Assembly (NCBI GenBank): GCA_013360675.1
Contig: JABWBB010000002.1
Location: 124,001-188,000 of the forward strand
DNA length: 64,000 nt
DNA from: Phycisphaerales bacterium
Lineage (GTDB): Bacteria; Planctomycetota; Phycisphaerae; Phycisphaerales; UBA1924
Direction of reading: 5' to 3'
Part shown: piece after piece, positions 1 through 64,000 of the stretch
How the letters are laid out: the number at the start of each line of letters is the position of its first letter
How positions within the stretch are numbered: the stretch's first letter is position 1
Program-made: the position numbers and the translations under genes
The notes under the pieces: model-generated
Told to the model about the DNA's origin: nothing
What the model saw: only the letters and a program-made list of their open reading frames with translations
The model's database searches: none

Positions 1-2
1 CC

Positions 3-506
3 TCGGCCGCGGTCAGCATCATTGCCAAAGACGAGGACCTTCTGCTGGCCAAGGCGGCCGATGGGCTGCGCAAGGTCGTGGAGCGGGCCGAGCGATTGGA
101 GATCAACTTGCTGGTTTCGCCCCACGCCGGCCTCACGGCCAGTGCGGACCGCGTGTCAGACCTGATCAAGCGGGTGGGGGGGTTCCGGATCGGCACCTTC
201 CCGGACTTCGAGGCCGCCGCCGCGAGCGATGACCCGATCGGCTTTTTGCACCGTCTGACCCCCTATGCCACGGTAGTCTCGGCCACCACGATCAAGTTCG
301 TGGCCAAGAAAGGCAAGGGGGAGGAAGGCGATTCGCTGACGCACAAGCCCTACGACCTGGAACCCATGATCGAGGCGGTGCGTGCGGTGGGGTATGACGG
401 CCCGCTGGCCCTCGACTATCGTGGCACCGGGGACGTTACAATGGGGCTGACACGCAGCCGCGACACGATTCGTCGGCTGCTGGGCGAAGGCGATCTGCAG
501 GCGTGA
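3..506 (+). CDS. Sugar phosphate isomerase/epimerase-like TIM-barrel protein, 5' end missing
   Basis: The reading frame is open from the first bases of the window, so only the C-terminal 167 residues are seen. The tail GYDGPLALDYRGTGD followed by a helix ending TIRRLL resembles the last strand and helix of the xylose isomerase-like TIM-barrel family (AP endonuclease family 2 superfamily), where an acidic residue on this strand binds metal or substrate. The substrate cannot be told from this fragment. It lies 10 bases before cmk and reads in the same direction, so it may be the first visible gene of the cmk-plsC operon, although the functions look unrelated. Confidence 0.7.
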   Translation, partial: SAAVSIIAKDEDLLLAKAADGLRKVVERAERLEINLLVSPHAGLTASADRVSDLIKRVGGFRIGTFPDFEAAAASDDPIGFLHRLTPYATVVSATTIKFVAKKGKGEEGDSLTHKPYDLEPMIEAVRAVGYDGPLALDYRGTGDVTMGLTRSRDTIRRLLGEGDLQA

Positions 507-516
507 GGGCGGCGGC

Positions 517-1278
517 ATGACTCAGGGAGTTGAGCCCAAGGTGAGCAGGGCGGTGATCGTCGAATCGGCGATTGTCGCGAACGACGTGATCAGACTCGAC
601 GGCCCGATCATCATCACCATCGATGGACCCGCGGGGACGGGCAAGTCATCAGTCGCGCGCGAGCTGGCCCGCAAGCTCGGGCTTGATTTCCTTGACACGG
701 GGGCGATGTACCGGGCGGCGGCGGCGATCGCGCTGCGCCAGGGGATTGACATCCGCGATGAAGCCACGCTCTGCCGCGCCGTTGAACAGGCCGACCTGCA
801 CTTTGACTGGTCGCTCGATCCGCCCGCGATCCTCGTGGCGGGCGAGGATTTCACACGCCTGATCCGCACGCCCGAGGTGACGGCGATTGTCTCACCTGCG
901 GCGGGGATCCCGGCCCTGCGACGGCACATGGTGGCCAAGCAGAGGCTGATCGCACGCCAGCACCCCCGCCTGGTGACGGAAGGACGCGACCAGGGTTCAG
1001 TGGTCTTCCCTGAGGCGCCACTGAAGTTCTACCTCGATGCCGCCGCCGCGGTAAGGGCGAGGCGCCGTTTTGAGCAACTGCGGGCGCTGGGCGTCTACGC
1101 CAACGAAGCCGAGTTGCTGCGCGAGATCATCGCGCGTGACGCCAGCGACGCGGGCCGCAGCGATGGCCCGCTGATCTGTCCCGAAGACGCGATCGTCGTG
1201 GATACCTCTTTATTGTCGCTTGAAGGGGTGGTCGGTGAGCTCGAGCGGCTTGTGCGTCAGAAGGCCGCTCAGGCGTGA
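517..1278 (+). CDS. cmk: Cytidylate kinase
   Basis: Phosphorylates CMP and dCMP with ATP in the cytoplasm. The P-loop GPAGTGKS lies at residues 37-44 and is followed by LDTGAMYRA, the typical CMP-binding region of bacterial Cmk; TEGRDQGSVVFPEA matches the conserved GRD-GTVVFP region, here with Q-G-S in place of the usual I-G-T. At 253 residues it is slightly longer than usual because about 30 residues precede the first beta strand; a start closer to the P-loop is possible but no better ATG is present. The stop overlaps the plsC start (GTGA), so the two are translationally coupled. A cmk-plsC pair is a common bacterial arrangement. Confidence 0.93.
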   Translation: MTQGVEPKVSRAVIVESAIVANDVIRLDGPIIITIDGPAGTGKSSVARELARKLGLDFLDTGAMYRAAAAIALRQGIDIRDEATLCRAVEQADLHFDWSLDPPAILVAGEDFTRLIRTPEVTAIVSPAAGIPALRRHMVAKQRLIARQHPRLVTEGRDQGSVVFPEAPLKFYLDAAAAVRARRRFEQLRALGVYANEAELLREIIARDASDAGRSDGPLICPEDAIVVDTSLLSLEGVVGELERLVRQKAAQA

Positions 1279-1961
1279 GTGAATCGGACGCAGCCACAGG
1301 CAGCGGGTTGACCTCTGCGGCATTCCAGCCGCAGACGGGCACCTGGCTCTACCGCTTTGTCAGTTGGTTTACGCGGCAGATGATGCGGCTGCTGTTTGGC
1401 GTGACGATCGAGGGGATGGAAAATCTGCCTCGGACCGGGCCGGTGCTGATCGTGTCAAACCACGAGTCGTACATCGATCCCCCGCTGTACGGGTCGATGA
1501 TCAACACGCGACCGCTGACCTTCGTGGCACGCTCGGGGCTGTTCGGATTCAAGCCATTCGGGTGGTTCATCGGTGCGCTCAATGCCATCCCCCTGCGCGA
1601 GAAGGAAAGCGACATCGTGGCGATCAAGGCGCTGGTGAAGCGCCTCGAAGAGGGGGGAGCGGTGCTGATCTTCCCCGAAGGGTCTCGTTCACCCGACGGC
1701 CGCATGACCGAGTTCAAGCGTGGGGCCGCACTGCTGCTTCGCAAGTCCAAGTGCGACGTGCTGCCGGCGGCGGTCGATGGTGCCCACGAGGCCTGGCCCA
1801 GGGGAGGTTTCCCGGTGCCAAGGCGCGGGCCGGGGTTGTACCTGAAGTTTGGGCGGCTGATCCCACAAGCCGAGTTGGCCCGCCTGGGACCCGACGAGGC
1901 CCTGCGGCGTTTGCACGACGAGGTGGCCGCCCTGGCGGCGTCGATCCCGGCGAAAAGGTAG
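1275..1961 (+). CDS. plsC: 1-acyl-sn-glycerol-3-phosphate acyltransferase (PlsC family)
   Basis: Transfers an acyl chain to lysophosphatidic acid at the inner face of the membrane in phospholipid synthesis. The catalytic HX4D motif is NHESYID (H63, D68) and the substrate-binding motif is FPEGSRS (residues 133-139). An amphipathic or membrane-inserted N-terminal stretch (residues 25-45) precedes the catalytic domain, and 228 residues is normal for the family. Starts with GTG inside the cmk stop codon, indicating coupling. Acyl-acceptor specificity cannot be read from sequence, so a related lyso-lipid acyltransferase remains possible. Confidence 0.9.
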   Translation: MSESDAATGSGLTSAAFQPQTGTWLYRFVSWFTRQMMRLLFGVTIEGMENLPRTGPVLIVSNHESYIDPPLYGSMINTRPLTFVARSGLFGFKPFGWFIGALNAIPLREKESDIVAIKALVKRLEEGGAVLIFPEGSRSPDGRMTEFKRGAALLLRKSKCDVLPAAVDGAHEAWPRGGFPVPRRGPGLYLKFGRLIPQAELARLGPDEALRRLHDEVAALAASIPAKR

Positions 1962-2013
1962 TGCAAAAATCTTGGGTGTTATTGGTCGCCGGGGGCGGAA
2001 TCCGGCGTGGGAA

Positions 2014-2041
2014 GTGACCCGCCGCCGGAATGCGGTATACT
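2014..2041 (+). promoter_or_regulatory. Likely promoter of tRNA-Val
   Basis: GTGACC (2014-2019) and TATACT (2036-2041) are separated by 16 bases and lie 45 bases before the mature tRNA. The -10 box is a good sigma-70 match; the -35 box matches at four of six positions. Confidence 0.45.
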
Positions 2042-2085
2042 TGGGTCCTTGGTCAGGTGCCCTATGGACTTTCTGACCGAGCGTT

Positions 2086-2159
2086 GGGCGATTGGCGCAG
2101 TTGGCTAGCGCGCATGCATGACACGCATGAGGTCACTGGTTCGAATCCAGTATCGCCCA
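2086..2159 (+). tRNA. tRNA-Val (anticodon GAC)
   Basis: A 74-base cloverleaf can be folded by hand: acceptor GGGCGAT/ATCGCCC, D stem GCGC/GCGC, anticodon stem CATGC/GCATG around loop ATGACAC (U33, anticodon GAC), T stem ACTGG/CCAGT with loop TTCGAAT, discriminator A. CCA is not encoded. It is followed by the recombinase operon, whose genes point toward it, as in elements inserted at tRNA genes. Confidence 0.95.
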
Positions 2160-2194
2160 CTTTCCCCCATTCCGTATTCTGATCGCGTGACGCT

Positions 2195-2223
2195 CCACTC
2201 CAATGTCTTGGCATTTGGAGTGG
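2195..2223. repeat. Inverted repeat between tRNA-Val and the recombinase operon
   Basis: CCACTCCAA (2195-2203) and TTGGAGTGG (2215-2223) form a perfect 9-base-pair stem with an 11-base loop. It lies between the tRNA 3' end and the stop of the last gene of the reverse operon. It may be a transcription terminator without a T run or a recombinase-related site; the sequence alone does not decide. Confidence 0.5.
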
Positions 2224-2270
2224 GTGTGGAGTCATTGCGGTTTACGGGGTTGCCGTGACGCCCCATTCGC

Positions 2271-3497
2271 TTACCCGGCTCGTTTCTTCACCGCCGGCGT
2301 GACGTCCAGTTCATCATGCAGGTTGTCAAGGTCAGGCATCCCCTTTCGTGCGGCGGCGATAAACGCCGGATCCTTGAGAGTCTCCAGCGTCACCCCTTTG
2401 TATCTCAGGTCGACCCTGGCATCGCTGAGTTGTTCGCGTGCCGTGCCCGTCAACGCGGTGAGCTTCTTGCGAAGCAGTTCGCGTAGCGGAGTGCAGACCA
2501 GGTCGTGCTTCCAATGCGGCGGCGGGTGGCGTGTGAGAGCCGGGAGCAGCGCCTCCTCGAGTTTATGGATCCGACGGTCGATCGAGGCTTGAAGGCGTGC
2601 GCACTTGCGGACCCGGGCGCGATTCAGCATCTTGCGCAGTGTTCGCACGGCCAGCTCGAACGCCGGGCGATCCTGCACACGGAGCACCAGACCAAACCCG
2701 GGCAGGTGCACCAGGTATCGGTTCACGATGAACTCCTTGATCTTGACGAGCTCCTCGCCCCACACGGGGGATTCATCGGCGTCGACAAGGCTGAACGTGC
2801 TCTTGAGCAGCCGCTGCGTGGCGGCGTCGGCGATGCCCATCAACTCGGGCGTGATCTTCACGCTGCGGCGCTTGAGCTGACACCCTTTCAGTCGCAACTC
2901 GACGAACTCGAGCCTTGAGGTATACCCCCTCAGGATGCGTCCAAGGTTGAAGGCCTGTGGCGGAATCGCGGCGAGATCCTCCTCGACCGCGCGGATGCGG
3001 GACTTCTCGGCCGCATCGAGACCGATGGTCTGCCCACGCACGCCGTGTGGTCCTAAGCCGATGTCTTGAGCCAGTTCGGGCGGGGGCGGGCCGATTCGGA
3101 CGGCGTTGGGCTTAAGCCGCGACGCGGCGGCCGAGTATGGGCCGGCTTCGACGCAGAGCGGGGTCGGGGCGTAGATTAGTGTTTCATCGTCGGCGATCAC
3201 CACGCCGATGCGCACCCCCGCGTGCGTGTTGAGCGTGGTGCCAAGCGTGCGAGCGGCCTCGGCCAGGATCGTGACCGCCTCGATCTCGCCGTAGCCCAGG
3301 CGGCAGACCTCGGCGTCGACATCGAGGGTCACCATGACCTGGTGCGACCCCAGGATGCGCCACCGATCGGCCACAACCCGGGCGAGGCTGGCGCTCATTC
3401 CCGGGGCGATGATGATGAGCCGCTGGCGTGCACTCGAGAACATCCATTCCAGATACGCATCGTCGACGAGAGTCACGGTGTGACGGATGTCTCTCAT
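2271..3497 (-). CDS. Protein of unknown function with a PLD-like N-terminal region
   Basis: Function not recognised. The N-terminal 110 residues (FSSARQRLIIIAPGMS, then VMVTLDVDAEVCRLGYGEIE, then VRIGVVIADDETLIYAPTP) have the alternating strand-helix pattern and sequence feel of phospholipase D-like modules, but no HKD motif is present, so catalysis of that kind is not supported. Residues 180-408 are rich in charged helices with many Arg and Lys and end in a basic tail. The ATG at 3497 is chosen because it lies five bases after the recombinase stop; the open frame extends upstream only by overlapping the recombinase. It is the last gene of the phosphoesterase-recombinase operon, so a role linked to the recombinase or its DNA is plausible but unproven. 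Confidence 0.65.
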   Translation of the reverse strand: MRDIRHTVTLVDDAYLEWMFSSARQRLIIIAPGMSASLARVVADRWRILGSHQVMVTLDVDAEVCRLGYGEIEAVTILAEAARTLGTTLNTHAGVRIGVVIADDETLIYAPTPLCVEAGPYSAAASRLKPNAVRIGPPPPELAQDIGLGPHGVRGQTIGLDAAEKSRIRAVEEDLAAIPPQAFNLGRILRGYTSRLEFVELRLKGCQLKRRSVKITPELMGIADAATQRLLKSTFSLVDADESPVWGEELVKIKEFIVNRYLVHLPGFGLVLRVQDRPAFELAVRTLRKMLNRARVRKCARLQASIDRRIHKLEEALLPALTRHPPPHWKHDLVCTPLRELLRKKLTALTGTAREQLSDARVDLRYKGVTLETLKDPAFIAAARKGMPDLDNLHDELDVTPAVKKRAG

Positions 3498-3502
3498 GTG
3501 CG

Positions 3503-4465
3503 TCAATCTCCCTTGGGGGCGCGATACGGAATCCGGTCGATCGAGTACCACGTTTGTGACGAATCGGCGGCCAGATCCTGGTAGGTCGCCGTGGTGAACC
3601 AACTCGCGTGCCCGACCATGTACTGGACCTGCTCGGGCGTGTGTCCCGCGCGGATCAGGCTCACGACATACGCCCGGCGCATCCCGCGCAGCGAGAGCCC
3701 GGTCATGCCGGCTCGGGCCGCGATTCGGCCGAAAATGTCGTAAATTGCCTGGTCGGTCATCCGCCGGAAGCGGATCAGCCCGGCCCGATCGACGGGCAGC
3801 AGGAGCGGACCGGGCTCGGACGTTCGGACCTTGAACCAGTCGGCCAGAGCGTCTCGTGCGGGCGAGGGCAGCGTGACGATGCGGTCATACTCGGGTCGTT
3901 CACCACGGATATGAAGTCGACCCGTCACGGCGTCGTAATCGCCAGCATCGAGGGCGGCGGCCTCGGCTCGGCGAAGACCCGTGCTGAGAAAGATGGCCAG
4001 CAGTGCGGCATCACGACGGCCCGCGGCACCGGGCTCGTTAGCGCATGCTTCGAATAGACGTGCGGCGGTGCCTTCTGTGAATGCTGAAGCGGGAGGCGTC
4101 GCTGAAGGCTTGATCATCTCCAGACTGGCCGCGGTCTGGAATGCGCCTTCGGTCATCAGTTTCATCGCGCGTGCCGCGCGGAGCACGCCCCGCAGCACGG
4201 ACAACATTTTGTTGGCTGTGGCCGGGGCATAGGCCGCCTTGAGTTGTGCGCGGATCTCGACGGTGTTCGCTCGGGTCAGTCGTTCCCAGCGCAGGGTGAT
4301 CGGATCGGCCTTATCGCCCGCGAGCAACGACGCCAAGTGCGTCAACGATTGCTGGACGGTGCGTCGTGAACCAGCGCCGACACTGGAGAGATAGGTCGCC
4401 GCGGGGGACTGCGCGATGGTGCGTCCGGCGTCGATCCAATCCTGTGCGCGGGGTGCGGGCGTCAT
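3503..4465 (-). CDS. Tyrosine recombinase (phage-integrase family)
   Basis: Site-specific DNA strand exchange enzyme. The N-terminal 115 residues form a helical core-binding (SAM-like) region; the catalytic domain follows. Visible active-site residues are R165 in TGLRRAE, R263 in SLRGMRRAYVVSLIRAG, H286 in VGHASWF and the nucleophile Y295 in TATYQDL. The usual His of the HxxR box is Arg (R260), a tolerated but less common change. Length (320) is normal. Its ATG overlaps the phosphoesterase stop by four bases (ATGA) and the unknown gene follows five bases after its stop, so all three are co-transcribed. Proximity to tRNA-Val suggests an integrated element, though I found no second copy of the tRNA 3' end by eye. 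Confidence 0.88.
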   Translation of the reverse strand: MTPAPRAQDWIDAGRTIAQSPAATYLSSVGAGSRRTVQQSLTHLASLLAGDKADPITLRWERLTRANTVEIRAQLKAAYAPATANKMLSVLRGVLRAARAMKLMTEGAFQTAASLEMIKPSATPPASAFTEGTAARLFEACANEPGAAGRRDAALLAIFLSTGLRRAEAAALDAGDYDAVTGRLHIRGERPEYDRIVTLPSPARDALADWFKVRTSEPGPLLLPVDRAGLIRFRRMTDQAIYDIFGRIAARAGMTGLSLRGMRRAYVVSLIRAGHTPEQVQYMVGHASWFTTATYQDLAADSSQTWYSIDRIPYRAPKGD

Positions 4466-5460
4466 GCGTCTCTCCCAGGCTGATCCAGGGTTGCCTGCTC
4501 GCCGTTGTCAAAGACCAGCGTGCGCTCGGGCCATCGAAGGGCGGCGAGTCTCCCGGTGAATGGGCCGTGGAGCCGACCTTCCTTCCGGTCGTGCCAGCGC
4601 CCGCCCACCGAGTAATCGATGCACATCGCGTGCCCGTGCCCCAGCGTGCGGTTGAGAGGCACGCCGCGGAAGAGGCCGTCGTCCTTCTGGATCCCGGTCA
4701 CGGGGATCCGCCAGTAGTGACCAAAGACCACCATGGGCCCTGCGGCACAGTCGTTCCACCAGGGGTGACGGGCTTCGTGCCGTTCCTTGCCCCCCGCGAA
4801 GAAGGGCTGGGGCGCACGAACCTCGGGGCCCGAGGTCACCAGTTTCATCGGATTGCCGTTCTGCAACGCCAGGTTGCGTGCGATGGGGTCGGCGTTGGCG
4901 CCGAGTGTGGCCTTGATGCGCTCCTTGTGGCGGCTGAAGGCTTGCGTTGCTCCTGTTTCGCCTTCGAGCAACTTCAGGGCGGCGTCATCCCAGCACGCGT
5001 GGACCAACCGCAGATCGTCACGACGAAGCGCGACAGGCAACCGCGCGAGGAAGCCGAGGATCTCCTCGCGATCGCGATCGTTGGCGACCTTGGTTTCCGT
5101 CTCACTGACGGGCCCGTGGTCAAAGAGCCACGTGTTCTCCTTCTTGGGCAGTCGGAGGATCGCGTTCAGGTCATGATTGCCCATCAGGGCGAAGGCGCGG
5201 CCGCGCTCAACCATGTCCGCGACACGCCTCACCACACCCGGGCTGTCGGGGCCGCGATCGATCAGATCGCCCAGGAAGACAAGGCGTCGACCCTGAGGGT
5301 GCGTGCCACTGGGGGTGTAGCCCAAGTGGCCCAGGAGGGTGTCGAGCGTGGGCAGTTCGCCGTGGATGTCGCCCACGAGATCGAGGGGTCCGTCGGGCAG
5401 ATTCTGGACGGCGTTCCAGGCATGGTGACGGGGAAGAGCGGTTTCCTGAGTCCGAGTCAT
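4462..5460 (-). CDS. Calcineurin-like metallophosphoesterase (PrpE/diadenosine tetraphosphatase-like)
   Basis: A binuclear-metal phosphoesterase. Metal ligands are visible in order: GDIHG (D31, H33), GDLIDRG (residues 64-70) and GNHD (94-97), the arrangement of PP2A-type and bis(5'-nucleosyl)-tetraphosphatase enzymes; further His residues (VHACWD, FGHYW) supply the C-terminal ligands. Substrate unknown: protein phosphate or dinucleoside polyphosphate are the family options. The start at 5460 is preferred over an upstream ATG at 5508 because GGAGGA lies five bases before it and the upstream ATG falls within the promoter. First gene of a three-gene operon with the recombinase, an unusual partner for this enzyme. 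Confidence 0.85.
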   Translation of the reverse strand: MTRTQETALPRHHAWNAVQNLPDGPLDLVGDIHGELPTLDTLLGHLGYTPSGTHPQGRRLVFLGDLIDRGPDSPGVVRRVADMVERGRAFALMGNHDLNAILRLPKKENTWLFDHGPVSETETKVANDRDREEILGFLARLPVALRRDDLRLVHACWDDAALKLLEGETGATQAFSRHKERIKATLGANADPIARNLALQNGNPMKLVTSGPEVRAPQPFFAGGKERHEARHPWWNDCAAGPMVVFGHYWRIPVTGIQKDDGLFRGVPLNRTLGHGHAMCIDYSVGGRWHDRKEGRLHGPFTGRLAALRWPERTLVFDNGEQATLDQPGRDA

Positions 5461-5487
5461 AGGGTCCTCCGGGCGTGTCGCCGCCGG

Positions 5488-5515
5488 AGTATAAACGTAG
5501 ATTCTCATAAGTCAA
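5488..5515 (-). promoter_or_regulatory. Strong sigma-70-like promoter of the phosphoesterase-recombinase operon
   Basis: On the reverse strand, TTGACT (5515-5510) and TATACT (5493-5488) are 16 bases apart, each matching the consensus at five of six positions. The start of transcription would fall about 20 bases before the ATG at 5460, just leaving room for the GGAGGA ribosome binding site. This is one of the best promoter matches in the window. Confidence 0.65.
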
Positions 5516-5710
5516 TAGGCGGGGGTGTGGCCGGCATCGATACCGGCGCAAGTCGCTCTACCACAAGAGTTAATGGGGATTGGTGAAGATCACGATGGAG
5601 CCATGCACTGACGGGCAACTCATGTTGGACGGTCAGTCAGCCCTTGCGAAAAGGTACTGAACAAATCAGAGCCCTCAAGGTTCGCATGTGCAAGTCTCTG
5701 GAAACGGTGT

Positions 5711-7162
5711 TTACCGCCCGCGACGCGGCGACGGACTCTCGCCCCGCTCGCCCGGCCCGGTATCACCCGCCCGCTTGGCCATCGTCGTTGCGCTGAAACT
5801 GATCGCCTGTTCGGCGGCGACGGGGGGTTCGGGCGTGACGAACCAGCCCCAGAACCCCGCGCTCCCGTAACTCACCACGTCCGTCGGCGGGTGGAACTGG
5901 AAGCCGATGACGGCGATGTCCGCCAATTCATCGTGCGTGCCGAAGAACCGCCACTCGCGATCGAGCGATTGCGGGCGGCTGGTCATCTTGCGCAGTTTGA
6001 CGATGTCGACCGGCACCCAGTTGATCGTGTTTTTCACCTCGTCATACAGCGCGAACTCGACCCATGCGCGGATCTGGTTCTGCTTGCCGCCCTTCTTGAG
6101 GAAGCGGTCGGAATCGGCGCCGACGTCCCAGCCGATCACGGTGCGTGCGGGCAGGCCGGCCTTGCGATAGACCGCCGTCAGCAGCAACGCCATCTCGCTG
6201 GGCGTGGCGCGACCATTCGCGAGGACCATCGAGGGTGCAGCAAGCTCGATTCCGGCCAACTCACCCTGCGTGGTAGCGATCAGCCCGTCGCCGCGGCTGG
6301 GCTCGATCGACGCCCACACCCGGGCGGCGAGGAACTTCGCCAGTGTCACCGGGGGCAGCGACTTCACGTCACGCCCGCCCGCTTCCTTCACCCAGCGTTC
6401 GATCGCATCGGCGAGGGGCTTGTCGTCGTACGCCTCGATCTGCCCGGTCTGCGGGTTCCAGCCAAGATCAAGGTACATCTGCGGCTGGAAGGTGCTCATC
6501 GCCTCGGCGGGCCAGCCCTCCTTGGGCCAGTCCACGCGTGATGCTGCCTTCTCATCGAACTCGGTACGCCACGACCGTGATGGGATCGCCGCCCGCAACT
6601 CGACCTCGCGGCAGGTTGTCTCCGCATCAGTCCCGCCCGCGTCGAGCCGCAGCAGGCGTGCGCCCGCGGCATACCCCGCCAGAACCACGGGCTCCTTGTC
6701 GATCACGACATCGCTGATGCGAAGTTCGGCCTCGATCTGGCGGTCGTAGGTACGGCTCGAACCCGTCTCGGTGGCGAGAGGAAAGACCACGCCCATGGTC
6801 TGGAACTTGAACGCCGTCTCCTTGGGGAGACCGGTCTGCGCGTCACGGTCACGAGCGGTGGTCGAACGCAGTCGCACCCGCACGCTCATCAGCCAGTCTT
6901 GCGGCCGGGTCTGCGTGATGTACGGACCCGGTGATGGCGCGGGGCGGGGTTCGCGCGGCGTGGTCACGGCGGGGGTGCTCGGAGCCGCAGGGTTGACCCC
7001 CGGTGTGGCTGGGTTCGTGGGTGTTGGCTGTGTGGGAGTGGGTGACGGCGATGGTGCCGCCCCGGGACGCCTCGGGCCCTGGGGCTGGTCCGGCTGGGCG
7101 ATCGCGACAGTCGTCGCCATGGCCAGACAGACGGAGGTCAGGGTGCGTGCTGTTCGATTCAT
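5711..7162 (-). CDS. Secreted transglutaminase-like protein with degenerate active site
   Basis: A signal peptide (MNRTARTLTSVCLAMATTVA, cut near AIA) is followed by a Pro/Thr/Ala-rich linker (residues 25-80) and a beta-rich region. Around residues 330-420 the pattern SEMALLLTAVYRKAGLPARTVIG and later RAWVEFALY and NWVPVDI matches the transglutaminase/protease-like fold (SEMA..AGIPAR..G, HAWVE, W.PVD). The position of the catalytic Cys is occupied by Pro-Ser and the His of HAWVE by Arg, so it is probably not an active enzyme. The ATG at 7162 is chosen because it begins the signal peptide and has AGAGG eight bases upstream. It reads alone, divergent from fumC. A structural or peptide-binding role outside the cytoplasm is likely. 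Confidence 0.7.
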   Translation of the reverse strand: MNRTARTLTSVCLAMATTVAIAQPDQPQGPRRPGAAPSPSPTPTQPTPTNPATPGVNPAAPSTPAVTTPREPRPAPSPGPYITQTRPQDWLMSVRVRLRSTTARDRDAQTGLPKETAFKFQTMGVVFPLATETGSSRTYDRQIEAELRISDVVIDKEPVVLAGYAAGARLLRLDAGGTDAETTCREVELRAAIPSRSWRTEFDEKAASRVDWPKEGWPAEAMSTFQPQMYLDLGWNPQTGQIEAYDDKPLADAIERWVKEAGGRDVKSLPPVTLAKFLAARVWASIEPSRGDGLIATTQGELAGIELAAPSMVLANGRATPSEMALLLTAVYRKAGLPARTVIGWDVGADSDRFLKKGGKQNQIRAWVEFALYDEVKNTINWVPVDIVKLRKMTSRPQSLDREWRFFGTHDELADIAVIGFQFHPPTDVVSYGSAGFWGWFVTPEPPVAAEQAISFSATTMAKRAGDTGPGERGESPSPRRGR

Positions 7163-7288
7163 GTGTGGGCCTCTTGCGTCGCGGGTCAATGACGCCATCA
7201 CTCAGGTTGTACCGGATCCAGGGTTCATGCGTTCAACTCTACGTCGGACGGTTCACCCCCGAACAGGTTCCCCATCTACACTCGGGAT

Positions 7289-8890
7289 ATGCCCAAAGCA
7301 CGCTCCGCCGCTCTCACCCGAAAGCCCGCCAGCAAGGCCACGGCCAAGTCGCCCGCGGCCAAGAACGACAAGTCCAGCCATCCCTTGCCGAAGGCGAGTG
7401 ACGCTGGCGCCACCCGTGTCGAAAAGGACACGATGGGGGCGATGGACGTACCTGTCGACGCGCTCTTTGGGGCCTCGACCCAGCGAGCCGTGCTCAACTT
7501 TCCGGTCTCAGGCCGCCCCGTGCCCGAGGGGATCATTCGGGCCTACGCGATGATCAAGGCCGCCTGCGCCACGGTGAACAACCGACTCGGTCGGCTGGAT
7601 CAGAAGCGGACGCTGTCGATCCTTGAGGCCTGCCGCGAGATCCAAGACGGGCTCGCCTCGTTCGGCGGGCTGGCCCGCCACTTCCCGATCGACATCTTCC
7701 AGACCGGGTCGGGCACTTCGACCAACATGAACGTGAACGAGGTCGTGGCCAACCTTGTCTGCGTGCGCAACCACAAGCCCATCGGGCTCTCCAAGGACCC
7801 GGCGTATCTCGCCGCCGGCGGCGTTCACCCCAACGACCACGTCAACATGGGGCAGTCATCCAACGACACGTTCCCCACGTCGATGCACGTCGCCGCGGCG
7901 ATCGCGCTGCAGAACGAACTTCTCCCAGCGCTCGACGCGATGGGCGATCAGCTCGAGAAGCAGGCCAAGGCCTGGAACAAACTCGTCAAGATCGGTCGCA
8001 CCCACTTGCAGGACGCCACGCCCATCCGCCTGGGCCAGGAGTTCGGCGGCTATGCGTCGCAGGTACGTCACGCGCAGGAGCGAGTCCGTCGTGCCCTGCA
8101 TGCGCTGGGTGAACTTCCCATCGGCGGCACCGCCGTGGGCACGGGCATCAACACCCACGAAGACTTCGGACGCATGGTGTCGGCGGAACTCACGCGCCTG
8201 ACGGGCATCAAGTTTCGCGAGGCCGAGAATCACTTCGAGGCCCAGCACGCCAAGGATGCCTACGTCGAGGCGGCCGGGGCCCTCGTCACCCTCGCCACCT
8301 CGCTCTCCAAGATCGCCAATGACATCCGATGGCTGGGGAGCGGTCCGCGCTGCGGCATCGGGGAACTGGTCCTGCCCGCCGTCCAGCCCGGGTCCTCGAT
8401 CATGCCCGGTAAGGTGAACCCGGTGATCTGCGAATCGTTGATCATGGTCTGCTGCCAGGTGCTGGGCAACACGCACGCGATCACGCTGGGCAACTTTGGC
8501 GGCGTGGGTTCGGTGCTCGATCTCAACGTCGCGATGCCCATGATGGCCGCGAACATGCTCGATTCGATCCACCTGCTGGCGCGCGGGTGTGATGTCTTCT
8601 GCCTCAACCTGCTGGCCGACCTCAAGCCCGACGAGGCCCGCTGCGCCAGCCTGATCGAGGGCTCGCTGGCGATGTGCACCTCGCTGGTGCCGGTGATCGG
8701 CTATGACAAGTCGGCGGCCTTGGCGAAGGAAGCCTTCAAGCAGGGCAAGACGGTGCGTCAACTCGCTGTCGAAACGCTCGTTGGCCAGAAGGACAATGCG
8801 GGCAAGGCGATCACGCCCAAGGCGATCGATGAATACCTGAACCCATGGTCGATGACGCTGCCAGGCGGCGAGGGATCGGCGGGGGGCTGA
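7289..8890 (+). CDS. fumC: Class II fumarate hydratase
   Basis: Interconverts fumarate and malate in the citric acid cycle. The superfamily signature GSSIMPGKVNP lies near residue 368, and TGSGTSTNMNVNE and GRTHLQDATPIRLGQE match the conserved substrate-binding segments of fumarase C. At 533 residues it is longer than the usual 460-470 because about 40 Lys/Ala/Ser-rich residues precede the normal beginning (TRVEKDTMG). A later ATG at the MGAMD segment would cut into the conserved N-terminus, so the extension is probably real; its role is unknown. Aspartase is a related alternative, but the segments seen fit fumarase better. Citrate synthase, another cycle enzyme, is encoded at 43958-45088. 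Confidence 0.9.
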   Translation: MPKARSAALTRKPASKATAKSPAAKNDKSSHPLPKASDAGATRVEKDTMGAMDVPVDALFGASTQRAVLNFPVSGRPVPEGIIRAYAMIKAACATVNNRLGRLDQKRTLSILEACREIQDGLASFGGLARHFPIDIFQTGSGTSTNMNVNEVVANLVCVRNHKPIGLSKDPAYLAAGGVHPNDHVNMGQSSNDTFPTSMHVAAAIALQNELLPALDAMGDQLEKQAKAWNKLVKIGRTHLQDATPIRLGQEFGGYASQVRHAQERVRRALHALGELPIGGTAVGTGINTHEDFGRMVSAELTRLTGIKFREAENHFEAQHAKDAYVEAAGALVTLATSLSKIANDIRWLGSGPRCGIGELVLPAVQPGSSIMPGKVNPVICESLIMVCCQVLGNTHAITLGNFGGVGSVLDLNVAMPMMAANMLDSIHLLARGCDVFCLNLLADLKPDEARCASLIEGSLAMCTSLVPVIGYDKSAALAKEAFKQGKTVRQLAVETLVGQKDNAGKAITPKAIDEYLNPWSMTLPGGEGSAGG

Positions 8891-10267
8891 TCACTCGGCG
8901 ATCGTCAGTTTCTTCAGCATCACCGCGGCGAACGAGAGCGTGAAGAAGAAGCCGCACATGTCGGTGATGGTGGTAAGGATGGGACCCGAGGCGAGGGCGG
9001 GGTCTTTCTTGAGGCCCTTGAGCAAGAGGGGAACTCCGCCGCCGATCGTGACCGACACCATGGTGTTGAGCATGAGGGCCGAGCCGACGACTAGACCGAG
9101 GTAGATGTTACCCTTCCAGAGATAGGCCACGCCCGCGAGCAGTATGCCCAGCACGACCCCGTTCAGGGCGCCCACGCTCAGTTCCTTGCCGACCACGCGC
9201 ATGGCGTCGCGCGGCTGGGCAACGCCCAGCGTCAACTCGCGCATGCTCACCGCGACGGCCTGATTCCCCGAGCAGCCGCTCATGTCGGAGATGATCGGCA
9301 GGAAGACCGCCAGCGCGATCACCGCCTCAAGCGTTTGCTGGTACATCGCGATGATGCTCGCCGCCATCACGTTGAGCAGGATGTTGATGCTCAGCCAGCC
9401 CAGACGCCGGCGTGAGCGGAGCATCAGCGGCATGCTGCGCAGTTCTTCGCCGCCCACGATACCCAGCGAGGCGCGATAGGTTTCATCCGATTCTTCAACC
9501 AGGGCGTGCTCGACACCCGAGCGTCGCACCATGCCCACGAGTCGCCCGTGCGAATCCACGACCGGCAGCCCCACGAAAGCCAGGTCCTTGAACAGCGAGG
9601 CCAGTTCGGCGAGCCCCATGGTGTCGGTCACGCGCACCGGATCGCGCAGCATGATCTCCGAGAGGGGCGTGGTGCGCGGCGCCAAGAGCAGTGTCCGCAG
9701 CGGGAGCACCCCGACCAGTTCTCCCTTGTCTCCCGTGACATACGCGTACTGGATGTCGTAGTCGGTATAGGTCGTGGCGTTGGCGGCGAGATCATCGAGC
9801 ACTATCGCCACGCTCGCGCTGGCCGGGTAACTCACAAATTCAGTGATCATCAACCCGCCGGCGACGTCCGCCTCGTACGCCGCCAGGCGTCGAACTTCGT
9901 CGGCGTCTTCCGCGGGCAGGGCGCGGAGGATCGCGTCGGCTTCCTCCTCGTCCATCTCGCCCAGCAGATCAGCTTGCTCGTCGCTGGGGAGTTCCTCGAT
10001 GATTCGAGCGGCCTGGGCCGGGTCGAGATCGCCCAGCGCATCGAGTGCCTGTGGCTCTGGTAGTTGCTCGATGACGTCCGCGGCGTCCTCGGGCGTCAGC
10101 AGATGCAGCATCTGCTCGCGGGACTCATCACTCAGGGCCGAGAGCGTGCGCACAGCCTCGGCCCCCTGGCACGTGTCGAGCCACTGCGCGATCCCAACCA
10201 CATCGCGCGACTCGATCATCGACTCGAGCGTGGCCGCACCCTCTCCCTGTCGTGGCAGGTCCACCAT
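8891..10267 (-). CDS. mgtE: Magnesium transporter MgtE
   Basis: Magnesium channel of the inner membrane. The cytoplasmic N domain (residues 20-130) is built of helical repeats with acidic ends (EQLPEPQALDALGDLDP, IIEELPSDEQADLLGEMD); a pair of CBS domains follows (residues 135-255), then five hydrophobic segments from about residue 290. The conserved membrane segment SGCSGNQAVAVSMREL and the late TDMCGFFFTLSF segment fit MgtE. AAGGAG precedes the ATG. It is the third gene of a reverse operon after coaB and the fused RNA-modification gene, and its stop codon abuts the fumC stop. No room exists for an M-box leader directly upstream (55 bases). Confidence 0.93.
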   Translation of the reverse strand: MVDLPRQGEGAATLESMIESRDVVGIAQWLDTCQGAEAVRTLSALSDESREQMLHLLTPEDAADVIEQLPEPQALDALGDLDPAQAARIIEELPSDEQADLLGEMDEEEADAILRALPAEDADEVRRLAAYEADVAGGLMITEFVSYPASASVAIVLDDLAANATTYTDYDIQYAYVTGDKGELVGVLPLRTLLLAPRTTPLSEIMLRDPVRVTDTMGLAELASLFKDLAFVGLPVVDSHGRLVGMVRRSGVEHALVEESDETYRASLGIVGGEELRSMPLMLRSRRRLGWLSINILLNVMAASIIAMYQQTLEAVIALAVFLPIISDMSGCSGNQAVAVSMRELTLGVAQPRDAMRVVGKELSVGALNGVVLGILLAGVAYLWKGNIYLGLVVGSALMLNTMVSVTIGGGVPLLLKGLKKDPALASGPILTTITDMCGFFFTLSFAAVMLKKLTIAE

Positions 10268-10322
10268 GAGTCAGGCTCCTTGAGGAACAGCGCCCCATGA
10301 AGAACACCGGGGCGGTTGCATG

Positions 10323-11999
10323 TTATGCAAAAGGCCGCGCCCGCACCGCGCGCAATGCCAGAAACATCGGGATTTCCCGTCTCGCGCGGTTCTCTTCGAC
10401 CGCACGTGGGCCCGGCTGGCTGCTGCGGTTGCTCACCCATTCCTCGAGCGCGGTCAGGTGCAGGCCTGCGTCGGCCAAGGTGCGAACATAGTCCTGGATC
10501 GCACGGTGGTACGTCATCGTGACGACCTCGGGCTTGCCGTGCGCCGCCTCGCCGGGGTTCATCACGATCTTGCTCGCATCGGGCGACAGATAGGCATCCA
10601 CGCGACGAGCGATTCGCTCTTCCGAAGGCGGGCGGGAACGCGAGGGTCCACGCTCCATGCCGCGCGTCGGACGCGGCGCGGGCGCACCCTCGAAGTGCCA
10701 CGACGTCCGCCCGGGCGAGCGAAAGGCCGGATGCAGGATCACGCACACGAACACGCCGCCGGGTTTCAGAAGCGCCGCGGAGGCATTGACAACAGGGGCC
10801 ATGGGCTCAATGTTCATGAGGGCCATGACACACGCGGCGGAGTCGAATTCACCCGCCAGTCCCAGCGAGCCCAGTTCCCGCGCGTCTCCCACGTGAAACT
10901 CGCATCCATCCTCACCCAGTTCCTTGGCGCGGGCGATCAGGCGAGGCGAAGAATCCACTCCCACGCACGTCGCCCCGGCCTTGACCAGGCGACGAGCGAG
11001 AATCCCCTGGCCACAGGCGATATCGAGGACGCGATGCCCGCTCTTTGGCGCGAGTAGGTGCATGACGCCCGGCAGGATCACCTGCTCGTAGTGGTCGCTG
11101 CCGCGGTCTTCGAGCAGTTGGTCATACCAGCCCGCGACCTCATCCCATGAAGTGACCTTTGTACTGGCGGGCACGACAGAGGCCGTCGCTGGGGCCATGG
11201 CGTCACCCGTCCCGCGTCCGAGCAGCTTGGTGAACTCATCGGGCGGCAGACTGGAATATCGCACAGGGTGGCGTGTTTGCGGGTGCGTGAACCCCAACTC
11301 GCACGCGTGCAAGCAGACCCGCCCCAGCGGGTCGGTTGATGCGCCGTAGCGTCGGTCGCCCACGATCGGCCGCCCGATGTGCTGCATGTGCACGCGGATC
11401 TGGTTCTTGCGCCCCGTCTCGAGGCGCACGTTGATCAGGCTGCGCCCATGGGCGGTCTTGCGGACGCGATAGTGCGTGACCGCGGGCATCGGGGCTGAAC
11501 CCCGCGCGGGCGTGTCACGCAGCTGCGTGGGAGAATCGATGCTGTGCATGATCCCGCGGGAATCCTCCCACAGGAATGACTGCACCGTGCCCGTTGAGGC
11601 CGGGCCGCTCCCGCCGAACTCGCCCTCGACCGCGGCGGCGTAGAGACGGTGGGCTTTCTTTGACCGGAATTCTTCCTTCAGGTGCTCATACGCCGTCTCG
11701 GTCTTGGCGAAGACCAGCAGCCCAGAGGCCTCGCGATCGAGGCGGTGCACGATCCAAAGTTTTGTGCCCCGCTTGCGGGCCTGTTCGCGCACGTGTGATT
11801 TGAGCGCGGCGAAGGCGGAGTCATCGCCGGGCCCGCCCAGGCCCGCCGTCAACATCCCCGCGGGCTTGTCGATGACCAGAATCGCTTCGTCCTCGTGAAC
11901 GATGCGCAGTCCCCGTGTCAGGTGCGTGGCACCCTCGACGTAGCCGCTGCGGGCGGTGCGCTTTCGTGGTCCGGTTCCGGGTCGACCCTTCTTCATCAT
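10323..11999 (-). CDS. Fusion of RluA-family pseudouridine synthase and SAM-dependent methyltransferase
   Basis: Two enzymes in one 558-residue chain. Residues 30-250 are an RluA-type pseudouridine synthase with catalytic Asp in HRLDREASGLLVFAKT (about residue 85) and the GRKNQIRVHM and VGDRRYG segments. Residues 275-558 are a class I methyltransferase with SAM motif VLDIACGQG (about 326) and an acidic motif II VGVDSS; its closing region resembles small-molecule or quinone-type methyltransferases as much as RNA enzymes, so its substrate is open. The ATG at 11999 overlaps the coaB stop (ATGA) and has AAAGGA upstream. No N-terminal S4 domain is visible. No stop or frameshift separates the halves, so a true fusion is likely. 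Confidence 0.85.
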   Translation of the reverse strand: MMKKGRPGTGPRKRTARSGYVEGATHLTRGLRIVHEDEAILVIDKPAGMLTAGLGGPGDDSAFAALKSHVREQARKRGTKLWIVHRLDREASGLLVFAKTETAYEHLKEEFRSKKAHRLYAAAVEGEFGGSGPASTGTVQSFLWEDSRGIMHSIDSPTQLRDTPARGSAPMPAVTHYRVRKTAHGRSLINVRLETGRKNQIRVHMQHIGRPIVGDRRYGASTDPLGRVCLHACELGFTHPQTRHPVRYSSLPPDEFTKLLGRGTGDAMAPATASVVPASTKVTSWDEVAGWYDQLLEDRGSDHYEQVILPGVMHLLAPKSGHRVLDIACGQGILARRLVKAGATCVGVDSSPRLIARAKELGEDGCEFHVGDARELGSLGLAGEFDSAACVMALMNIEPMAPVVNASAALLKPGGVFVCVILHPAFRSPGRTSWHFEGAPAPRPTRGMERGPSRSRPPSEERIARRVDAYLSPDASKIVMNPGEAAHGKPEVVTMTYHRAIQDYVRTLADAGLHLTALEEWVSNRSSQPGPRAVEENRARREIPMFLALRAVRARPFA

Positions 12000-12682
12000 C
12001 GGGCATCCTTTCCAGCGGCCTGCTCGATGAGCGTCAGCAGCCATGATCCAAATTCAGTCTTGTCGATCGCGCCCTGCGTGAAGTTCTCGACGCCGTTTGC
12101 CTGCAGCACCAAGGCCTCGATCGTCGCGCTGTCCATCGTCTCGAGGGGGTTGGCCACGATCATGTCAACGTTTTTGCGCGCGAGTTTCTCGGCGGCGGAG
12201 GCTCGCATCCGCTCGCGTGGCTCGAGCGCAAACCCAACCAGGAACTGCCCGGGCGTGCGACTTTGGGCCACCTCGGCCAGCAGATCGGGGGTGGGTTCAA
12301 GCTCCAGGCGAAGGTTGTCCGCTGTGCGCCTGATCTTCCCGGGGGAAGCACCGTCCAGAGGCCGATAATCGGCCACGGCTGCCGCCATAATCAGGATCGT
12401 CGCCCGTGTCATTTCTTCCCTGAGGAGCCCCTGCAAGTCGGCGGCTGTTCGGAACCGGCGCAGGCGAACCCGCGAATCGGTGGGGAGTATCGACACAGGT
12501 CCAAGCAGGAGTGTCACGTCCCAGCCGCGTTGGGCGGCTTGGTCGGCCAATGAGACCCCGAGGCGGCCCGAGGATCGGTTGCCCAGGAATCGCACCGAGT
12601 CGATGGGCTCGTGCGTAGGGCCGGCGGTCACCAGCAGGTGGGTGATCGAGCGGCGTGGGGATTGATCCTGGGCTACGGGCAT
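11996..12682 (-). CDS. coaB: Phosphopantothenoylcysteine synthetase (stand-alone CoaB)
   Basis: Joins cysteine to 4'-phosphopantothenate in coenzyme A synthesis. Matches the CoaB half of CoaBC: TAGPTHEPIDSVRFLGN with RSSGRLG, then AAAVADYRP, KIRR at the place of the conserved KIKK, and LVGFALE. Only the CoaB half is present (228 residues); the CoaC decarboxylase would be a separate gene outside this window. The usual nucleotide-binding segment TAGGTREPID has Pro-Thr-His in place of Gly-Thr-Arg. It starts 170 bases from, and divergent to, the secretion cluster, and is coupled to the fusion gene by a four-base overlap. Confidence 0.87.
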   Translation of the reverse strand: MPVAQDQSPRRSITHLLVTAGPTHEPIDSVRFLGNRSSGRLGVSLADQAAQRGWDVTLLLGPVSILPTDSRVRLRRFRTAADLQGLLREEMTRATILIMAAAVADYRPLDGASPGKIRRTADNLRLELEPTPDLLAEVAQSRTPGQFLVGFALEPRERMRASAAEKLARKNVDMIVANPLETMDSATIEALVLQANGVENFTQGAIDKTEFGSWLLTLIEQAAGKDAR

Positions 12683-12852
12683 GGAATGGGTCAGGGGTCG
12701 ACCGTGGGGTGGTTCTGGGTTTGATCGAGAATGGGTGGCGAAGGATAATCATCCCCCGTGCGTCGCGCGGGCGTGGAACGATCGAAACGTGTAAAGTGCT
12801 TCCCCCCGGCGTTGTCAGGCGACCGCCCGGCCCGGGGTTTCGAGGAGTGCGG

Positions 12853-14619
12853 ATGGCCAGATCACGGAAGAAACTTGGCGAGATCCTGGTGGGCTGGGGC
12901 GTTCTCACCCCGGAACAGGCCGACAAGGCGGCCCAGACCGCTACCTCGCAGGGCAAGCGCATGGGCGACGCGCTTGTTGAGATGGGGTTGGCCAAGGAAG
13001 ACCAGGTCTGCAAGGCCTTGGCCAACCAGTTTGGGATGGAGTTCGTCGACCTGAGCGCGAGCGGGGCAGCCGACAAGGTCGACATGAAGCTGATCCCCGA
13101 GGACCTGGTCAAGAAGCATCTGATTCTGCCGCTGGCCAAGGCGGGGGGTCGTCTGCAGCTGATCATCCACGATCCGCTCGATCTGGAGCTGCAGGACATG
13201 CTCCGGTTCCGGTTGAATACCGAGATCGACCCGCGTTTGGCGCCGCGTTCGCAGATCAAGAAATACATCGATCAGGCGGCGGCAGGAACCGCGCGCCGCT
13301 TCGAGGCCGACCAGTCGCTGGTGACCGATTCGATCGACAAGTCGATCGACAAGACGATCGATCGCTCGGTGGACCGGTCGATGGACAAGTCCATCGACGT
13401 CGCCGCCGACGAGGCCCCGATCGTCAAGCTCTGTAACCGAATCTTGAGCGAAGCGGTCCGCATGCGGGCCAGCGACGTGCACGTCGAGCCGATGAACGAC
13501 CGGGTGCGTCTGCGCTATCGGATCGACGGCGTGTGCATGGAGCGTGACAACCTGCCCAAGCGCATGCAGAACGCGCTGCTCTCCCGCTTCAAGCTGATGG
13601 CGAGCATGAACATTGCCGAGCGGCGCGTGCCGCAGGACGGCCGCATCAAGCTCGAGGTCGATGACGTGATGATCGACTACCGCGTGTCGGCCTGCCCGGC
13701 CTATCACGGAGAGAGCGTGGTGGCCCGTATTCTGCGCCCCGATTCGGTGCGCATCGGTCTGGCGAACCTGGGCTTCGAGCCCGACAACCTCGCCATGTTC
13801 AACAAGATCATCCGCCGCCCCAACGGGATCTTCCTGGTCACGGGGCCCACGGGTTCGGGCAAGACGACCACGCTCTACTCGGCGCTGGACATCCTCAATC
13901 GCCCCGACAAGAAGATCATCACGGCCGAAGACCCGGTGGAATACAACTTCCAGGGGATCAATCAGTGCCAGGTGCGAGAGAACATCGGGCTGGGGTTCAA
14001 GGAGATCCTCCGGTCGATGCTGCGTCAGGCGCCCAACATCATCCTGGTGGGTGAAATCCGCGACAAGGAGGTGGCCGAGATCGCCATCCAGGCCGCCCTG
14101 ACGGGGCACCTGGTCTTCTCGACGCTGCACACCAACGACGCCCCCAGCGCGATCACGCGACTGATCGACATGGGCGTCAAGCCCTTCCTGGTGGCCAGTT
14201 CGATCCAGGCGATCATGGCCCAGCGACTCATCCGCGTGCTCTGCCCCAAGTGCAAGCGCGTGGCCAAGGACGACGAACTCGATCCCAAGCACCTGATCCT
14301 GACGGGCACCACGCTCGAAGAGGCCCGCGGGCGGGCGCATACCAACGTGGGCTGTGACAACTGCGTGGGCACGGGCTTCCGCGGACGCAAGGCCATCTTC
14401 GAGCTGATGAACATGAACTCGCACGTGCGAGAGCTCGCTTTCAATCTCGCGCCGCTGGTCGAGCTTCGCCGCGCCGCCCTGGCCAGCGGGATGCGCCCCC
14501 TCGTGTACGACGGAAAAATCAAGATCCTCAGCGGCGTCACCACCGCGGGCGAAATCGCCAGCGCCACCCAGGTCGATCTCGAATCCCAGCGAGAGGCCGA
14601 GGCCAAGGCCTCCGTCTGA
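12853..14619 (+). CDS. GspE/PilB-type secretion or pilus assembly ATPase, copy 1
   Basis: Hexameric cytoplasmic ATPase that drives pilin polymerisation. Residues 1-140 form a GspE N-terminal/MshEN-like domain (KKLGEILVGWGVL, then RMGDALVEMGLAKEDQV), a module that binds cyclic-di-GMP in some relatives. A linker of six tetrapeptides (SIDK-type, residues 160-183) leads to the motor domain with Walker A GPTGSGKTTT, Walker B ILVGEIRD, a His box (GHLVFSTLHTND) and a zinc-binding pair CPKC/CDNC. The ATG at 12853 is chosen over a far upstream ATG (12655) because GAGGAG precedes it and the family's normal beginning follows. First gene of the cluster that runs to 29011. Confidence 0.93.
   Translation: MARSRKKLGEILVGWGVLTPEQADKAAQTATSQGKRMGDALVEMGLAKEDQVCKALANQFGMEFVDLSASGAADKVDMKLIPEDLVKKHLILPLAKAGGRLQLIIHDPLDLELQDMLRFRLNTEIDPRLAPRSQIKKYIDQAAAGTARRFEADQSLVTDSIDKSIDKTIDRSVDRSMDKSIDVAADEAPIVKLCNRILSEAVRMRASDVHVEPMNDRVRLRYRIDGVCMERDNLPKRMQNALLSRFKLMASMNIAERRVPQDGRIKLEVDDVMIDYRVSACPAYHGESVVARILRPDSVRIGLANLGFEPDNLAMFNKIIRRPNGIFLVTGPTGSGKTTTLYSALDILNRPDKKIITAEDPVEYNFQGINQCQVRENIGLGFKEILRSMLRQAPNIILVGEIRDKEVAEIAIQAALTGHLVFSTLHTNDAPSAITRLIDMGVKPFLVASSIQAIMAQRLIRVLCPKCKRVAKDDELDPKHLILTGTTLEEARGRAHTNVGCDNCVGTGFRGRKAIFELMNMNSHVRELAFNLAPLVELRRAALASGMRPLVYDGKIKILSGVTTAGEIASATQVDLESQREAEAKASV
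13330..13401 (+). repeat. In-frame 12-base tandem repeat coding SIDK-type tetrapeptides
   Basis: Six consecutive 12-base units encode SIDK, SIDK, TIDR, SVDR, SMDK and SIDV in the linker between the N-terminal and motor domains of the first ATPase. The units are degenerate at the DNA level but keep Ser/Thr at position 1, a hydrophobic residue at 2, Asp at 3 and mostly Lys/Arg at 4. The second ATPase at 15983 lacks this repeat. Confidence 0.9.
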
Positions 14620-14655
14620 TCGCACGACGACTCTCGCGACGAAAGGACTGTCTTC

Positions 14656-15792
14656 ATGAGTACGATGCAGATCGACCGCCTGCTTGACACCGTGGTCAAA
14701 CTCGGCGCCTCGGACCTTCACCTCACCGTCGGTCGCCGCCCGACCATCCGCCACCACGGCGGGCTCAAGGATCTGCAGACCAAGGTCCTCGACTCGGACG
14801 ACATGGTGACCCTGATGAAGGCCATCACACCCGAGCGCAACCAGCAGGAACTGCAGGAAGAGGGCGGCACGGACTTTGGCTTTGCCTATGGCGAGGCGGC
14901 CCGCTTCCGCGTGTCGATCTTCCGCCAGAAAGGCGACCTGGCGATGGTCCTCCGCCAGATTCCCAACAAGTTGCTGTCGTTCGAGCAGATCGGCCTGCCC
15001 GAGGTGGTGCGCGACCTGATCCGTCGCCCGCGCGGGATGTTCCTGGTCACGGGGCCCACCGGGTCGGGCAAGACGACCTCGCTGGCCACGATGATCGACT
15101 ACATCAACATGAACATGGATCGTCACATCGTCACGATGGAAGATCCCATCGAGTACTACCACCCGCACAAGAAGTCGATCGTCAATCAGCGCGAGGTGGG
15201 GTCCGACGTTCCGAGCTTCTCCGAGGCGTTGCGGCGCGTGCTCCGCTCGGACCCGGACGTGATCCTGGTGGGTGAAATGCGCGACCTCGAAACGATCGAA
15301 GCCGCCATCCGTGCCGCCGAAACGGGCCACTTGGTCTTCGGCACCCTGCATACCACCGGAGCCGCCAAAACGATCGACCGAATCGTCGACGCCTTCCCGG
15401 TCACCCAACAGAACCAGATCCGCGTGCAGTTGTCCACGGCCCTGATCTGCATCCTGAGCCAGGTGCTGTTGCGCCGGGTCGATCAGCCCGGGATGGTCGC
15501 CGGGTATGAGTTCCTAGTGCTTACCCCGGCCGTCCAGAACCTGATCCGCGAATCGAAGACCTTCCGCATCGATTCGGCGATTCAGACCGGCAAGAAGTAC
15601 GGCATGCAACTTCTCGATGACCACCTCTGGTCCATGTATTCCCGCGGCATGATCGGGGCCGAGGAGATGGTCGACCTGAGCAAGAATCCACAAGAGCTGA
15701 CGTCTCGGGTGCACAAGCTTGGTCGTACCGTCGGGCGTGTCGAACTTGACGAAGACGAGGAAACTGCAACTGAGTCTGGCAAGAAGAGCTGA
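14656..15792 (+). CDS. pilT: Type IV pilus retraction ATPase PilT
   Basis: Motor that depolymerises type IV pili for retraction. PilT features in order: N-terminal GASDLHLTVGRRP (PilT Asp/Gly region), Walker A GPTGSGKTTS, EDPIEY, Walker B ILVGEMRDLET, His box GHLVFGTLHT and the C-terminal segment KKYGMQLLDDHLW. No tetracysteine zinc site, as expected for PilT and unlike the two GspE/PilB neighbours. 378 residues is standard. AAAGGA precedes the ATG. Its presence argues that the cluster makes a retractable filament rather than only a classical type II secretion system. Confidence 0.93.
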   Translation: MSTMQIDRLLDTVVKLGASDLHLTVGRRPTIRHHGGLKDLQTKVLDSDDMVTLMKAITPERNQQELQEEGGTDFGFAYGEAARFRVSIFRQKGDLAMVLRQIPNKLLSFEQIGLPEVVRDLIRRPRGMFLVTGPTGSGKTTSLATMIDYINMNMDRHIVTMEDPIEYYHPHKKSIVNQREVGSDVPSFSEALRRVLRSDPDVILVGEMRDLETIEAAIRAAETGHLVFGTLHTTGAAKTIDRIVDAFPVTQQNQIRVQLSTALICILSQVLLRRVDQPGMVAGYEFLVLTPAVQNLIRESKTFRIDSAIQTGKKYGMQLLDDHLWSMYSRGMIGAEEMVDLSKNPQELTSRVHKLGRTVGRVELDEDEETATESGKKS

Positions 15793-15982
15793 TCTGTTGC
15801 GTCAATATCCACATGTCCTGTCAATGCAGGGCCAATAAACGCCCTGGACGTGGCGAACCGGGCCGATATGCTGTCCGAAGAGACTGTGTGCACCCTGCCG
15901 CATAGCGGTTGTGGTTCACACGATGTTCGGATGGTGTATCGAAGGCGGCGGTTGGTCACGTTCAGGGGGAAAGTAAAGACCC

Positions 15983-17716
15983 ATGGCGATTGATCTCGCA
16001 GAACTCAAGGGCCGCAAACTCGGCCGCGTGCTGACCAAACTGGGAAAGGTTTCCCGGGAGCAGGTGCACGAGGGGCTGGCGGCACAGAAGACCAAGAAGG
16101 GGCTCATCGGCGAGCGTCTGGTCGAGATGGGGTTCTGCTCTGCCAAAGACATCAGTGAAGGCTTGGCCGGTCAGGCCGGGATGGCCTTCATGGATCTCAC
16201 GGGGTTTGACATCCCGGAGAAAGTGCGGGAGGCGATTCCCGCCGAGAACGTCCGGATGTATGAGGTGGTTCCGGTTGAGTTCAATCCGACCTCCAAGCGG
16301 CTGAAGATCGCCATGAAGAGCCCGGACAACTTCCGGGCGGTGGACGACCTGCGGATGCTGCTGAGCGCGACCGTCGAGGCGGTGATCGCGGACGCGGGGC
16401 TGATCGACGCGCTGATCAAGAAGCACTTCTCCAAGCAGGAGTCGATGACCGACGTTGTGAGCGCGATCGCCACGGACGATCGATTCTCCAAGCTGTCGAG
16501 CAAGAGCGATCAATCGATCGACCTTGACGAACTCAAGGATCTGGCCGAGGACAACCAGGTCGTGCGGCTGCTGAACCTGGTGCTGCTGCAGGCGATCAAG
16601 GACCGGGCGAGCGACATCCACTTCGAGCCCTTCGAGAATGAATTCAAGATGCGCTATCGCATCGACGGCGTGCTGTACGAGATGGTTCCCCCGCCCAAGC
16701 AGCTGGGGCCGGCGATCACCAGCCGCGTGAAGGTCATGTCGAACCTCGACATCGCGGAGCGGCGTCTGCCTCAGGACGGTCGCATCGAGCTGACGCTGGG
16801 CGGGCGGCCCGTGGATCTTCGCGTGGCGATCCTGCCGACGATCTGGGGCGAGAGCTGCGTGATGCGTGTGCTGGATCGGAGTAACGTGGAACTGGCGCTG
16901 GACCGGATTGGGCTTCGCGAGGACGAAATTGCGACGTTCCAGAACCTGATTGGAAAGCCCAACGGCATCGTGATCGTGACGGGACCCACGGGCTCGGGCA
17001 AGACGACGACGCTCTACGCGGCCTTGTCGAACATCAACGACATCGAGACCAAGATCCTGACGGTCGAGGATCCGGTGGAGTACGACATCGACGGTCTGTG
17101 CCAGTGCCAGGTGAACGAAGAGGCCGGGCTCACCTTCGCCAAGGCGCTGCGGAGCTTCCTGCGACAGGACCCGGACGTCATCCTGGTGGGCGAAATCCGC
17201 GACATCGAGACGGCGCAGATCGCGGTGCAGGCGTCGCTGACGGGGCACCTGGTGCTGAGCACGCTGCACACGAACGACGCCCCGAGCAGCATCGTGCGTC
17301 TGGTTGACCTTGGTCTGGAGCAGTTCCTCATCACCGCCACGCTCGAGGGCGTGGTGGCGCAGCGGCTGGTGCGCACGATCTGCCGCGGCTGCAAGGAGGA
17401 ATACGAGGCCAAGGAAGAGGAGCTGATGGAGCTGAACCTCACGCCCAATGACGTGAAGGGGCGCAAGCTCTATCGCGGACGCGGCTGCGAGAAGTGCAAC
17501 AACACCGGGTACAAGGGGCGGATGGCGATCTTCGAGATCATGGTGATCGACGACGAGATGCGTGAACTCATCATGAAGCAGGCGAACTCAAACGTGCTGC
17601 GGACCTATGCCCGCAAACGCGGCATGCGGACGCTGCGCGAGAGCGGACTGATGGCCATCTTCGAGGGCCAGACCACCATCGACGAGGTGGTTCGCGAGAC
17701 GATCAGCGAGGAGTGA
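15983..17716 (+). CDS. GspE/PilB-type secretion or pilus assembly ATPase, copy 2
   Basis: Second assembly ATPase of the cluster, 577 residues. The N-terminal 60 residues hold two 24-residue MshEN-type motifs (KLGRVLTKLGKVSREQV and IGERLVEMGFCSAKDI, each ending in Gln), a better fit than in copy 1 and compatible with cyclic-di-GMP control; this is inference. The motor domain has GPTGSGKTTT, EDPVEYDI, ILVGEIRDIET, GHLVLSTLHTND and zinc pairs CRGC and CEKC. A 190-base gap from pilT, the largest inside the cluster before the pseudopilins, may hold its own promoter; AGGGGGAAAG lies upstream of the ATG. Two different GspE/PilB paralogues beside one PilT suggest alternate motors on one platform. Confidence 0.93.
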   Translation: MAIDLAELKGRKLGRVLTKLGKVSREQVHEGLAAQKTKKGLIGERLVEMGFCSAKDISEGLAGQAGMAFMDLTGFDIPEKVREAIPAENVRMYEVVPVEFNPTSKRLKIAMKSPDNFRAVDDLRMLLSATVEAVIADAGLIDALIKKHFSKQESMTDVVSAIATDDRFSKLSSKSDQSIDLDELKDLAEDNQVVRLLNLVLLQAIKDRASDIHFEPFENEFKMRYRIDGVLYEMVPPPKQLGPAITSRVKVMSNLDIAERRLPQDGRIELTLGGRPVDLRVAILPTIWGESCVMRVLDRSNVELALDRIGLREDEIATFQNLIGKPNGIVIVTGPTGSGKTTTLYAALSNINDIETKILTVEDPVEYDIDGLCQCQVNEEAGLTFAKALRSFLRQDPDVILVGEIRDIETAQIAVQASLTGHLVLSTLHTNDAPSSIVRLVDLGLEQFLITATLEGVVAQRLVRTICRGCKEEYEAKEEELMELNLTPNDVKGRKLYRGRGCEKCNNTGYKGRMAIFEIMVIDDEMRELIMKQANSNVLRTYARKRGMRTLRESGLMAIFEGQTTIDEVVRETISEE

Positions 17717-17832
17717 TCGATCCGGGCGGCGGCGTCGTCGCCCGGTGACAACCCATGTCCATGGCGCGTGTCGCCCACCCCGGTGGGAGGGGGCCGACGG
17801 CACGGGCCGGTTCATCCTGTTTGGAGTGTGAC

Positions 17833-19119
17833 ATGCCGACCTTTGCGTACGAAGCGCTCAACGCCGCCGGCAAGCCCCAGAAGGGCTCGATCGAGGCCAC
17901 CACGACCGAGGAAGCAATCCAGCGGATCAAGGGGCAGGGCTTCTTCCCGACCAGCGTGCGCGAGCAGAAGGGCAAGCAGGGCGGCGGCGGAGGCGGGGCG
18001 ACCGCCACGGCCAAGAAGCCCAAGGCCAAGGGCGGCTTCAGCATCGGCGGGGTGTCGGCCAAGAACCTCACGGCCTTCACGCGGCAGTTGTCCACCCTGC
18101 AGGACGCGGGCCTGCCGCTGCTGCGCTCGCTGCAGATTCTCGAGAGCCAGCAGAAGCCGGGCAAGATGAAGAACGTGCTGATCGGCATCTGCGAAGAGGT
18201 CGAGGGCGGCAGTTCGCTGTCCGAGGCGATGGCCAAATACCCCAAGGCCTTCAACAAGCTCTATACGAAGATGGTCGCCGCGGGCGAGGTGGGCGGCGTG
18301 CTGGACATCATCCTCCAGCGACTGGCCGAGTTCATGGAAAAGAGCGAGCGGCTGAAGCGCAAGATCAAGGGCGCGATGGTCTATCCGATCGTCGTCATCT
18401 CGATCGCGGGCATCATCCTGTCGGCGATCATGTACTTCATCATCCCCAAGTTCGAGGAAATCTTCACGGACTTCGGTGTGGCGCTCCCCGCGCTGACGAT
18501 GGGTCTGATCCGCGTCAGCCGCTGGTTCGCGGGAACCAACCCCGGGCAGGAGATTCCCGGCTGGCTGATCTCGATCCCGTTCCCGTTCGTCGCGTGGATC
18601 TGCTGGAAACTGCTGCGCAAGTCTCGCCCCGGTCGAGCGGCGACCGATACGTCGGTCTTCTGGCTGCCCATCTTCGGCAAGCTCGTGCGCAAGACGGTCA
18701 TCGCCCGCTTCACGCGGACGCTGGGCACCCTGGTCGCCGCGGGCGTGCCGATTCTCGAGGCCATCACCATCACCAAGGAAACCAGCGGCAACTACGTCTT
18801 CGAGAAGGCGCTGGGCAGCGTGCACGACAGCATCCGCGAGGGTGAAGGGTTCTCCGACCCGTTGCGCGAGAGCAAGACGTGCGACGCGCTCGTCGTCAAC
18901 ATGATCGACGTGGGTGAGGAGACGGGTGAACTCGACGCGATGCTCCTGAAGATCGCGGACAACTACGACGAAGAGGTCGACGTCGCCGTCGCCTCGCTGG
19001 TCAGCCTCCTCGAGCCGCTGATGGTCGTGGTGCTGGGCGGGATCGTCGGCACGATCGTCGTGGCGATGTTCCTCCCGCTGGTGGCCATGATCAACTCGCT
19101 GCAGGGCGGCGGGATCTGA
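17833..19119 (+). CDS. Type II secretion/type IV pilus platform protein GspF/PilC
   Basis: Polytopic inner-membrane platform that couples the ATPases to filament growth. It starts PTFAYEALNAAGKPQKGSIE, typical of GspF/PilC, has a Gly/Lys-rich linker (residues 50-70), then two T2SSF domains (KNLTAFTRQLSTLQDAGLPL near residue 77 and FTRTLGTLVAAGVPILEA near residue 295), each followed by hydrophobic helices; the last hydrophobic stretch ends the protein. The ATG at 17833 has GGAG seven bases upstream; an in-frame ATG at 17755 gives an unconserved extension. 428 residues, 117 bases after the second ATPase. Confidence 0.93.
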   Translation: MPTFAYEALNAAGKPQKGSIEATTTEEAIQRIKGQGFFPTSVREQKGKQGGGGGGATATAKKPKAKGGFSIGGVSAKNLTAFTRQLSTLQDAGLPLLRSLQILESQQKPGKMKNVLIGICEEVEGGSSLSEAMAKYPKAFNKLYTKMVAAGEVGGVLDIILQRLAEFMEKSERLKRKIKGAMVYPIVVISIAGIILSAIMYFIIPKFEEIFTDFGVALPALTMGLIRVSRWFAGTNPGQEIPGWLISIPFPFVAWICWKLLRKSRPGRAATDTSVFWLPIFGKLVRKTVIARFTRTLGTLVAAGVPILEAITITKETSGNYVFEKALGSVHDSIREGEGFSDPLRESKTCDALVVNMIDVGEETGELDAMLLKIADNYDEEVDVAVASLVSLLEPLMVVVLGGIVGTIVVAMFLPLVAMINSLQGGGI

Positions 19120-19127
19120 GGTCCTTC

Positions 19128-20168
19128 ATGCACACACGATCGCACACCCACGCTTCGCCCCTGGGCCCGCGCACTCGCGGGCCCGGATCCCGCGCCTTCA
19201 CGCTGATTGAGCTGCTCATCGGCGTGCTGGTCATCGGGGTGTTGATGAGCCTGCTCATCTACGGCATGGTGTACGCACGCCGATATGTCGCGAGCGTCGC
19301 GGACGCGCGGGCGGTGGACGCGCTGGCCTCGGGCGTGAACGACTTCAAGCGAGAGTTCGGGTTCTTCCCGCCGCTCGTGCGCGAGCGGGCGCCGATGACT
19401 CCCGCGGCGATCGAGACGGGCGGCGGCGTCAATCGCGTGGCGGTCTACCAGGAGACGAGCACACAGCACAAGCAGTGGCTGCGGCGTGAAGGGCAGCCCG
19501 TCCCCCCGGCAACCAATCCCTTTGAAGATTACCGCTACAGCGAGCGCACCCTGCCCTATTACCTGGTCGGCGCTCTGGCCGAGCCTGTGGCGGTTGGGAA
19601 CTCTCTCCCGATCGACGGCATCTCCGGGCCGGGCTTCTACCCGCCCGATGAGGAAGGGTCTTTCGTCATACCGCGCGACGTCATCGCGGCGGGCGCGGGC
19701 AACGCGGCCCAGCGCAACCGCACGGGCAAGACGTACGAGCCGCTGGTCAACCTGAGTTCGGGCTCACTCACGCTCTTCGCGGATCCCGGCAGCCGGCAGA
19801 TCGTGGAGATCCGCGGCCGCAAGAACGCGATGATCCGCTATTACCGGTGGCTGCCGGGGCGGCTGGTCAACGGGTCGTACGTCGTCGAGGAACTGCGCGA
19901 TCTCAACATGCCGTTGCTGGTGGGGCGGCTCGTCAATGACCCCGCCCGCACTCCTTCGTTCATCAGCACGCCCGAGGATCGGGACCTCGAGAAGAACACA
20001 TCGCTGCGAAGCGCGACGTGGGCGATCGTGGCCGCCGGGCCCGATGGGGTGTTCGGCGACGAGCCCATCGCCACGATCCGCACAACGCTGGGGCTGACGA
20101 CGGCGATCGACGAACTGACCGCGCGTCTTCAGGCCGAGAAGGACAACATCGTCCGGGTGGGGAACTGA
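19128..20168 (+). CDS. Prepilin-like protein, GspG-like
   Basis: The prepilin peptidase motif is SRAFTLIELL with a following 20-residue hydrophobic helix (GVLVIGVLMSLLIYGMV). Glu at +5 is present; the residue before the cleavage site is Ala rather than the usual Gly. The part after the helix (LASGVNDFKREFGFFPPLV) resembles the alpha-helix and FxxDxGxYP segment of the major pseudopilin GspG. The C-terminal domain is long (346 residues in all against about 140 for GspG) and otherwise unrecognised. It begins nine bases after gspF and its stop overlaps the next start by one base. Confidence 0.85.
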   Translation: MHTRSHTHASPLGPRTRGPGSRAFTLIELLIGVLVIGVLMSLLIYGMVYARRYVASVADARAVDALASGVNDFKREFGFFPPLVRERAPMTPAAIETGGGVNRVAVYQETSTQHKQWLRREGQPVPPATNPFEDYRYSERTLPYYLVGALAEPVAVGNSLPIDGISGPGFYPPDEEGSFVIPRDVIAAGAGNAAQRNRTGKTYEPLVNLSSGSLTLFADPGSRQIVEIRGRKNAMIRYYRWLPGRLVNGSYVVEELRDLNMPLLVGRLVNDPARTPSFISTPEDRDLEKNTSLRSATWAIVAAGPDGVFGDEPIATIRTTLGLTTAIDELTARLQAEKDNIVRVGN

Positions 20169-21283
20169 TGCACACCACGCGCACACAAACTCTGGCGAAG
20201 GGCTTCACGCTCACCGAGCTGCTGGTGGTCATTTCGATCATCGTGCTGCTGGTGGCCATCGCGGTGCCCGCGTTCAGCACCATCCTGTACAACAACGAGC
20301 GTGCCCAGGCCGAGAACCAGCTGCGCGTGGGCATCTCTAGCGCCCGTGACGCGGCGATTGCCTCGGACGGAGGCGATGCGGCGGCGGTCTTCATCTTCCG
20401 CCCGGGCGATCGCCTGCTCATCATCCCCGCCGTCATGGTGGGAACCATCGAGGACCAGGTCATTGTCAACGGCGCGCCCGTGGGTGGCACGACCACCCGC
20501 ACGCGCGATGTCTTTGTGCCGGTGGCGACGGGTGAGCCCATCGCCCTCCCGCGCGGATGGTCGATCCGCGGCTTTGCGCCCCCGGGCGCCATCGACGCGG
20601 GCACGGGCATCGCCAACGGGTGGTACGACGCGCTGCTCAGCCAGCCCACCGGGAGCGAAACCCGGGGGAACTGGCTCTTCCCCGAATCGGGCTATTACGA
20701 CGGTTCACGCGCCAACGACGGCTGGAAGCGACAGACGTTCATCGTGCGCTTCGAGGCCCGCACCGGCTCGCTTTCGGTGGGGTCAAAAAACGATTGCCTC
20801 ATCGTGGACCCGGTGCCCAACCAGGCCTTCCGCACCGCGGCGCCCTTCTCGGCCAATCGTCTCGACGAGGCCAGCGACCAGGTGCAGTTCGTCAAGCGCG
20901 TGATCTCTCCGGCCAATCCGCTGACGCCTGCTCAGCGTCAGGCTCTCCTGGGCGATCGCTCGCTCGACACCATCCTGGCTCGGCCCGTCACCGAGATCGC
21001 CCTGGTCGATGAACGGCGCATGGCGGCGGGACTCAAGGCCGGCGGCCTCAACCGGGCGACGGGTTCGGTCTATGGCGTGCCGGGCAGCGGGCGAGACATC
21101 CCCACCGAGCCCCGCCTCGATACGGATCTCTTCCCCGCGACTCCTGACCCCGCGGCGATCAGCCTTGCGATCTCGCAGTGGATCGAGGGACGGTTGCCCG
21201 ACGGCCCCGATTTCGTCGCCTCGGACGCACGCATCTTCACGATGCAGCGATACCTGGGCCAGCTGAAGGAGGTGACGCCATGA
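20168..21283 (+). CDS. Prepilin-like protein, GspH-like
   Basis: The prepilin motif is KGFTLTELLVVISIIVLLVAI (cleavage after Gly, Glu at +5) with a continuous hydrophobic helix ending near AVPAF. By position and pattern (NNERAQAENQLRVGISSARD after the helix) it resembles GspH, but it is 371 residues long, about twice a usual GspH, with an unrecognised C-terminal domain. The start is the ATG at 20168 inside TGATG shared with the preceding stop; the frame is open for 50 codons upstream but the prepilin leader demands this start. Its stop overlaps the next gene (ATGA). Confidence 0.85.
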   Translation: MHTTRTQTLAKGFTLTELLVVISIIVLLVAIAVPAFSTILYNNERAQAENQLRVGISSARDAAIASDGGDAAAVFIFRPGDRLLIIPAVMVGTIEDQVIVNGAPVGGTTTRTRDVFVPVATGEPIALPRGWSIRGFAPPGAIDAGTGIANGWYDALLSQPTGSETRGNWLFPESGYYDGSRANDGWKRQTFIVRFEARTGSLSVGSKNDCLIVDPVPNQAFRTAAPFSANRLDEASDQVQFVKRVISPANPLTPAQRQALLGDRSLDTILARPVTEIALVDERRMAAGLKAGGLNRATGSVYGVPGSGRDIPTEPRLDTDLFPATPDPAAISLAISQWIEGRLPDGPDFVASDARIFTMQRYLGQLKEVTP

Positions 21284-22311
21284 GGCCTTTCATTCTCATA
21301 CGCCGTGGCTTCACGCTTATCGAGGTGCTGATCGCGATTGTCGTGCTGGCGCTGGGGCTGCTGGGCTTGGCCGCCGTCTTCCCCGTGGTGGTCTACCAGC
21401 AGCGTGAGGCGAGCGGCACGGTGCAGGGGATCTCGGTCGAGCGTTCGGTGGGGGCCTGGGTGCACGGGCACCTGGGGCTCAACGCCCGCAGCCTGCCCGG
21501 GACGAACCTGGCGATCCCCGCGAACCGGCTGGGGTGGGAGATGCTCTATGCCGACGCCACGTTCTCTCCCGATGGAGAGTGGGTCCTGCCGCGAGAGCAA
21601 CTCGCAATGCTGCAGCAGCATGTCAATACGGGAGTGCTCTCGATCGGGCAAGGGGTCAACAAGGTGAACGTGCCTGTCGGGCAGCGGCTGTTCCCATCGC
21701 CGTATGCCAGCGGCGGCGGTGTGCCGCAGACCGGCGACGAACCTCGCTTCGTGTGGGACCTGGCCGCACGGCGCATCATGCAGGGGGACGCAACCGAGTT
21801 TGACGACGCGGTGCAGATCGCGTTGTTCGTTCGTCGCGTCGATGCGTCGATACGTCTGCCGCGTGGTGTTTCGTTGTCGGCGGCGTTGACCGGGGGCTCG
21901 CCGGCCAATCGTCGCGTGCCGGTGGCCGAGGATGGCGCGGGGCGCCCGACCAACGACGGCTTTGGGCCGCAGGGTAACCCGGTCTATTCACAGATTTCTT
22001 CCTTCACGTTCGAAGAGCCCGCGGGGAATCTGGACGTGATCCGCCCGATCAGCGCGGGGGCCTTCACGGCGCTGAGGCCGTTCGCCTCGCAGGTGGGCCA
22101 GCGCTTCGTTGACCCTGACGGCGTGGTGCACCGCGTGGTCGAACTGGTTCCCGAGGCCAACCCCACGCTTCCGCCGCTGCTGCGGCTGACTCCGGCCTTC
22201 ACGCCCGAGCAGATTGAACGCTGGCGGACCAGTGCGCAGGGGCGTCGGCTGCTCTTTACACCCCAGCCGCCGGTGGCGATCGAGATCATGACGGTCGGGC
22301 AGCGAGGCTGA
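21280..22311 (+). CDS. Prepilin-like protein, GspI-like
   Basis: A short leader and canonical motif RRGFTLIEVLIAIVVLALGLLG, very close to GspI/PilV-type minor pseudopilins. After the helix comes a long domain with no recognised fold (343 residues in all). The start overlaps the preceding stop by four bases and is preceded by GAAGGAGG eight bases upstream, so the upstream extension of the frame is not used. Third pseudopilin of the cluster, between the GspH-like and GspJ-like proteins as in classical gsp operons. Confidence 0.87.
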   Translation: MRPFILIRRGFTLIEVLIAIVVLALGLLGLAAVFPVVVYQQREASGTVQGISVERSVGAWVHGHLGLNARSLPGTNLAIPANRLGWEMLYADATFSPDGEWVLPREQLAMLQQHVNTGVLSIGQGVNKVNVPVGQRLFPSPYASGGGVPQTGDEPRFVWDLAARRIMQGDATEFDDAVQIALFVRRVDASIRLPRGVSLSAALTGGSPANRRVPVAEDGAGRPTNDGFGPQGNPVYSQISSFTFEEPAGNLDVIRPISAGAFTALRPFASQVGQRFVDPDGVVHRVVELVPEANPTLPPLLRLTPAFTPEQIERWRTSAQGRRLLFTPQPPVAIEIMTVGQRG

Positions 22312-22328
22312 TCGACATGGAGAAGACC

Positions 22329-24191
22329 ATGCACGAACCAATCCAACAACGCCCGGGCGCACGCCCCGCGGGCTTCACGCTGCTCGAGGTGCTCGTCGCG
22401 GTGGGGGCGGTGGCGCTGGTCGCCGTCGGCCTGGCCACGATCTTTGATTCGGTGGGCAAGACGGTCAGCGGCGGGCGTCGCATCAGCCTGCTCACGCAGT
22501 ATGCGGGGCTGCTCGAGAACCGCATGCGCCGCGACTTTGACGCCATGACCCGCGACGGGGTGCTCGTCATCCGCCAGCAGTGGACCGACGGGACCATCGG
22601 CGCTACGTGGTCGCCCGATGGGCTGGTGACGCTGGTGGTTCCGAACAACACCGCCAGCGCGGACGCCGTGCGCCTGCACGCGAGGGATGAAGCGCCCCGC
22701 CCGCGCCGCATCGATGAGCTCGTCTTCTTCGTGCGCGATTCGGTTCGATCGGCACGCCCGCCGCTGCACGCAGACGCGGTGGCCGAGTCGAGCGAGGCGA
22801 GGATCTATTACGGGCATGGGGCGGCGCACATTCACCCGCTGACCGACGTCGAATCAGACCTGACCAATCGGTTTTACTTCCCGCGCACGGACGACACCAA
22901 TCATCGCGGTCTCTACCCGACGTTCGACGCCCCGCTGGGGCTGAACCGGGCCGACAATCCCAACCGCTACGCCTCGGATTGGACCCTCCTCCGCCATGTC
23001 ACGCTGCTGGTGAACCCCGAATCGGCTCGCCCACCGGCCCTTTCCGGGCCCGTGTTCGGGATCGCCCCGACGAGCTCACGCCTGGGCAATAACGACTTTC
23101 AATACGCCCTGCAGCCCGCGGCCCCGAGCATCTTCAAGGCGATCAATCGCCCGGGTGTGCTCTTCGGTCCCGACGCGCCCAATGCCGCCTTTGCGCTGCG
23201 CCCCACCGGGCAAAGCCCTGAAGTGTTCCGTCCGGCGTTTGTCTTCGCCAGCGGCCTGATCGATATCGCCACCAGCGACCTCAACGAGGTTCGCGCGATG
23301 GTCACCTCGATGCCCGAGGCCTCGGCGTTCATGATCCCCGGGCGTCCCCGTCCGCCGCTCAAGCCCACGGGGCGTTTCAACTACACCGCGCCCACCACGA
23401 CCCGTCCGACCAATCCGGCGGCGGCGACATCGCTCGATCTGGCGCACGATTGGATGGCGCAGCTCTTCCCCACCGAATCCAACCCGATGACCGACGCCAT
23501 GTTCAAGATCGGCGGGGCGCAAGACTCCACCGACCCGCTGGGGGCACGCCTCCGCTATGAGCAGACCCCGCCCGCGCTGCTCAACGACAACGTGATCAAC
23601 GCGACCTCGGGGGCGGGCGCCACGGGCCAGCAGGCCCTGGCGATGGCGATCCGGCGCGCCGACCAGTTGATGCTCGGCTCGTCGATCTTCGCCGCCCGCT
23701 GCAGCGAGTTCATCGTCGAGTGGTCCTTCGGGCAGACGCTGATCGGGGGCGAGATTCTCTGGTATGGCCCGGAACGCTACGCCGACACGAGCAACAACGG
23801 GCGGATCGACGGCCCGGATTCATTGATCACGTTGCCGTACGGCGCGGGCGGGCTGAACCTGGTGGGCCAGGCCTACACCACGCAGCCCCCCCTCGGCGGG
23901 CTGCCGGGGATCGGGGTTCACACCGTCACGCAGCGCCTGATCTACGGCTATTCGCCAGTCTCCGGACAGGCGTGCCTGACGAGTTACTTCGGGTACGTCG
24001 ACCCGACGTTCAATGCGGATCCGGATTTCGACAATGTGTTCGGTGAGCCGGGCGAGCCCGTCGTGCGTTCGCTGCCCTGGACTTGGCCGCGACTGATCCG
24101 CGTCACCATGACGCTGGCCGACCCGATCGATCCGTCGATCGAATCGACCTTCCAGTTTGTGTTCAACGTGCCTGACGCGCCGACGCGTTGA
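22329..24191 (+). CDS. Prepilin-like protein, GspJ-like
   Basis: The prepilin motif is AGFTLLEVLVAVGAVALVAVG, followed by LENRMRRDFDAM, similar to the helix of GspJ/PilW minor pseudopilins. At about 620 residues it is three times the usual GspJ, with a large secreted domain that includes Pro/Thr-rich stretches around residue 390. It also holds DTSNNGRIDGPD (residues 488-499), which resembles a calcium-binding loop. ATG 22329 has GGAG at six bases; ATG 22317, four codons upstream, is possible. The stop overlaps a TTG of the next frame, but the next gene has a better start at 24218. Confidence 0.85.
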   Translation: MHEPIQQRPGARPAGFTLLEVLVAVGAVALVAVGLATIFDSVGKTVSGGRRISLLTQYAGLLENRMRRDFDAMTRDGVLVIRQQWTDGTIGATWSPDGLVTLVVPNNTASADAVRLHARDEAPRPRRIDELVFFVRDSVRSARPPLHADAVAESSEARIYYGHGAAHIHPLTDVESDLTNRFYFPRTDDTNHRGLYPTFDAPLGLNRADNPNRYASDWTLLRHVTLLVNPESARPPALSGPVFGIAPTSSRLGNNDFQYALQPAAPSIFKAINRPGVLFGPDAPNAAFALRPTGQSPEVFRPAFVFASGLIDIATSDLNEVRAMVTSMPEASAFMIPGRPRPPLKPTGRFNYTAPTTTRPTNPAAATSLDLAHDWMAQLFPTESNPMTDAMFKIGGAQDSTDPLGARLRYEQTPPALLNDNVINATSGAGATGQQALAMAIRRADQLMLGSSIFAARCSEFIVEWSFGQTLIGGEILWYGPERYADTSNNGRIDGPDSLITLPYGAGGLNLVGQAYTTQPPLGGLPGIGVHTVTQRLIYGYSPVSGQACLTSYFGYVDPTFNADPDFDNVFGEPGEPVVRSLPWTWPRLIRVTMTLADPIDPSIESTFQFVFNVPDAPTR

Positions 24192-24217
24192 GGACGCGAA
24201 AAGTGATGGAGGTTGCC

Positions 24218-27200
24218 ATGAAACTGTCTCCCAACGCCGCTCCACGCCGCGCATTGCCCTCGCGCCGGGGTTCGTTCCTGGTGCTGGTGGTGGGCATGCT
24301 CGCGCTGCTGGCGGTGATCGCGATCATCTACGTCTCGATCGGCAACCAGGACCTTCGCACGCGCTCGGCGTTGGCGCGCCAGGACCGCCTGGAAGAGGTG
24401 CCGCGCGGGGCGGCCGAGTACATCGCCAACATCATCGGCGAGGACGCGCTGGCCACGCGCTTTGACTACAGCGGCCCGGAGGGGCGACTGCCCGGCAACG
24501 GCCCGATCATCCAGACGCGTGAAAACACCGATTATCCGTCGATCCTGCTCAACGCCAGGTCGGATCTGTCGATGGCCACCGCCACGCAGATCCCCTTTGA
24601 TCCCGTGGGCCGCTACGAAGCGCTGATCGCCGGGGGCAACGTGCCCGATGTGTGGCCGTCGAGCGATCCCTTCCTGGCGTCGAGCGAGGCCTCGTTCATC
24701 TACGACGGCACGGCGAACGCGGTGCCCCGTGCGCAGCACTACCTGCTGCGCATGGACTGGGCGAACATCACGAATGTCGCGCCCGACGGTCGGTTCGTCA
24801 ACCTCTTCAATTTGCGCAACAACATCAACGCCCAGGCCGGCACGGGCGCGGGGCGGATGAGCGAGTATCTCACGCTCTTCAACGCCGACGGCAGCCCCGC
24901 CAGCCAGACCGACTGGGGCGCGTCGCTCGACCCCAACATCCCCGCGCACTTCTCGATGCGCCAGCGATTCGCCTTCCGCCCGATGGGTTCATGGCCGACG
25001 GCCTTTGGCGTGGGTGACGCCGCCTATCCGCCCTATCAATGGGCCGACACCGACGGCGACGGCATGTTCGACGCCCGCTGGTTCGAGGGGACGGATTCGC
25101 GCGACAACACCCTGCGCCGGATCTTTGGCGAGGGTGATTCCCGCTATCGCTATTTCTTCGCCGTGCGCGTGGTCGACCTCTCGGCCCGTGTCAACCTCAA
25201 CACGGCGACTGACCAGCGCATCGCTCCCGATGCGGTGGGCGTGGCGGGATTCTCGCCCGCGGACGTGGATCTTCGCCGGTTGCTCTCGGGATACGACTCG
25301 TTCGAGATGTACCAGGGCTCGCCCGTGCCGCTGGGCTTTGCCGGCATGCCTCAGCCGGGCGGCGGGCGCATCGATGATTACAGCCTGATCACGGCCCCCA
25401 TCCAGTTCAATGCCGGCGCGTGGGGGTACGAAGCACTCCGCATGGCGCACGCGGCGGGGGTGACCCCGCCCGCGAGCCTCGCGCCCGGGGCCCAGTTCCC
25501 CGCGGCGTTCGCGAACTACCTCAACCCGCTGACGCTGAATCCAGCGGATTGGAACTTCAAGAGCGGCGAGCCCCGCATCCGCACCAGCTTTTATCAGCGT
25601 CGTGCTCTGGGTTCGATCGGGGCCTACGCCGTCGCGGGCGGCCAGATCGATTCCCGTGCTGGGTACGACCTTGACTCGTTGGCGGAGCTGCTCACGCGTA
25701 ACAGCGTGAACGACCCGTTGGTCACGAGCGCGGTTGAGCAGACGCTGGGCGGGCGGGCCGACCCGGGCGCGGACCCGGGCCGCCAGTACAGCCCCGTGCG
25801 CGACAACCGTGCGCTCGATACCGAGACCGCGCGACCGCTCGCCAATGGCATGCCCAGGGCTGACGTCATGCACATGCTGGCGACGGATCCGCGCCAGCGG
25901 TTGACCACGATCAGCGGAGCCGCCCCGCGTCGTGCGGCACGCGGCGTGCAGGGTGAACTGCTGACCAGCGCCGATGTCCTCGTGGACGCCAGGACACTGC
26001 TCCAGCGGATCAGCAGCGCCCCCGTGGCCAACCAGGAGCCGTTGCGCGATCTCTTCCGCGCCTACGCCGACGCCCTGATGCCCTTCTCTGATGTGGCCGA
26101 CGCGTGGCGGGGAAGGCCCGAAACCTCAACGCTCTTCTACGGGCATCGCGGCCCGTTGCTGGCGGCGCTGACCGCGGCCCACATGAGCGTGAACATGGCC
26201 GACAGCTTCGACACCAACGGCACCCCGACGGTCTCGACGCTTCTCTTCAACAACGACCAGGCGAATGTCCTCAACAACGACATCACCCAGCCGCCCGCGC
26301 AGCAGCTCTTCCCGGGCTGGTCGCTGGGCAACGGGATGTACCTGACCGACAGCCGCGCCGCTAACAACGCCGCCGGCCTCGCCTTCGATGCGATCAACGT
26401 GTACGGCGTCGAGGCCCAGCCCTTCATCACGCACATCGCGACCTTCACGGCGTATGCCGACGAGCCGGGCGCGAGCGATTTCGAAGGCTCGGGCCAGGAG
26501 ATCGAGATCAAGGGCGATCTCGACCTGGTGGGCAACAAGGAATACCTCTACAGCGGGGTCTTCTTCCAGTTGACCAACCCCTTCGGGCGCGATGTCACGC
26601 TCAGCCGGAACACCTGGACCGTGGACGGCGGGGTGTGGCAGAACGCCGACTATTACGACCAGGGTGATGCGAACATCCCCGAGGCCGACCGCGAGTCCGA
26701 CTACTACTACCTGCGATGGGCGGGGCGGAACTACAAGCTGGCCGCCCTGCGCGAGCAGACCTTCCTCGACCGAATCTCGGCGCAGGATCTCCAGAACTCG
26801 GGCGTCCCCGCGATGGGCGACGATTCCCGGATCGGGCAGTATGTTTCGCCCGTCGCCGGTTCGGGCCTTGACATCACTGCCAGCGGCATCACGATCCCCG
26901 CGGGCGGGACGATCGTCTGCTACGTGCTGACCGAATCGCCTCAGAAGATCCTCGAGCGCTTCCGCGCGGTGGACCCCACGCTGGTGGCGGGGGGGGTCGG
27001 CAGCATGCGCTCGACCGTGATCAATGTGATCCAGAATGACATTCGCGCGAATGCCTCATCGGGCATCAGCGGGGTCTACTGGATCGGCGCGATCGACGAC
27101 GCCACGGGCCGATACGACTTCACCACGACGCCCGCCGCCATCTCGGGCACGGGGGCGCCCAACCAGGCGGTCGAACTGTGGCGGTCGGTTCGCGTCGACG

Positions 27201-29011
27201 CGGAACGTCAGTCGCAGGCCCTGACCCCGCCGTCGCTCTTCTGGGATGGCCAGACTTCGAGCAACGCGGCCTCGCTCAACTTCTACGTGCGCAACGTGCG
27301 AGAGAACGACCAGTTGATGGACCGCTTCCGCATCCCCGCGGGCGTGGACCTCAAGCGCAAACTTCCCGACGGCGACAACGAGGTTCAGGGAACCGATGCC
27401 GACAACGACAACGACGGCTTTGCGCTGACCCTCTGGGCCGCGGCCCGTCGCCCGTCGGATCCGGCCTCGTCGGGCCAGGTGCCGCGTGGCGCGTTCCCGG
27501 GCTATTGCATCGAGCCCAAATACACATTGGGCTGGAACCACGCCGAGCCGGGCAATCTGCTGGGCGCCACGCTCGACGACAGTGATTTCAGCACAAGCCT
27601 TGGTGTCGGGCGCAGCGTGCAGGAGTGGCGGAACGTCATGGAGAACCGCGGGCTCATCGCCTCGCTCGCGCAGGATCCTTCCCAGACCACCTCGCCCCGC
27701 ATGACACAGGCCCCGCGGGCGAACGCGGCAGACCCGGACACGGGCAACTACGCCAACCTCTATCCCGAGATCGTCATCGATAATGAACGCTTCGAGCGGG
27801 TTCCGACCGGTGCGCCCGGCGGTACGCCGGCCTCCTCTACCCTGCGCCCGCTGGACCTGCTCCTGCCTATGGGGATCGGCCCGACGAGCAACTTCCTGTT
27901 CGACCACACCACCCGCCCCAACGCCCGCTGGACCACGCTGGGCGAAGCCATGGCAGCAGCCATGGGGTATGAGAATCCTTCTGCTACTCCAGATATGGCT
28001 GACTTCAGCGTGCTCCTCCGCCCTGATCCGGCAATGCCCTCGCGCAAGATGTACGACCGGGGCGGCAATCTCCGTCTCGACGACTTTGTCCTCTTCCTCG
28101 ATCGCAACGCCAACGGCGTGTTCGACACGACCGGCGGCACGCCCGACATCCACCTGGGTGCGGGCATCCCCGCCGCGCTGACCATCCCCGACATCTTCTA
28201 TGTCTCGCCCGTGGCGCAGCGTGCCCCCTCGCTCACCCGCATCGAGCCGGGCCTCATCAACATCAACACGGCCCCGGTCGAGGTGGCCCGGATGATCCCC
28301 CTGCTCACGCCGCCCCCGCCGAGCGATCCGTTGGGGGGCGCGTGGTGGTGGTGGACGGGTGCCGCCCACGACCAGCGGGCCGACATCGCCGCGACAATGG
28401 TCGCCTATCGCGATAAGAACGATGTGTATGTGCGTCCGCAGAACGCGACGGCCACGACCTACGGCGTCGTCACCTACTTCGACGCCGATCAGTTCACCAA
28501 TCCCCCCGCGGCCAAGACGCGCGGGACCTACGCCCGGGTGCCGGCCCTGCGCGAATCGTTGGGGTTCTCGGGCACCGGCGAGCTGCTGGCCTGCCGCAAT
28601 ATCCCCGATCCGACGGTGGCGGGGGATTACGAGCTCCCCTGGAGTATCGACTACCTGGGCTATGACGGGCGTGCAACGGGAAGCCCGACCAACAGCAGCC
28701 GCATCGGCGTCGACAGCGTGCTCTACACCAACGCCGGGGCGGCCGTAGTCGACGAGATCCGCAACGAGTACAAGGAGAAACTGGCGATCGCCAACGCGGC
28801 GTTGCCCAGCATGACCACCCGCAGCGACGTCTTCGCGGTCTGGTTTGTGGTGCACGGCTATCAGAAGTCGGATGTCGACAACCTGACCAACACCCAGCCG
28901 CTGGTTCCGTCCATCGCCCGTCGCTTCGTGATGGTGGTCGACCGCTCGAACGTGGTGCAGAACGGCCAGCGCCCCAACATCCTGCTCCTGCGCGAGGTGC
29001 CGTACAACTGA
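24218..29011 (+). CDS. Giant GspK-like minor pseudopilin (1597 residues)
   Basis: Last gene of the pseudopilin series. After a basic leader the membrane segment RRGSFLVLVVGMLALLAVIA starts with a prepilin-type Gly-Ser cleavage site but has Leu, not Glu, at +5, exactly as in GspK. The secreted part contains SARVNLNTA (near residue 324) and ININTAPVEV (near 1347), the Asn-Thr-Ala signature of the helix-hairpin-helix-like GspK domains, plus calcium-loop-like DTDGDGMFD (about 277), DNDNDGF (about 1062) and DRNANGVFD (about 1294). GspK is usually about 330 residues, so this is nearly five times longer. GGAGG lies five bases before the chosen ATG. In known systems GspK caps the pseudopilus tip with GspI and GspJ; a large tip adhesin or export-cargo domain is an inference. 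Confidence 0.82.
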   Translation: MKLSPNAAPRRALPSRRGSFLVLVVGMLALLAVIAIIYVSIGNQDLRTRSALARQDRLEEVPRGAAEYIANIIGEDALATRFDYSGPEGRLPGNGPIIQTRENTDYPSILLNARSDLSMATATQIPFDPVGRYEALIAGGNVPDVWPSSDPFLASSEASFIYDGTANAVPRAQHYLLRMDWANITNVAPDGRFVNLFNLRNNINAQAGTGAGRMSEYLTLFNADGSPASQTDWGASLDPNIPAHFSMRQRFAFRPMGSWPTAFGVGDAAYPPYQWADTDGDGMFDARWFEGTDSRDNTLRRIFGEGDSRYRYFFAVRVVDLSARVNLNTATDQRIAPDAVGVAGFSPADVDLRRLLSGYDSFEMYQGSPVPLGFAGMPQPGGGRIDDYSLITAPIQFNAGAWGYEALRMAHAAGVTPPASLAPGAQFPAAFANYLNPLTLNPADWNFKSGEPRIRTSFYQRRALGSIGAYAVAGGQIDSRAGYDLDSLAELLTRNSVNDPLVTSAVEQTLGGRADPGADPGRQYSPVRDNRALDTETARPLANGMPRADVMHMLATDPRQRLTTISGAAPRRAARGVQGELLTSADVLVDARTLLQRISSAPVANQEPLRDLFRAYADALMPFSDVADAWRGRPETSTLFYGHRGPLLAALTAAHMSVNMADSFDTNGTPTVSTLLFNNDQANVLNNDITQPPAQQLFPGWSLGNGMYLTDSRAANNAAGLAFDAINVYGVEAQPFITHIATFTAYADEPGASDFEGSGQEIEIKGDLDLVGNKEYLYSGVFFQLTNPFGRDVTLSRNTWTVDGGVWQNADYYDQGDANIPEADRESDYYYLRWAGRNYKLAALREQTFLDRISAQDLQNSGVPAMGDDSRIGQYVSPVAGSGLDITASGITIPAGGTIVCYVLTESPQKILERFRAVDPTLVAGGVGSMRSTVINVIQNDIRANASSGISGVYWIGAIDDATGRYDFTTTPAAISGTGAPNQAVELWRSVRVDAERQSQALTPPSLFWDGQTSSNAASLNFYVRNVRENDQLMDRFRIPAGVDLKRKLPDGDNEVQGTDADNDNDGFALTLWAAARRPSDPASSGQVPRGAFPGYCIEPKYTLGWNHAEPGNLLGATLDDSDFSTSLGVGRSVQEWRNVMENRGLIASLAQDPSQTTSPRMTQAPRANAADPDTGNYANLYPEIVIDNERFERVPTGAPGGTPASSTLRPLDLLLPMGIGPTSNFLFDHTTRPNARWTTLGEAMAAAMGYENPSATPDMADFSVLLRPDPAMPSRKMYDRGGNLRLDDFVLFLDRNANGVFDTTGGTPDIHLGAGIPAALTIPDIFYVSPVAQRAPSLTRIEPGLININTAPVEVARMIPLLTPPPPSDPLGGAWWWWTGAAHDQRADIAATMVAYRDKNDVYVRPQNATATTYGVVTYFDADQFTNPPAAKTRGTYARVPALRESLGFSGTGELLACRNIPDPTVAGDYELPWSIDYLGYDGRATGSPTNSSRIGVDSVLYTNAGAAVVDEIRNEYKEKLAIANAALPSMTTRSDVFAVWFVVHGYQKSDVDNLTNTQPLVPSIARRFVMVVDRSNVVQNGQRPNILLLREVPYN

Positions 29012-29120
29012 TGACGCGTGGGGATACTCCCCGCGGCATGGAGACACGGGGCCAGGATTCGCGGGTTGTGAGTTCAATCGACGACAGCGGCCGCGGCGGG
29101 GTGTCGGCCGCTCGTCAACG

Positions 29121-29153
29121 GGGCCCGGGCTTCACGGCTCGGGCCCTTGTTTT
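29121..29153 (+). terminator. Rho-independent terminator of the pseudopilin cluster
   Basis: GGGCCCGGGC (29121-29130) pairs with GCTCGGGCCC (29137-29146) around TTCACG, giving a ten-pair stem with one G-T pair, followed by TTGTTTT. It lies 110 bases after the GspK-like stop and before tRNA-Pro. Confidence 0.75.
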
Positions 29154-29187
29154 CTGGTGAGCGGGGCGGGATACAGTGTGTCCTTCG

Positions 29188-29261
29188 CAGGGTGTAGCTC
29201 AGCTTGGTAGAGCGCGTGGTTTGGGTCCACGAGGTCGCAGGTTCGAATCCTGTCACCCTGA
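29188..29261 (+). tRNA. tRNA-Pro (anticodon TGG)
   Basis: A 74-base cloverleaf: acceptor CAGGGTG/CACCCTG, D stem GCTC/GAGC, anticodon stem CGTGG/CCACG around TTTGGGT (anticodon TGG), T stem GCAGG/CCTGT with TTCGAAT, discriminator A. CCA is not encoded. An unusual gene of lower GC content follows immediately. Confidence 0.95.
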
Positions 29262-29290
29262 TTTATAGAGTTGGAGAGAAGGAGCCCTTC

Positions 29291-29941
29291 GTGGACGAAG
29301 GCACCAAAGACGGCCTTGGTGTGGCACTGAACGAAGCCGCACTTCTCGGAGCCGAGGTGATTCAAGATCGCCGATGCGCCGCCATCACTTTCGCCGTGTT
29401 GTCGCTTCCGCTCGATGGTGCTCCTCCGCCCGTTGATTCTCGCGTGTCTCTTGTGCTCGTTCAGGTCGGTCGTGTCGTCGCCTCATTGCGCAACGCACGC
29501 TGGGATGATGACCAAGCGCCAGCAGTTCCATTTGCACTCGCGGAGTTGCTCAAGACTGTCCAATCGTTCGGCGGTCAGCCTGTGTACGGATGGAAGTTCA
29601 TTGATACTGACGACGGCTATGAGCGATGGGCGAATCGCCTGAGTCTGGATGAGCGTTTTGATGGTGGCAGCAAACAACACTCAATCACGCTCTTTCAAGA
29701 GGGTTACGAGCGACACCTGGACTTGAGGCTTTGGTTTGGAGGACTACGTATCTTCCGCCCTGATCGCACCGAGATCGCAATCGGCGAGTTCGTCGCGGCT
29801 GGCAAGCGCTGGTGGGATGGCCTGTATAGCGGGGATCCGCGAACTCGAGGAAGCGGGATTTATCCGAGCAATTCCCCGATTCCCCCAGTCGTTGGCCCGG
29901 CTCGGGAAGGCCAAGCAGGCGCAGAAATTCATGAAGGCTAA
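29291..29941 (+). CDS. Protein of unknown function, probably frameshifted near its 3' end
   Basis: Not recognised. The GTG at 29291 is chosen because GGAG lies six bases upstream; the frame is open further upstream but would run through tRNA-Pro. The 216-residue product has no signal peptide or clear membrane segment and contains a Trp/Arg-rich stretch (LDLRLWFGGLRIFRPDRTE). GC content is lower than in neighbouring genes. From about 29840 onward the annotated frame loses the third-position GC bias and becomes Gly/Pro/Ser-rich, while the frame shifted by one base reads RELEEAGFIRAIPRFP and LARLGKAKQAQKFMKAK with strong third-position GC. A one-base insertion around 29838-29845 is therefore likely; the restored protein would run to about 30026. 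Confidence 0.5.
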   Translation: MDEGTKDGLGVALNEAALLGAEVIQDRRCAAITFAVLSLPLDGAPPPVDSRVSLVLVQVGRVVASLRNARWDDDQAPAVPFALAELLKTVQSFGGQPVYGWKFIDTDDGYERWANRLSLDERFDGGSKQHSITLFQEGYERHLDLRLWFGGLRIFRPDRTEIAIGEFVAAGKRWWDGLYSGDPRTRGSGIYPSNSPIPPVVGPAREGQAGAEIHEG

Positions 29942-30006
29942 GCCACAGTGTTGGTCACGGCTGAGGCTGCTCACTACCCCCGCCGTCTCTGCTACCGTGA
30001 TGGCGG

Positions 30007-31239
30007 ATGGCCACACCCGGCCCTGACAACTCCGCCGCTCGTCCGCGTCACGGGCGGCATCCGCTCCTGCGCAGCCGCACCGGCCTTGCGGGGTTGCTCG
30101 TCGTCCTGTTGGTCGCGATCACCTGCGTGGGCAGCCTCCCCTGGACACTCGCTCCCGAGCCGGGCGCCTCGACGCCCCGCTACAACGACGGACGCATCGA
30201 GGCGGCGCGTCTCCCGCCTTTGTCCTGGCGGGCGACGCCCGACCAGGCCGCCCGCCTCAACCGCCTCGTGCCCGCGGACCAGCAGCAGCAGATCGCCAGC
30301 CGTCACGGCGTCGATCCCGCCACGCTGGCCGATCATCTCGAGGGCCCCATCGCCGCCGATCTGCGCGCGCACTGGCCGGCCTACACGCTCGGCAGCGACG
30401 TGCTTGGCCGCAGCCTGCTGACCCGCCTGCTGACGGGCGGGGGGATCTCGCTGGCCATCGGCATCGCCGCGGCGTTCCTCTCGGTTTGCATCGGCACGCT
30501 TTACGGCATGGTCGCGGGTTACGCCGGTGGTCGCATCGATGCCCTGATGATGCGCATCGTCGACGTGCTCTACGGCTTGCCTTATGTGCTGCTGGTGGTG
30601 CTGCTGGCCGTCGCGGGCGATGCCCTGGTCGATCGCGTGCAGCGCAGCCGCATCGACGCCGCGTCACGCCAGCGTGAGGCTTACATCGAGCACGCCATCG
30701 CCGCCGATCCATCCGATGAAACCCTGCGCCACCAGGCCCACGCCCAGGCTCTTGCGACGTTTGGTACGGGCGAGATCAGCCGCGGCGCACGCATGACCAT
30801 CGATGTGCTCACGCTCCTGGCGGCGATCGGCGGGGTCAGTTGGCTCACGCTCGCCCGTGTGATCCGCGGGCAGGTGCTCAGCCTCAAGGCCATGCCGTAT
30901 GTCGAGGCGGCGCGGGTGATCGGGGCTTCTCCCTGGCGGATCATGCGACGCCACCTCCTGCCCAATCTGGTCGGGCCGATCGTGGTCTATTCGACCCTCA
31001 CGGTGCCGCAAGCGATCCTGCAGGAGAGTTTCCTGAGTTTCCTGGGCATCGGCGTCAAGCCGCCGCTTCCGAGTTGGGGCACGTTGGCCGCCGACGGGCT
31101 CAGCGAGTTAAACCCCTTCGCCTCGAACTGGTGGCTGCTCGTTTTTCCGTGCGCGGCCCTGGGGATCACGCTCGTCGCGCTCAACTTCATCGGCGAGGGT
31201 CTACGCGAGGCCCTCGATCCCAAGCGAGCCCGCGCATGA
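30007..31239 (+). CDS. Peptide/oligopeptide ABC transporter permease (OppC/DppC-like)
   Basis: Inner-membrane permease of a peptide or nickel-type ABC importer. One N-terminal membrane helix ([20 protein letters not shown]) is followed by a long periplasmic region ending in [21 protein letters not shown], the OppC hallmark, and then the BPD_transp domain with the ATPase-contacting loop [19 protein letters not shown]. Between the third and fourth helices (about residues 203-260) is a charged insertion of roughly 55 residues not usual in OppC. The ATPase gene overlaps its stop (ATGA). No OppB-type partner permease or binding protein lies in the window, so the transporter is incomplete here. Confidence 0.85.
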
Positions 31240-32363
31240 GCCAAACCACGGGCACACCCCCTGTCACGGCTCCCGATCCTTCGCCGATCCTGCGCGTGCG
31301 TGACCTGCGCATCGCGTTCGATCATGCCGCGGCCCCCGCGGTCAACGGCGCCTGGCTCGATGTCCATACGGGCCAGATGGTCGCCCTCGTGGGGGAATCG
31401 GGCAGCGGCAAGAGCGTGACGGCGATGAGCCTGCTCGGGCTCCTCCCCAGCCCTCCGGCGCGCATCGAACGCGGCTCGGCTCTCTTCCGCTCGGCCTCAC
31501 ATGTGGCTCATGGCCGCGTTGTTGATCTGCTCACACTCGATGCCGCCGCGATGCGATCAATCCGCGGGCGCGAGATTGCGATGATCTTTCAGGAGCCGAT
31601 GACCAGCCTCAACCCGGTGATGACCATCGGCGATCAGATCATCGAAACCATCCAGTTGCACGCACGGATCGATCGAGCCGCGGCACGGACCCGCGCCGCA
31701 GTCGCACTCAGCGAGGTTGGCATCGCCGATGCCGCTCGCCGCCTTGGTCAATATCCGCACGAGTTCTCTGGCGGGATGCGCCAGCGCGTGATGATCGCGA
31801 TGGCCCTGGCCTGCCGCCCTTCGCTTCTCCTGGCCGATGAGCCCACCACCGCGCTGGATGTCAGCGTCCAGGCCCAGATCCTGGACTTGCTGGGCGAGGC
31901 CCGGCGCACGCGCGGCATGGGTGTGCTCTTCATCACCCACGACCTGGGCATCGTCGCCCAGCACGCCGACGTCGTCTGCGTGATGTACGCCGGGCGGATT
32001 GTCGAAGCCGCGACGGTCTTTGATCTCTTCGATGCTCCACGCCACCCGTATACCCGGGCTCTACTCCAATGCGTGCCGCGGCTTGGGGTCCGGGCCGAAC
32101 GCCTCTCGAACGTGCACGAAGCGATCCACGCCGCCGATGGCCCCGCCGCGATCCCCGGGCACGGCGCGTTGGCCTGGTGGCCCTCGCAGCGTCCGCGTGG
32201 GCTGGCGGCCGTTTCGGGCGATGATTCGGTCATGGTGCAGGCCGCTCCGGGGCACTGGGTGCGTGCCTGGCGAACCCCGGATATCGTGATTGAAGGGCCG
32301 AGCCTCCCCGCGTTTGTGCGGGGCGGGGCATCCGCGAAGGAGGGCGAGCCGTGCGCGTCTTGA
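31236..32363 (+). CDS. Peptide ABC transporter ATP-binding protein (OppD/DppD-like)
   Basis: ATPase subunit for the preceding permease. Walker A GESGSGKS, Q-loop FQEPMTSLNPV, signature FSGGMRQRV, Walker B LLLADEPTTALDVS and switch His in FITHDLGIV are all intact. The segment PRHPYTRALL and following residues match the oligopeptide transporter C-terminal region, but the end (from about residue 300) lacks the usual Cys-rich iron-sulfur-like motif and is unusual. The ATG at 31236 overlaps the permease stop by four bases. The 3' end overlaps the next gene by 13 bases. An OppF-type second ATPase is absent. Confidence 0.88.
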   Translation: MSQTTGTPPVTAPDPSPILRVRDLRIAFDHAAAPAVNGAWLDVHTGQMVALVGESGSGKSVTAMSLLGLLPSPPARIERGSALFRSASHVAHGRVVDLLTLDAAAMRSIRGREIAMIFQEPMTSLNPVMTIGDQIIETIQLHARIDRAAARTRAAVALSEVGIADAARRLGQYPHEFSGGMRQRVMIAMALACRPSLLLADEPTTALDVSVQAQILDLLGEARRTRGMGVLFITHDLGIVAQHADVVCVMYAGRIVEAATVFDLFDAPRHPYTRALLQCVPRLGVRAERLSNVHEAIHAADGPAAIPGHGALAWWPSQRPRGLAAVSGDDSVMVQAAPGHWVRAWRTPDIVIEGPSLPAFVRGGASAKEGEPCAS

Positions 32364-33451
32364 TCCTCGCCGATGCCTTCTTTGCCTCTCGTGAGCAGGC
32401 CCTGCTGACACGCCTGCGTGTGGGGCTGGCCGATGAGGGTGTCCACGTGGTCAAGGCGATTCCCGAGGGTGTCGGGCCCCAGGGCGAGGCCTTTGCCCGC
32501 TGTGTGACGTACTCCCCACGAACCGTGGGGTTGACCCGGGCGTGGGCGGCGCGTCGCTTGGCCGCCCGGATCGACGACTGGGGCGAAGAAGGCGAGATCG
32601 ACGTGGTGCACGTCTTTGGGGGGTCGGTCTGGTCGTTTGGCATGGACCTGGCCGAGGAACTCGAGGCGAGCATCGCGCTGGAGGTGTGGCGTGCGGGGCT
32701 GGTCGATCGGGCTCGCGAGTTGCGTGGCTTTGAGCGTGTTCCCACGATGCTGCTGGCCCCCGACCCGGCCATCGAGCGTGCCCTGGCCACGGGGGGCGCG
32801 AGCCCCGGTCCGCGGCTTGCCCCGTGGGGGGTCTATACCCGCAACGAGCCGCGCAAGGTGCTGCAACCGGGTCGAACCAGCGGCATCATGCTGGTCGGCT
32901 CGGGACACGACGCTGCGGCCTTTGATGCCGTGCTCCGAGGACTGGGCGAGGTGGATCGCGCCGGGGCGCAGCTGCTGGTTTTCTGCGACGCGGTGGCCGC
33001 TCGCAGGGCAGGGGCGTGGGCCATGGCCCGGCGCTACGGCCTGATGGATTGCCTGAGCCTGATCGACGAGCTCGAAGCCCGGCGAGAACTGCTGCTTCAG
33101 GGTGATCTGCTCCTCCTGCCCGAAGCCCGCGGAGAGCAGCGCACCATTGTGCTCGAGGCCTTCGCCGCCGGCGTGCCCGTGGTCGCCGCCCGAGACCCCA
33201 TGGTGAGTCTGCTCGCGGACGGTTCGATCTGCCGCATCGTGGCCCAGCCCGACGCCCCGGCCTGGACCGCGGCTGTGGGGGACCTGATCGACAACCCAAC
33301 CAAGGCGATGGAGCAAGCGGCCCGTGCTCACGAGTTCGTGCGGACTCGCCGGCGGGCCAGCGATCACGTCGCGGGCGTGCTTGCGGCGTATCAGTGGATG
33401 ACCAGCGCCGACGCGATCCCCTTCGCGGCCCCGGGCAAGAGCGTCCGATAG
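32351..33451 (+). CDS. Glycosyltransferase group 1-like protein
   Basis: A 366-residue protein with the GT-B outline of group 1 (GT4-like) glycosyltransferases: an N-terminal Rossmann-like start (MRVLILADAFFASREQALL), an interdomain region, a second domain beginning IMLVGSGHDAAAFDAVLRGL, and near residue 258 GDLLLLPEARGEQRTIVLEAFAAGVPVVAA, which is the PEA..G.V..EAMA.G.PVVA nucleotide-sugar site in a slightly altered form. Donor and acceptor unknown. It starts with GTG 13 bases inside the ATPase gene, so it is translated from the transporter mRNA, yet no functional link is evident. Confidence 0.72.
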   Translation: MRVLILADAFFASREQALLTRLRVGLADEGVHVVKAIPEGVGPQGEAFARCVTYSPRTVGLTRAWAARRLAARIDDWGEEGEIDVVHVFGGSVWSFGMDLAEELEASIALEVWRAGLVDRARELRGFERVPTMLLAPDPAIERALATGGASPGPRLAPWGVYTRNEPRKVLQPGRTSGIMLVGSGHDAAAFDAVLRGLGEVDRAGAQLLVFCDAVAARRAGAWAMARRYGLMDCLSLIDELEARRELLLQGDLLLLPEARGEQRTIVLEAFAAGVPVVAARDPMVSLLADGSICRIVAQPDAPAWTAAVGDLIDNPTKAMEQAARAHEFVRTRRRASDHVAGVLAAYQWMTSADAIPFAAPGKSVR

Positions 33452-33619
33452 CGACGGGGGTTTATACCGTCTGCAACGCGTGTGCCCCGGGCAGCGGGCA
33501 CAGCGTGTACGCACTTTGGTGGCACCACGCCGTGGATCAGGGCACGTTGAATGCAGGCGGTGACGCCGGTGCAGGCGTGCGCCGTGCGTCCTGCCCGGAT
33601 AACGAAAGAGAGGCTTGAC

Positions 33620-34333
33620 ATGGCGATCGAGATCCTGATTCTGGCGGCGACCCTTGGCACAGGTGATGCCTGCTGTTCGCACTGCGGTAATGGTGTCGGG
33701 TCGCGGGGCGTTTACGCCTCCCTCGCCACCCACGAACGCCAGATTGAAGAGAATGGGCGCGTGTGGCACGGGCTGACCATCAGCAATCAATCCGCGGATC
33801 GGGTCTCTAACCGTGCGCACGCGGCCGCTGCTTATGGCGCGACTTACCAAGCGGGAACCGACGCAGTCGTGGTCGTGGATGGCCTTTTCCCCTTCGAGGG
33901 TGGGGTCAAGGTGGCGGTGAATCCGTGGGAGACCGTCAGTGCCGATCGCGGGGCCAATCACACCACCAACCCCTACCGCAGCGCTCGTCGTAAAGCCGCC
34001 GAGCGGGTTGAACAAGCCCGTCTCGAATGGCTGAAGGAACAGGGTTATGTCGGGGGCGTGCGCACCTTTACGCCAGACCATGTTGCACCCCGCCCTCGGG
34101 CCGAGGAGATCCAGCCCCGCGGCGTGATCGAACTCTCCCCGGAGGTCACCGAGTTCCGCAGCCGTATGCAGGTCAACGCTCAGCCCGCCGGGCCCACCCG
34201 GGTTTCCCGTGACCGTGCTGTGATCCGCGTGATCCCGGCCACGCCCAGCGTCGCCGAAACGCCAGCGCCCGAAGCCCCGACCTCGCCGGTGGCTCATGTC
34301 CGGCCAGATCAAGACAAGCCCATCGGGGCCTGA
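33620..34333 (+). CDS. Protein of unknown function with N-terminal cysteine cluster
   Basis: Function not recognised. The 237-residue product starts with a short hydrophobic stretch (IEILILAATLG) followed by a Cys-rich segment DACCSHCGNG; it could be a weak signal peptide with a lipobox-like cysteine, but this is not a standard lipobox. The middle has a charged helix (ARRKAAERVEQARLEWLKEQ) leading to GYVGGVRTF; the last 60 residues are Pro/Ala-rich and probably disordered. GAGAGG lies seven bases before the ATG at 33620. A rho-independent terminator follows, so it ends a transcription unit. Confidence 0.65.
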   Translation: MAIEILILAATLGTGDACCSHCGNGVGSRGVYASLATHERQIEENGRVWHGLTISNQSADRVSNRAHAAAAYGATYQAGTDAVVVVDGLFPFEGGVKVAVNPWETVSADRGANHTTNPYRSARRKAAERVEQARLEWLKEQGYVGGVRTFTPDHVAPRPRAEEIQPRGVIELSPEVTEFRSRMQVNAQPAGPTRVSRDRAVIRVIPATPSVAETPAPEAPTSPVAHVRPDQDKPIGA

Positions 34334-34367
34334 TTCCGACACGTGCCTTCGATAATCAGGCTGTAAC

Positions 34368-34398
34368 AACCGCGGGCCCATTGGCTCGCGGTTTTTTT
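34368..34398 (+). terminator. Rho-independent terminator
   Basis: An 11-base stem (34368-34378 with 34383-34393, one G-T pair) with loop CATT is followed by a run of seven T (34392-34398, the first two paired). Textbook form, 35 bases after the stop of the gene at 33620. Confidence 0.88.
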
Positions 34399-34542
34399 AT
34401 CGCGTGGAACATCGAGCCTTACTCGTACGCAGTTGGTCTGAGAAAAAACAGGCCCACGAGCAGTGGAAGTGGGCTTCTGAATGACGAATCACCCCGGTGC
34501 CAGCGAAGTTTGAAAATTTCTCCAATACATGCGTACTACCAC

Positions 34543-34570
34543 TTGACCTCTCACCCATTCCGGAGAGAAT
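34543..34570 (+). promoter_or_regulatory. Possible promoter of the PEP-CTERM protein gene
   Basis: TTGACC (34543-34548) and GAGAAT (34565-34570) are 16 bases apart. The -35 box matches five of six consensus positions, the -10 box four. The mRNA would start just before the hairpin at 34585. Confidence 0.35.
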
Positions 34571-34584
34571 GCCGTCAGGAGATT

Positions 34585-34614
34585 CTGGCGTTGGTGATTC
34601 CGCCCCAACGCCAG
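34585..34614 (+). repeat. Perfect inverted repeat in the leader of the PEP-CTERM gene
   Basis: CTGGCGTTGG (34585-34594) and CCAACGCCAG (34605-34614) are exact complements with a ten-base loop; an A-T pair extends the stem. There is no T run after it, and it ends 39 bases before the ATG, so an mRNA-stabilising hairpin or a regulator-binding site is more likely than a terminator. Confidence 0.6.
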
Positions 34615-34653
34615 AGATGAGAGAGACGGCGGTCTGAGTCTGGAGAGAGAGAC

Positions 34654-35331
34654 ATGCGCTCATTCAGCGCCCGGTTGTCGTTTGGCCTTGTCGCATGCGG
34701 CCTGCTCGCGGCAACCAGCCAGGGTTCGATCCTCAGCACGGGCACGCACCTGCTCGGGAACCATCCCGACGGGGCGGCACGCCCCCCGCTCTACGGCCTG
34801 CGTCTCGATGAGATGTACAACGCCACCGCCGGGCACGACATCTTCACCTTTGACTTCGAGCATGCCAGCTCACTGATGCAGTTGACCTATACGGGTTCGT
34901 CGATCCGAATCTTTGGTGTGGCGTGGGGTGGGCGCGATACGGGCGGGGCCTACGCCGCCGATGCCTACCTGGGGCTGTACACCATCGATTTCACCTATGC
35001 CTTGGGCGTCATGGGCGTCCCCAGCGATGACGACATCTGGGTGAACGCCGCCAATCAGGCCAACAGTGGCACGATCACCACCCCCCTGGGCCACACCAAG
35101 GTGCTCACCGACGAACGAGGCTCGCATGCCTACTCGTTCCGGCTGGGCAACGAAAACAACGATCTGGGCCATCGTGGCTTCACGGGGATCTCAGGCTGGG
35201 GTTGGCTGCGCGTGGATGGAGTCCACACCGACTACCAGGACTGGATCTTCCGGGTCGTACCCGCCCCGGGCCCTGTCGCGTTGGCCATGGTCGGCCTGGT
35301 CGCCGCCGCCCGCCGGCGTCGCCAGGATTGA
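34654..35331 (+). CDS. PEP-CTERM-type sorted surface protein
   Basis: A 225-residue exported protein. It has an N-terminal signal peptide (RLSFGLVACGLLAATSQG), a beta-rich secreted domain without recognised motifs, and a C-terminal sorting tail: VVPAPGPVALAMVGLVAAARRRR, split as the PAPG form of the PEP motif, one membrane helix and a basic end. Such tails are processed by exosortases, so an exosortase and often polysaccharide genes are expected elsewhere in the genome. GAGAGAGA lies before the ATG. The function of the secreted domain is unknown. Confidence 0.85.
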   Translation: MRSFSARLSFGLVACGLLAATSQGSILSTGTHLLGNHPDGAARPPLYGLRLDEMYNATAGHDIFTFDFEHASSLMQLTYTGSSIRIFGVAWGGRDTGGAYAADAYLGLYTIDFTYALGVMGVPSDDDIWVNAANQANSGTITTPLGHTKVLTDERGSHAYSFRLGNENNDLGHRGFTGISGWGWLRVDGVHTDYQDWIFRVVPAPGPVALAMVGLVAAARRRRQD

Positions 35332-35435
35332 CGATTCCTCCATGAGGGGATGTCCGGAGTCGGGTCTCAACTGGTGCCTTCAATGCTCACCCACGGGCGG
35401 CGTCTCCGGCTCCGGGGCGTCACCCGTGGGCGACA

Positions 35436-35464
35436 TTGTCAATAGGCGATGAGCGGCGTACCGT
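35436..35464 (+). promoter_or_regulatory. Possible promoter of tRNA-Tyr
   Basis: TTGTCA (35436-35441) and TACCGT (35459-35464) are 17 bases apart and lie 38 bases before the mature tRNA. The -35 box is good, the -10 box weak. Confidence 0.35.
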
Positions 35465-35502
35465 ATGGCCCTCCACGGGCTCCCAAGCCCGTTGAGGACC
35501 CT

Positions 35503-35585
35503 GGGCGTGTGCCGGAGTGGCCAAACGGGGCAGACTGTAAATCTGTTGGCGAAAGCCTTCGGGGGTTCGAATCCCTCCGCGCCCA
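35503..35585 (+). tRNA. tRNA-Tyr (anticodon GTA)
   Basis: An 83-base class II tRNA: acceptor GGGCGTG/CGCGCCC (one T-G pair), anticodon stem GCAGA/TCTGT with loop CTGTAAA (anticodon GTA), a long variable arm typical of bacterial tRNA-Tyr, T loop TTCGAAT and discriminator A. CCA is not encoded. Confidence 0.95.
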
Positions 35586-35668
35586 CTTGTGTCTGAGCGG
35601 ATGAAACCGGCCTGAGCCGACGCGACTATCGCGACGGGCTTGGGCCGGAACCGCATCGGCGAGGGCTC

Positions 35669-37435
35669 ATGGCCGCCAGCGATGCGATCACCCGAATGAA
35701 TGCCCTGGTCGCTGAGGGCCGACTTGCGGAAGCCGCACAGATTGCTCAGCAGCCGATCGGCGATCCACGCGTAGACGCCGAACTCAAGAACCTCGGGGCC
35801 CTGATCAACTTGCGGATGGGGGATCTGGCCGCCGCGATCGCAAGCGGCGAAGAGGCGACGCGCCTTTCGCCCGATATGGCCTCCTACCAGGTGAATCTGG
35901 CTCGCCTGCACGCGATGGCCTCGCACTGGGACGAGGCTATTGCCCGCTGCGAAGAGGCCATACGCCTGGCGCCCGCCTTTGGCGATGCCCACGCCCTCTT
36001 GTGCGAGACGCTGCTTGCCTGCGGGCGTGCTGGGGCCGCGATCGAGCGAGCGGATGCGGCCCTGAGCCTGATTCCCAAGGATCCCGCGATCCATTTCGTG
36101 CGTGCCCAGGCGCTCCGCAATGTCGGACGGGCCTCTGAAGCGATCGCCGGCTTTGAGGCGCTGACCCTGCTCACGCCATCGGACGACCGGGCGATCTCGG
36201 CTCTGGCGGGCGCCACGCTCTACGACTCGTCACGATCGCCCCAGCACGTGACCGAGATGCACCGTCGCTATGCACGTGCCGTGCAGCGGTTTCATCCGTG
36301 CACGCCGCTGCCCCGCGAGCCACGGCCCGATCACCTGCCGCTGCGTGTGGGGCTGGTCTCTGGCGACATTCGCGCCCACAGTGTCTCGTTCTTTCTCGAG
36401 AGCCTGCTTGTCGGCGCAGACCGATCGACGATCACTCTCCACGCCTACGCGACCGATGCCCGGCGCGACATCATCACCGAACGCCTCAGCGCCCGATTCG
36501 AGACATGGTGCTGCATCGAAGGGTGGAGCGCCGACGCCGCCGCCAAACGGATTCGCGAAGACCAGATCGATGTACTCATCGATCTCTCCGGGCATACGCG
36601 TGGGTCGCGGCTGGACGTTTTCCGTCGCCGCCCAGCCCCGGTGCAGGCTACCTATCTGGGCTATCCCGCCACGACCGGGTTGCCCTCGATCGGCTGGCGC
36701 ATCGTCGATTCGCTCACCGATCCTCCGGGGCTCAGCGATACGCTCTGCGTCGAGCGGCTGGTCCGGCTCGACCCTTGCTTTCTGTGCTATACCCCACCGG
36801 CAGACGCACCCCAGCCCCAGCGAGCCCCCGTCAGCCCGCCAACCTTTGGTTCATTCAACGCGTTGGCCAAACTGAGCGACGCCTGCGTGCAACTCTGGGC
36901 GGGCGTGCTCAAGGCGTGCCCCGACGCTCGATTGAGACTCAAGTCGATCGCACTGATGGATCCGTTGATCGGCCGCGATGTCGCCTCTCGCTTCGAACGC
37001 TGCGGCGTCAACCCCTCGCGCATCGAAAGCATCGGCTGGAATACCAGCATGCAGGATCATCTGGCCTTGTATCACGGGGTCGATGTGGCGCTCGATACCA
37101 CGCCCTACGGCGGGACGACCACCACGTGCGAAGCCCTCTGGATGGGCGTGCCCGTGGTCACGCTCGCCGGTCCCTCGCATGCCTCGCGCGTGGGTGCGTC
37201 CTTGCTCGCGAATGTTGGGCTTGCCAATCTCGTCGCCCGCGACCACGATGAGTTTGTCCATGCCGCACGAGACCTCATGTTGGATATGCCACGCCGACAC
37301 GGCCTGAGGCACACGCTCCGCGAGACCATGCGTACATCGCCCCTCTGCGACACCGAGGGTTTCAGCCGTCGCTTTGAGGCGATGATCCGCGATCTCTGGT
37401 CACGGCGGGACGAAGGGGTTGTACCCCCGGCCTAG
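35669..37435 (+). CDS. TPR protein with GT41 (O-GlcNAc transferase/SPINDLY-like) domain
   Basis: Residues 1-175 are tetratricopeptide repeats (ELKNLGALINLRMGDLAAAI, then WDEAIARCEEAIRLAPAFGD). The catalytic part follows: RVGLVSGDIRAHSV, then IDVLIDLSGHTRGSRLDVF, PVQATYLGYPATTG, FGSFNALAKLS and DTTPYGGTTTTCEALWMGVP, all landmark segments of the GT41 family in order. These enzymes transfer a sugar from a nucleotide donor to Ser/Thr of proteins; bacterial members act on various protein targets, and the substrate here is unknown. The C-terminal stop overlaps the convergent pyrophosphatase stop by four bases. The gene stands alone after tRNA-Tyr. Confidence 0.88.
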   Translation: MAASDAITRMNALVAEGRLAEAAQIAQQPIGDPRVDAELKNLGALINLRMGDLAAAIASGEEATRLSPDMASYQVNLARLHAMASHWDEAIARCEEAIRLAPAFGDAHALLCETLLACGRAGAAIERADAALSLIPKDPAIHFVRAQALRNVGRASEAIAGFEALTLLTPSDDRAISALAGATLYDSSRSPQHVTEMHRRYARAVQRFHPCTPLPREPRPDHLPLRVGLVSGDIRAHSVSFFLESLLVGADRSTITLHAYATDARRDIITERLSARFETWCCIEGWSADAAAKRIREDQIDVLIDLSGHTRGSRLDVFRRRPAPVQATYLGYPATTGLPSIGWRIVDSLTDPPGLSDTLCVERLVRLDPCFLCYTPPADAPQPQRAPVSPPTFGSFNALAKLSDACVQLWAGVLKACPDARLRLKSIALMDPLIGRDVASRFERCGVNPSRIESIGWNTSMQDHLALYHGVDVALDTTPYGGTTTTCEALWMGVPVVTLAGPSHASRVGASLLANVGLANLVARDHDEFVHAARDLMLDMPRRHGLRHTLRETMRTSPLCDTEGFSRRFEAMIRDLWSRRDEGVVPPA

Positions 37436-40191
37436 TTCAGCCCGATCAAGCCGCCCAGCGAAGGGGCGAACTTGACGACAAAGCCCGCCGCCACAACCGA
37501 GACGATCGAGATCAGTTTAATCAGGATGTTGAGGCTGGGCCCCGACGTGTCCTTGAAGGGATCGCCCACGGTATCGCCCACGACCGTGGCCTTGTGGTCG
37601 TCCGAGCCCTTGCCGTAGACGATCGCGCTGCCCTTGCCCGTGCGCCGCAGTTCCTCGGCCCGGGCCAGGATCGTGTCGCGGATCTCTTCGGGAAGGCGAT
37701 CGCGTGCGGCGGCGTTGTCCAGCACGTGGTCCGCGCTCATCTTGCCGTACGACTCGATCAGCTTCTTGGCGTTGTCCCACGCGCCGCCGGCATTGGCCAT
37801 GAAGACCGCCACCGCGAACCCGCTCGTCAGTCCGCCCGCCAGCAGCCCCAGCACGCCGGGGACATCCAGCAGCACGCCCACCAGCACCGGCACGGCGATG
37901 GCCAGCAGCGAGGGCACGATCATCTCGCGCTGCGCACCGGCCGTCGAGATCGCCACGCACCGCGCATAGTCCGGATACTCAACCCCTTCGTGCTCGATGC
38001 GCTTGGGCCATTGTTCGGGGTCGGCGATCTCGGCATCGCTCATGCCCTTGTCGCGCAGCGCCCGTCGGATCAGCGCAAACTGGCGACGGCATTCGTTCAT
38101 CATCGCATAGGCCGCCCGGCCCACGGCGTTCATCGTGAGCGCACAGAACAGGAAGGTGAGCATGACGCCCATGAAAAGCCCGCCCAGCACGCGGGGGTTG
38201 GTCAGCGTCACGTCGTAATAGGTCAGCACCTGCTCGATCGTCGCTGTGCGCATGGGCGCCAGTCGCAGCTCATACTCGTGTTCGTGCCCGCCGTGCGGCA
38301 CGACGATCCGCGCAACATACACATCGTTGTGTCCGTGCTCTTCGTCGGGCTTGAGGAGCGCAAAGGACTGCCCGGCCTTCACTGTTTCGGCGAAGTGCAG
38401 CTCGCCCGTCAGTTGCGAACGATCGGCGATGATGCCGCCGTCATAACCGGCCTTGTTGCCCATCTCGTCGCGCAGCACAATGGCAAAGCGACGGGCACCC
38501 AGGTATTGCGCGTACGAACGATCCTCGGCGAGGCCGGGGGGGGCGGTGGCCACCATCGCCTGCTGCACCGCCTGGTGGTGCAACTGCTCGTGCACGATCT
38601 GCACGTACGACGCCAGCAGCGCCAGCGCCGTGAGCGCGGCCGAACCAATGGCAAAGCCCTTACCTGTCGCCGCGGTCGTATTGCCCAGCGAATCGAGCAT
38701 GTCGGTGCGCTGACGCACCGCGGGCGGCTGGCCCGACATCTCGGCGTTGCCCCCCGCGTTGTCGGCGATCGGGCCGTACGCGTCGGTCGCCAGTGTGATA
38801 CCCAGCGTGCTGAGCATGCCCACGGCGGCGATGGCCACGCCATAGAGCCCCAGCAGCATGCTCTCGTTGCCGCCCGCGGAGATGAATGCCACAAGGATTG
38901 CGACTACGACGGCCAGGAGCGAGGCCCACGTGCTCTTCATCCCCTCGGCGATGCCGGCGATGATGACCGTCGCGGGGCCCGTCAGAGCCTGCTGAGCGAT
39001 GCGTCGGGTGGGGGCGTGCTCGTAACTCGTGCAGTATTCGGTCCACTGGGCGATGACCAGCCCGCAGACAAGGCCCGCCGTGATGGCCAGGCCCAGCCGC
39101 CACCAGATGATCCCGGCACCCGCGGCGACCGAGGTCGGCCCCATCAGCAGGTAGGGCACGAGGAACGCCGCGACCGCGATGATCACCGAGGCGAGGTACA
39201 CGCCCCCGTGCAGCGATTTGAGCAACTGGCCGAAGGTCGCGTCTTCACGCGTCCGCACCGAGTAGATCCCCACGATCGATGCGAGAATGCCAAAGCCCGC
39301 CAGCGCAATCGGTGCCGCGGCGAGCAGCATGCCCAGCTTCAGGCGAACGCCCTCTCCCAGGTCGTGCATCGCAAAGGCCGCCGCGGCCCCCAGCGCGATC
39401 GAGGCCATGATCGAGCCGTAGTACGACTCGTAGAGGTCCGCGCCCATGCCGGCCACATCACCCACGTTGTCGCCCACGTTGTCGGCAATGGTGGCGGGGT
39501 TGCGAGGATCATCCTCGGGAATGCCAGCTTCGACCTTGCCCACCAGGTCAGCGCCGACATCGGCCGCTTTGGTGTAGATACCGCCGCCCACGCGGGCGAA
39601 GAGCGCCTGTGTCGACGCCCCCATGCCGAATGAGAGCATGACCGTCGTCATCGCGAGAATCACGCTGTCGTCGCTGGGGAGCAAGCCCCATTTCTGCCCG
39701 AAGCGGCTGAGCACGAAGAACCAGAATGACACGTCCAGCAGCGCAAAGCCCACGACGTTCAAGCCCATGACCGCGCCCGCGCGGAAGGCTACCTGCAGCC
39801 CTTCATTGAGTGACTGCTTGGCCGCCGCCGTGGTCCGCGCCGAAGCCGACGTGGCCATCCGCATGCCGAACCAGCCGCACAAGCCCGACAAGAAACCAGC
39901 CAGCGGCACGCCGATCATGGTCAGTTTCGGCTGCAACCCGGCTATCCACAGCAGTGCGAGCAGCCCCACCAGGCCGATAAAGACCATGAAGACCACGCGG
40001 TATTGGCGGGCGAGGTAGGCCATGGCCCCTGCGCGAACCGCCGCCGCGATCCGGATCATCTCCGCGTCGCCCTCGCTGCGCTTCAGCACCGAGCTCTGGA
40101 GCACGCGGGCCGTGAGCAATGCGGCCACCGCGGCGATGGGCGCGAGGTAATACAGGTTCGGGATATCCAACGCGAGTGAAGAAAAGCCCAT
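37432..40191 (-). CDS. hppA: K+-dependent membrane-bound pyrophosphatase (ion pump) with large external insertion
   Basis: Polytopic pump that couples pyrophosphate hydrolysis to H+ or Na+ export. Catalytic motifs are intact: [41 protein letters not shown] and [25 protein letters not shown] (about residue 502) has Ala where K+-independent enzymes have Lys, which predicts K+ dependence. Na+ against H+ specificity cannot be settled by eye. At 919 residues it is well over the usual 650-750; the excess is mostly an insertion at about residues 527-655, between two membrane helices, with His-rich segments ([24 protein letters not shown]). It lies 83 bases downstream of a second, divergent pyrophosphatase and probably shares its mRNA. 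Confidence 0.92.
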
Positions 40192-40274
40192 ATGCGGCCT
40201 CCTTCCCCGCCTCGAACAGCGGGGGATGGTGGTGAATCACGCGAGCGGCAGATCCATCGCGACGCCGACTCTGC

Positions 40275-42857
40275 TTAGCCTTGCTTCGCAGCGCCTGTAC
40301 GACCAATCTGCATGCCGTAGAACGAGCGGTAGATGAAGAAGACCGAAACGCCCATGAACAGCGCGGCGAGGACGTGCGTGAAGAACGTCCCCTTGCTCGC
40401 CTGCAGCGAGATGGCCAGCTCGACGGCGAGCAGGCCAAAGAGCGTGCAGAACTTGATCACGGGGTTCATCGCGACCGAACTCGTGTCCTTGAAGGGATCG
40501 CCGACCGTATCGCCCACGACCGTGGCCGCGTGCAGATCGGTGCCCTTGGCCTTGAGTTCCGTCTCGACGATCTTCTTGGCGTTGTCCCACGCGCCGCCGG
40601 CGTTGGCCATGAAGATGGCCTGGAAGAGCCCGAAGAGCGCGGTCGAGACCAGGAAGCCGATGAAGAAGTACGCCTCGTAGAAGGCGAACGCCAGCGTCGC
40701 GAACAGCACCCCCAGGAAGATGTTGAACATCCCCTGCTGGGCATATCGCGTGCAGATATCGACAACCTTGCGGCTGTCCTCGACGCTCGCGCGGGTCGAC
40801 CCGTCGAGCTTGATGTTCTGCTTGATGAACTCGACCGCGCGATACGCGCCCGTCGACACCGCCTGGATGCTCGCGCCCGTGAACCAGTAGATGATGCAGC
40901 CGCCGGCCATCAGGCCCAGCAGGAAGGGCGGGTGCAGCAGGCTCAGCTTGTCCAGGTTGAGTTCGAGCCCGTGCGTCAGTCCCACGATCAACGCGAAGAT
41001 CATCGTGGTGGCGCCCACGACCGCCGTGCCGATCAGCACCGGTTTGGCCGTGGCCTTGAAGGTGTTGCCAGCGCCGTCGTTCTCTTCGAGGAACGCTTTG
41101 CCCTTCTCGAAGTCGGGCGTGAAGCCAAAGTCCTTCTGCACCTCGTCCTTGATCCCGGGCACCGATTCGATCATCGAGAGTTCAAAGACGCTCTGCGCGT
41201 TGTCGGTCACGGGTCCGTAGCTGTCGACGGCAATGGTGACCGGACCCATCCCCAGGAAGCCGAACGCCACCAGGCCAAACGAGAAGACCGCCGGGGCCAC
41301 CATGATGGCGCCCAGGGTCGCGCCGTCGGCGTTGGGCAGGCCGGAGAACCAGTAGGCCCCGCCCATCAGGACCATGATCGCCATGCCCAGCCAGTAGGCC
41401 GAGAAGTTGCCCGCGACCAGCCCCGACAGGATGTTGAGGCTCGCCCCGCCCTGCTCGCTGCTGGTGACGACCTCGCGCACGTGGCGGCTCTGGGTCGAGG
41501 TGAAGACCTTGACCAACTCGGGGATGATCGCCCCCGCCGCCGTGCCGCAGGTAATGATCGATGAGAGCTTCCACCACAGTGTCGAGTCGCCGTTGATCAC
41601 GGGGATGAGCACGTAACTCACGATGAACGTCAGCACGATGGAGATGAACGAGGTGATGAAGACCAGCGAGGTCAGCGGCTTCTCAAAGTCCATGTGCGGG
41701 GCCAGGGCGTACTTGGCCTTGGCGATGACGTGGTTGACGAAGTAGGCCATGGCCGAGGCGATCACCATGATGATGCGCATCACAAAGAGCCAGACGAGCA
41801 ACTGCACCTGCACGCTCTGGAACTCGGGGCCGGCCGTCTTCTCGTTGATCGCCAGCATGATGAAGGTGATGAGCGCCACGCCCGTCACGCCGTAGGTCTC
41901 GAACCCGTCGGCGCTGGGGCCCACGCTGTCGCCGGCGTTGTCGCCCACGCAGTCGGCGATGACGCCCGGGTTGCGCGCGTCGTCTTCCTTGATCTTGAAG
42001 ACGATCTTCATGAGGTCCGAGCCGATGTCGGCAATCTTGGTGAAGATGCCGCCGGCGATGCGCAGCGCCGCGGCGCCCAGCGATTCACCGATCGCAAAGC
42101 CGATGAAGCACTTGCCCGCGAGGTCGCTGGGCAGGAAGAGCAGGATGATGAGCATCAGCAGCAGTTCGACGCTGATGAGCGCCATGCCGATGCTCATGCC
42201 CGCCTTGAGCGGGATGTCATAGCAGGGCCAGGGCTTCCCTCGCAGCGACGCGAACGCCGCGCGGCTGTTGGCGAAGGTGTTCACCCGGATCCCGAACCAT
42301 GCCACGCCGTACGACCCGGCAATGCCCACCAGCGAGAAGAACAGGATGATCCCCACCTGCGTGAAGGGCAGTCCGGTTGTCCCGTCGAGGTTGTGAGCGA
42401 GGAACCCGAAGTAGAAAACCATCGCCGCGCCGACAAAGGCCCACAGGATCATCAGGAACTTGCCCTGACGCAGCAGGTAGGTTTTGCAGGTTTCGTAGAT
42501 CAGTTCGCTGATCTCGAGCATGCTCTTGTGCACGCTCATGTTCTTGAGCTGCGAATAAATCACGCCGGCGAAGAACAGGCCCAGGATGCAGACCACGATC
42601 CCGCCCAGCAGCAGCGTGTGCCCGCTCAACCCGCCCAGGAACGAGACCTTCACGGTCTGGTTCTTGAAATCGGGCATGACGAGGTTGAGTTCGCCTCCGC
42701 TGTGCGTCTGCGCCTTCGGGGCGGCCTCGGCGAGAGCGCTCCCGGCCGTCTCCATCGCGCCTTGAAGGTCCTGCGCCAAGGCGCTGGGGGTGAAGGTCGA
42801 GAGAAGCGCGATCAGCCCGAGGGTGATGATCGTGCCCAGACGTGTCGTTGACAGCAC
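40275..42857 (-). CDS. Divergent K+-independent membrane-bound pyrophosphatase
   Basis: Second membrane pyrophosphatase, 860 residues. Motifs are present in altered form: [35 protein letters not shown] and [25 protein letters not shown] (about residue 595) has Lys at the position that marks K+-independent pumps. It begins with a signal-like hydrophobic segment (LGTIITLGLIALLSTF ending ALAQ) and a 50-residue external stretch before the first pump helix, which is unusual. The GTG at 42857 is chosen because GGAGG lies seven bases upstream and it begins this signal; the longer frame upstream is Cys-rich and unlikely. The overall divergence fits the group of Na+-regulated, H+-transporting pyrophosphatases described from Chlorobium, an inference from pattern only. 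Confidence 0.88.
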   Translation of the reverse strand: MLSTTRLGTIITLGLIALLSTFTPSALAQDLQGAMETAGSALAEAAPKAQTHSGGELNLVMPDFKNQTVKVSFLGGLSGHTLLLGGIVVCILGLFFAGVIYSQLKNMSVHKSMLEISELIYETCKTYLLRQGKFLMILWAFVGAAMVFYFGFLAHNLDGTTGLPFTQVGIILFFSLVGIAGSYGVAWFGIRVNTFANSRAAFASLRGKPWPCYDIPLKAGMSIGMALISVELLLMLIILLFLPSDLAGKCFIGFAIGESLGAAALRIAGGIFTKIADIGSDLMKIVFKIKEDDARNPGVIADCVGDNAGDSVGPSADGFETYGVTGVALITFIMLAINEKTAGPEFQSVQVQLLVWLFVMRIIMVIASAMAYFVNHVIAKAKYALAPHMDFEKPLTSLVFITSFISIVLTFIVSYVLIPVINGDSTLWWKLSSIITCGTAAGAIIPELVKVFTSTQSRHVREVVTSSEQGGASLNILSGLVAGNFSAYWLGMAIMVLMGGAYWFSGLPNADGATLGAIMVAPAVFSFGLVAFGFLGMGPVTIAVDSYGPVTDNAQSVFELSMIESVPGIKDEVQKDFGFTPDFEKGKAFLEENDGAGNTFKATAKPVLIGTAVVGATTMIFALIVGLTHGLELNLDKLSLLHPPFLLGLMAGGCIIYWFTGASIQAVSTGAYRAVEFIKQNIKLDGSTRASVEDSRKVVDICTRYAQQGMFNIFLGVLFATLAFAFYEAYFFIGFLVSTALFGLFQAIFMANAGGAWDNAKKIVETELKAKGTDLHAATVVGDTVGDPFKDTSSVAMNPVIKFCTLFGLLAVELAISLQASKGTFFTHVLAALFMGVSVFFIYRSFYGMQIGRTGAAKQG

Positions 42858-43044
42858 GCGGTAGCCTCCGATTGCCTGATCAGGAGAAGCGACCCCTTCG
42901 ACGCAGCATCGCACGCGCGACGAGAAGTGAGGCCGCAGAAATGAATTGTCCGTACACCCACACGAAGCACAACGCCCGGGCACGATACCACGAGCCGGGC
43001 GTCGCGGCATGACCGTCCGAGCACGTGGGCCAGGGGCCCCGTGC

Positions 43045-43242
43045 TCAGGCGGGCATCGATTCTTCCTTAATGCGACGCGCCACGCTCTTGCGGGCCGCGC
43101 GACGGCGACGCTCCGAGGGCTTCTCGAAGAACTCCTTGCGACGGATGTCCTTGGTCAGGCCCTCGCGCTCGCACAGTTTCTTGAACCGCTTGAGCATCTG
43201 CTCGGTCGACTCGCCGCTTCGCGCCTTCACACGGATCGCCAT
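43045..43242 (-). CDS. rpsU: 30S ribosomal protein S21
   Basis: A 65-residue basic protein, MAIRVKARSGESTEQMLKRF onward, with FEKPSERRRRAARKS, the classic S21 (bS21) sequence. Part of the 30S platform near the 3' end of 16S rRNA, needed for initiation. It is read from its own reverse-strand promoter and leader, upstream of the pyrophosphatase pair but 187 bases from it, so probably a separate unit. Confidence 0.95.
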   Translation of the reverse strand: MAIRVKARSGESTEQMLKRFKKLCEREGLTKDIRRKEFFEKPSERRRRAARKSVARRIKEESMPA

Positions 43243-43272
43243 GCACGCCCTCTTCTCTGACTAAGTACAAGC

Positions 43273-43292
43273 CCGGCCTCGGGAGAGGCCGG
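43273..43292 (-). promoter_or_regulatory. Hairpin in the rpsU leader
   Basis: CCGGCCTC (43273-43280) and GAGGCCGG (43285-43292) form a perfect eight-pair GC-rich stem with a four-base loop, 31 bases before the rpsU start codon. It has no T run. It may control S21 translation or mRNA stability; this is inference. Confidence 0.45.
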
Positions 43293-43344
43293 CGCGTTCC
43301 AAACAGACTACCCCCCGGCCCGACAAGGGTCCGGTGGGGTCCAA

Positions 43345-43373
43345 AGTAAAGCATGCGAACGTCCCCCGATCAA
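43345..43373 (-). promoter_or_regulatory. Likely promoter of rpsU
   Basis: On the reverse strand TTGATC (43373-43368) and TTTACT (43350-43345) are 17 bases apart, giving a leader of about 95 bases that includes the hairpin at 43273-43292. Confidence 0.45.
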
Positions 43374-43449
43374 GTCCACCCACCCCTCCATTCCCCCTTC
43401 GGACGCGATATCCTTGTCCTCAGCACCCCTTTCCCGGAGTCAGGAAGCC

Positions 43450-43857
43450 ATGTTGAGCCGGACGCTCGCCCTTGCCGTACTTCCCCTTGCCCTTGCCGCT
43501 CTCCCCGCCTGCAAGGCCCAGCAACGCGCCCAGGGAGACCGGGGCCTGGTCGCCTCCTATTCAGGGTTCTCCCTGAGCGCCGATCTCCCCGCCGAGGCCC
43601 GCGTCCCGGCGGTGGTCGCCGCCGCCGAGCAGACCCTCCGGGCCCGCGGCTACACCATTGACTCGAATGAAAGCACCGAGGAATCGGGGCGCCTTATCGC
43701 CCGCCCGCCGCGGACGAATGATCCGTACCCGCGCCTGGTAGTAGGCGTGACGGCGAGCGGGGATACTTCGCACATTACGCTCACATACCAGCCGCTGGGC
43801 GACCAGGAACTCTGCCGCTCGGTGCTCGACGGCATCCTCAGCCGCCTGGGCCTCTAG
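43450..43857 (+). CDS. Small lipoprotein of unknown function
   Basis: A 135-residue protein with a lipoprotein signal (LALAVLPLALAALPACKAQQ; lipobox LPAC, cysteine at about residue 20), so it is probably anchored in a membrane facing the periplasm. The mature part has an alpha/beta pattern (VVAAAEQTLRARGYTIDSNE, then HITLTYQPLGDQELCRSVLD) similar in outline to small DUF3568-type envelope proteins, but no family is certain. ATG 43450 begins the signal; the in-frame ATG at 43414 gives an unneeded extension. A hairpin follows at 43889. Confidence 0.75.
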   Translation: MLSRTLALAVLPLALAALPACKAQQRAQGDRGLVASYSGFSLSADLPAEARVPAVVAAAEQTLRARGYTIDSNESTEESGRLIARPPRTNDPYPRLVVGVTASGDTSHITLTYQPLGDQELCRSVLDGILSRLGL

Positions 43858-43888
43858 GCCAACTACACATCCCACAATCACCAAGTAA

Positions 43889-43916
43889 AACGAAGGCTCC
43901 TTACGGAGCCTTCGTT
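43889..43916 (-). terminator. Terminator between the lipoprotein gene and citrate synthase
   Basis: AACGAAGGCTCC (43889-43900) and GGAGCCTTCGTT (43905-43916) are exact complements around TTAC, a 12-pair stem. Reading the reverse strand, the stem is followed by TTAC after two paired T, giving TTTT; reading forward there is no T run. It therefore best serves citrate synthase but may stop both convergent genes. Confidence 0.75.
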
Positions 43917-43957
43917 GGTCTTGACATGGATTGACTGAGACGAGTGCCGTGCGGCGA

Positions 43958-45088
43958 TTACCGCTTGTCCATCGGCACGTACGCCTGGGCGTGCGGGCCG
44001 GTGTAGTCGGTGGTGGGGCGGTAGAGCCGGTTGTCGCTCATCTGCTCGATCACGTGCCCGGCCCACCCGCCGATGCGGGCGATCACGAACACCGGCGTGA
44101 ACAGATCCAGCGGCAGGCCGATGCAGTGGTACGTCGTCGCCGAGTAGAAATCGACATTGGGATAGATCCCCTTGGCGGCGACGGCTTGACCCATCACGTC
44201 CTCGATCTTCTTGCTCTTGGCGTAGAGGTCGGCGTTGCCCGTGTCCTGCGCCAGTTGCTTGGCCAGCGACTGCAGGTGAGCCGCACGCGGGTCGTACGCC
44301 TTGTACACCCGGTGCCCGAAGCCCATGATCTTGTCTTTCTTGGCCAGCTTGTCGAGCACGTACTTTTCGACGCTCTCGAGATTGGGGATCTCGTTGAGCA
44401 TGACCATAACGCCCTCGTTGGCGCCGCCGTGCAGCGGGCCCTTGAGGCTGCCGATCGCCGCCACGATCGCCGAGTACATGTCGCTCAGCGTCGAGATGAC
44501 CACGCGAGCCGAGAAGGTCGAGTTGTTCAGCCCGTGGTCGGCGTGCAGCACCAAGCAGACGTCCATGGCCTTGGCCATCGTCGGCGTGGGCTTGCGCCCG
44601 TTGAGCATGTACAGGAAGTTCTCGGCGATCGACAATGACGGGTCAGGGCGTACGAAGGGCAGTCCCGAGCGGAAGCGGTGGTAGTACGCCAGGATCGTGG
44701 GCGTCCGCGCCAGGATGTTCAGCGCCTTGCTGCGCAGGCTTGCCAGGTCGTTCGCGTCCGGGTTCGTGTCGTGCAGCGACAACGCCGACACCAGCGTCCG
44801 CAGCACGTGCATCGGGCGCGCGTCACGCGGCATCTGCAGCAGCTTCGACTCAAACCCCGCCGGAACCTCGTAGCGCGATCGCAGGTCCGCCGTGAACGAT
44901 TCGAGCTCGCCCTTGCGCGGCAGGCGCAGGTTCCACAGCAGGAAGACCGTCTCTTCGAACGTCGAATGGCTCGCCAGTTCCCCGATGGGGATGCCCACAT
45001 ACTCCAGGACACCCTGCTCGCCGTCGATGTAGGACATCTTCGTATCGGCGGCGATCACTCCTTCGAGACCCTTGGCGTACGTCGGCAT
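43958..45088 (-). CDS. gltA: Citrate synthase
   Basis: Condenses oxaloacetate and acetyl-CoA. Catalytic residues are visible in LHGGANEGV (His), GFGHRVYK (His) and YPNVDFYSATTY (Asp). At 376 residues it is the short, Gram-positive/archaeal-type form without the N-terminal extension of the hexameric enterobacterial enzyme. 2-Methylcitrate synthase has the same signatures; no other methylcitrate-cycle gene lies nearby, so citrate synthase is the simpler reading. The gene is divergent from trpF and ends before a strong hairpin. Fumarase at 7289 belongs to the same pathway. Confidence 0.9.
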   Translation of the reverse strand: MPTYAKGLEGVIAADTKMSYIDGEQGVLEYVGIPIGELASHSTFEETVFLLWNLRLPRKGELESFTADLRSRYEVPAGFESKLLQMPRDARPMHVLRTLVSALSLHDTNPDANDLASLRSKALNILARTPTILAYYHRFRSGLPFVRPDPSLSIAENFLYMLNGRKPTPTMAKAMDVCLVLHADHGLNNSTFSARVVISTLSDMYSAIVAAIGSLKGPLHGGANEGVMVMLNEIPNLESVEKYVLDKLAKKDKIMGFGHRVYKAYDPRAAHLQSLAKQLAQDTGNADLYAKSKKIEDVMGQAVAAKGIYPNVDFYSATTYHCIGLPLDLFTPVFVIARIGGWAGHVIEQMSDNRLYRPTTDYTGPHAQAYVPMDKR

Positions 45089-45203
45089 CGCGATCCACCC
45101 TTCCAGTCACTCGTTGTGCGTGTCGCCGGACATGCCCGGCTGGCGATGCGACTGTAGCCGCCCCGCCCCGCGTGATCACCCCTCGCTCGCGCTAGGCTTG
45201 CGC

Positions 45204-45836
45204 ATGACGCGAACGAGAATCAAGATCTGCGGCATCAACGACGAACACGCCCTCGACGCCGCCGCAAAGGCCGGCGCCGACGCGGTTGGCTTCATGTTCG
45301 TTCAGGGCTCTCCCCGGTACATCGACCCCGAAACCGCCTTCGGGCTCTCCACGATGCTCCCACCGTTCATGGCCACGGTCGGGGTCTTTGCAGATCCTGA
45401 CCCCGACGCCTTCGCCGAGATCGAACAGCTCTGCCCGACCACCTGCACCCAACTCCACGGCGACGAGGACGCCCGCCTTGTACGCACGCTCGGGCCCGAC
45501 ATCATCAAGGCAGTCCGCTTCGATCCCGCCACCATCAACGAAAACCTCGCCCGCTGGGACGAGGATGAGAACGTGGGGGCGATCCTGGTCGATGGCAGCG
45601 CCGGCGGCGAGGGGATCTCCTTCGATTGGGCGGCCCTGGCCCCACTGATCACCGACCTCTCCAAGCCGGTCATCCTGGCCGGCGGGCTGACACCCGACAA
45701 TGTGGGCGACGCCATCCGTGCCGTACGCCCTTATGGAGTCGATGTTTCCAGCGGGGTTGAGGCGACGCGCGGCGTCAAGGATCCTGCCAAGATCCGGGCG
45801 TTCTGCGAGGCCGTTCGCCGGGCCGATTCCGTGTGA
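45204..45836 (+). CDS. trpF: Phosphoribosylanthranilate isomerase
   Basis: Amadori rearrangement in tryptophan synthesis. A small TIM barrel (210 residues) with the catalytic Cys in RIKICGIND, then GADAVGFMFV, SPRYID, VGVFAD, TQLHGDED, and the phosphate-binding end VILAGGLTPDNV and YGVDVSSGVE. All are standard TrpF segments. ATG 45204 begins the typical N-terminus; the open frame upstream overlaps the citrate synthase promoter region. No other trp gene is adjacent, and the stop lies 16 bases from the convergent RDD-protein stop. Confidence 0.93.
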   Translation: MTRTRIKICGINDEHALDAAAKAGADAVGFMFVQGSPRYIDPETAFGLSTMLPPFMATVGVFADPDPDAFAEIEQLCPTTCTQLHGDEDARLVRTLGPDIIKAVRFDPATINENLARWDEDENVGAILVDGSAGGEGISFDWAALAPLITDLSKPVILAGGLTPDNVGDAIRAVRPYGVDVSSGVEATRGVKDPAKIRAFCEAVRRADSV

Positions 45837-45852
45837 TCGCCCACAATCGCGA

Positions 45853-47496
45853 CTACTCAGGTTCGTCGTCATCCGTGGGACGTTCGTCATCGGCTTCGAG
45901 TCGCAGTGCGCAGATGGTGCCTGACAGCTGATCGCCCCGGTTGCGACCGTCTCGATCGAGGAGCCCGAGCAACCCCAGCGGCGGCAGACCCCACTTCACC
46001 AGGTTTCTCAGGAAGGCCTGCCCGAAGCTCGGGCGCATGGCCTCGACATGAGAGTCTCCCGGGCGGGTGCGTGGCGCGATGATGCAGATGCTGGCCACGA
46101 ACTTGCCCAGCGTGCGTCCGAAAATCGACTCAAGAATGGTGCCCTGCAACACCAGCAGGCCCATGGCGCTCAGGGCCAGAGCCAGCCCACGCATCACGGG
46201 CGTGTCATTTTCGCCCAGAATGGTCGGTGCCAGGGCGATCCAGAACCGCTCAACGATTCCAAGCACGAGCGAGGCATCGAGCGAGCCGGCCAGCACTCGC
46301 CGGAATCCCGGCGCCATGGCGAACCCGTCGGGGAGCCAGATCGCGTCCTCGCGCTCGGGCTTGAGGATGAAGACGAGGGCGCACGCCGTCAGTTGCAGCA
46401 GGATCGCCGCTAGGAGCAGGTACTCGGGGCGACCCAGGGGCATGCCAAGCCGAGGCGGGCCGTCGTAGATCACGACACCGCTCGCAAGATCGACCTCTCT
46501 CACTCGCACCCCCCGTTCAGGGGGCGATTCGATGAGCTGGACGATCAGCAGCCGATCGTCCAGCCCGGTGATTCCGAACGCCGCATCGACGCCATCGATC
46601 GACGCCAGCGCCGAGAACACGAGCGATGCCACCCCCAGCGTGGCCGTGTGGATCCAGAGCACGCCTTCACCATCGCGGGAGGCCAGGGCGACGCGATCGC
46701 CCGCGACGCACGCCCTGATCTCCGCGTGCTGGGTATCGACGGGCGGCGTCTGCCAAGTCGTATCGAGCGAAACCCACGACATGGGCGCGAGCCCCTCGCG
46801 ATTTCGTTCTGAATCAAGGAGGGAGAGCGATTCACGCGTGACGCGGTTGAGCCATGCACGGATCGTCCCCGTGGTCGTGTCGACCATGAGCATCAGCAGC
46901 CCATCGCGGGTGCCGAGCATGCGCAGGCCGTCGCGTTCGCCGGTGGACGCTCGCGCGAGCCCCTCCGGCAGTTCGAGCGGCACCCAGCGGGCGTCGTGCA
47001 ATGCGACGAGCGTCATGACATTCCCGTCATGGGTCAGCACGCTCGCCCCTAGCGCCGACACCGCCAAATCGAGCGGGCGCGTGGACGTGTCCAGCGGCGG
47101 ATGCACGTCGTACCCGTCCGCGGGGTGTGTGACCCAGGCCTCACCGATCGGTGCCTGCATCGCTCGCATCGAGAAGACACGCCAGATCCGGCGGTTGCCC
47201 ACGCTCCCGCGGCAGGCAACAAAGAGCCGGTTACCCCCCGCGGCGGCCAACTGAGGCAAACCATCGATCACGCCCGCGCGTCGTGCCGGCGTCCCGATGT
47301 CTGGGGCTTCCCCCTTGCGACGCGGAAAGAAGTGCAGGATCGTCGCGTCATTGCCCCCGGGCGCAGGCACGATCATCCAGGCATGGTGCGTCGGCCCGCC
47401 GGGCCCGCCCGCGACGAAGAGTTCCTGCGCCGTCGCGTGGCCCGCCCACCCCATCGTCAGCGCGAGAATGGCCATCAACGCCGCGTGTGGCCTCAC
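45853..47496 (-). CDS. Membrane protein with secreted beta-rich domain and C-terminal RDD domain
   Basis: A 547-residue envelope protein. An N-terminal signal (MAILALTMGWAGHATAQ) is followed by about 330 residues of repeated beta-strand patterns, possibly a beta-propeller, then a membrane helix (EYLLLAAILLQLTACALVFIL) and an RDD-type domain with two or three helices: FRRVLAGSLDASLVLGIV, RTLGKFVASICII and FGQAFLRNLVKWGLPPL. RDD proteins are of unknown or transport-related function. It starts with GTG overlapping the upstream lipoprotein stop, so it is co-translated as the last gene of the 49171-45853 operon. The propeller reading is tentative. Confidence 0.7.
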   Translation of the reverse strand: MRPHAALMAILALTMGWAGHATAQELFVAGGPGGPTHHAWMIVPAPGGNDATILHFFPRRKGEAPDIGTPARRAGVIDGLPQLAAAGGNRLFVACRGSVGNRRIWRVFSMRAMQAPIGEAWVTHPADGYDVHPPLDTSTRPLDLAVSALGASVLTHDGNVMTLVALHDARWVPLELPEGLARASTGERDGLRMLGTRDGLLMLMVDTTTGTIRAWLNRVTRESLSLLDSERNREGLAPMSWVSLDTTWQTPPVDTQHAEIRACVAGDRVALASRDGEGVLWIHTATLGVASLVFSALASIDGVDAAFGITGLDDRLLIVQLIESPPERGVRVREVDLASGVVIYDGPPRLGMPLGRPEYLLLAAILLQLTACALVFILKPEREDAIWLPDGFAMAPGFRRVLAGSLDASLVLGIVERFWIALAPTILGENDTPVMRGLALALSAMGLLVLQGTILESIFGRTLGKFVASICIIAPRTRPGDSHVEAMRPSFGQAFLRNLVKWGLPPLGLLGLLDRDGRNRGDQLSGTICALRLEADDERPTDDDEPE

Positions 47497-48356
47497 GGCG
47501 AGGGCTCCTCGTCGAGGTCGAGCAGGCGCTGCACGTCGTACGCCTCAAGGAGCGCAGCGAGATCAAAGGCCCGATCACGGATGCGATCCCCCGGATTCTC
47601 GGGGTCGTAGAGCCGCAGACGAACTCGCGTCTTGCTCGAAGGCATCAGGATCTCGATCCTTGTTGCCAAGCGAGCGATGCTCATCGCGTCGCCGTCGATC
47701 GCCACACGCTCGTAGTCGGTCAGCGTCGCCGTCACCGCGGGGTGACCCTCGGCATCCATCAGTTCGATCCGCGTGGGCTCGAGCGTGACCGGGTCGAGAA
47801 ACAGGCGTGTCGCCCCCCAGCGTCCGGCGAGATCCAGGCGCAGCGACTTGCCTGAATCAGCCCAGCGCGGCGAATCTCCCTCTGCTGGGAGTGGCATCAC
47901 GCCCAGCATCAGCATCAGGTCCAGCGGGTGGACTGGCAGCCCCACACTGGCCCCTCGTTCGCGCGTGATATTCGCGTGCGTGCCCACCAGCGCGGCCTTG
48001 GGATCGCGGGTCAGGTCCAGCCACCAGAAACGTATCTCGTCCCCGCCCAGATAAAAAATCGTCTTGCCGACTTTGTCGATGCGCAGCGCTACCCGCGACG
48101 GCCGCACCAGCTGCAGGTGCCCATCGGCCTGTTCATCCACATCCTTGCCCTGCGTATCGACGGTCTTGATGAAGATGCTCATCGCCGAACGCACGCGATC
48201 GAGTTTGTCCACCCTCGCGTTGTAGCGGCTGGCGACCTGGGCATAGGCTGGCGCCGGGCCGCGGTCGATTGGCTCATCCCCGCCCTTGCCCGATCCCGCG
48301 CAGCCGATCAGGGCGAGCAGGCTCACCGAGAGAAAAAAGCGCGCGCCGATGGTCAC
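47493..48356 (-). CDS. Lipoprotein, possibly LolA/LolB-like fold
   Basis: A 287-residue protein with a lipoprotein signal (FFLSVSLLALIGCAGSG; lipobox LIGC). The mature part alternates strands such as ADGHLQLVRPSRVALRIDKV, KTIFYLGGDEIRFWWLDL and LFLDPVTLEPTRIELMDAEG, the pattern of half-barrel lipid-carrier proteins (LolA/LolB and DUF4292-type), but key residues are not diagnostic. Starts with GTG right at the upstream stop and overlaps the RDD gene by four bases. Likely acts in the periplasm or at the outer membrane. Lipid or lipoprotein transport is a fold-based guess. Confidence 0.65.
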   Translation of the reverse strand: MTIGARFFLSVSLLALIGCAGSGKGGDEPIDRGPAPAYAQVASRYNARVDKLDRVRSAMSIFIKTVDTQGKDVDEQADGHLQLVRPSRVALRIDKVGKTIFYLGGDEIRFWWLDLTRDPKAALVGTHANITRERGASVGLPVHPLDLMLMLGVMPLPAEGDSPRWADSGKSLRLDLAGRWGATRLFLDPVTLEPTRIELMDAEGHPAVTATLTDYERVAIDGDAMSIARLATRIEILMPSSKTRVRLRLYDPENPGDRIRDRAFDLAALLEAYDVQRLLDLDEEPSP

Positions 48357-48887
48357 TCAGGCCTTCCTCCCGCTCGCGTCGGGCACGATCTGGGAGAGTT
48401 GCTCGAGCGCCTGGGCGATCGCCTGGTCGTCCATCGCGGGCTCTTCCAGGCGGATCGGCGCGGCCCCCTCGGCCATGCCCTTGGTCGCCACCAGCAGCGC
48501 CCGCCCATCCATCCCCACCTGGCGCAGCACGCGACGCCGGATCAACAAGATGCCCAGCAGGTAGCGGAAGGCGGCGCGTCGTTCGTCCTCTGCGGTCGCG
48601 ACTTCTTCAAAGAGGTCGAGCAACTCGGGGTCGGACAGCAGGCGGGGCTTGTCGTCCTCGCGCGGGTCAAAGGTTGTCTTCCAGGCGGCAAAGAGGCGAC
48701 GCGGGGCGACGGGTCGCTTACCCGCCTCCCAGGCCTCCATGGAGTAATCCTCACGCTCCAGGCCAGACTGCCCTGAAATCTCGATGAGCGTGCCCATGCA
48801 GGCCTCGCCGGGAGTCAGGGCACGCCCAGAGTCGGCGCAGATGCCAGTGCAGCGTGTCAACGGGAATGCGGAAGATCCAAACGCCAT
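48357..48887 (-). CDS. Conserved-looking protein of unknown function with N-terminal cysteine knuckle
   Basis: A 176-residue cytoplasmic protein. The first 35 residues carry three cysteines (CTGIC and a later GEACMG), a likely metal-binding or structural knuckle, followed by EREDYSMEAWEAGKRP and a helical region with RRAAFRYLLGILLIRRRVL. This order (cysteine segment, acidic/aromatic linker, helix with the YLLGILLIRR type of sequence) seems designed for a small adaptor, but I cannot name the family. ATG 48887 is chosen as the first in-frame ATG after the neighbouring gene. Its stop abuts the lipoprotein start. Confidence 0.65.
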   Translation of the reverse strand: MAFGSSAFPLTRCTGICADSGRALTPGEACMGTLIEISGQSGLEREDYSMEAWEAGKRPVAPRRLFAAWKTTFDPREDDKPRLLSDPELLDLFEEVATAEDERRAAFRYLLGILLIRRRVLRQVGMDGRALLVATKGMAEGAAPIRLEEPAMDDQAIAQALEQLSQIVPDASGRKA

Positions 48888-48919
48888 AGGGGCAGTGTAG
48901 TTCCGTCGCCCACCGACGC

Positions 48920-49171
48920 TCAGCACGAGATGCGGAAGAAGCGATCGCTCCGCCCCCCGGGCCCGACGCCGAACTTCATCTGTTTGCCGCACTTGGGGCA
49001 GGTGGCGGTATAGCGGGTCCCGTCGATCGAGCGGAAGACCTTTTGATAAGCTCCCGCGCACTCGAACCAGACCTGGATCCAAGGACGCCCGGAACCCGTC
49101 ACCTTTTCGGACATGCCCTCGGTGACGTCCAGGACCGAATGGCGAGGTGGGTAACTCGACTCTGACGTCAT
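48920..49171 (-). CDS. Small zinc-ribbon protein
   Basis: An 83-residue protein. ATG 49171 has AGGAG seven bases upstream. The middle reads WIQVWFECAGAYQKVFRSID and then TCPKCGKQMKFGVG, with a final Cys at the C-terminus (FFRISC); CPKC plus C39 and the last Cys could bind one zinc. Such small ribbons often bind RNA or proteins. First gene of the reverse operon that continues with another cysteine-bearing protein. Function unknown. Confidence 0.65.
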   Translation of the reverse strand: MTSESSYPPRHSVLDVTEGMSEKVTGSGRPWIQVWFECAGAYQKVFRSIDGTRYTATCPKCGKQMKFGVGPGGRSDRFFRISC

Positions 49172-49425
49172 CACCCATCTCCTATCGGCAACCCGCGGCA
49201 TCGGGCTACACCGGCCATATTCCGAACATGGAGGCTTTGGCCTATTGAACCTGTGGGGCATGCGACGTAGACTCAGGGCCTTGTGGAATCGCTCGACGGG
49301 CGTTCTGGCCGATGCGAGAGATTCACAACAGGCGGTGCCGCGGCTTGCGGTCACTGTTGCTGGTGTCGGCCACGTCGTCGGGGGGGCGTTACCCCAGAGA
49401 CGGGCCGGGTTCGGAACTCCACGCG

Positions 49426-50322
49426 ATGTCCGTGCTCGCCCCGACTTCCCCGCTCACGATCCTGCCTGATCCGCCGCCCCCGCCCACGCCCGTCGGGCTC
49501 ATCGCGGGGGGTGGTCGCCTTCCCATCCGAGTCGCCGAATCGCTGCGCAAGGCCGGACATGTGGTGCACGGCCTTGGGCTTGCCGAGCAGTACGACGCGG
49601 AACTCCCTTCCCTGTGCAGCACCTTCCGCGAGGTGGGTGTGCTGCGGGTGGGGGCCTGGGGACGGATCCTCAACCGCCTGGGCGTGCATCACGCCGTCAT
49701 GGTCGGGCGGGTGGACAAGGCCAAGATCATGCACGATCCGTGGCGGCTCTTCCGGTATCTGCCGGATCTGCCCACGGCTCGTCTCTGGTTCCGCCTGCGC
49801 CACGATCGGCGTTCACACGCGATGCTCAACGGGGTGGCCGAGGAGCTCGACCGTCGCGGCGTCGCCCTTCTTGATTCGACCGCGCCTATCCCCGACGAAC
49901 TGGCCAGCCCGGGCGTGATGACCCGTCAGCGCCCCACCCCCGAGCAGCGGGCCGACGTCGAGTTCGCCTGGCCGATGCTGGCGCAACTCCTGCGGCTTGA
50001 CGTGGGGCAGGCCGTGGCGGTGCGTGAGCGCGACGTGATCGCGGTCGAGGCGGTCGAGGGGACCGACCGGATGATCGAGCGGGTGAGCAAACTCTGCCGC
50101 ACCCCGGGTTGGGTGCTGTGCAAGGGGGCCCGGGCGGGGCATGACCGACGGGCGGATGTTCCCACGGTGGGGCTGAACACGATCCGCAACATGGCGGACA
50201 ACGGCGGGGGCTGCCTGGCCCTGGCCGCGGGGGATGTGATCATGCTCGATAAGGAAGAGATGATCGCGTTGGCCGACCGGCTGGGCGTCGTGATCATGGG
50301 CGTGCCCCCGATCCAGGCCTAG
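49426..50322 (+). CDS. lpxI: UDP-2,3-diacylglucosamine pyrophosphatase LpxI
   Basis: Hydrolyses UDP-2,3-diacylglucosamine to lipid X in lipid A synthesis, replacing LpxH. The 298-residue protein has the LpxI (formerly DUF1009) landmarks: GLIAGGGRLPI at the N-terminus, VGRVDK, RPTPEQRADVEFAW, VIAVEAVEGTDRMI and LCKGARAGHDRRADVPTVG. ATG 49426 gives a short Pro-rich lead before the conserved start; the open frame further upstream is Cys/Arg-rich and unlikely. Its presence implies an outer membrane with lipid A. Followed six bases later by the TlyA-like gene. Confidence 0.9.
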   Translation: MSVLAPTSPLTILPDPPPPPTPVGLIAGGGRLPIRVAESLRKAGHVVHGLGLAEQYDAELPSLCSTFREVGVLRVGAWGRILNRLGVHHAVMVGRVDKAKIMHDPWRLFRYLPDLPTARLWFRLRHDRRSHAMLNGVAEELDRRGVALLDSTAPIPDELASPGVMTRQRPTPEQRADVEFAWPMLAQLLRLDVGQAVAVRERDVIAVEAVEGTDRMIERVSKLCRTPGWVLCKGARAGHDRRADVPTVGLNTIRNMADNGGGCLALAAGDVIMLDKEEMIALADRLGVVIMGVPPIQA

Positions 50323-50328
50323 GGCGTG

Positions 50329-50946
50329 ATGCAATCGAGCCCGAGCAACGACGACACCGGCGGTTCGAAGGAACCCTCGCTGGCGAGCCGCGGCGCGCTC
50401 AAACTCCGGGCGGCGCTCGATGCGTTTGCGCTGAGCCCCGCGGGGTTCGTCTGCGCTGACTTTGGCTGCTCGACCGGCGGGTTTACCGACTGCCTGCTGC
50501 GGGCGGGTGCCGCCCGCGTGTATTCGATCGACACGGCCTATGGACAACTGGCGTGGCGGCTTCGCAATGATCCGCGGGTCGTGGTGATGGAGCGGACCAA
50601 CGCCCTGCACGCCACCCCACCCGAAGCCGTGGACCTCGTCGTCGCTGACATGGGGTGGACGCCGCAGCGGTTGCTGGTGCCCGCGGCGGTGTCGTGGCTC
50701 AAGCCCGAGGGAAGAATCATCACGCTGGTCAAGCCGCATTATGAGGTCCCCAAATCCGACCTGCCCCGCGGTGGCGTGCTTGATCCGGCTGACGCCGAAC
50801 GGATTACACGAGGTGTGATCGACACGTTCCCTGAGCTTGGGGTACGGGTGCTGGCCCATGTGCAGTCACCAATCCTGGGTGGGGCAACGAAGGCGGGCAA
50901 AGGGCGCGGCAATCCCGAGTGGCTCGCGCTGCTCGCCCGGGCCTGA
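50329..50946 (+). CDS. TlyA-like methyltransferase lacking the S4 domain
   Basis: A 205-residue class I SAM methyltransferase. SRGALKLRAAL, FGCSTGGFTDCLLR, GAARVYSIDTAYGQLAWRLR and RVVVMERTNA are the hallmark TlyA/FtsJ-like segments. Full TlyA (16S/23S 2'-O-methyltransferase and hemolysin family) has an N-terminal S4 RNA-binding domain of about 60 residues that is absent here. The catalytic lysine-type residue lies in VKPHYEV. rRNA is the expected substrate, but without S4 the target is uncertain. ATG 50329 follows a GTG at 50326 in the same frame. Confidence 0.8.
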   Translation: MQSSPSNDDTGGSKEPSLASRGALKLRAALDAFALSPAGFVCADFGCSTGGFTDCLLRAGAARVYSIDTAYGQLAWRLRNDPRVVVMERTNALHATPPEAVDLVVADMGWTPQRLLVPAAVSWLKPEGRIITLVKPHYEVPKSDLPRGGVLDPADAERITRGVIDTFPELGVRVLAHVQSPILGGATKAGKGRGNPEWLALLARA

Positions 50947-51755
50947 TTCAGAATGGTTACGCTCACCCCCGCGTGACGATCGACCTTCGACATGGCGACT
51001 GGCTGACACTGGCGCGTGACCTGCCCGCGGGGTCGATTGACATGCTCTACGCCGACCTGCCCTTCAATACGGGCAAGGCCCAGAAGAGCCCGCCCGCCGG
51101 GGGCAAAGTTAAAGGACGGACCACCGAGGCGAAGTACACGGATGCGTGGCCTACACCATCGCGGTACATCGAATGGCTGCGCGAGCGCCTTGTGGCCACC
51201 ATCCCCGCCCTGACGGGAACTGGGTCGGTCCTGCTCCACGTCGATTACCGCGTATCGCATCATGTGCGGCTGCTGCTCGATGACGTTCTCGGGCCCGATT
51301 GTTTCGTCAACCACCTGATCTGGGCATACGGGCTGGGAGGGTCGTCGCCGCGATCGTTCGCCCGCAAGCACGACGACATCCTGTTCTACGCCCGCGAACC
51401 CGGGCGACACTGGTTCAAACCGCCCATGGTGAGCGCGACTAGCCGCCGGTTGGCGGGGCGGCTGAAGAAGTCGACGGACGTGCTCGATATCCCATCGATC
51501 AACAACATGGCTCGGGAGCGCACGGGGTACCCCACGCAGAAACCCCTGGCCTTGCTCGAGGTGCTGGTCGGGGCGTGTTGCCCCCCCGGAGGAACGGTGC
51601 TCGACCCCTGCTGCGGGAGCGGGACCACGCTGGAGGCGGCGGAGCGTCATGGACGACACGCGATCGGTTTCGACGCCTCCATCGACGCCCTGGAGATCGC
51701 CCGCCGACGCCTCGGATGTGCTGGCGCGGATCGGTCCGGCGGGGTCGCGCGCTAG
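50919..51755 (+). CDS. DNA methyltransferase, beta-class arrangement, variant catalytic motif
   Basis: A 278-residue (or 260 from GTG 50973) SAM-dependent DNA methyltransferase of the N4-cytosine/N6-adenine family. The catalytic motif lies N-terminal (SIDMLYADLPFNTG) and the SAM motif C-terminal (TVLDPCCGSGTTLEAA), the beta order. YPTQKPLALLE is the usual N-terminal anchor of motif X. The catalytic tetrad is D-L-P-F where D-P-P-Y/F is expected. No restriction endonuclease or specificity gene is adjacent, so it is an orphan. The start is uncertain: GTG 50919 overlaps the previous gene by 28 bases, GTG 50973 does not. Confidence 0.8.
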   Translation: MARAARPGLIQNGYAHPRVTIDLRHGDWLTLARDLPAGSIDMLYADLPFNTGKAQKSPPAGGKVKGRTTEAKYTDAWPTPSRYIEWLRERLVATIPALTGTGSVLLHVDYRVSHHVRLLLDDVLGPDCFVNHLIWAYGLGGSSPRSFARKHDDILFYAREPGRHWFKPPMVSATSRRLAGRLKKSTDVLDIPSINNMARERTGYPTQKPLALLEVLVGACCPPGGTVLDPCCGSGTTLEAAERHGRHAIGFDASIDALEIARRRLGCAGADRSGGVAR

Positions 51756-51765
51756 GATCGGGCTT

Positions 51766-52320
51766 ATGAGTTGGCTCGTGCGCCAATATGCCCGGCGCGT
51801 CATCAATGTGAACGTCAACATCGTGATCGCGGGGATCATGGCCCTGGGGATCACGGTGGTGGTGATGTCCCTGCTCACGCGCATGGGTCTCGAGAACAAG
51901 TACGCGATCACCGGGTTGACGTTCCTGGTTGACCTCGTTGCTGACGTGCTGGTCTATTACGGGCTGCACTGGTTCGCCAACCACATGCCCATCGGACTGC
52001 CCAAGCGGATCACGCCCGCCTACGCCAACTTGTCGTTCCTGCGCGACGCCACGCTCGTGCAGTTCGAGCGGGCGATCCTCTCGCCCGTGCTCTACACCAT
52101 CGCCCTAGGCCTGCAGCACACGCTGCTGCAGATGGGGTGGGGGGTCGAGGCGGCGACGGCGATTGGCTTTGGCGTGGGGATCGCCTCCGCCCGTTCGCTC
52201 CACACCATGTGGATGGTCCGCCAGGAACGCCGGGCGATTCATCGCCAGAAGGCCCAGGCCGCCGCCGAGCCGGCCGGCGTGGGCGAGACCGTTCCGGAAT
52301 CACTGCGACGGGGTGCCTAA
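51766..52320 (+). CDS. Integral membrane protein of unknown function
   Basis: A 184-residue protein with four hydrophobic segments: VNIVIAGIMALGITVVVMSLL, ITGLTFLVDLVADVLVYYGL, AILSPVLYTIALGLQHTLLQM and AATAIGFGVGIASARSLHTM (each about 20 residues). A basic end (MVRQERRAIHRQK) suggests the C-terminus is cytoplasmic. No family recognised. It starts 11 bases after the DNA methyltransferase and is followed by asnB in the same direction, so it may be co-transcribed with both. Confidence 0.7.
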   Translation: MSWLVRQYARRVINVNVNIVIAGIMALGITVVVMSLLTRMGLENKYAITGLTFLVDLVADVLVYYGLHWFANHMPIGLPKRITPAYANLSFLRDATLVQFERAILSPVLYTIALGLQHTLLQMGWGVEAATAIGFGVGIASARSLHTMWMVRQERRAIHRQKAQAAAEPAGVGETVPESLRRGA

Positions 52321-52344
52321 GCAAGGGCTGGTACAGTCTCGCCC

Positions 52345-54354
52345 ATGTGCGGGATCGCGGGCATTCTCCGTGTGTGGCCGGGCGGCAAAAGCCCCCCCGG
52401 GCACGAACACGCCATCCCCGAACCCTGGCTCGACACGCTCGACGCCCACATCAAGCACCGCGGGCCAGACGGGCAGGGACGCTTTCGCGATCGGGCCTTG
52501 CGCCCGGGTGGCATCACGGTGGATGTTGCCCTCGTCCACCGTCGCTTGAGCATCGTCGATCACACCGGCGGCGCGCAGCCCATGCTCCTGCGCGGCGGGA
52601 GGAGCCATCAGAATGAAACGTACGCGCGGCTGTTTCAGGGCGGTCCAAACGATTCTGTGAGGTATCAGCCCCAGAGTGCGGCACCGGGCGTGCGGGCCTG
52701 CGTGGTCTTCAACGGGTGTGTCTATAACCACCGCGAACTACGCGCCGAGCTTGCTTCACGCGGTCGAGACTTCACCACGGACCACAGCGACACCGAGTGC
52801 CTGCTCCACGCCTGGTGTGAATGGGGTGAGGCGATGGTCGATCGCCTCGACGCCATGCACGCCTTCGCCCTGTGGGACGCTGCCGATGCACGCCTGATCC
52901 TCGCCCGTGATCTCTTCGGCGAAAAACCGCTGTATGTGCTTGCGTTCCCTGAACGCCATACATGGGCGTTCGCCAGCACCGCCGCGGCGCTGGTGGCCTT
53001 GTGTGCAATGATGGGCGAGCCCGTGGTGTTCGACAAAGCCGCATGCGTCGAGTGGATCACCCGCGGCTATAGCGACCGCGCGACGCCCTACGCCGCCATC
53101 ACGCAGGCCCCACCCGGGGAGATCCGCCCCATCGAGGCCATGGGCGGGCTGCACGCGACGCCGCGCCTGGACCGCGTGGTAAACCCACCTGAGCGTTCGG
53201 CGCGTTTCGTGAACAAGAAACTACTGCTCGATGGATGGGAAGCACGCCTGCGTGCGAGTGTGATGCCCCGCCTCGACGCGGACGTGCCACTGGCGTGCCT
53301 GCTGTCGGGGGGCGTGGATTCGTCGCTGGTGGCCTGGGCCGCCAGTACGCAACGCCCCGACCTGACCTGCGTCACTGTGCGCATGCCCGTGGCGGGGTAT
53401 GACGAGACGTCCTACGCGGCGGACGTTGCCCGCGCCATCAACGCCCGGCACGTCGTCGTCGACGCCGGGGACGAACCTGCGCGGGATCTCGATCGCCTGA
53501 TTGGGCAGTTGGGCATGCCCTTTGGCGATAGTTCGCTGCTGCCCACGTTCTGGGCGTGTGACGCCGCGGCGAGTGTGGGCAAGGTGCTCCTGACGGGCGA
53601 CGGCGGGGACGAGATGTTCCTGGGCTACGACCGCTACGACGCGGCGCGGTGGGTTGGCCTGTTGACGCCTTATCTGCGCTTGATCAACACCGAAGACTAT
53701 TGCCCCCCTGGCGCAGACCCTCGATCGACACGTTCTCGGGTGCATCGACTGTTCGACGCACTGGTGAACGAGGGTTACACCGACCTGCTGGCGATCTATC
53801 CCGCGTCATTGCGTTGCCGGTTCTTTTCCGATGATTTCCACGCGTCGCGCAGCATCATCCGCGATCGGCTCGACGCCCGGGCCTACGACGTGCGGTTCCA
53901 CCTGCCGGGCGGCATGTTGCGCAAGGTCGATGCGGCGTCGATGAGCGCGGGGGTCGAGGTGCGGGCACCCCTGCTCGCGCACCCCTTGGCCACGGCGGCT
54001 CTCTCGGTGCACGAGCGCGTGGCGAGGCTGGGCCGCCAGCGCAAGGGGCTGCTGCGGGCGCTGGCGCGGCGTCATCTTCCCCACTCGGCGATCGACCGGC
54101 GCAAGATGGGCTTTGCGATCCCGCTGGGAGATTGGTTCAGGAGTGATCACGCCGGGCTGGGCACGCGAGTGTGCAACATCGCTGCCTCGGGACGGCTGCT
54201 CCCGCGCGGGGTTGATCTGCCGGTCAACTTCGGGTTCATCCAGACCATGATCGATGAGCACATGGAATCGCGGCGCGACCACTCGCAGCGTCTGTACATG
54301 CTGCTGGCCCTGGACGCCTGGACTCGCTGGCACGAGTCCGCCGCCCACGTCTGA
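52345..54354 (+). CDS. asnB: Asparagine synthetase (glutamine-hydrolysing)
   Basis: Makes asparagine from aspartate, glutamine and ATP. Class II amidotransferase Cys2 is at the start (MCGIAGILRV), with the glutaminase segments KHRGPDGQGR and HRRLSIVD. The synthetase domain has the pyrophosphate loop LLSGGVDSSLVAWA near residue 321 and GDGGDEMFLGYDRYD. C-terminal KMGFAIPLGDW is standard. At 669 residues it is in the long AsnB range; asparagine-synthetase-like enzymes that amidate cell-wall or exopolysaccharide precursors share these motifs, but nothing nearby suggests that role. Confidence 0.9.
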   Translation: MCGIAGILRVWPGGKSPPGHEHAIPEPWLDTLDAHIKHRGPDGQGRFRDRALRPGGITVDVALVHRRLSIVDHTGGAQPMLLRGGRSHQNETYARLFQGGPNDSVRYQPQSAAPGVRACVVFNGCVYNHRELRAELASRGRDFTTDHSDTECLLHAWCEWGEAMVDRLDAMHAFALWDAADARLILARDLFGEKPLYVLAFPERHTWAFASTAAALVALCAMMGEPVVFDKAACVEWITRGYSDRATPYAAITQAPPGEIRPIEAMGGLHATPRLDRVVNPPERSARFVNKKLLLDGWEARLRASVMPRLDADVPLACLLSGGVDSSLVAWAASTQRPDLTCVTVRMPVAGYDETSYAADVARAINARHVVVDAGDEPARDLDRLIGQLGMPFGDSSLLPTFWACDAAASVGKVLLTGDGGDEMFLGYDRYDAARWVGLLTPYLRLINTEDYCPPGADPRSTRSRVHRLFDALVNEGYTDLLAIYPASLRCRFFSDDFHASRSIIRDRLDARAYDVRFHLPGGMLRKVDAASMSAGVEVRAPLLAHPLATAALSVHERVARLGRQRKGLLRALARRHLPHSAIDRRKMGFAIPLGDWFRSDHAGLGTRVCNIAASGRLLPRGVDLPVNFGFIQTMIDEHMESRRDHSQRLYMLLALDAWTRWHESAAHV

Positions 54355-54369
54355 CGCCGTGGCCCGTGT

Positions 54370-54774
54370 TCAGGTCACGATGCGACAGATCGGGCCATTG
54401 CGTTCATAGCGCGGCACGTTCGGATCGGCGCTGAGCGACCAGGCCTCGATCCCGCCGGCGATGCTGACGCAATCGGCCCAGCCCATGGCGCGCAGGGCCA
54501 ACGCGGCCTTGAGCGAGCGAACGCCGTGGTGGCAGAGCGTGGCGACCTTGGCCCCCGCGGGGATCTCGTCGGCCCGCTGCTCGATCTCGTGCAGGGGAAT
54601 GTGGATCGCCCCCTCGACGCGGGCGACCTGAAGTTCGCTCTCCAGGCGCACGTCGACGATGACAAACCCCGGCTCGCCGGTGCGCTGCCTGGCCTCGCGG
54701 CAGGAGATCTCGTACCCCTCGCGGAGGGACTGACCGATCGGCAGGCCGTGCTCGTTGACTTTGGAGGAGCCCAC
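54370..54774 (-). CDS. Rhodanese-like sulfurtransferase
   Basis: A single-domain rhodanese (134 residues). FVIVDVRLESELQVARVEGA is the CH2A region and the active-site loop is LCHHGVRSLKAALAL, with the catalytic Cys near residue 88. The GTG start lies two bases after the stop of the upstream lipoprotein gene, so they form an operon. The acceptor of sulfur is unknown. The last 25 residues (NVPRYERNGPICRIVT) are a tail without known role. Confidence 0.85.
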   Translation of the reverse strand: MGSSKVNEHGLPIGQSLREGYEISCREARQRTGEPGFVIVDVRLESELQVARVEGAIHIPLHEIEQRADEIPAGAKVATLCHHGVRSLKAALALRAMGWADCVSIAGGIEAWSLSADPNVPRYERNGPICRIVT

Positions 54775-54776
54775 GA

Positions 54777-55298
54777 TCAGGGCGCTCCGGCGGGATCTAC
54801 GTTAGATGTGTGCATACGAAGCGTGGTGGGGGTGGCGCGCCAATAGGAATCGCGCGGGCCGCGGACTTCGTGCCACGGCGCAGTTTGAATCATGCGAGGG
54901 CCCATCAGCACGAAATCCCACGCGGCCATGGGGGCGGAGGCTCCCGCCTCGGCCCACTGCATGGCGGTGAACCCGTCGTCGGTATCCAAGGCCGATATGG
55001 CGGTGGGGAACTGCCCTCGCTGGCGGGCGGTCTTGTCGATCAACGTGAACTTGGTCGCGTATGTGGTGTTGCCCGCGGTCCCGTCCACGGGGACGAGGAA
55101 GGCCTGCCTGCCCCAGTTGGCGCGGGAGAGGCCTGTGAGCGAGGCTTGGTCATTGCTCGGGCCCTCGGGGCGAGTGGGGGTCATCGCCAGGGCCTCCATT
55201 GCGACGACTTCGCCCAACGTCGCCCGTTCATTCGAAGGGGCACAACCCAGGAGGGCGAGCAGCCCTGTCGTTGTGATCAGTGTGTGCGTGGTTCGCAT
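54777..55298 (-). CDS. Lipoprotein of unknown function
   Basis: A 173-residue protein with a lipoprotein signal (LITTTGLLALLGCAPSN, lipobox LLGC). The mature domain (SRANWGRQAFLVPVDGTAGN, then RQRGQFPTAISALD, AAWDFVLMGPRMI) has no family I recognise. It heads a two-gene operon with the rhodanese, which would sit in a different compartment unless the latter is exported, so a direct partnership is doubtful. Confidence 0.65.
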   Translation of the reverse strand: MRTTHTLITTTGLLALLGCAPSNERATLGEVVAMEALAMTPTRPEGPSNDQASLTGLSRANWGRQAFLVPVDGTAGNTTYATKFTLIDKTARQRGQFPTAISALDTDDGFTAMQWAEAGASAPMAAWDFVLMGPRMIQTAPWHEVRGPRDSYWRATPTTLRMHTSNVDPAGAP

Positions 55299-55313
55299 GC
55301 AACCCAGAGGGTA

Positions 55314-55994
55314 TCAGCCCTCGGGCTCGGGAGCGGGCCCCAGCATGCGCTGGGCGGCCTCGCGAGAGACTTCCTCGTCAAACCCCCGGCGGGCGAGCGA
55401 GGACATCAGGCGACGCCACTTGACCTCGATGGTGAGATCTTTGCTGAGGCGCTTGGCCAACGTCTTTGCCGCCTCGGTCGCGCGGTCGGTTTCTGTCATC
55501 GCCCCCTTGATGGCCCGGCGCCGGGTGGTGGCATCGACCCCACGCGATTCGAGTGTCGCGTCGAGGGCGGCGTCGGAAGAAGCGCGGCTGCCGGTACGTC
55601 CGGCGATGTCCGCCGCCAGATCGGCATCATTGAGCAGCCCATCGCGCGCGAGCGAATCAGCGGCGGCTTCGGCGATGGGCTGGGGCGTGCCGCCCGCCAC
55701 CAGTTTGCGGATCAGTTCGACGCGTGTCCTCGCCCGCACGCCAAGCAGTCGCACTCCCCGCTCGCGGGCCTTCTGGATCAGCACGGCGTGTTCGATCTTG
55801 TCGGCCAGACCCGGGGTCCAGGGAATTCCCTCTCGAATACCGAGCGAAGACACTGCTGAGGCGGGGGCCCGGGCTACGCGTCGCGAGTTGACAATGACCC
55901 ACGCCCATGCCGAGGAACGGGGATCGGGCCGCAAGGCTTCGATCAGCGGGATCACGCCGCCCCTGCCGGTATCTTCGTGGCGTGTGGCGTTCAT
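55314..55994 (-). CDS. recX: Regulatory protein RecX
   Basis: Modulator of RecA filament activity. The 226-residue helical protein shows the RecX repeat pattern: RARTRVELIRKLVAGGTPQPIAEAAADSLARDGLLND with split conserved positions R.eL..KL...G, then a second repeat around LDATLESRGVDATT and a third around RRLMSSLARRGFDEE. The N-terminal 50 residues are unusual. The ATG overlaps the TPR gene stop by four bases. recA itself is not in the window. Confidence 0.75.
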   Translation of the reverse strand: MNATRHEDTGRGGVIPLIEALRPDPRSSAWAWVIVNSRRVARAPASAVSSLGIREGIPWTPGLADKIEHAVLIQKARERGVRLLGVRARTRVELIRKLVAGGTPQPIAEAAADSLARDGLLNDADLAADIAGRTGSRASSDAALDATLESRGVDATTRRRAIKGAMTETDRATEAAKTLAKRLSKDLTIEVKWRRLMSSLARRGFDEEVSREAAQRMLGPAPEPEG

Positions 55995-56302
55995 GGCTCG
56001 ATCTCGTCGATCAGGGCCTGCAGTTCGCTCGAGGCCTTGAGATCAGCGGCGCTTCGTGCGGATTTCTGTCCCACGTTGGCGACGGCCAAGGCTTCCTCCA
56101 CCCGCCCCAGCGCGTGCAGCGATTTGGCCTTGAAGTAGTAGGCATAGAAGCAGGCGGGATCGGACTCAAGGCAGCGGTCAAAGAACTGAATGGCCTGCGC
56201 GTGTCGGCCCAGACGGGCGTGCTCCTGACCCAGGCCATAGAGAACGAAAGCATCTTTCGGGTCTGTCGCGAGCAGTCGCTCAAGATCCGCGATCGAGGGC
56301 AT
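55991..56302 (-). CDS. Small TPR protein
   Basis: A 103-residue cytoplasmic protein made of tetratricopeptide repeats: FVLYGLGQEHARLGRHAQAI, then FYAYYFKAKSLHALGRVEEA. It begins at ATG 56302 and overlaps recX by four bases (ATGA), so the two are co-translated. Role presumably protein-protein contact; partner unknown. Confidence 0.75.
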   Translation of the reverse strand: MPSIADLERLLATDPKDAFVLYGLGQEHARLGRHAQAIQFFDRCLESDPACFYAYYFKAKSLHALGRVEEALAVANVGQKSARSAADLKASSELQALIDEIEP

Positions 56303-56361
56303 TCACACAGCCTACCCGAGTTCGTTCGGGCTTGCGAGCTTCACCAGCGAGGCCCAGGAAA

Positions 56362-58557
56362 CTAGCGGGACTGCAGGATCAGCGGAACCACCTGCGACCC
56401 CGCGACCTCGAGCGATCCCAGCAGCGACGCGGCGGCGGTCGCCTCGTCGTCGAAACCCTTCGAGGCCATGTCGACCAGACGTGTGATGTGCCGCGCCTCG
56501 AGCAAGTTGCCGTGAGCCTTTGCGGACTCGCGGGTCAGATTGAGCAGGTCGACACGTTCGGCGCCCGAGGCCGCGGCGGCCGCGTCCATGAGGGCGCGCT
56601 GGCAGCGTTCCTGTCCGATGCGGGAAAGGATCTCGCCAACCTTCATGCGGGTCGGGCCGCTTGTCTCGCCCAGAGCGGTCGTCAGGGCCGCCGAGGCGTC
56701 GCCGACGTTGAGCACCGTATTGCCCGAGATGGCCAGATCACGCATAGCGCTGAGCGCACGTGAAGAGTACGAGGCGGCTTCGGCCTCGGTGATCGGCCCG
56801 CCGCTGGCGGCCTGAACAAGGTCCTTGGCGGCCTGAGCCAGCATCGCCTCGCCCGCCGCCACCGGACGCACCGCCACGCGGGCGTCGCCAAGGTATCGGC
56901 GCTTCATATCAGCGGCCTGATCAGACGGCGCCAGCAGAAGCACGGGAGTCGCCGAGAGCTTGGGCGTGCCGCGGGCCTCGCCGATCATGGCGGGGGCCTT
57001 CTCGGCGTCGAGCCCGTTGCCGACGATGAGGTCGATGGCGGGCGCCTCGGCGATCGCCGCGGAGAGTTCGCCGATGTTCCGGCCCAGCGGGAGGACGGTA
57101 TAGCCCAGCCCCTGGAGCATCTTGCGGGTGCTCTGGTAGGCCTCGGCGTCGGCGCCGATGACCATCGCCACCTGCGACGACGCGCCACGCACCGCGCCCG
57201 CGAGCGTGGGCACCACGCGGTCAGCGCCCGCAAAGTTATCGCGCGGCTGAGCCACGCCCAGCGCGAGCGCCGCCTCGAACTGCACGCGACGATTCGGGTA
57301 GTTCAATGCATCGACCAGCGCGGTACGACCCTCGGCCGAGGCCAGAGCGCGGCTGCCCGCCGTCCGCTCGACCATCGCCAAGGCGCGGCGTGCCAGGGGC
57401 GTATCACGATCGGTGAGCGCACGCGTCAGCACCAGCTGGCAGACACGCGGACCGGCGGCGGCGGCGAAGTAGTCTGCGCCGCGACGATCGGCGGCGTAGG
57501 CCGGGTTCTCATACCCCGCGGGGGCATCGATCTCGCGCGAGAAGTTCGCCGCCACCCACAGGGCCAGCGTCGCGTCCGAGGTCATCCCGCTGGCGGATTC
57601 GAGCTGCATGGCCCGCTCGGCCAGGCGCATCGCCATGGCCTCGTGATAGACGCTCGTGCGGATGGCGGTCATGACCAGGCCGATGGCCGGCTCGTACGAC
57701 CAGAGCAACTGGTGATCTTCACCCGTGAAGCTGGTGACCTCGAGGCGCTCGTCGTAATACGCCGTGGCCAGCTCGCGATACAGGGCGCCGGCCTCGCCCG
57801 CGCCCCCGCCCACACGCTCGATCGAGCGAAGGCAGGCATCGCGCACCTTGGCGTTCTTCGTGCCCTGCGAGAGGTCCACCAGGAAGGGCAGGCTTGTCTT
57901 CCACGGAATCAGCCCGAGTGTCTCGGCGACGGTCTCCTGCTGTGTCTCGGGGAGTTTCATCATCGCGGTGGCCATCGGGATCACCGCCTGGCGGCCCAGG
58001 TCGATGATGACCCGGCGCACCTCGCCGCCCAGGGCCGTGTTCGAGCGATCGAGCAGGGCCGTGAGGAGTTGAGGCATCGCATATTCGCCCGCGGCAAGCA
58101 GGCGTTCACGGGCCATGAGGCGACCTCGGACGGTGCCGCCGAGCATTTCGATGTTCTTCAGGATCTCGATCGGGTCGCGGGCTCGAGCCAGTTTCCCGCT
58201 CTCGTAGGCCTTGAGCAGCCCGCTCGAGACTTCCTCGAGGCGCTGGTCACGCATCGCCCGCTGGCAGGAACTGGTGAAGCGGGCGACATCGCCCGTCTCG
58301 ATCATCGCGACCAGCTCGGGCCCGGGCACGTTGCGGTCGAGCAGCTCGCGCCCCATCGCCTCGGCGAGGTCATAGCGGTCGACCAGCACGTAGTGCATGA
58401 AGTCGTTGAGCAACTGCGCCGGTGTCGGGCGTTCCGCCGCCGGGGGCTGGGCCTGCGCCGTCTCGGGCGCGACCACCAACGCCGTCACGGGGGCTAGCCC
58501 GCAGACCGCGGCAAGAACCAGACCATGGAACCCGGCACGCTTACGAAGATTGGTCAC
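56362..58557 (-). CDS. Secreted HEAT-repeat-like protein with degenerate receiver-like domain
   Basis: A 731-residue exported helical protein. GTG 58557 has AGGAG six bases upstream and begins a signal peptide (LVLAAVCGLAPVTALVV, cut near AQAQP). Residues 35-450 and 600-731 are repeated helix pairs rich in Ala, Leu, Arg (for example GRQAVIPMATAMMKLPETQQ), read as HEAT-like repeats. Residues about 462-590 have the alternating strand-helix pattern and spacing of a CheY-type receiver (AMVIGADAEAYQSTRKMLQG, AIDLIVGNGLDAEKAPAMIG, PVLLLAPSDQA), but the phosphoacceptor Asp is Gly/Asn and the conserved Lys is Arg, so it should not be phosphorylated. Function unknown. Confidence 0.7.
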   Translation of the reverse strand: MTNLRKRAGFHGLVLAAVCGLAPVTALVVAPETAQAQPPAAERPTPAQLLNDFMHYVLVDRYDLAEAMGRELLDRNVPGPELVAMIETGDVARFTSSCQRAMRDQRLEEVSSGLLKAYESGKLARARDPIEILKNIEMLGGTVRGRLMARERLLAAGEYAMPQLLTALLDRSNTALGGEVRRVIIDLGRQAVIPMATAMMKLPETQQETVAETLGLIPWKTSLPFLVDLSQGTKNAKVRDACLRSIERVGGGAGEAGALYRELATAYYDERLEVTSFTGEDHQLLWSYEPAIGLVMTAIRTSVYHEAMAMRLAERAMQLESASGMTSDATLALWVAANFSREIDAPAGYENPAYAADRRGADYFAAAAGPRVCQLVLTRALTDRDTPLARRALAMVERTAGSRALASAEGRTALVDALNYPNRRVQFEAALALGVAQPRDNFAGADRVVPTLAGAVRGASSQVAMVIGADAEAYQSTRKMLQGLGYTVLPLGRNIGELSAAIAEAPAIDLIVGNGLDAEKAPAMIGEARGTPKLSATPVLLLAPSDQAADMKRRYLGDARVAVRPVAAGEAMLAQAAKDLVQAASGGPITEAEAASYSSRALSAMRDLAISGNTVLNVGDASAALTTALGETSGPTRMKVGEILSRIGQERCQRALMDAAAAASGAERVDLLNLTRESAKAHGNLLEARHITRLVDMASKGFDDEATAAASLLGSLEVAGSQVVPLILQSR

Positions 58558-58777
58558 GCTCGACTCCTGCGTCGCTGGTCGTTGAAAAACACAATGGCCC
58601 GCGCCGGCACCGACGGCTTCGATGGCGTTCGCACGCCATGCCGGATGCCCCGTGGGGAGCACCCACTGTACCGAACCCCCACTCGGACCGTCAAACCCCC
58701 GACCAGAGACCGTGCGGATTCCACAACCCGGGTTAGCCCGGGAGTTTTGCGATGGTCACCCTTGGTCTTGAGGCTCG

Positions 58778-59965
58778 CTAACGGCGGAAGGCCCCGATCG
58801 CCGCCTCCCAGCGTTCGATCTGCTCGTTGTGGCGTTGGATCGTGTCCGCGTGCCCCTGGCCGGTATATCCCCAGAGGATCAGGCCGGCAGGGGGAGTATC
58901 GCGGAAGACCGCGGCGGTGTTGGCGATGGCCACATCCGAGGGCGCGGTCTCTTCACTCAGGCGGGGGTGATAAACGAAGAGGCCCACGAACCAGAGGTCG
59001 GGTTTGCCCAGACGCTGGGAAAGCCGAGCGACCTCGGCCGCACGAAGCCGCTTGTATTTCAGATCGTCCCCTGCCCACACTTTCGTGTCGGTGCGCGGTT
59101 GCCCGTCGGGGATGATCTCGTAACGCTCGTAGGCGTTAGGGCAGAGCACATCGACGAGTGGCCAGAACCAGGACAGTTGCTCGTCGTTGATCTGGCGCTG
59201 CGAGGCTTTGATTGTCGTGTTGTTGGCATCCCAATAGCCGTTGTGGGGGATCATGTACCAGCCCTGGCGAGCGTTTGGCGCCTGGCGGCGCGTCTCGCGG
59301 AGGAGTTCGCCGGCCCAGGCCTTCGCCGCGCTGGTGTACTCGGCCTCGAGAACGGCGTGCAGCGCATCCCCCGTCAATTCACGGCCGGAACCAGGGTCGC
59401 GGAGACGCTCGGGGAAGCGTGTGCGGAGTAAGGTCAGGAACTCATTCTCGTGGGCGTCCCAGGTGGCGGGCACATCCGGGCGGAAGTAGGGGGCCCAACT
59501 CTCGATGTCGTGTACGATCAGGCCGTCGTAGGTCCCCGGGTCGGGAATGTGCTCTCGCATCGTGCGGAAGGCGGTTCGGACGCGACCGGGCATCTCGATG
59601 CGGGCGATAGCCTCGATGCGCCGGATATCGCCCTGAGCCCGGGCGTAGAGATCCACGGGCGATGGCATCTTGCCGTCATAAAAGTGCTCGGCGATCGTGA
59701 TGACCCGACGGTCCCAGGCCAGGGTGGTGCGCAGGTGGGCGCTGTTGCGACCCTCGACGTCGAAGAGCAACTCGGTGCGGGAGCGGACCATCGGCGGCAT
59801 TGGCCGTTCGGGTGGCGATTCCCCCGTGGGAGGGTCAGGGAGACGCGACGACGGCGGTTGATCCGTGGGTGCTGCGGGCGGATGAGGGAATAACCAAGGA
59901 CCCGATGCGCTGCAGGACGCCAGTACGCCAAAAAGACCCAGGAGAGTTGCTTTGATGATCGTCAT
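58778..59965 (-). CDS. Lipoprotein distantly like hyaluronidase (GH56-type TIM barrel)
   Basis: A 395-residue lipoprotein (lipobox LASC in LLGLFGVLASCSAS) with a Pro-rich spacer (residues 25-60). The main domain shows YDGLIVHDIESWAPYFRPD, then AAKAWAGELLRETRRQ, QGWYMIPHNGYWD and FWPLVDVLCPNAY, which in order resemble the catalytic-site, helix and substrate-cleft segments of hyaluronidase (GH56), where the catalytic pair lies in an IDWEEW-type motif; here it reads HDIESW. This likeness is by eye and remote. The gene lies 11 bases after the UPF0316 gene on the same strand. A glycan-directed enzyme is a reasonable working guess. Confidence 0.6.
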   Translation of the reverse strand: MTIIKATLLGLFGVLASCSASGPWLFPHPPAAPTDQPPSSRLPDPPTGESPPERPMPPMVRSRTELLFDVEGRNSAHLRTTLAWDRRVITIAEHFYDGKMPSPVDLYARAQGDIRRIEAIARIEMPGRVRTAFRTMREHIPDPGTYDGLIVHDIESWAPYFRPDVPATWDAHENEFLTLLRTRFPERLRDPGSGRELTGDALHAVLEAEYTSAAKAWAGELLRETRRQAPNARQGWYMIPHNGYWDANNTTIKASQRQINDEQLSWFWPLVDVLCPNAYERYEIIPDGQPRTDTKVWAGDDLKYKRLRAAEVARLSQRLGKPDLWFVGLFVYHPRLSEETAPSDVAIANTAAVFRDTPPAGLILWGYTGQGHADTIQRHNEQIERWEAAIGAFRR

Positions 59966-59976
59966 GAGTCCCCCGG

Positions 59977-60552
59977 TTATTTGCGGTTGAGCAGGCCACG
60001 CCATGTCATCAGGCGATCGGCCGAGCGGGTCGAGGCGGAACTGGCCGAGCGGACGTCATCGATGATGTAGTAAGCCTCGGGATCGATCGCGACGACATGG
60101 TCGGCCACACGCTTGGCGTGTTTTCGCGGGACCTGGAGGAAGAGAACGCCCACCGGGCCAAGGTGCCCGCGGGCCTCCATCTCGGTAACGGTGAGCGGGG
60201 GCAGATCGTTGTCGAGCGACGTGGCCCGCAGGGCGGTGGCCAGTTCGTGGGCCTTGCGCGAGAAGACCCGGAGCACCTGCGTGCCGAAGGCCAGGCGCTG
60301 CTCGACGCTGATCCCGATGTAGTTGCCCAGCGCAAAGCCCATGGCGTAGGCGACGTAGTAGAGCCAGTGGTCCATGGCGGTGATGATCCGCGAGACGACG
60401 GTGATCCAGATAAGGACCTCGACAAAGCCCAGGAAGAAGGCCCACCAGGCACGGGCGTTGACCACCATCACGGTTCGGAGTGTCCCGATCGAGACATCCA
60501 GCACGCGGGCGAGCACGATCAACAGGCACGTCACGAGAACGGTCATCGTCAT
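59977..60552 (-). CDS. UPF0316-family membrane protein (DUF5698/DUF2179)
   Basis: A 191-residue protein with three hydrophobic helices in the first 85 residues (VLVTCLLIVLARVLDVSIG, WWAFFLGFVEVLIWITVVS, LYYVAYAMGFALGNYIGI) and the family signature RVLDVSIGTLRTVMVV. A cytoplasmic DUF2179-type domain follows (PPLTVTEMEARGHLGPVG, then PEAYYIIDDVRS). This matches UPF0316 proteins; function unknown, with a possible ligand-binding role for DUF2179. Ends 11 bases before the hyaluronidase-like gene. Confidence 0.85.
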   Translation of the reverse strand: MTMTVLVTCLLIVLARVLDVSIGTLRTVMVVNARAWWAFFLGFVEVLIWITVVSRIITAMDHWLYYVAYAMGFALGNYIGISVEQRLAFGTQVLRVFSRKAHELATALRATSLDNDLPPLTVTEMEARGHLGPVGVLFLQVPRKHAKRVADHVVAIDPEAYYIIDDVRSASSASTRSADRLMTWRGLLNRK

Positions 60553-60596
60553 GCGGGCAGGCTAGGCCCGCCGCGAGTGCGTGGTACAGGCTTAAT

Positions 60597-60636
60597 AACA
60601 CCAAGCCCCGAGGCGAAGCCCCGGGGCTCTGGTGTT
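60597..60636 (-). terminator. Long hairpin, likely terminator of the repetitive secreted protein gene
   Basis: On the reverse strand AACACCA plus AGCCCCG pairs with CGGGGCT plus TGGTGTT, 14 pairs with one bulged G, loop GGGCTTCGCCT region. It follows the stop at 60660 by 24 bases. The T run after the stem is weak (TT, then ATTAAG), so efficiency is uncertain. Confidence 0.55.
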
Positions 60637-60659
60637 CCCCCATGCGGTCCGAGGGTGCG

Positions 60660-61628
60660 TTAGTTCCGTGGCCCGCCCATGCCGGGCATGGGACGGCGCG
60701 GCTGCATCATCGGCGGGTGCTGCGGGCCGCCGGGTCCAAACTGGCCCAGGTTCATGCCGCGCTCGGGACCTTGCATGCGGCCTTGCATGTGGCCGCCCTT
60801 ACCGTGTCCCTGACCACCGCGGCCCTGGCCGCCACGTTGATTCATCATCGGGTTCCGAGGCCCACCCTGTCCGCGCATCATCGGGGGTGGCTGTAGGCCG
60901 CCGGGTCCAAACTGGCCCCGGTTCATTCCGCGGTCGGGACCCTGCATGCGGCCTTGCATGTGGCCGCCCATGCCGTGCCCTTGACCACCGCGTTGATTCA
61001 TCATCGGGTGCTGAGGCCTGCCCTGACCACGCATCATTGACTGGGGGCCGGGCCCGGCGTGACCACCGCGGAACATGGGCTCACCACGAGACATGGGGCC
61101 GCCACGATTGCCCTGGGGCATCATCTGTGGGAAGTGGCCTTGCCCTCGTCCTTGCATCGGAGGCTGCATGCCACCACGCTGGTCTTGCATTCGACCCTGA
61201 AAACGACCGTGCATCTGCCCCTGAGAGAACTCTCTCAGGCGACGCTGCACTTCCTGCTCGACGCGGGCACGGAACTCGTCGCGCAGACGCTCCTGCATTT
61301 CCGGCGGGAGCATCGGCCCGCGATCTTCGCGACCTTCACGTCCTCCGCGCGGGTCGCGTTGTTCACCGGGTTCCCTGTCCACACGGCGTTCGACCTCACG
61401 GCGCATCTCGATCCGTTCGCGATCGCCACGGTCATCGTCACGCGGGGGAGCCTCGGCGCGGCGAGGACGCTCGCCCTCGTGACGTTCACGACGCATGTCG
61501 TCGCGATCAGGGGCACGCTCGATCACTCGTTCGCGATCACGAACGGGCGGACGCGGGGCTTCCTGGGCCTGTGCCGCGTTGAGCATGCCACACTGAATGA
61601 ACGCCGCCATCAACACTTGAAACTTCAT
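60660..61628 (-). CDS. Secreted low-complexity protein rich in Arg, Gly, Met, Gln and Pro
   Basis: A 322-residue protein with a signal peptide (MKFQVLMAAFIQCGMLNAAQ, cut near AQA). Residues 25-110 are highly charged (repeated DRDDMRRERHEGERPRR-type sequence), residues 110-145 a helix (PEMQERLRDEFRARVEQEVQ), and the rest Met/Gly/Gln/Arg-rich with two long imperfect repeats (GGHMQGRMQGP, RGMN.GQFGPGG, PMMNQRGGQG). Such sequences are intrinsically disordered and could bind nucleic acid, metal or polysaccharide. No family. Divergent from dapF with about 110 bases between. Confidence 0.7.
   Translation of the reverse strand: MKFQVLMAAFIQCGMLNAAQAQEAPRPPVRDRERVIERAPDRDDMRRERHEGERPRRAEAPPRDDDRGDRERIEMRREVERRVDREPGEQRDPRGGREGREDRGPMLPPEMQERLRDEFRARVEQEVQRRLREFSQGQMHGRFQGRMQDQRGGMQPPMQGRGQGHFPQMMPQGNRGGPMSRGEPMFRGGHAGPGPQSMMRGQGRPQHPMMNQRGGQGHGMGGHMQGRMQGPDRGMNRGQFGPGGLQPPPMMRGQGGPRNPMMNQRGGQGRGGQGHGKGGHMQGRMQGPERGMNLGQFGPGGPQHPPMMQPRRPMPGMGGPRN
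60711..61037 (-). repeat. Two tandem imperfect repeats of about 156 and 171 bases
   Basis: The C-terminal coding part of the secreted protein consists of two copies, 60882-61037 and 60711-60881 in + coordinates. They are nearly the same except for point changes and a 15-base insertion (coding an extra GRGGQ) in the lower-coordinate copy. Each encodes MMRGQG, PMMNQRGGQG, GGHMQGRMQGP and GQFGPGG. Confidence 0.85.
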
Positions 61629-61741
61629 GAATCAACCTCCTGCCTTCCGTCCACGGCAAAACGCGGCAATCGCCCCCGGATTGCATGGATGCAGGCCACT
61701 TTCTTGTTGACCAGGGGCATCTCAGGCCCCACGATCAGTCG

Positions 61742-62608
61742 GTGAAACAACTTCCCTTCATCAAGTGCCATGGCCTGGGCAATGACTTCGTGCTGGTTGA
61801 TGCGATCGATCAACCCACGTTGGCCGCCCTGGCGTGGAACACGATCGGGCCTCGGCTGTGCGATCGACGCCGCGGGATCGGCGCCGACGGCGTGCTGGTG
61901 CTCGCCCGATCGCCCGAGGCCGATTGTGCCATGAGGATCGTGAATGCCGACGGCACCGACGCGCAGATGTGCGGCAATGGGATCAGGTGCGTTGCACGTT
62001 ACCTCGCCGAGCGTCGCGGGTTCTCGGGCCAGCGTGCAAGGATCGCAACCGGTCGAGGGGTGCTCGGCGTGTCGTGGGCCGGCGAAGGGGTGGCCTTTGC
62101 GGCCAGCGTGGGGATGGGCGTGCCCGAACTTGAGCCTACGAATATTCCAGTCCGCGTCACGGGTTCACGAGCCATCGGGATCGATGCGCCGTTACCCGCG
62201 GGGCTGCGCACATCCGGCGGGGTCGAGGGCGTGATGACCTGCATCTCGATGGGCAACCCGCATGCGGTCCTCTTCTGCTCCAACGCGGCGGAGGCCGACC
62301 TCGAATCCATCGGGCACGCGCTTCAATCGAACCCGATCTTCCCGCAGAGTGTCAACGTGCACCTTGTGCAGTTCATCGAACCCCGGCTCGCGATCATGCG
62401 CAGTTACGAACGCGGCGCGGGTGCAACGCCCGCCTGCGGCACGGGCGCGTGTGCCGCGCTGGTCGCCGGCGTGCTCGCCCAGCGCCTTGAACGCAAGGCC
62501 CGCCTACGCCTGCCCGGAGGAGACCTGGACATCGAGTGGGATGACACGGGCGTGACCATGACCGGCCCTGCGACACTGGCCTTCACGGGCGAAATCTCGA
62601 TGGATTGA
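61742..62608 (+). CDS. dapF: Diaminopimelate epimerase
   Basis: Interconverts LL- and meso-diaminopimelate for lysine and peptidoglycan synthesis. Both catalytic cysteines are visible: NADGTDAQMCGNGIR and GATPACGTGACA; CHGLGNDFVLVD and CDRRRGIGADGVL are standard. GTG 61742 gives the usual short lead (KQLPFIKCHGLGND) and is preferred; ATG 61685 would add 19 unconserved residues. No strong ribosome binding site precedes either. A DapF implies diaminopimelate-containing peptidoglycan or at least lysine synthesis, of interest in a planctomycete. Confidence 0.92.
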   Translation: MKQLPFIKCHGLGNDFVLVDAIDQPTLAALAWNTIGPRLCDRRRGIGADGVLVLARSPEADCAMRIVNADGTDAQMCGNGIRCVARYLAERRGFSGQRARIATGRGVLGVSWAGEGVAFAASVGMGVPELEPTNIPVRVTGSRAIGIDAPLPAGLRTSGGVEGVMTCISMGNPHAVLFCSNAAEADLESIGHALQSNPIFPQSVNVHLVQFIEPRLAIMRSYERGAGATPACGTGACAALVAGVLAQRLERKARLRLPGGDLDIEWDDTGVTMTGPATLAFTGEISMD

Positions 62609-62620
62609 TAAGCAATCGAT

Positions 62621-62908
62621 TTAGTCGACGGACTCGACCGCGCGGACTTCGGGCACGTGGGCCTTGAGATTGCGCTCGATGCCCACCTGCAGCGTGATGT
62701 GCGATGAGGGGCACCCGACGCACGCGCCGTGAAGGCGGATGCGGACGACGCCGTCGGGCGTCAGTTCGACAAACTCGATATCTCCGCCGTCGGATTGAAC
62801 CGCCGGGCGGATGAGATTGAGCACGCGATCGACGCGTTCGCGGGTCGTCGGGCCTTGGGTGGAGGAAGGCACCATACTGGAGTGAATGGTAGGTGGTGCA
62901 GAGGCCAT
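62621..62908 (-). CDS. NifU-like C-terminal domain protein (Fe-S scaffold/carrier)
   Basis: A 95-residue protein. The NifU C-terminal/Nfu domain is clear: VLNLIRPAVQSDGGDIEFVE, then GACVGCPSS with the CxxC that binds a [4Fe-4S] cluster, and LQVGIERNLKAHVPEV. Carries Fe-S clusters to target proteins. The start is uncertain: ATG 62908, ATG 62875 (shorter lead) or TTG 62932, which overlaps hutU. Lies just after hutU on the same strand. Urocanase needs no Fe-S cluster, so the pairing is probably incidental. Confidence 0.87.
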   Translation of the reverse strand: MASAPPTIHSSMVPSSTQGPTTRERVDRVLNLIRPAVQSDGGDIEFVELTPDGVVRIRLHGACVGCPSSHITLQVGIERNLKAHVPEVRAVESVD

Positions 62909-62925
62909 GGGCTGTGGCGTCTGGG

Positions 62926-64000
62926 TTACCAATCCTGCATCGGGATGTCGAGGCTCTGCTCACGGGCGCAGAGGCGGGCATCGTCATACCCGGCGTCCGC
63001 GTGACGGAAGACGCCCATCGCCGGGTCGTTGGTGAGAACGCGTTCGAGGCGCCTGGCGGCCTCGGGCGTTCCGTCGGCGACGATGACCTGCCCGGCGTGT
63101 TGGCTGAAGCCGATTCCGACGCCGCCCCCGTGGTGAAAACTGACCCACGACGCGCCGCTGGCGGTATTGACGAGGGCGTTGAGGAAAGCCCAGTCGCTGA
63201 TCGCGTCGCTGCCGTCTTTCATCGCCTCGGTTTCGCGGTTGGGGCTGGCGACGCTGCCGCAGTCGAGGTGATCGCGCCCGATGACGATGGGGGCCTTGAC
63301 GCGTCCGCTCTTGACGAGGTCGTTGAAGATGAGCCCGGCCTTGGCCCGCTCGCCCTGGCCCAGCCAGCAGATCCGCGCGGGCAGGCCCTGGAAGGCGACG
63401 CGATCGGCGGCCATGGTGAGCCAGCGGCGAAGTCCTGCATCTCCCGGGAAGGCCTCGAGCAGCGCCCGGTCCGTCACCTCGATGTCCTTGGGGTCGCCCG
63501 AGAGGGCCACCCAGCGGAATGGCCCACGCCCGAGGCAAAACTGCGGGCGGATGTACGCGGGCACGAAGCCGGGGAAGGCGAAGGCGTCGGCATATCCGTG
63601 GTCGAGCGCGCGCTGGCGGATGTTGTTGCCGTAGTCGAACGTGACCGCGCCGCGTTCCTGCAAAGCGACCATCGCGCGGACATGGCGCTCCATCGTGTCG
63701 AGGGAGAATTCGACATACTGCTGGGGGTAGCGGGCGCGGAAGACCGCCGCCTCGCTGTTGGTCATGCCCACAGGCACATACCCCTCGAGCGGATCGTGGG
63801 CCGAGGTCTGGTCGGTAAGCACATCGGGCGTGATGCCCCGTTCGAGCAGGCGCTCGAGCAACTCGAGCGCGTTGCAGTTCACGCCGATCGAGATCGCCTT
63901 CTTCGCGCCGGCCAGTTCCACGGCGGCGTCGATCGCATCATCGAGATCGTCGATCACCTTGTCGAGGTAGCGGGTCTTGACTCGCCGATCAAGACGGTCG
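62926..64000 (-). CDS. hutU: Urocanate hydratase, 5' end beyond the window
   Basis: Second enzyme of histidine degradation (urocanate to imidazolonepropionate), using tightly bound NAD+. The C-terminal 357 residues are present and the frame is open to the window end. Diagnostic segments: [29 protein letters not shown]-free [11 protein letters not shown] with the Cys that covalently holds NAD+ in known urocanases, [20 protein letters not shown] and [16 protein letters not shown]. The full enzyme is about 550 residues, so roughly the first third is missing. No other hut gene is seen in the window. Confidence 0.95.

Follow-up and report, generated by a model that had tools for sequence, protein, structure and literature searches.

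The window, the whole stretch of 64,000 nucleotides analysed here (Phycisphaerales bacterium, GenBank assembly GCA_013360675.1, contig JABWBB010000002.1, positions 124,001 to 188,000), carries on its minus strand a gene that joins an RluA-type pseudouridine synthase (PUS) to a class I SAM-dependent methyltransferase (MTase). Its features and those of the adjoining upstream ORF are listed below in window coordinates, with residues of the fused protein.

11996..12682, minus strand: upstream ORF, which we take to be coaB-like; four-nucleotide overlap with the fusion gene, match in 28 of the 40 fused loci tested
10323..11999, minus strand: PUS-MTase fusion gene (558 aa), which could also start further upstream at 12044
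11214..11912, minus strand: RluA-type pseudouridine synthase domain, residues 30-262 (Pfam PF00849, fold match RluA 2i82)
11736..11747, minus strand: HRLD motif, residues 85-88 (Arg86, catalytic Asp88)
11394..11414, minus strand: PUS basic motif GRKNQIR, residues 196-202
11151..11213, minus strand: inter-domain linker, residues 263-283, largely of low confidence (AlphaFold2 pLDDT <50 at 264-266 and 270-283)
10338..11150, minus strand: class I SAM methyltransferase domain, residues 284-554 (Pfam; fold matches 3e8s, 3g5l and 3bkw)
11004..11030, minus strand: SAM motif I VLDIACGQG, residues 324-332
10719..10733, minus strand: HPAFR motif of the MTase family, residues 423-427 (His423 and Pro424 in 122/122 fused proteins)

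The minus-strand frame is uninterrupted from 12044 (or 11999) to 10323. Because the ATG at 11999 shares four nucleotides with the stop of the upstream coaB-like ORF, it is the likely start. Codon-position GC is coding-like across both domains, and the frame was kept open in none of 2000 base shuffles. A plus-strand ORF at 12655-14619, presumably encoding a GspE/PilB-like ATPase, has a match in 29/40 fused loci and in 0/35 loci with a standalone MTase, and a further neighbour, which we assume to be mgtE-like, has no match in any of these 75 loci. The context counts cover 40 of the 45 fused and all 35 standalone loci among the best 80 of 425 MTase relatives. Elsewhere in the window (5672-6191, minus strand), ARAGORN reported a tmRNA with the tag DQFQRNDDGQAGG and an asterisk, which we take as possibly marking the permuted form.

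The PUS half matches PF00849 at residues 40-207 (E 5e-25; 88.9 bits vs a cut-off of 26.8) and contains the Arg and Asp of HRLD, the conserved Tyr, and the basic residue of the second motif. The NCBIfam TIGR00005 cut-off is not reached (167.2 vs 192.7 bits); the match spans model positions 70-294 of 298, the first part of the model being absent from the protein. The AlphaFold2 model of this half superimposes on RluA 2i82 with a Z-score of 26.1 (rmsd 2.2, 205 aligned), and RluA 2i82, RluC 1xpi, and Neisseria RluD 11wx are tied as top structural matches at Z 25-26. In a quick-method tree, the fused PUS belongs to a clade supported at 93 that also holds separate PUS proteins, within which the fused proteins form a clade supported at 94. 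The tree does not back the fused PUS as an orthologue of RluD, RluA, RluC, or TruC, and genome G000 additionally encodes its own RluD-like (L002, 85) and RluA-like (L001, 92) genes. An S4 domain was found in three of four scanned separate PUS of the same clade and in none of the three fused proteins scanned.

The MTase half carries SAM motif I in a class I Rossmann domain, which matches Methyltransf_11 (residues 325-419) and Methyltransf_25 (residues 324-415), both with E about 2e-14; its model superimposes on 3e8s with a Z-score of 25.2 (rmsd 2.3, 214 aligned). As the first-pass annotation had proposed from motifs, it is unlike Nep1/TrmY: by Pfam and fold matches, it has a class I Rossmann rather than a SPOUT fold. 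No curated family naming this MTase appeared among the matches listed, and the first family member scanned fell far below all NCBIfam cut-offs among the matches listed. The Rossmann core is shared with 3bkw, 3g5l, and 3e8s (Methyltransf_11/25 type, function unknown), and 3bkw and 3g5l can also be aligned with the family over its HP...W stretch and the HR segment that comes next, whereas the conserved C-terminus PGPRA..EN..R.EIP sets the family apart from Methyltransf_11/25-type enzymes. AlphaFold2 models the whole protein as two confident domains and a low-confidence linker (mean pLDDT 82.4), with a pTM of 0.58 that leaves the mutual orientation of the domains in the model undefined. Judged by their motifs, both halves look active in the window's organism, in line with the intact sites noted in the first-pass annotation.

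The MTase is present in 128/163 genomes of the window's family (f1) at E <= 1e-45, and in 93/112 of those with completeness of 90% or more and contamination of 5% or less; the other 35/163 have no MTase match at this threshold. All 123 fetched MTase ORFs of the family have a PUS profile match in the same frame, which bears out the fusion as genuine and leads us to reject a sequencing error or missed stop as its source. Such an error in the window itself is very unlikely because genomes assembled independently of one another share this fused frame. It had been suggested that relatives with the two genes apart at the same locus, together with a missed stop or sequencing error, would undermine the fusion; relatives with separate genes do exist, and the window has no sign of either artefact. 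Five of the 128 MTase-bearing genomes were left out for partial matches, and one further sequence (L206) ends at a contig edge, leaving 122 rows for residue counts.

Beyond family f1, the MTase mostly has a gene to itself. Of 425 MTase relatives found in named genomes, the 80 best comprise 45 fused and 35 unfused proteins, the latter, by record titles, from other Phycisphaerae, Chloroflexi with Dehalococcoidia, WOR-1/Saganbacteria/Margulisiibacteriota, and Wallbacteria. On the MTase tree (75 rows, built with a quick method), fused and separate states differ by one change (SH-aLRT 99); the fusion thus arose once on this tree. PUS and MTase also occur together in families f15, f19, and f25, in four genomes altogether, in one of which (L226) the PUS match is divided between two frames. 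On the tree, these four nest within a subclade of f1 (97; finer forks 84-91), suggesting that they were acquired by transfer. Two fused records carry unexpected titles: L077, titled Leptolyngbya sp. PLA1, where the organism name is probably wrong, and L111, titled Proteobacteria bacterium SZUA-336, which may be a misassigned bin and whose PUS half is almost unrecognisable (about 30 bits).

Where the MTase stands alone, in other Phycisphaerae, Chloroflexi, WOR-1, and Wallbacteria, it has a basic N-terminal tail. Across 38 distinct standalone MTases, these tails (8-120 aa; 51 rows before length filtering and duplicate removal, with starts taken as first-Met guesses) average 23% K+R and 5% D+E, vs 12% and 8% over residues 1-40 of 301 ORFs from standalone loci, a control in which 22 ORFs represent the MTase. 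The basic composition is suggestive of a link to RNA. No PUS match was found in the fetched flanks of the MTase in Chloroflexi and WOR-1 records, and no convincing conserved neighbour emerged from the 35 standalone loci when clusters in at least four loci were considered, using a simple ORF caller that also takes antisense frames. The sole multi-phylum cluster (6/35 loci) looks to us like a generic short-chain dehydrogenase, and the attempt to derive the function of the MTase from these neighbours yielded nothing convincing.

Among 37 sampled genomes that encode PUS and MTase as separate genes, four (G041, G332, G269, and G270, of families f6, f9, and f11) have them close together on the same strand with the PUS first, 227-1307 bases lying between the domain matches; the two ORFs share four nucleotides in G041. 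In G228, they lie 614 kb apart on one contig. Excluding fused genomes and two weak MTase matches (G187 and G333), 37 genomes have both genes, 27 the MTase only, 22 the separate-clade PUS only, and 180 neither (Fisher p about 1.6e-13). This co-occurrence is weak evidence because families f9 and f11 contribute most of it. When families are counted, no clear association was found: of 17 families with either gene, five have both in at least one genome (f19 and f25 via fused genes only), one (f15) has each gene in different genomes, five have only the MTase, and six only the PUS.

The two halves of the fused proteins differ in how well their active sites are kept. Arg86 of HRLD is lost in 45/122 proteins, including all 11 that have lost Asp88, and both residues are retained in 77/122. 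A wider definition of a broken site, which adds the Tyr and the basic residue of the second motif, divides the set into 74 intact and 48 broken proteins. On the MTase tree, these two states require six changes, at least three of them forced by strongly supported branches, and the Asp state alone requires seven; the PUS active site was thus lost repeatedly in fused lineages. According to PMC3919597, replacing this Arg with Met or Lys inactivates RluA, and R108A lowers RluB activity to 0.6%. The same paper states that TruA, TruB, RluA, and RsuA, four enzymes of different families, lose their activity when the Asp is substituted, and that the Tyr is not invariant, Tyr140Phe leaving about 3% activity. 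Three fused rows have His at position 86, a residue to which that paper ascribes base flipping in TruB; these rows count against a PUS half that only presents RNA. MTase residues Asp326, Asn396, His423, Pro424, Arg499, Glu520, and Trp521 are present in 122/122 proteins. Columns conserved at 95% or more number 35/233 in the PUS of the intact set vs 7 in the broken set, and 58/274 vs 71 in the MTase.

Despite the loss of key residues, the dead PUS domain is still under purifying selection. Pairs were chosen by MTase identity alone; many dS values are high, so that the ratios are rough. In lineages lacking Arg86 or Asp88, the median dN/dS of the PUS is 0.075 (31 usable of 44 pairs; also 0.075 in 11 disjoint pairs) and that of the MTase 0.088 (0.094 in disjoint pairs). 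Where the residues are kept, the values are 0.203 for the PUS (87 usable of 91 pairs; 0.163 in 22 disjoint pairs) and 0.191 for the MTase (0.172 in disjoint pairs). A homologue without Asp88 (L099) still models as an RluA fold (pLDDT 81.1, TMt 0.85). The net charge of the PUS is +4.6 in the Arg86-lost set vs +9.7 in the remainder (45 and 76 rows), and RNA binding may therefore be weaker in the former. In the same comparison, the 60 residues before the PUS domain are richer in Gly (0.24 vs 0.12) and in RG/GR (3.6 vs 2.0). At least four dead-PUS proteins (L188, L191, L204, and L215) have Gly/Arg-rich tails with RGG-like repeats ahead of the PUS.

Loss of the key catalytic residue from a domain that is nevertheless preserved suggests that the PUS half now mainly holds the target for the MTase. 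We regard it as about an even call that the fusion is an RNA-modification protein whose selected core is SAM-dependent methylation, its RluA-fold domain binding and presenting the RNA. The substrate of the MTase would be rRNA or tRNA, close to where the PUS domain recognises it. At that site, the PUS half of the window's organism would still form pseudouridine, while in degraded lineages it would merely position the RNA or serve as a scaffold. On the simplest account, an RNA methyltransferase would have taken over a PUS as its substrate-binding partner, initially as a neighbouring gene and later fused to it and stripped of S4; the pseudouridine reaction would be optional. Counting against an RNA substrate, the nearest solved MTases (3e8s, 3bkw, 3g5l, and ToxA) either have no assigned function or use small-molecule substrates. 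That the PUS fold was repeatedly converted into a module that no longer catalyses but positions RNA for methylation by a conserved, uncharacterised RNA methyltransferase is a more tentative proposal, to which we lend slightly less than even credence.

The first-pass annotation had raised the idea of one protein making a pseudouridine and then methylating it. Such sequential chemistry on the same base or ribose fits the two intact sites of the window genome, the 77/122 homologues with both Arg and Asp, and the PUS-then-MTase order of the separate genes in 4/37 genomes. As a general rule it is not supported, since 45/122 proteins keep the MTase residues beside a PUS without the essential Arg (11 also without the Asp); moreover, G024, whose PUS is degraded, has no other PUS of the fused clade among its RluA-type matches, and in Chloroflexi and WOR-1 records the fetched sequence around the MTase contains no PUS match. 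Obligate methylation of freshly made pseudouridine is disfavoured, though it may still apply to the window's own protein, and sequential chemistry as a whole appears improbable to us. Two catalytic modifications at neighbouring RNA sites, fused for co-delivery and with a PUS step dispensable in some lineages, would draw on the same support as RNA presentation to the MTase while giving more weight to PUS catalysis and to the 77/122 proteins with Arg and Asp. By itself, however, this offers no reason for purifying selection on an inactive PUS, and we consider it unlikely, if less so than sequential chemistry.

A fusion of mere convenience, in which the MTase modifies a small molecule or protein and the PUS is unrelated to it, much as a PUS is joined to a riboflavin-pathway deaminase in yeast Rib2/Pus8, would agree with the small-molecule enzymes among the closest MTase folds, with the lack of a conserved RNA-gene neighbour of standalone MTases, and with the coaB-like (28/40) and gspE-like (29/40) neighbours of fused loci. 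The conservation of a dead PUS, the basic tail of standalone MTases in several phyla, and the adjacent separate genes in families f6, f9, and f11 argue against it, and we give it as little credence as sequential chemistry. If RNA presentation to the MTase is the correct reading, an uncharacterised multi-phylum MTase family would be tied to RNA modification, and the fused proteins would form a graded natural series, with the PUS ranging from active to dead beside the same conserved RNA methyltransferase, which also stands alone in several phyla. Active and inactive homologues of a single fused protein would then allow PUS catalysis to be separated from a binding role.

Full-text literature searches returned no published description of a PUS-MTase fusion among the matches listed. 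Nep1/TrmY and RlmH are SPOUT pseudouridine N-methyltransferases, and their likeness to the fusion is limited to the possible type of product, the fold being different. RlmH (PF02590) was found in 8/14 control genomes and in 0/61 of the window's genome and 60 relatives; as it is missing from fused and unfused genomes alike, its absence is uninformative and a replacement of RlmH by the fusion is not demonstrated. The window PUS shares with the RluA family its catalytic fold and the HRLD and basic motifs, but sits in a separate RluA-type clade from E. coli RluA, RluC, RluD, and TruC, and differs from RluA-family synthases by the attached MTase and by relatives in which the essential Arg is gone (45/122). 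Yeast Rib2/Pus8 joins a PUS to a deaminase of the riboflavin pathway; as here, an RluA-type PUS is fused to another enzyme, although the partner is a deaminase and not a methyltransferase. PMC7822408 describes Rib2/Pus8 as a pseudouridine-32 synthase.
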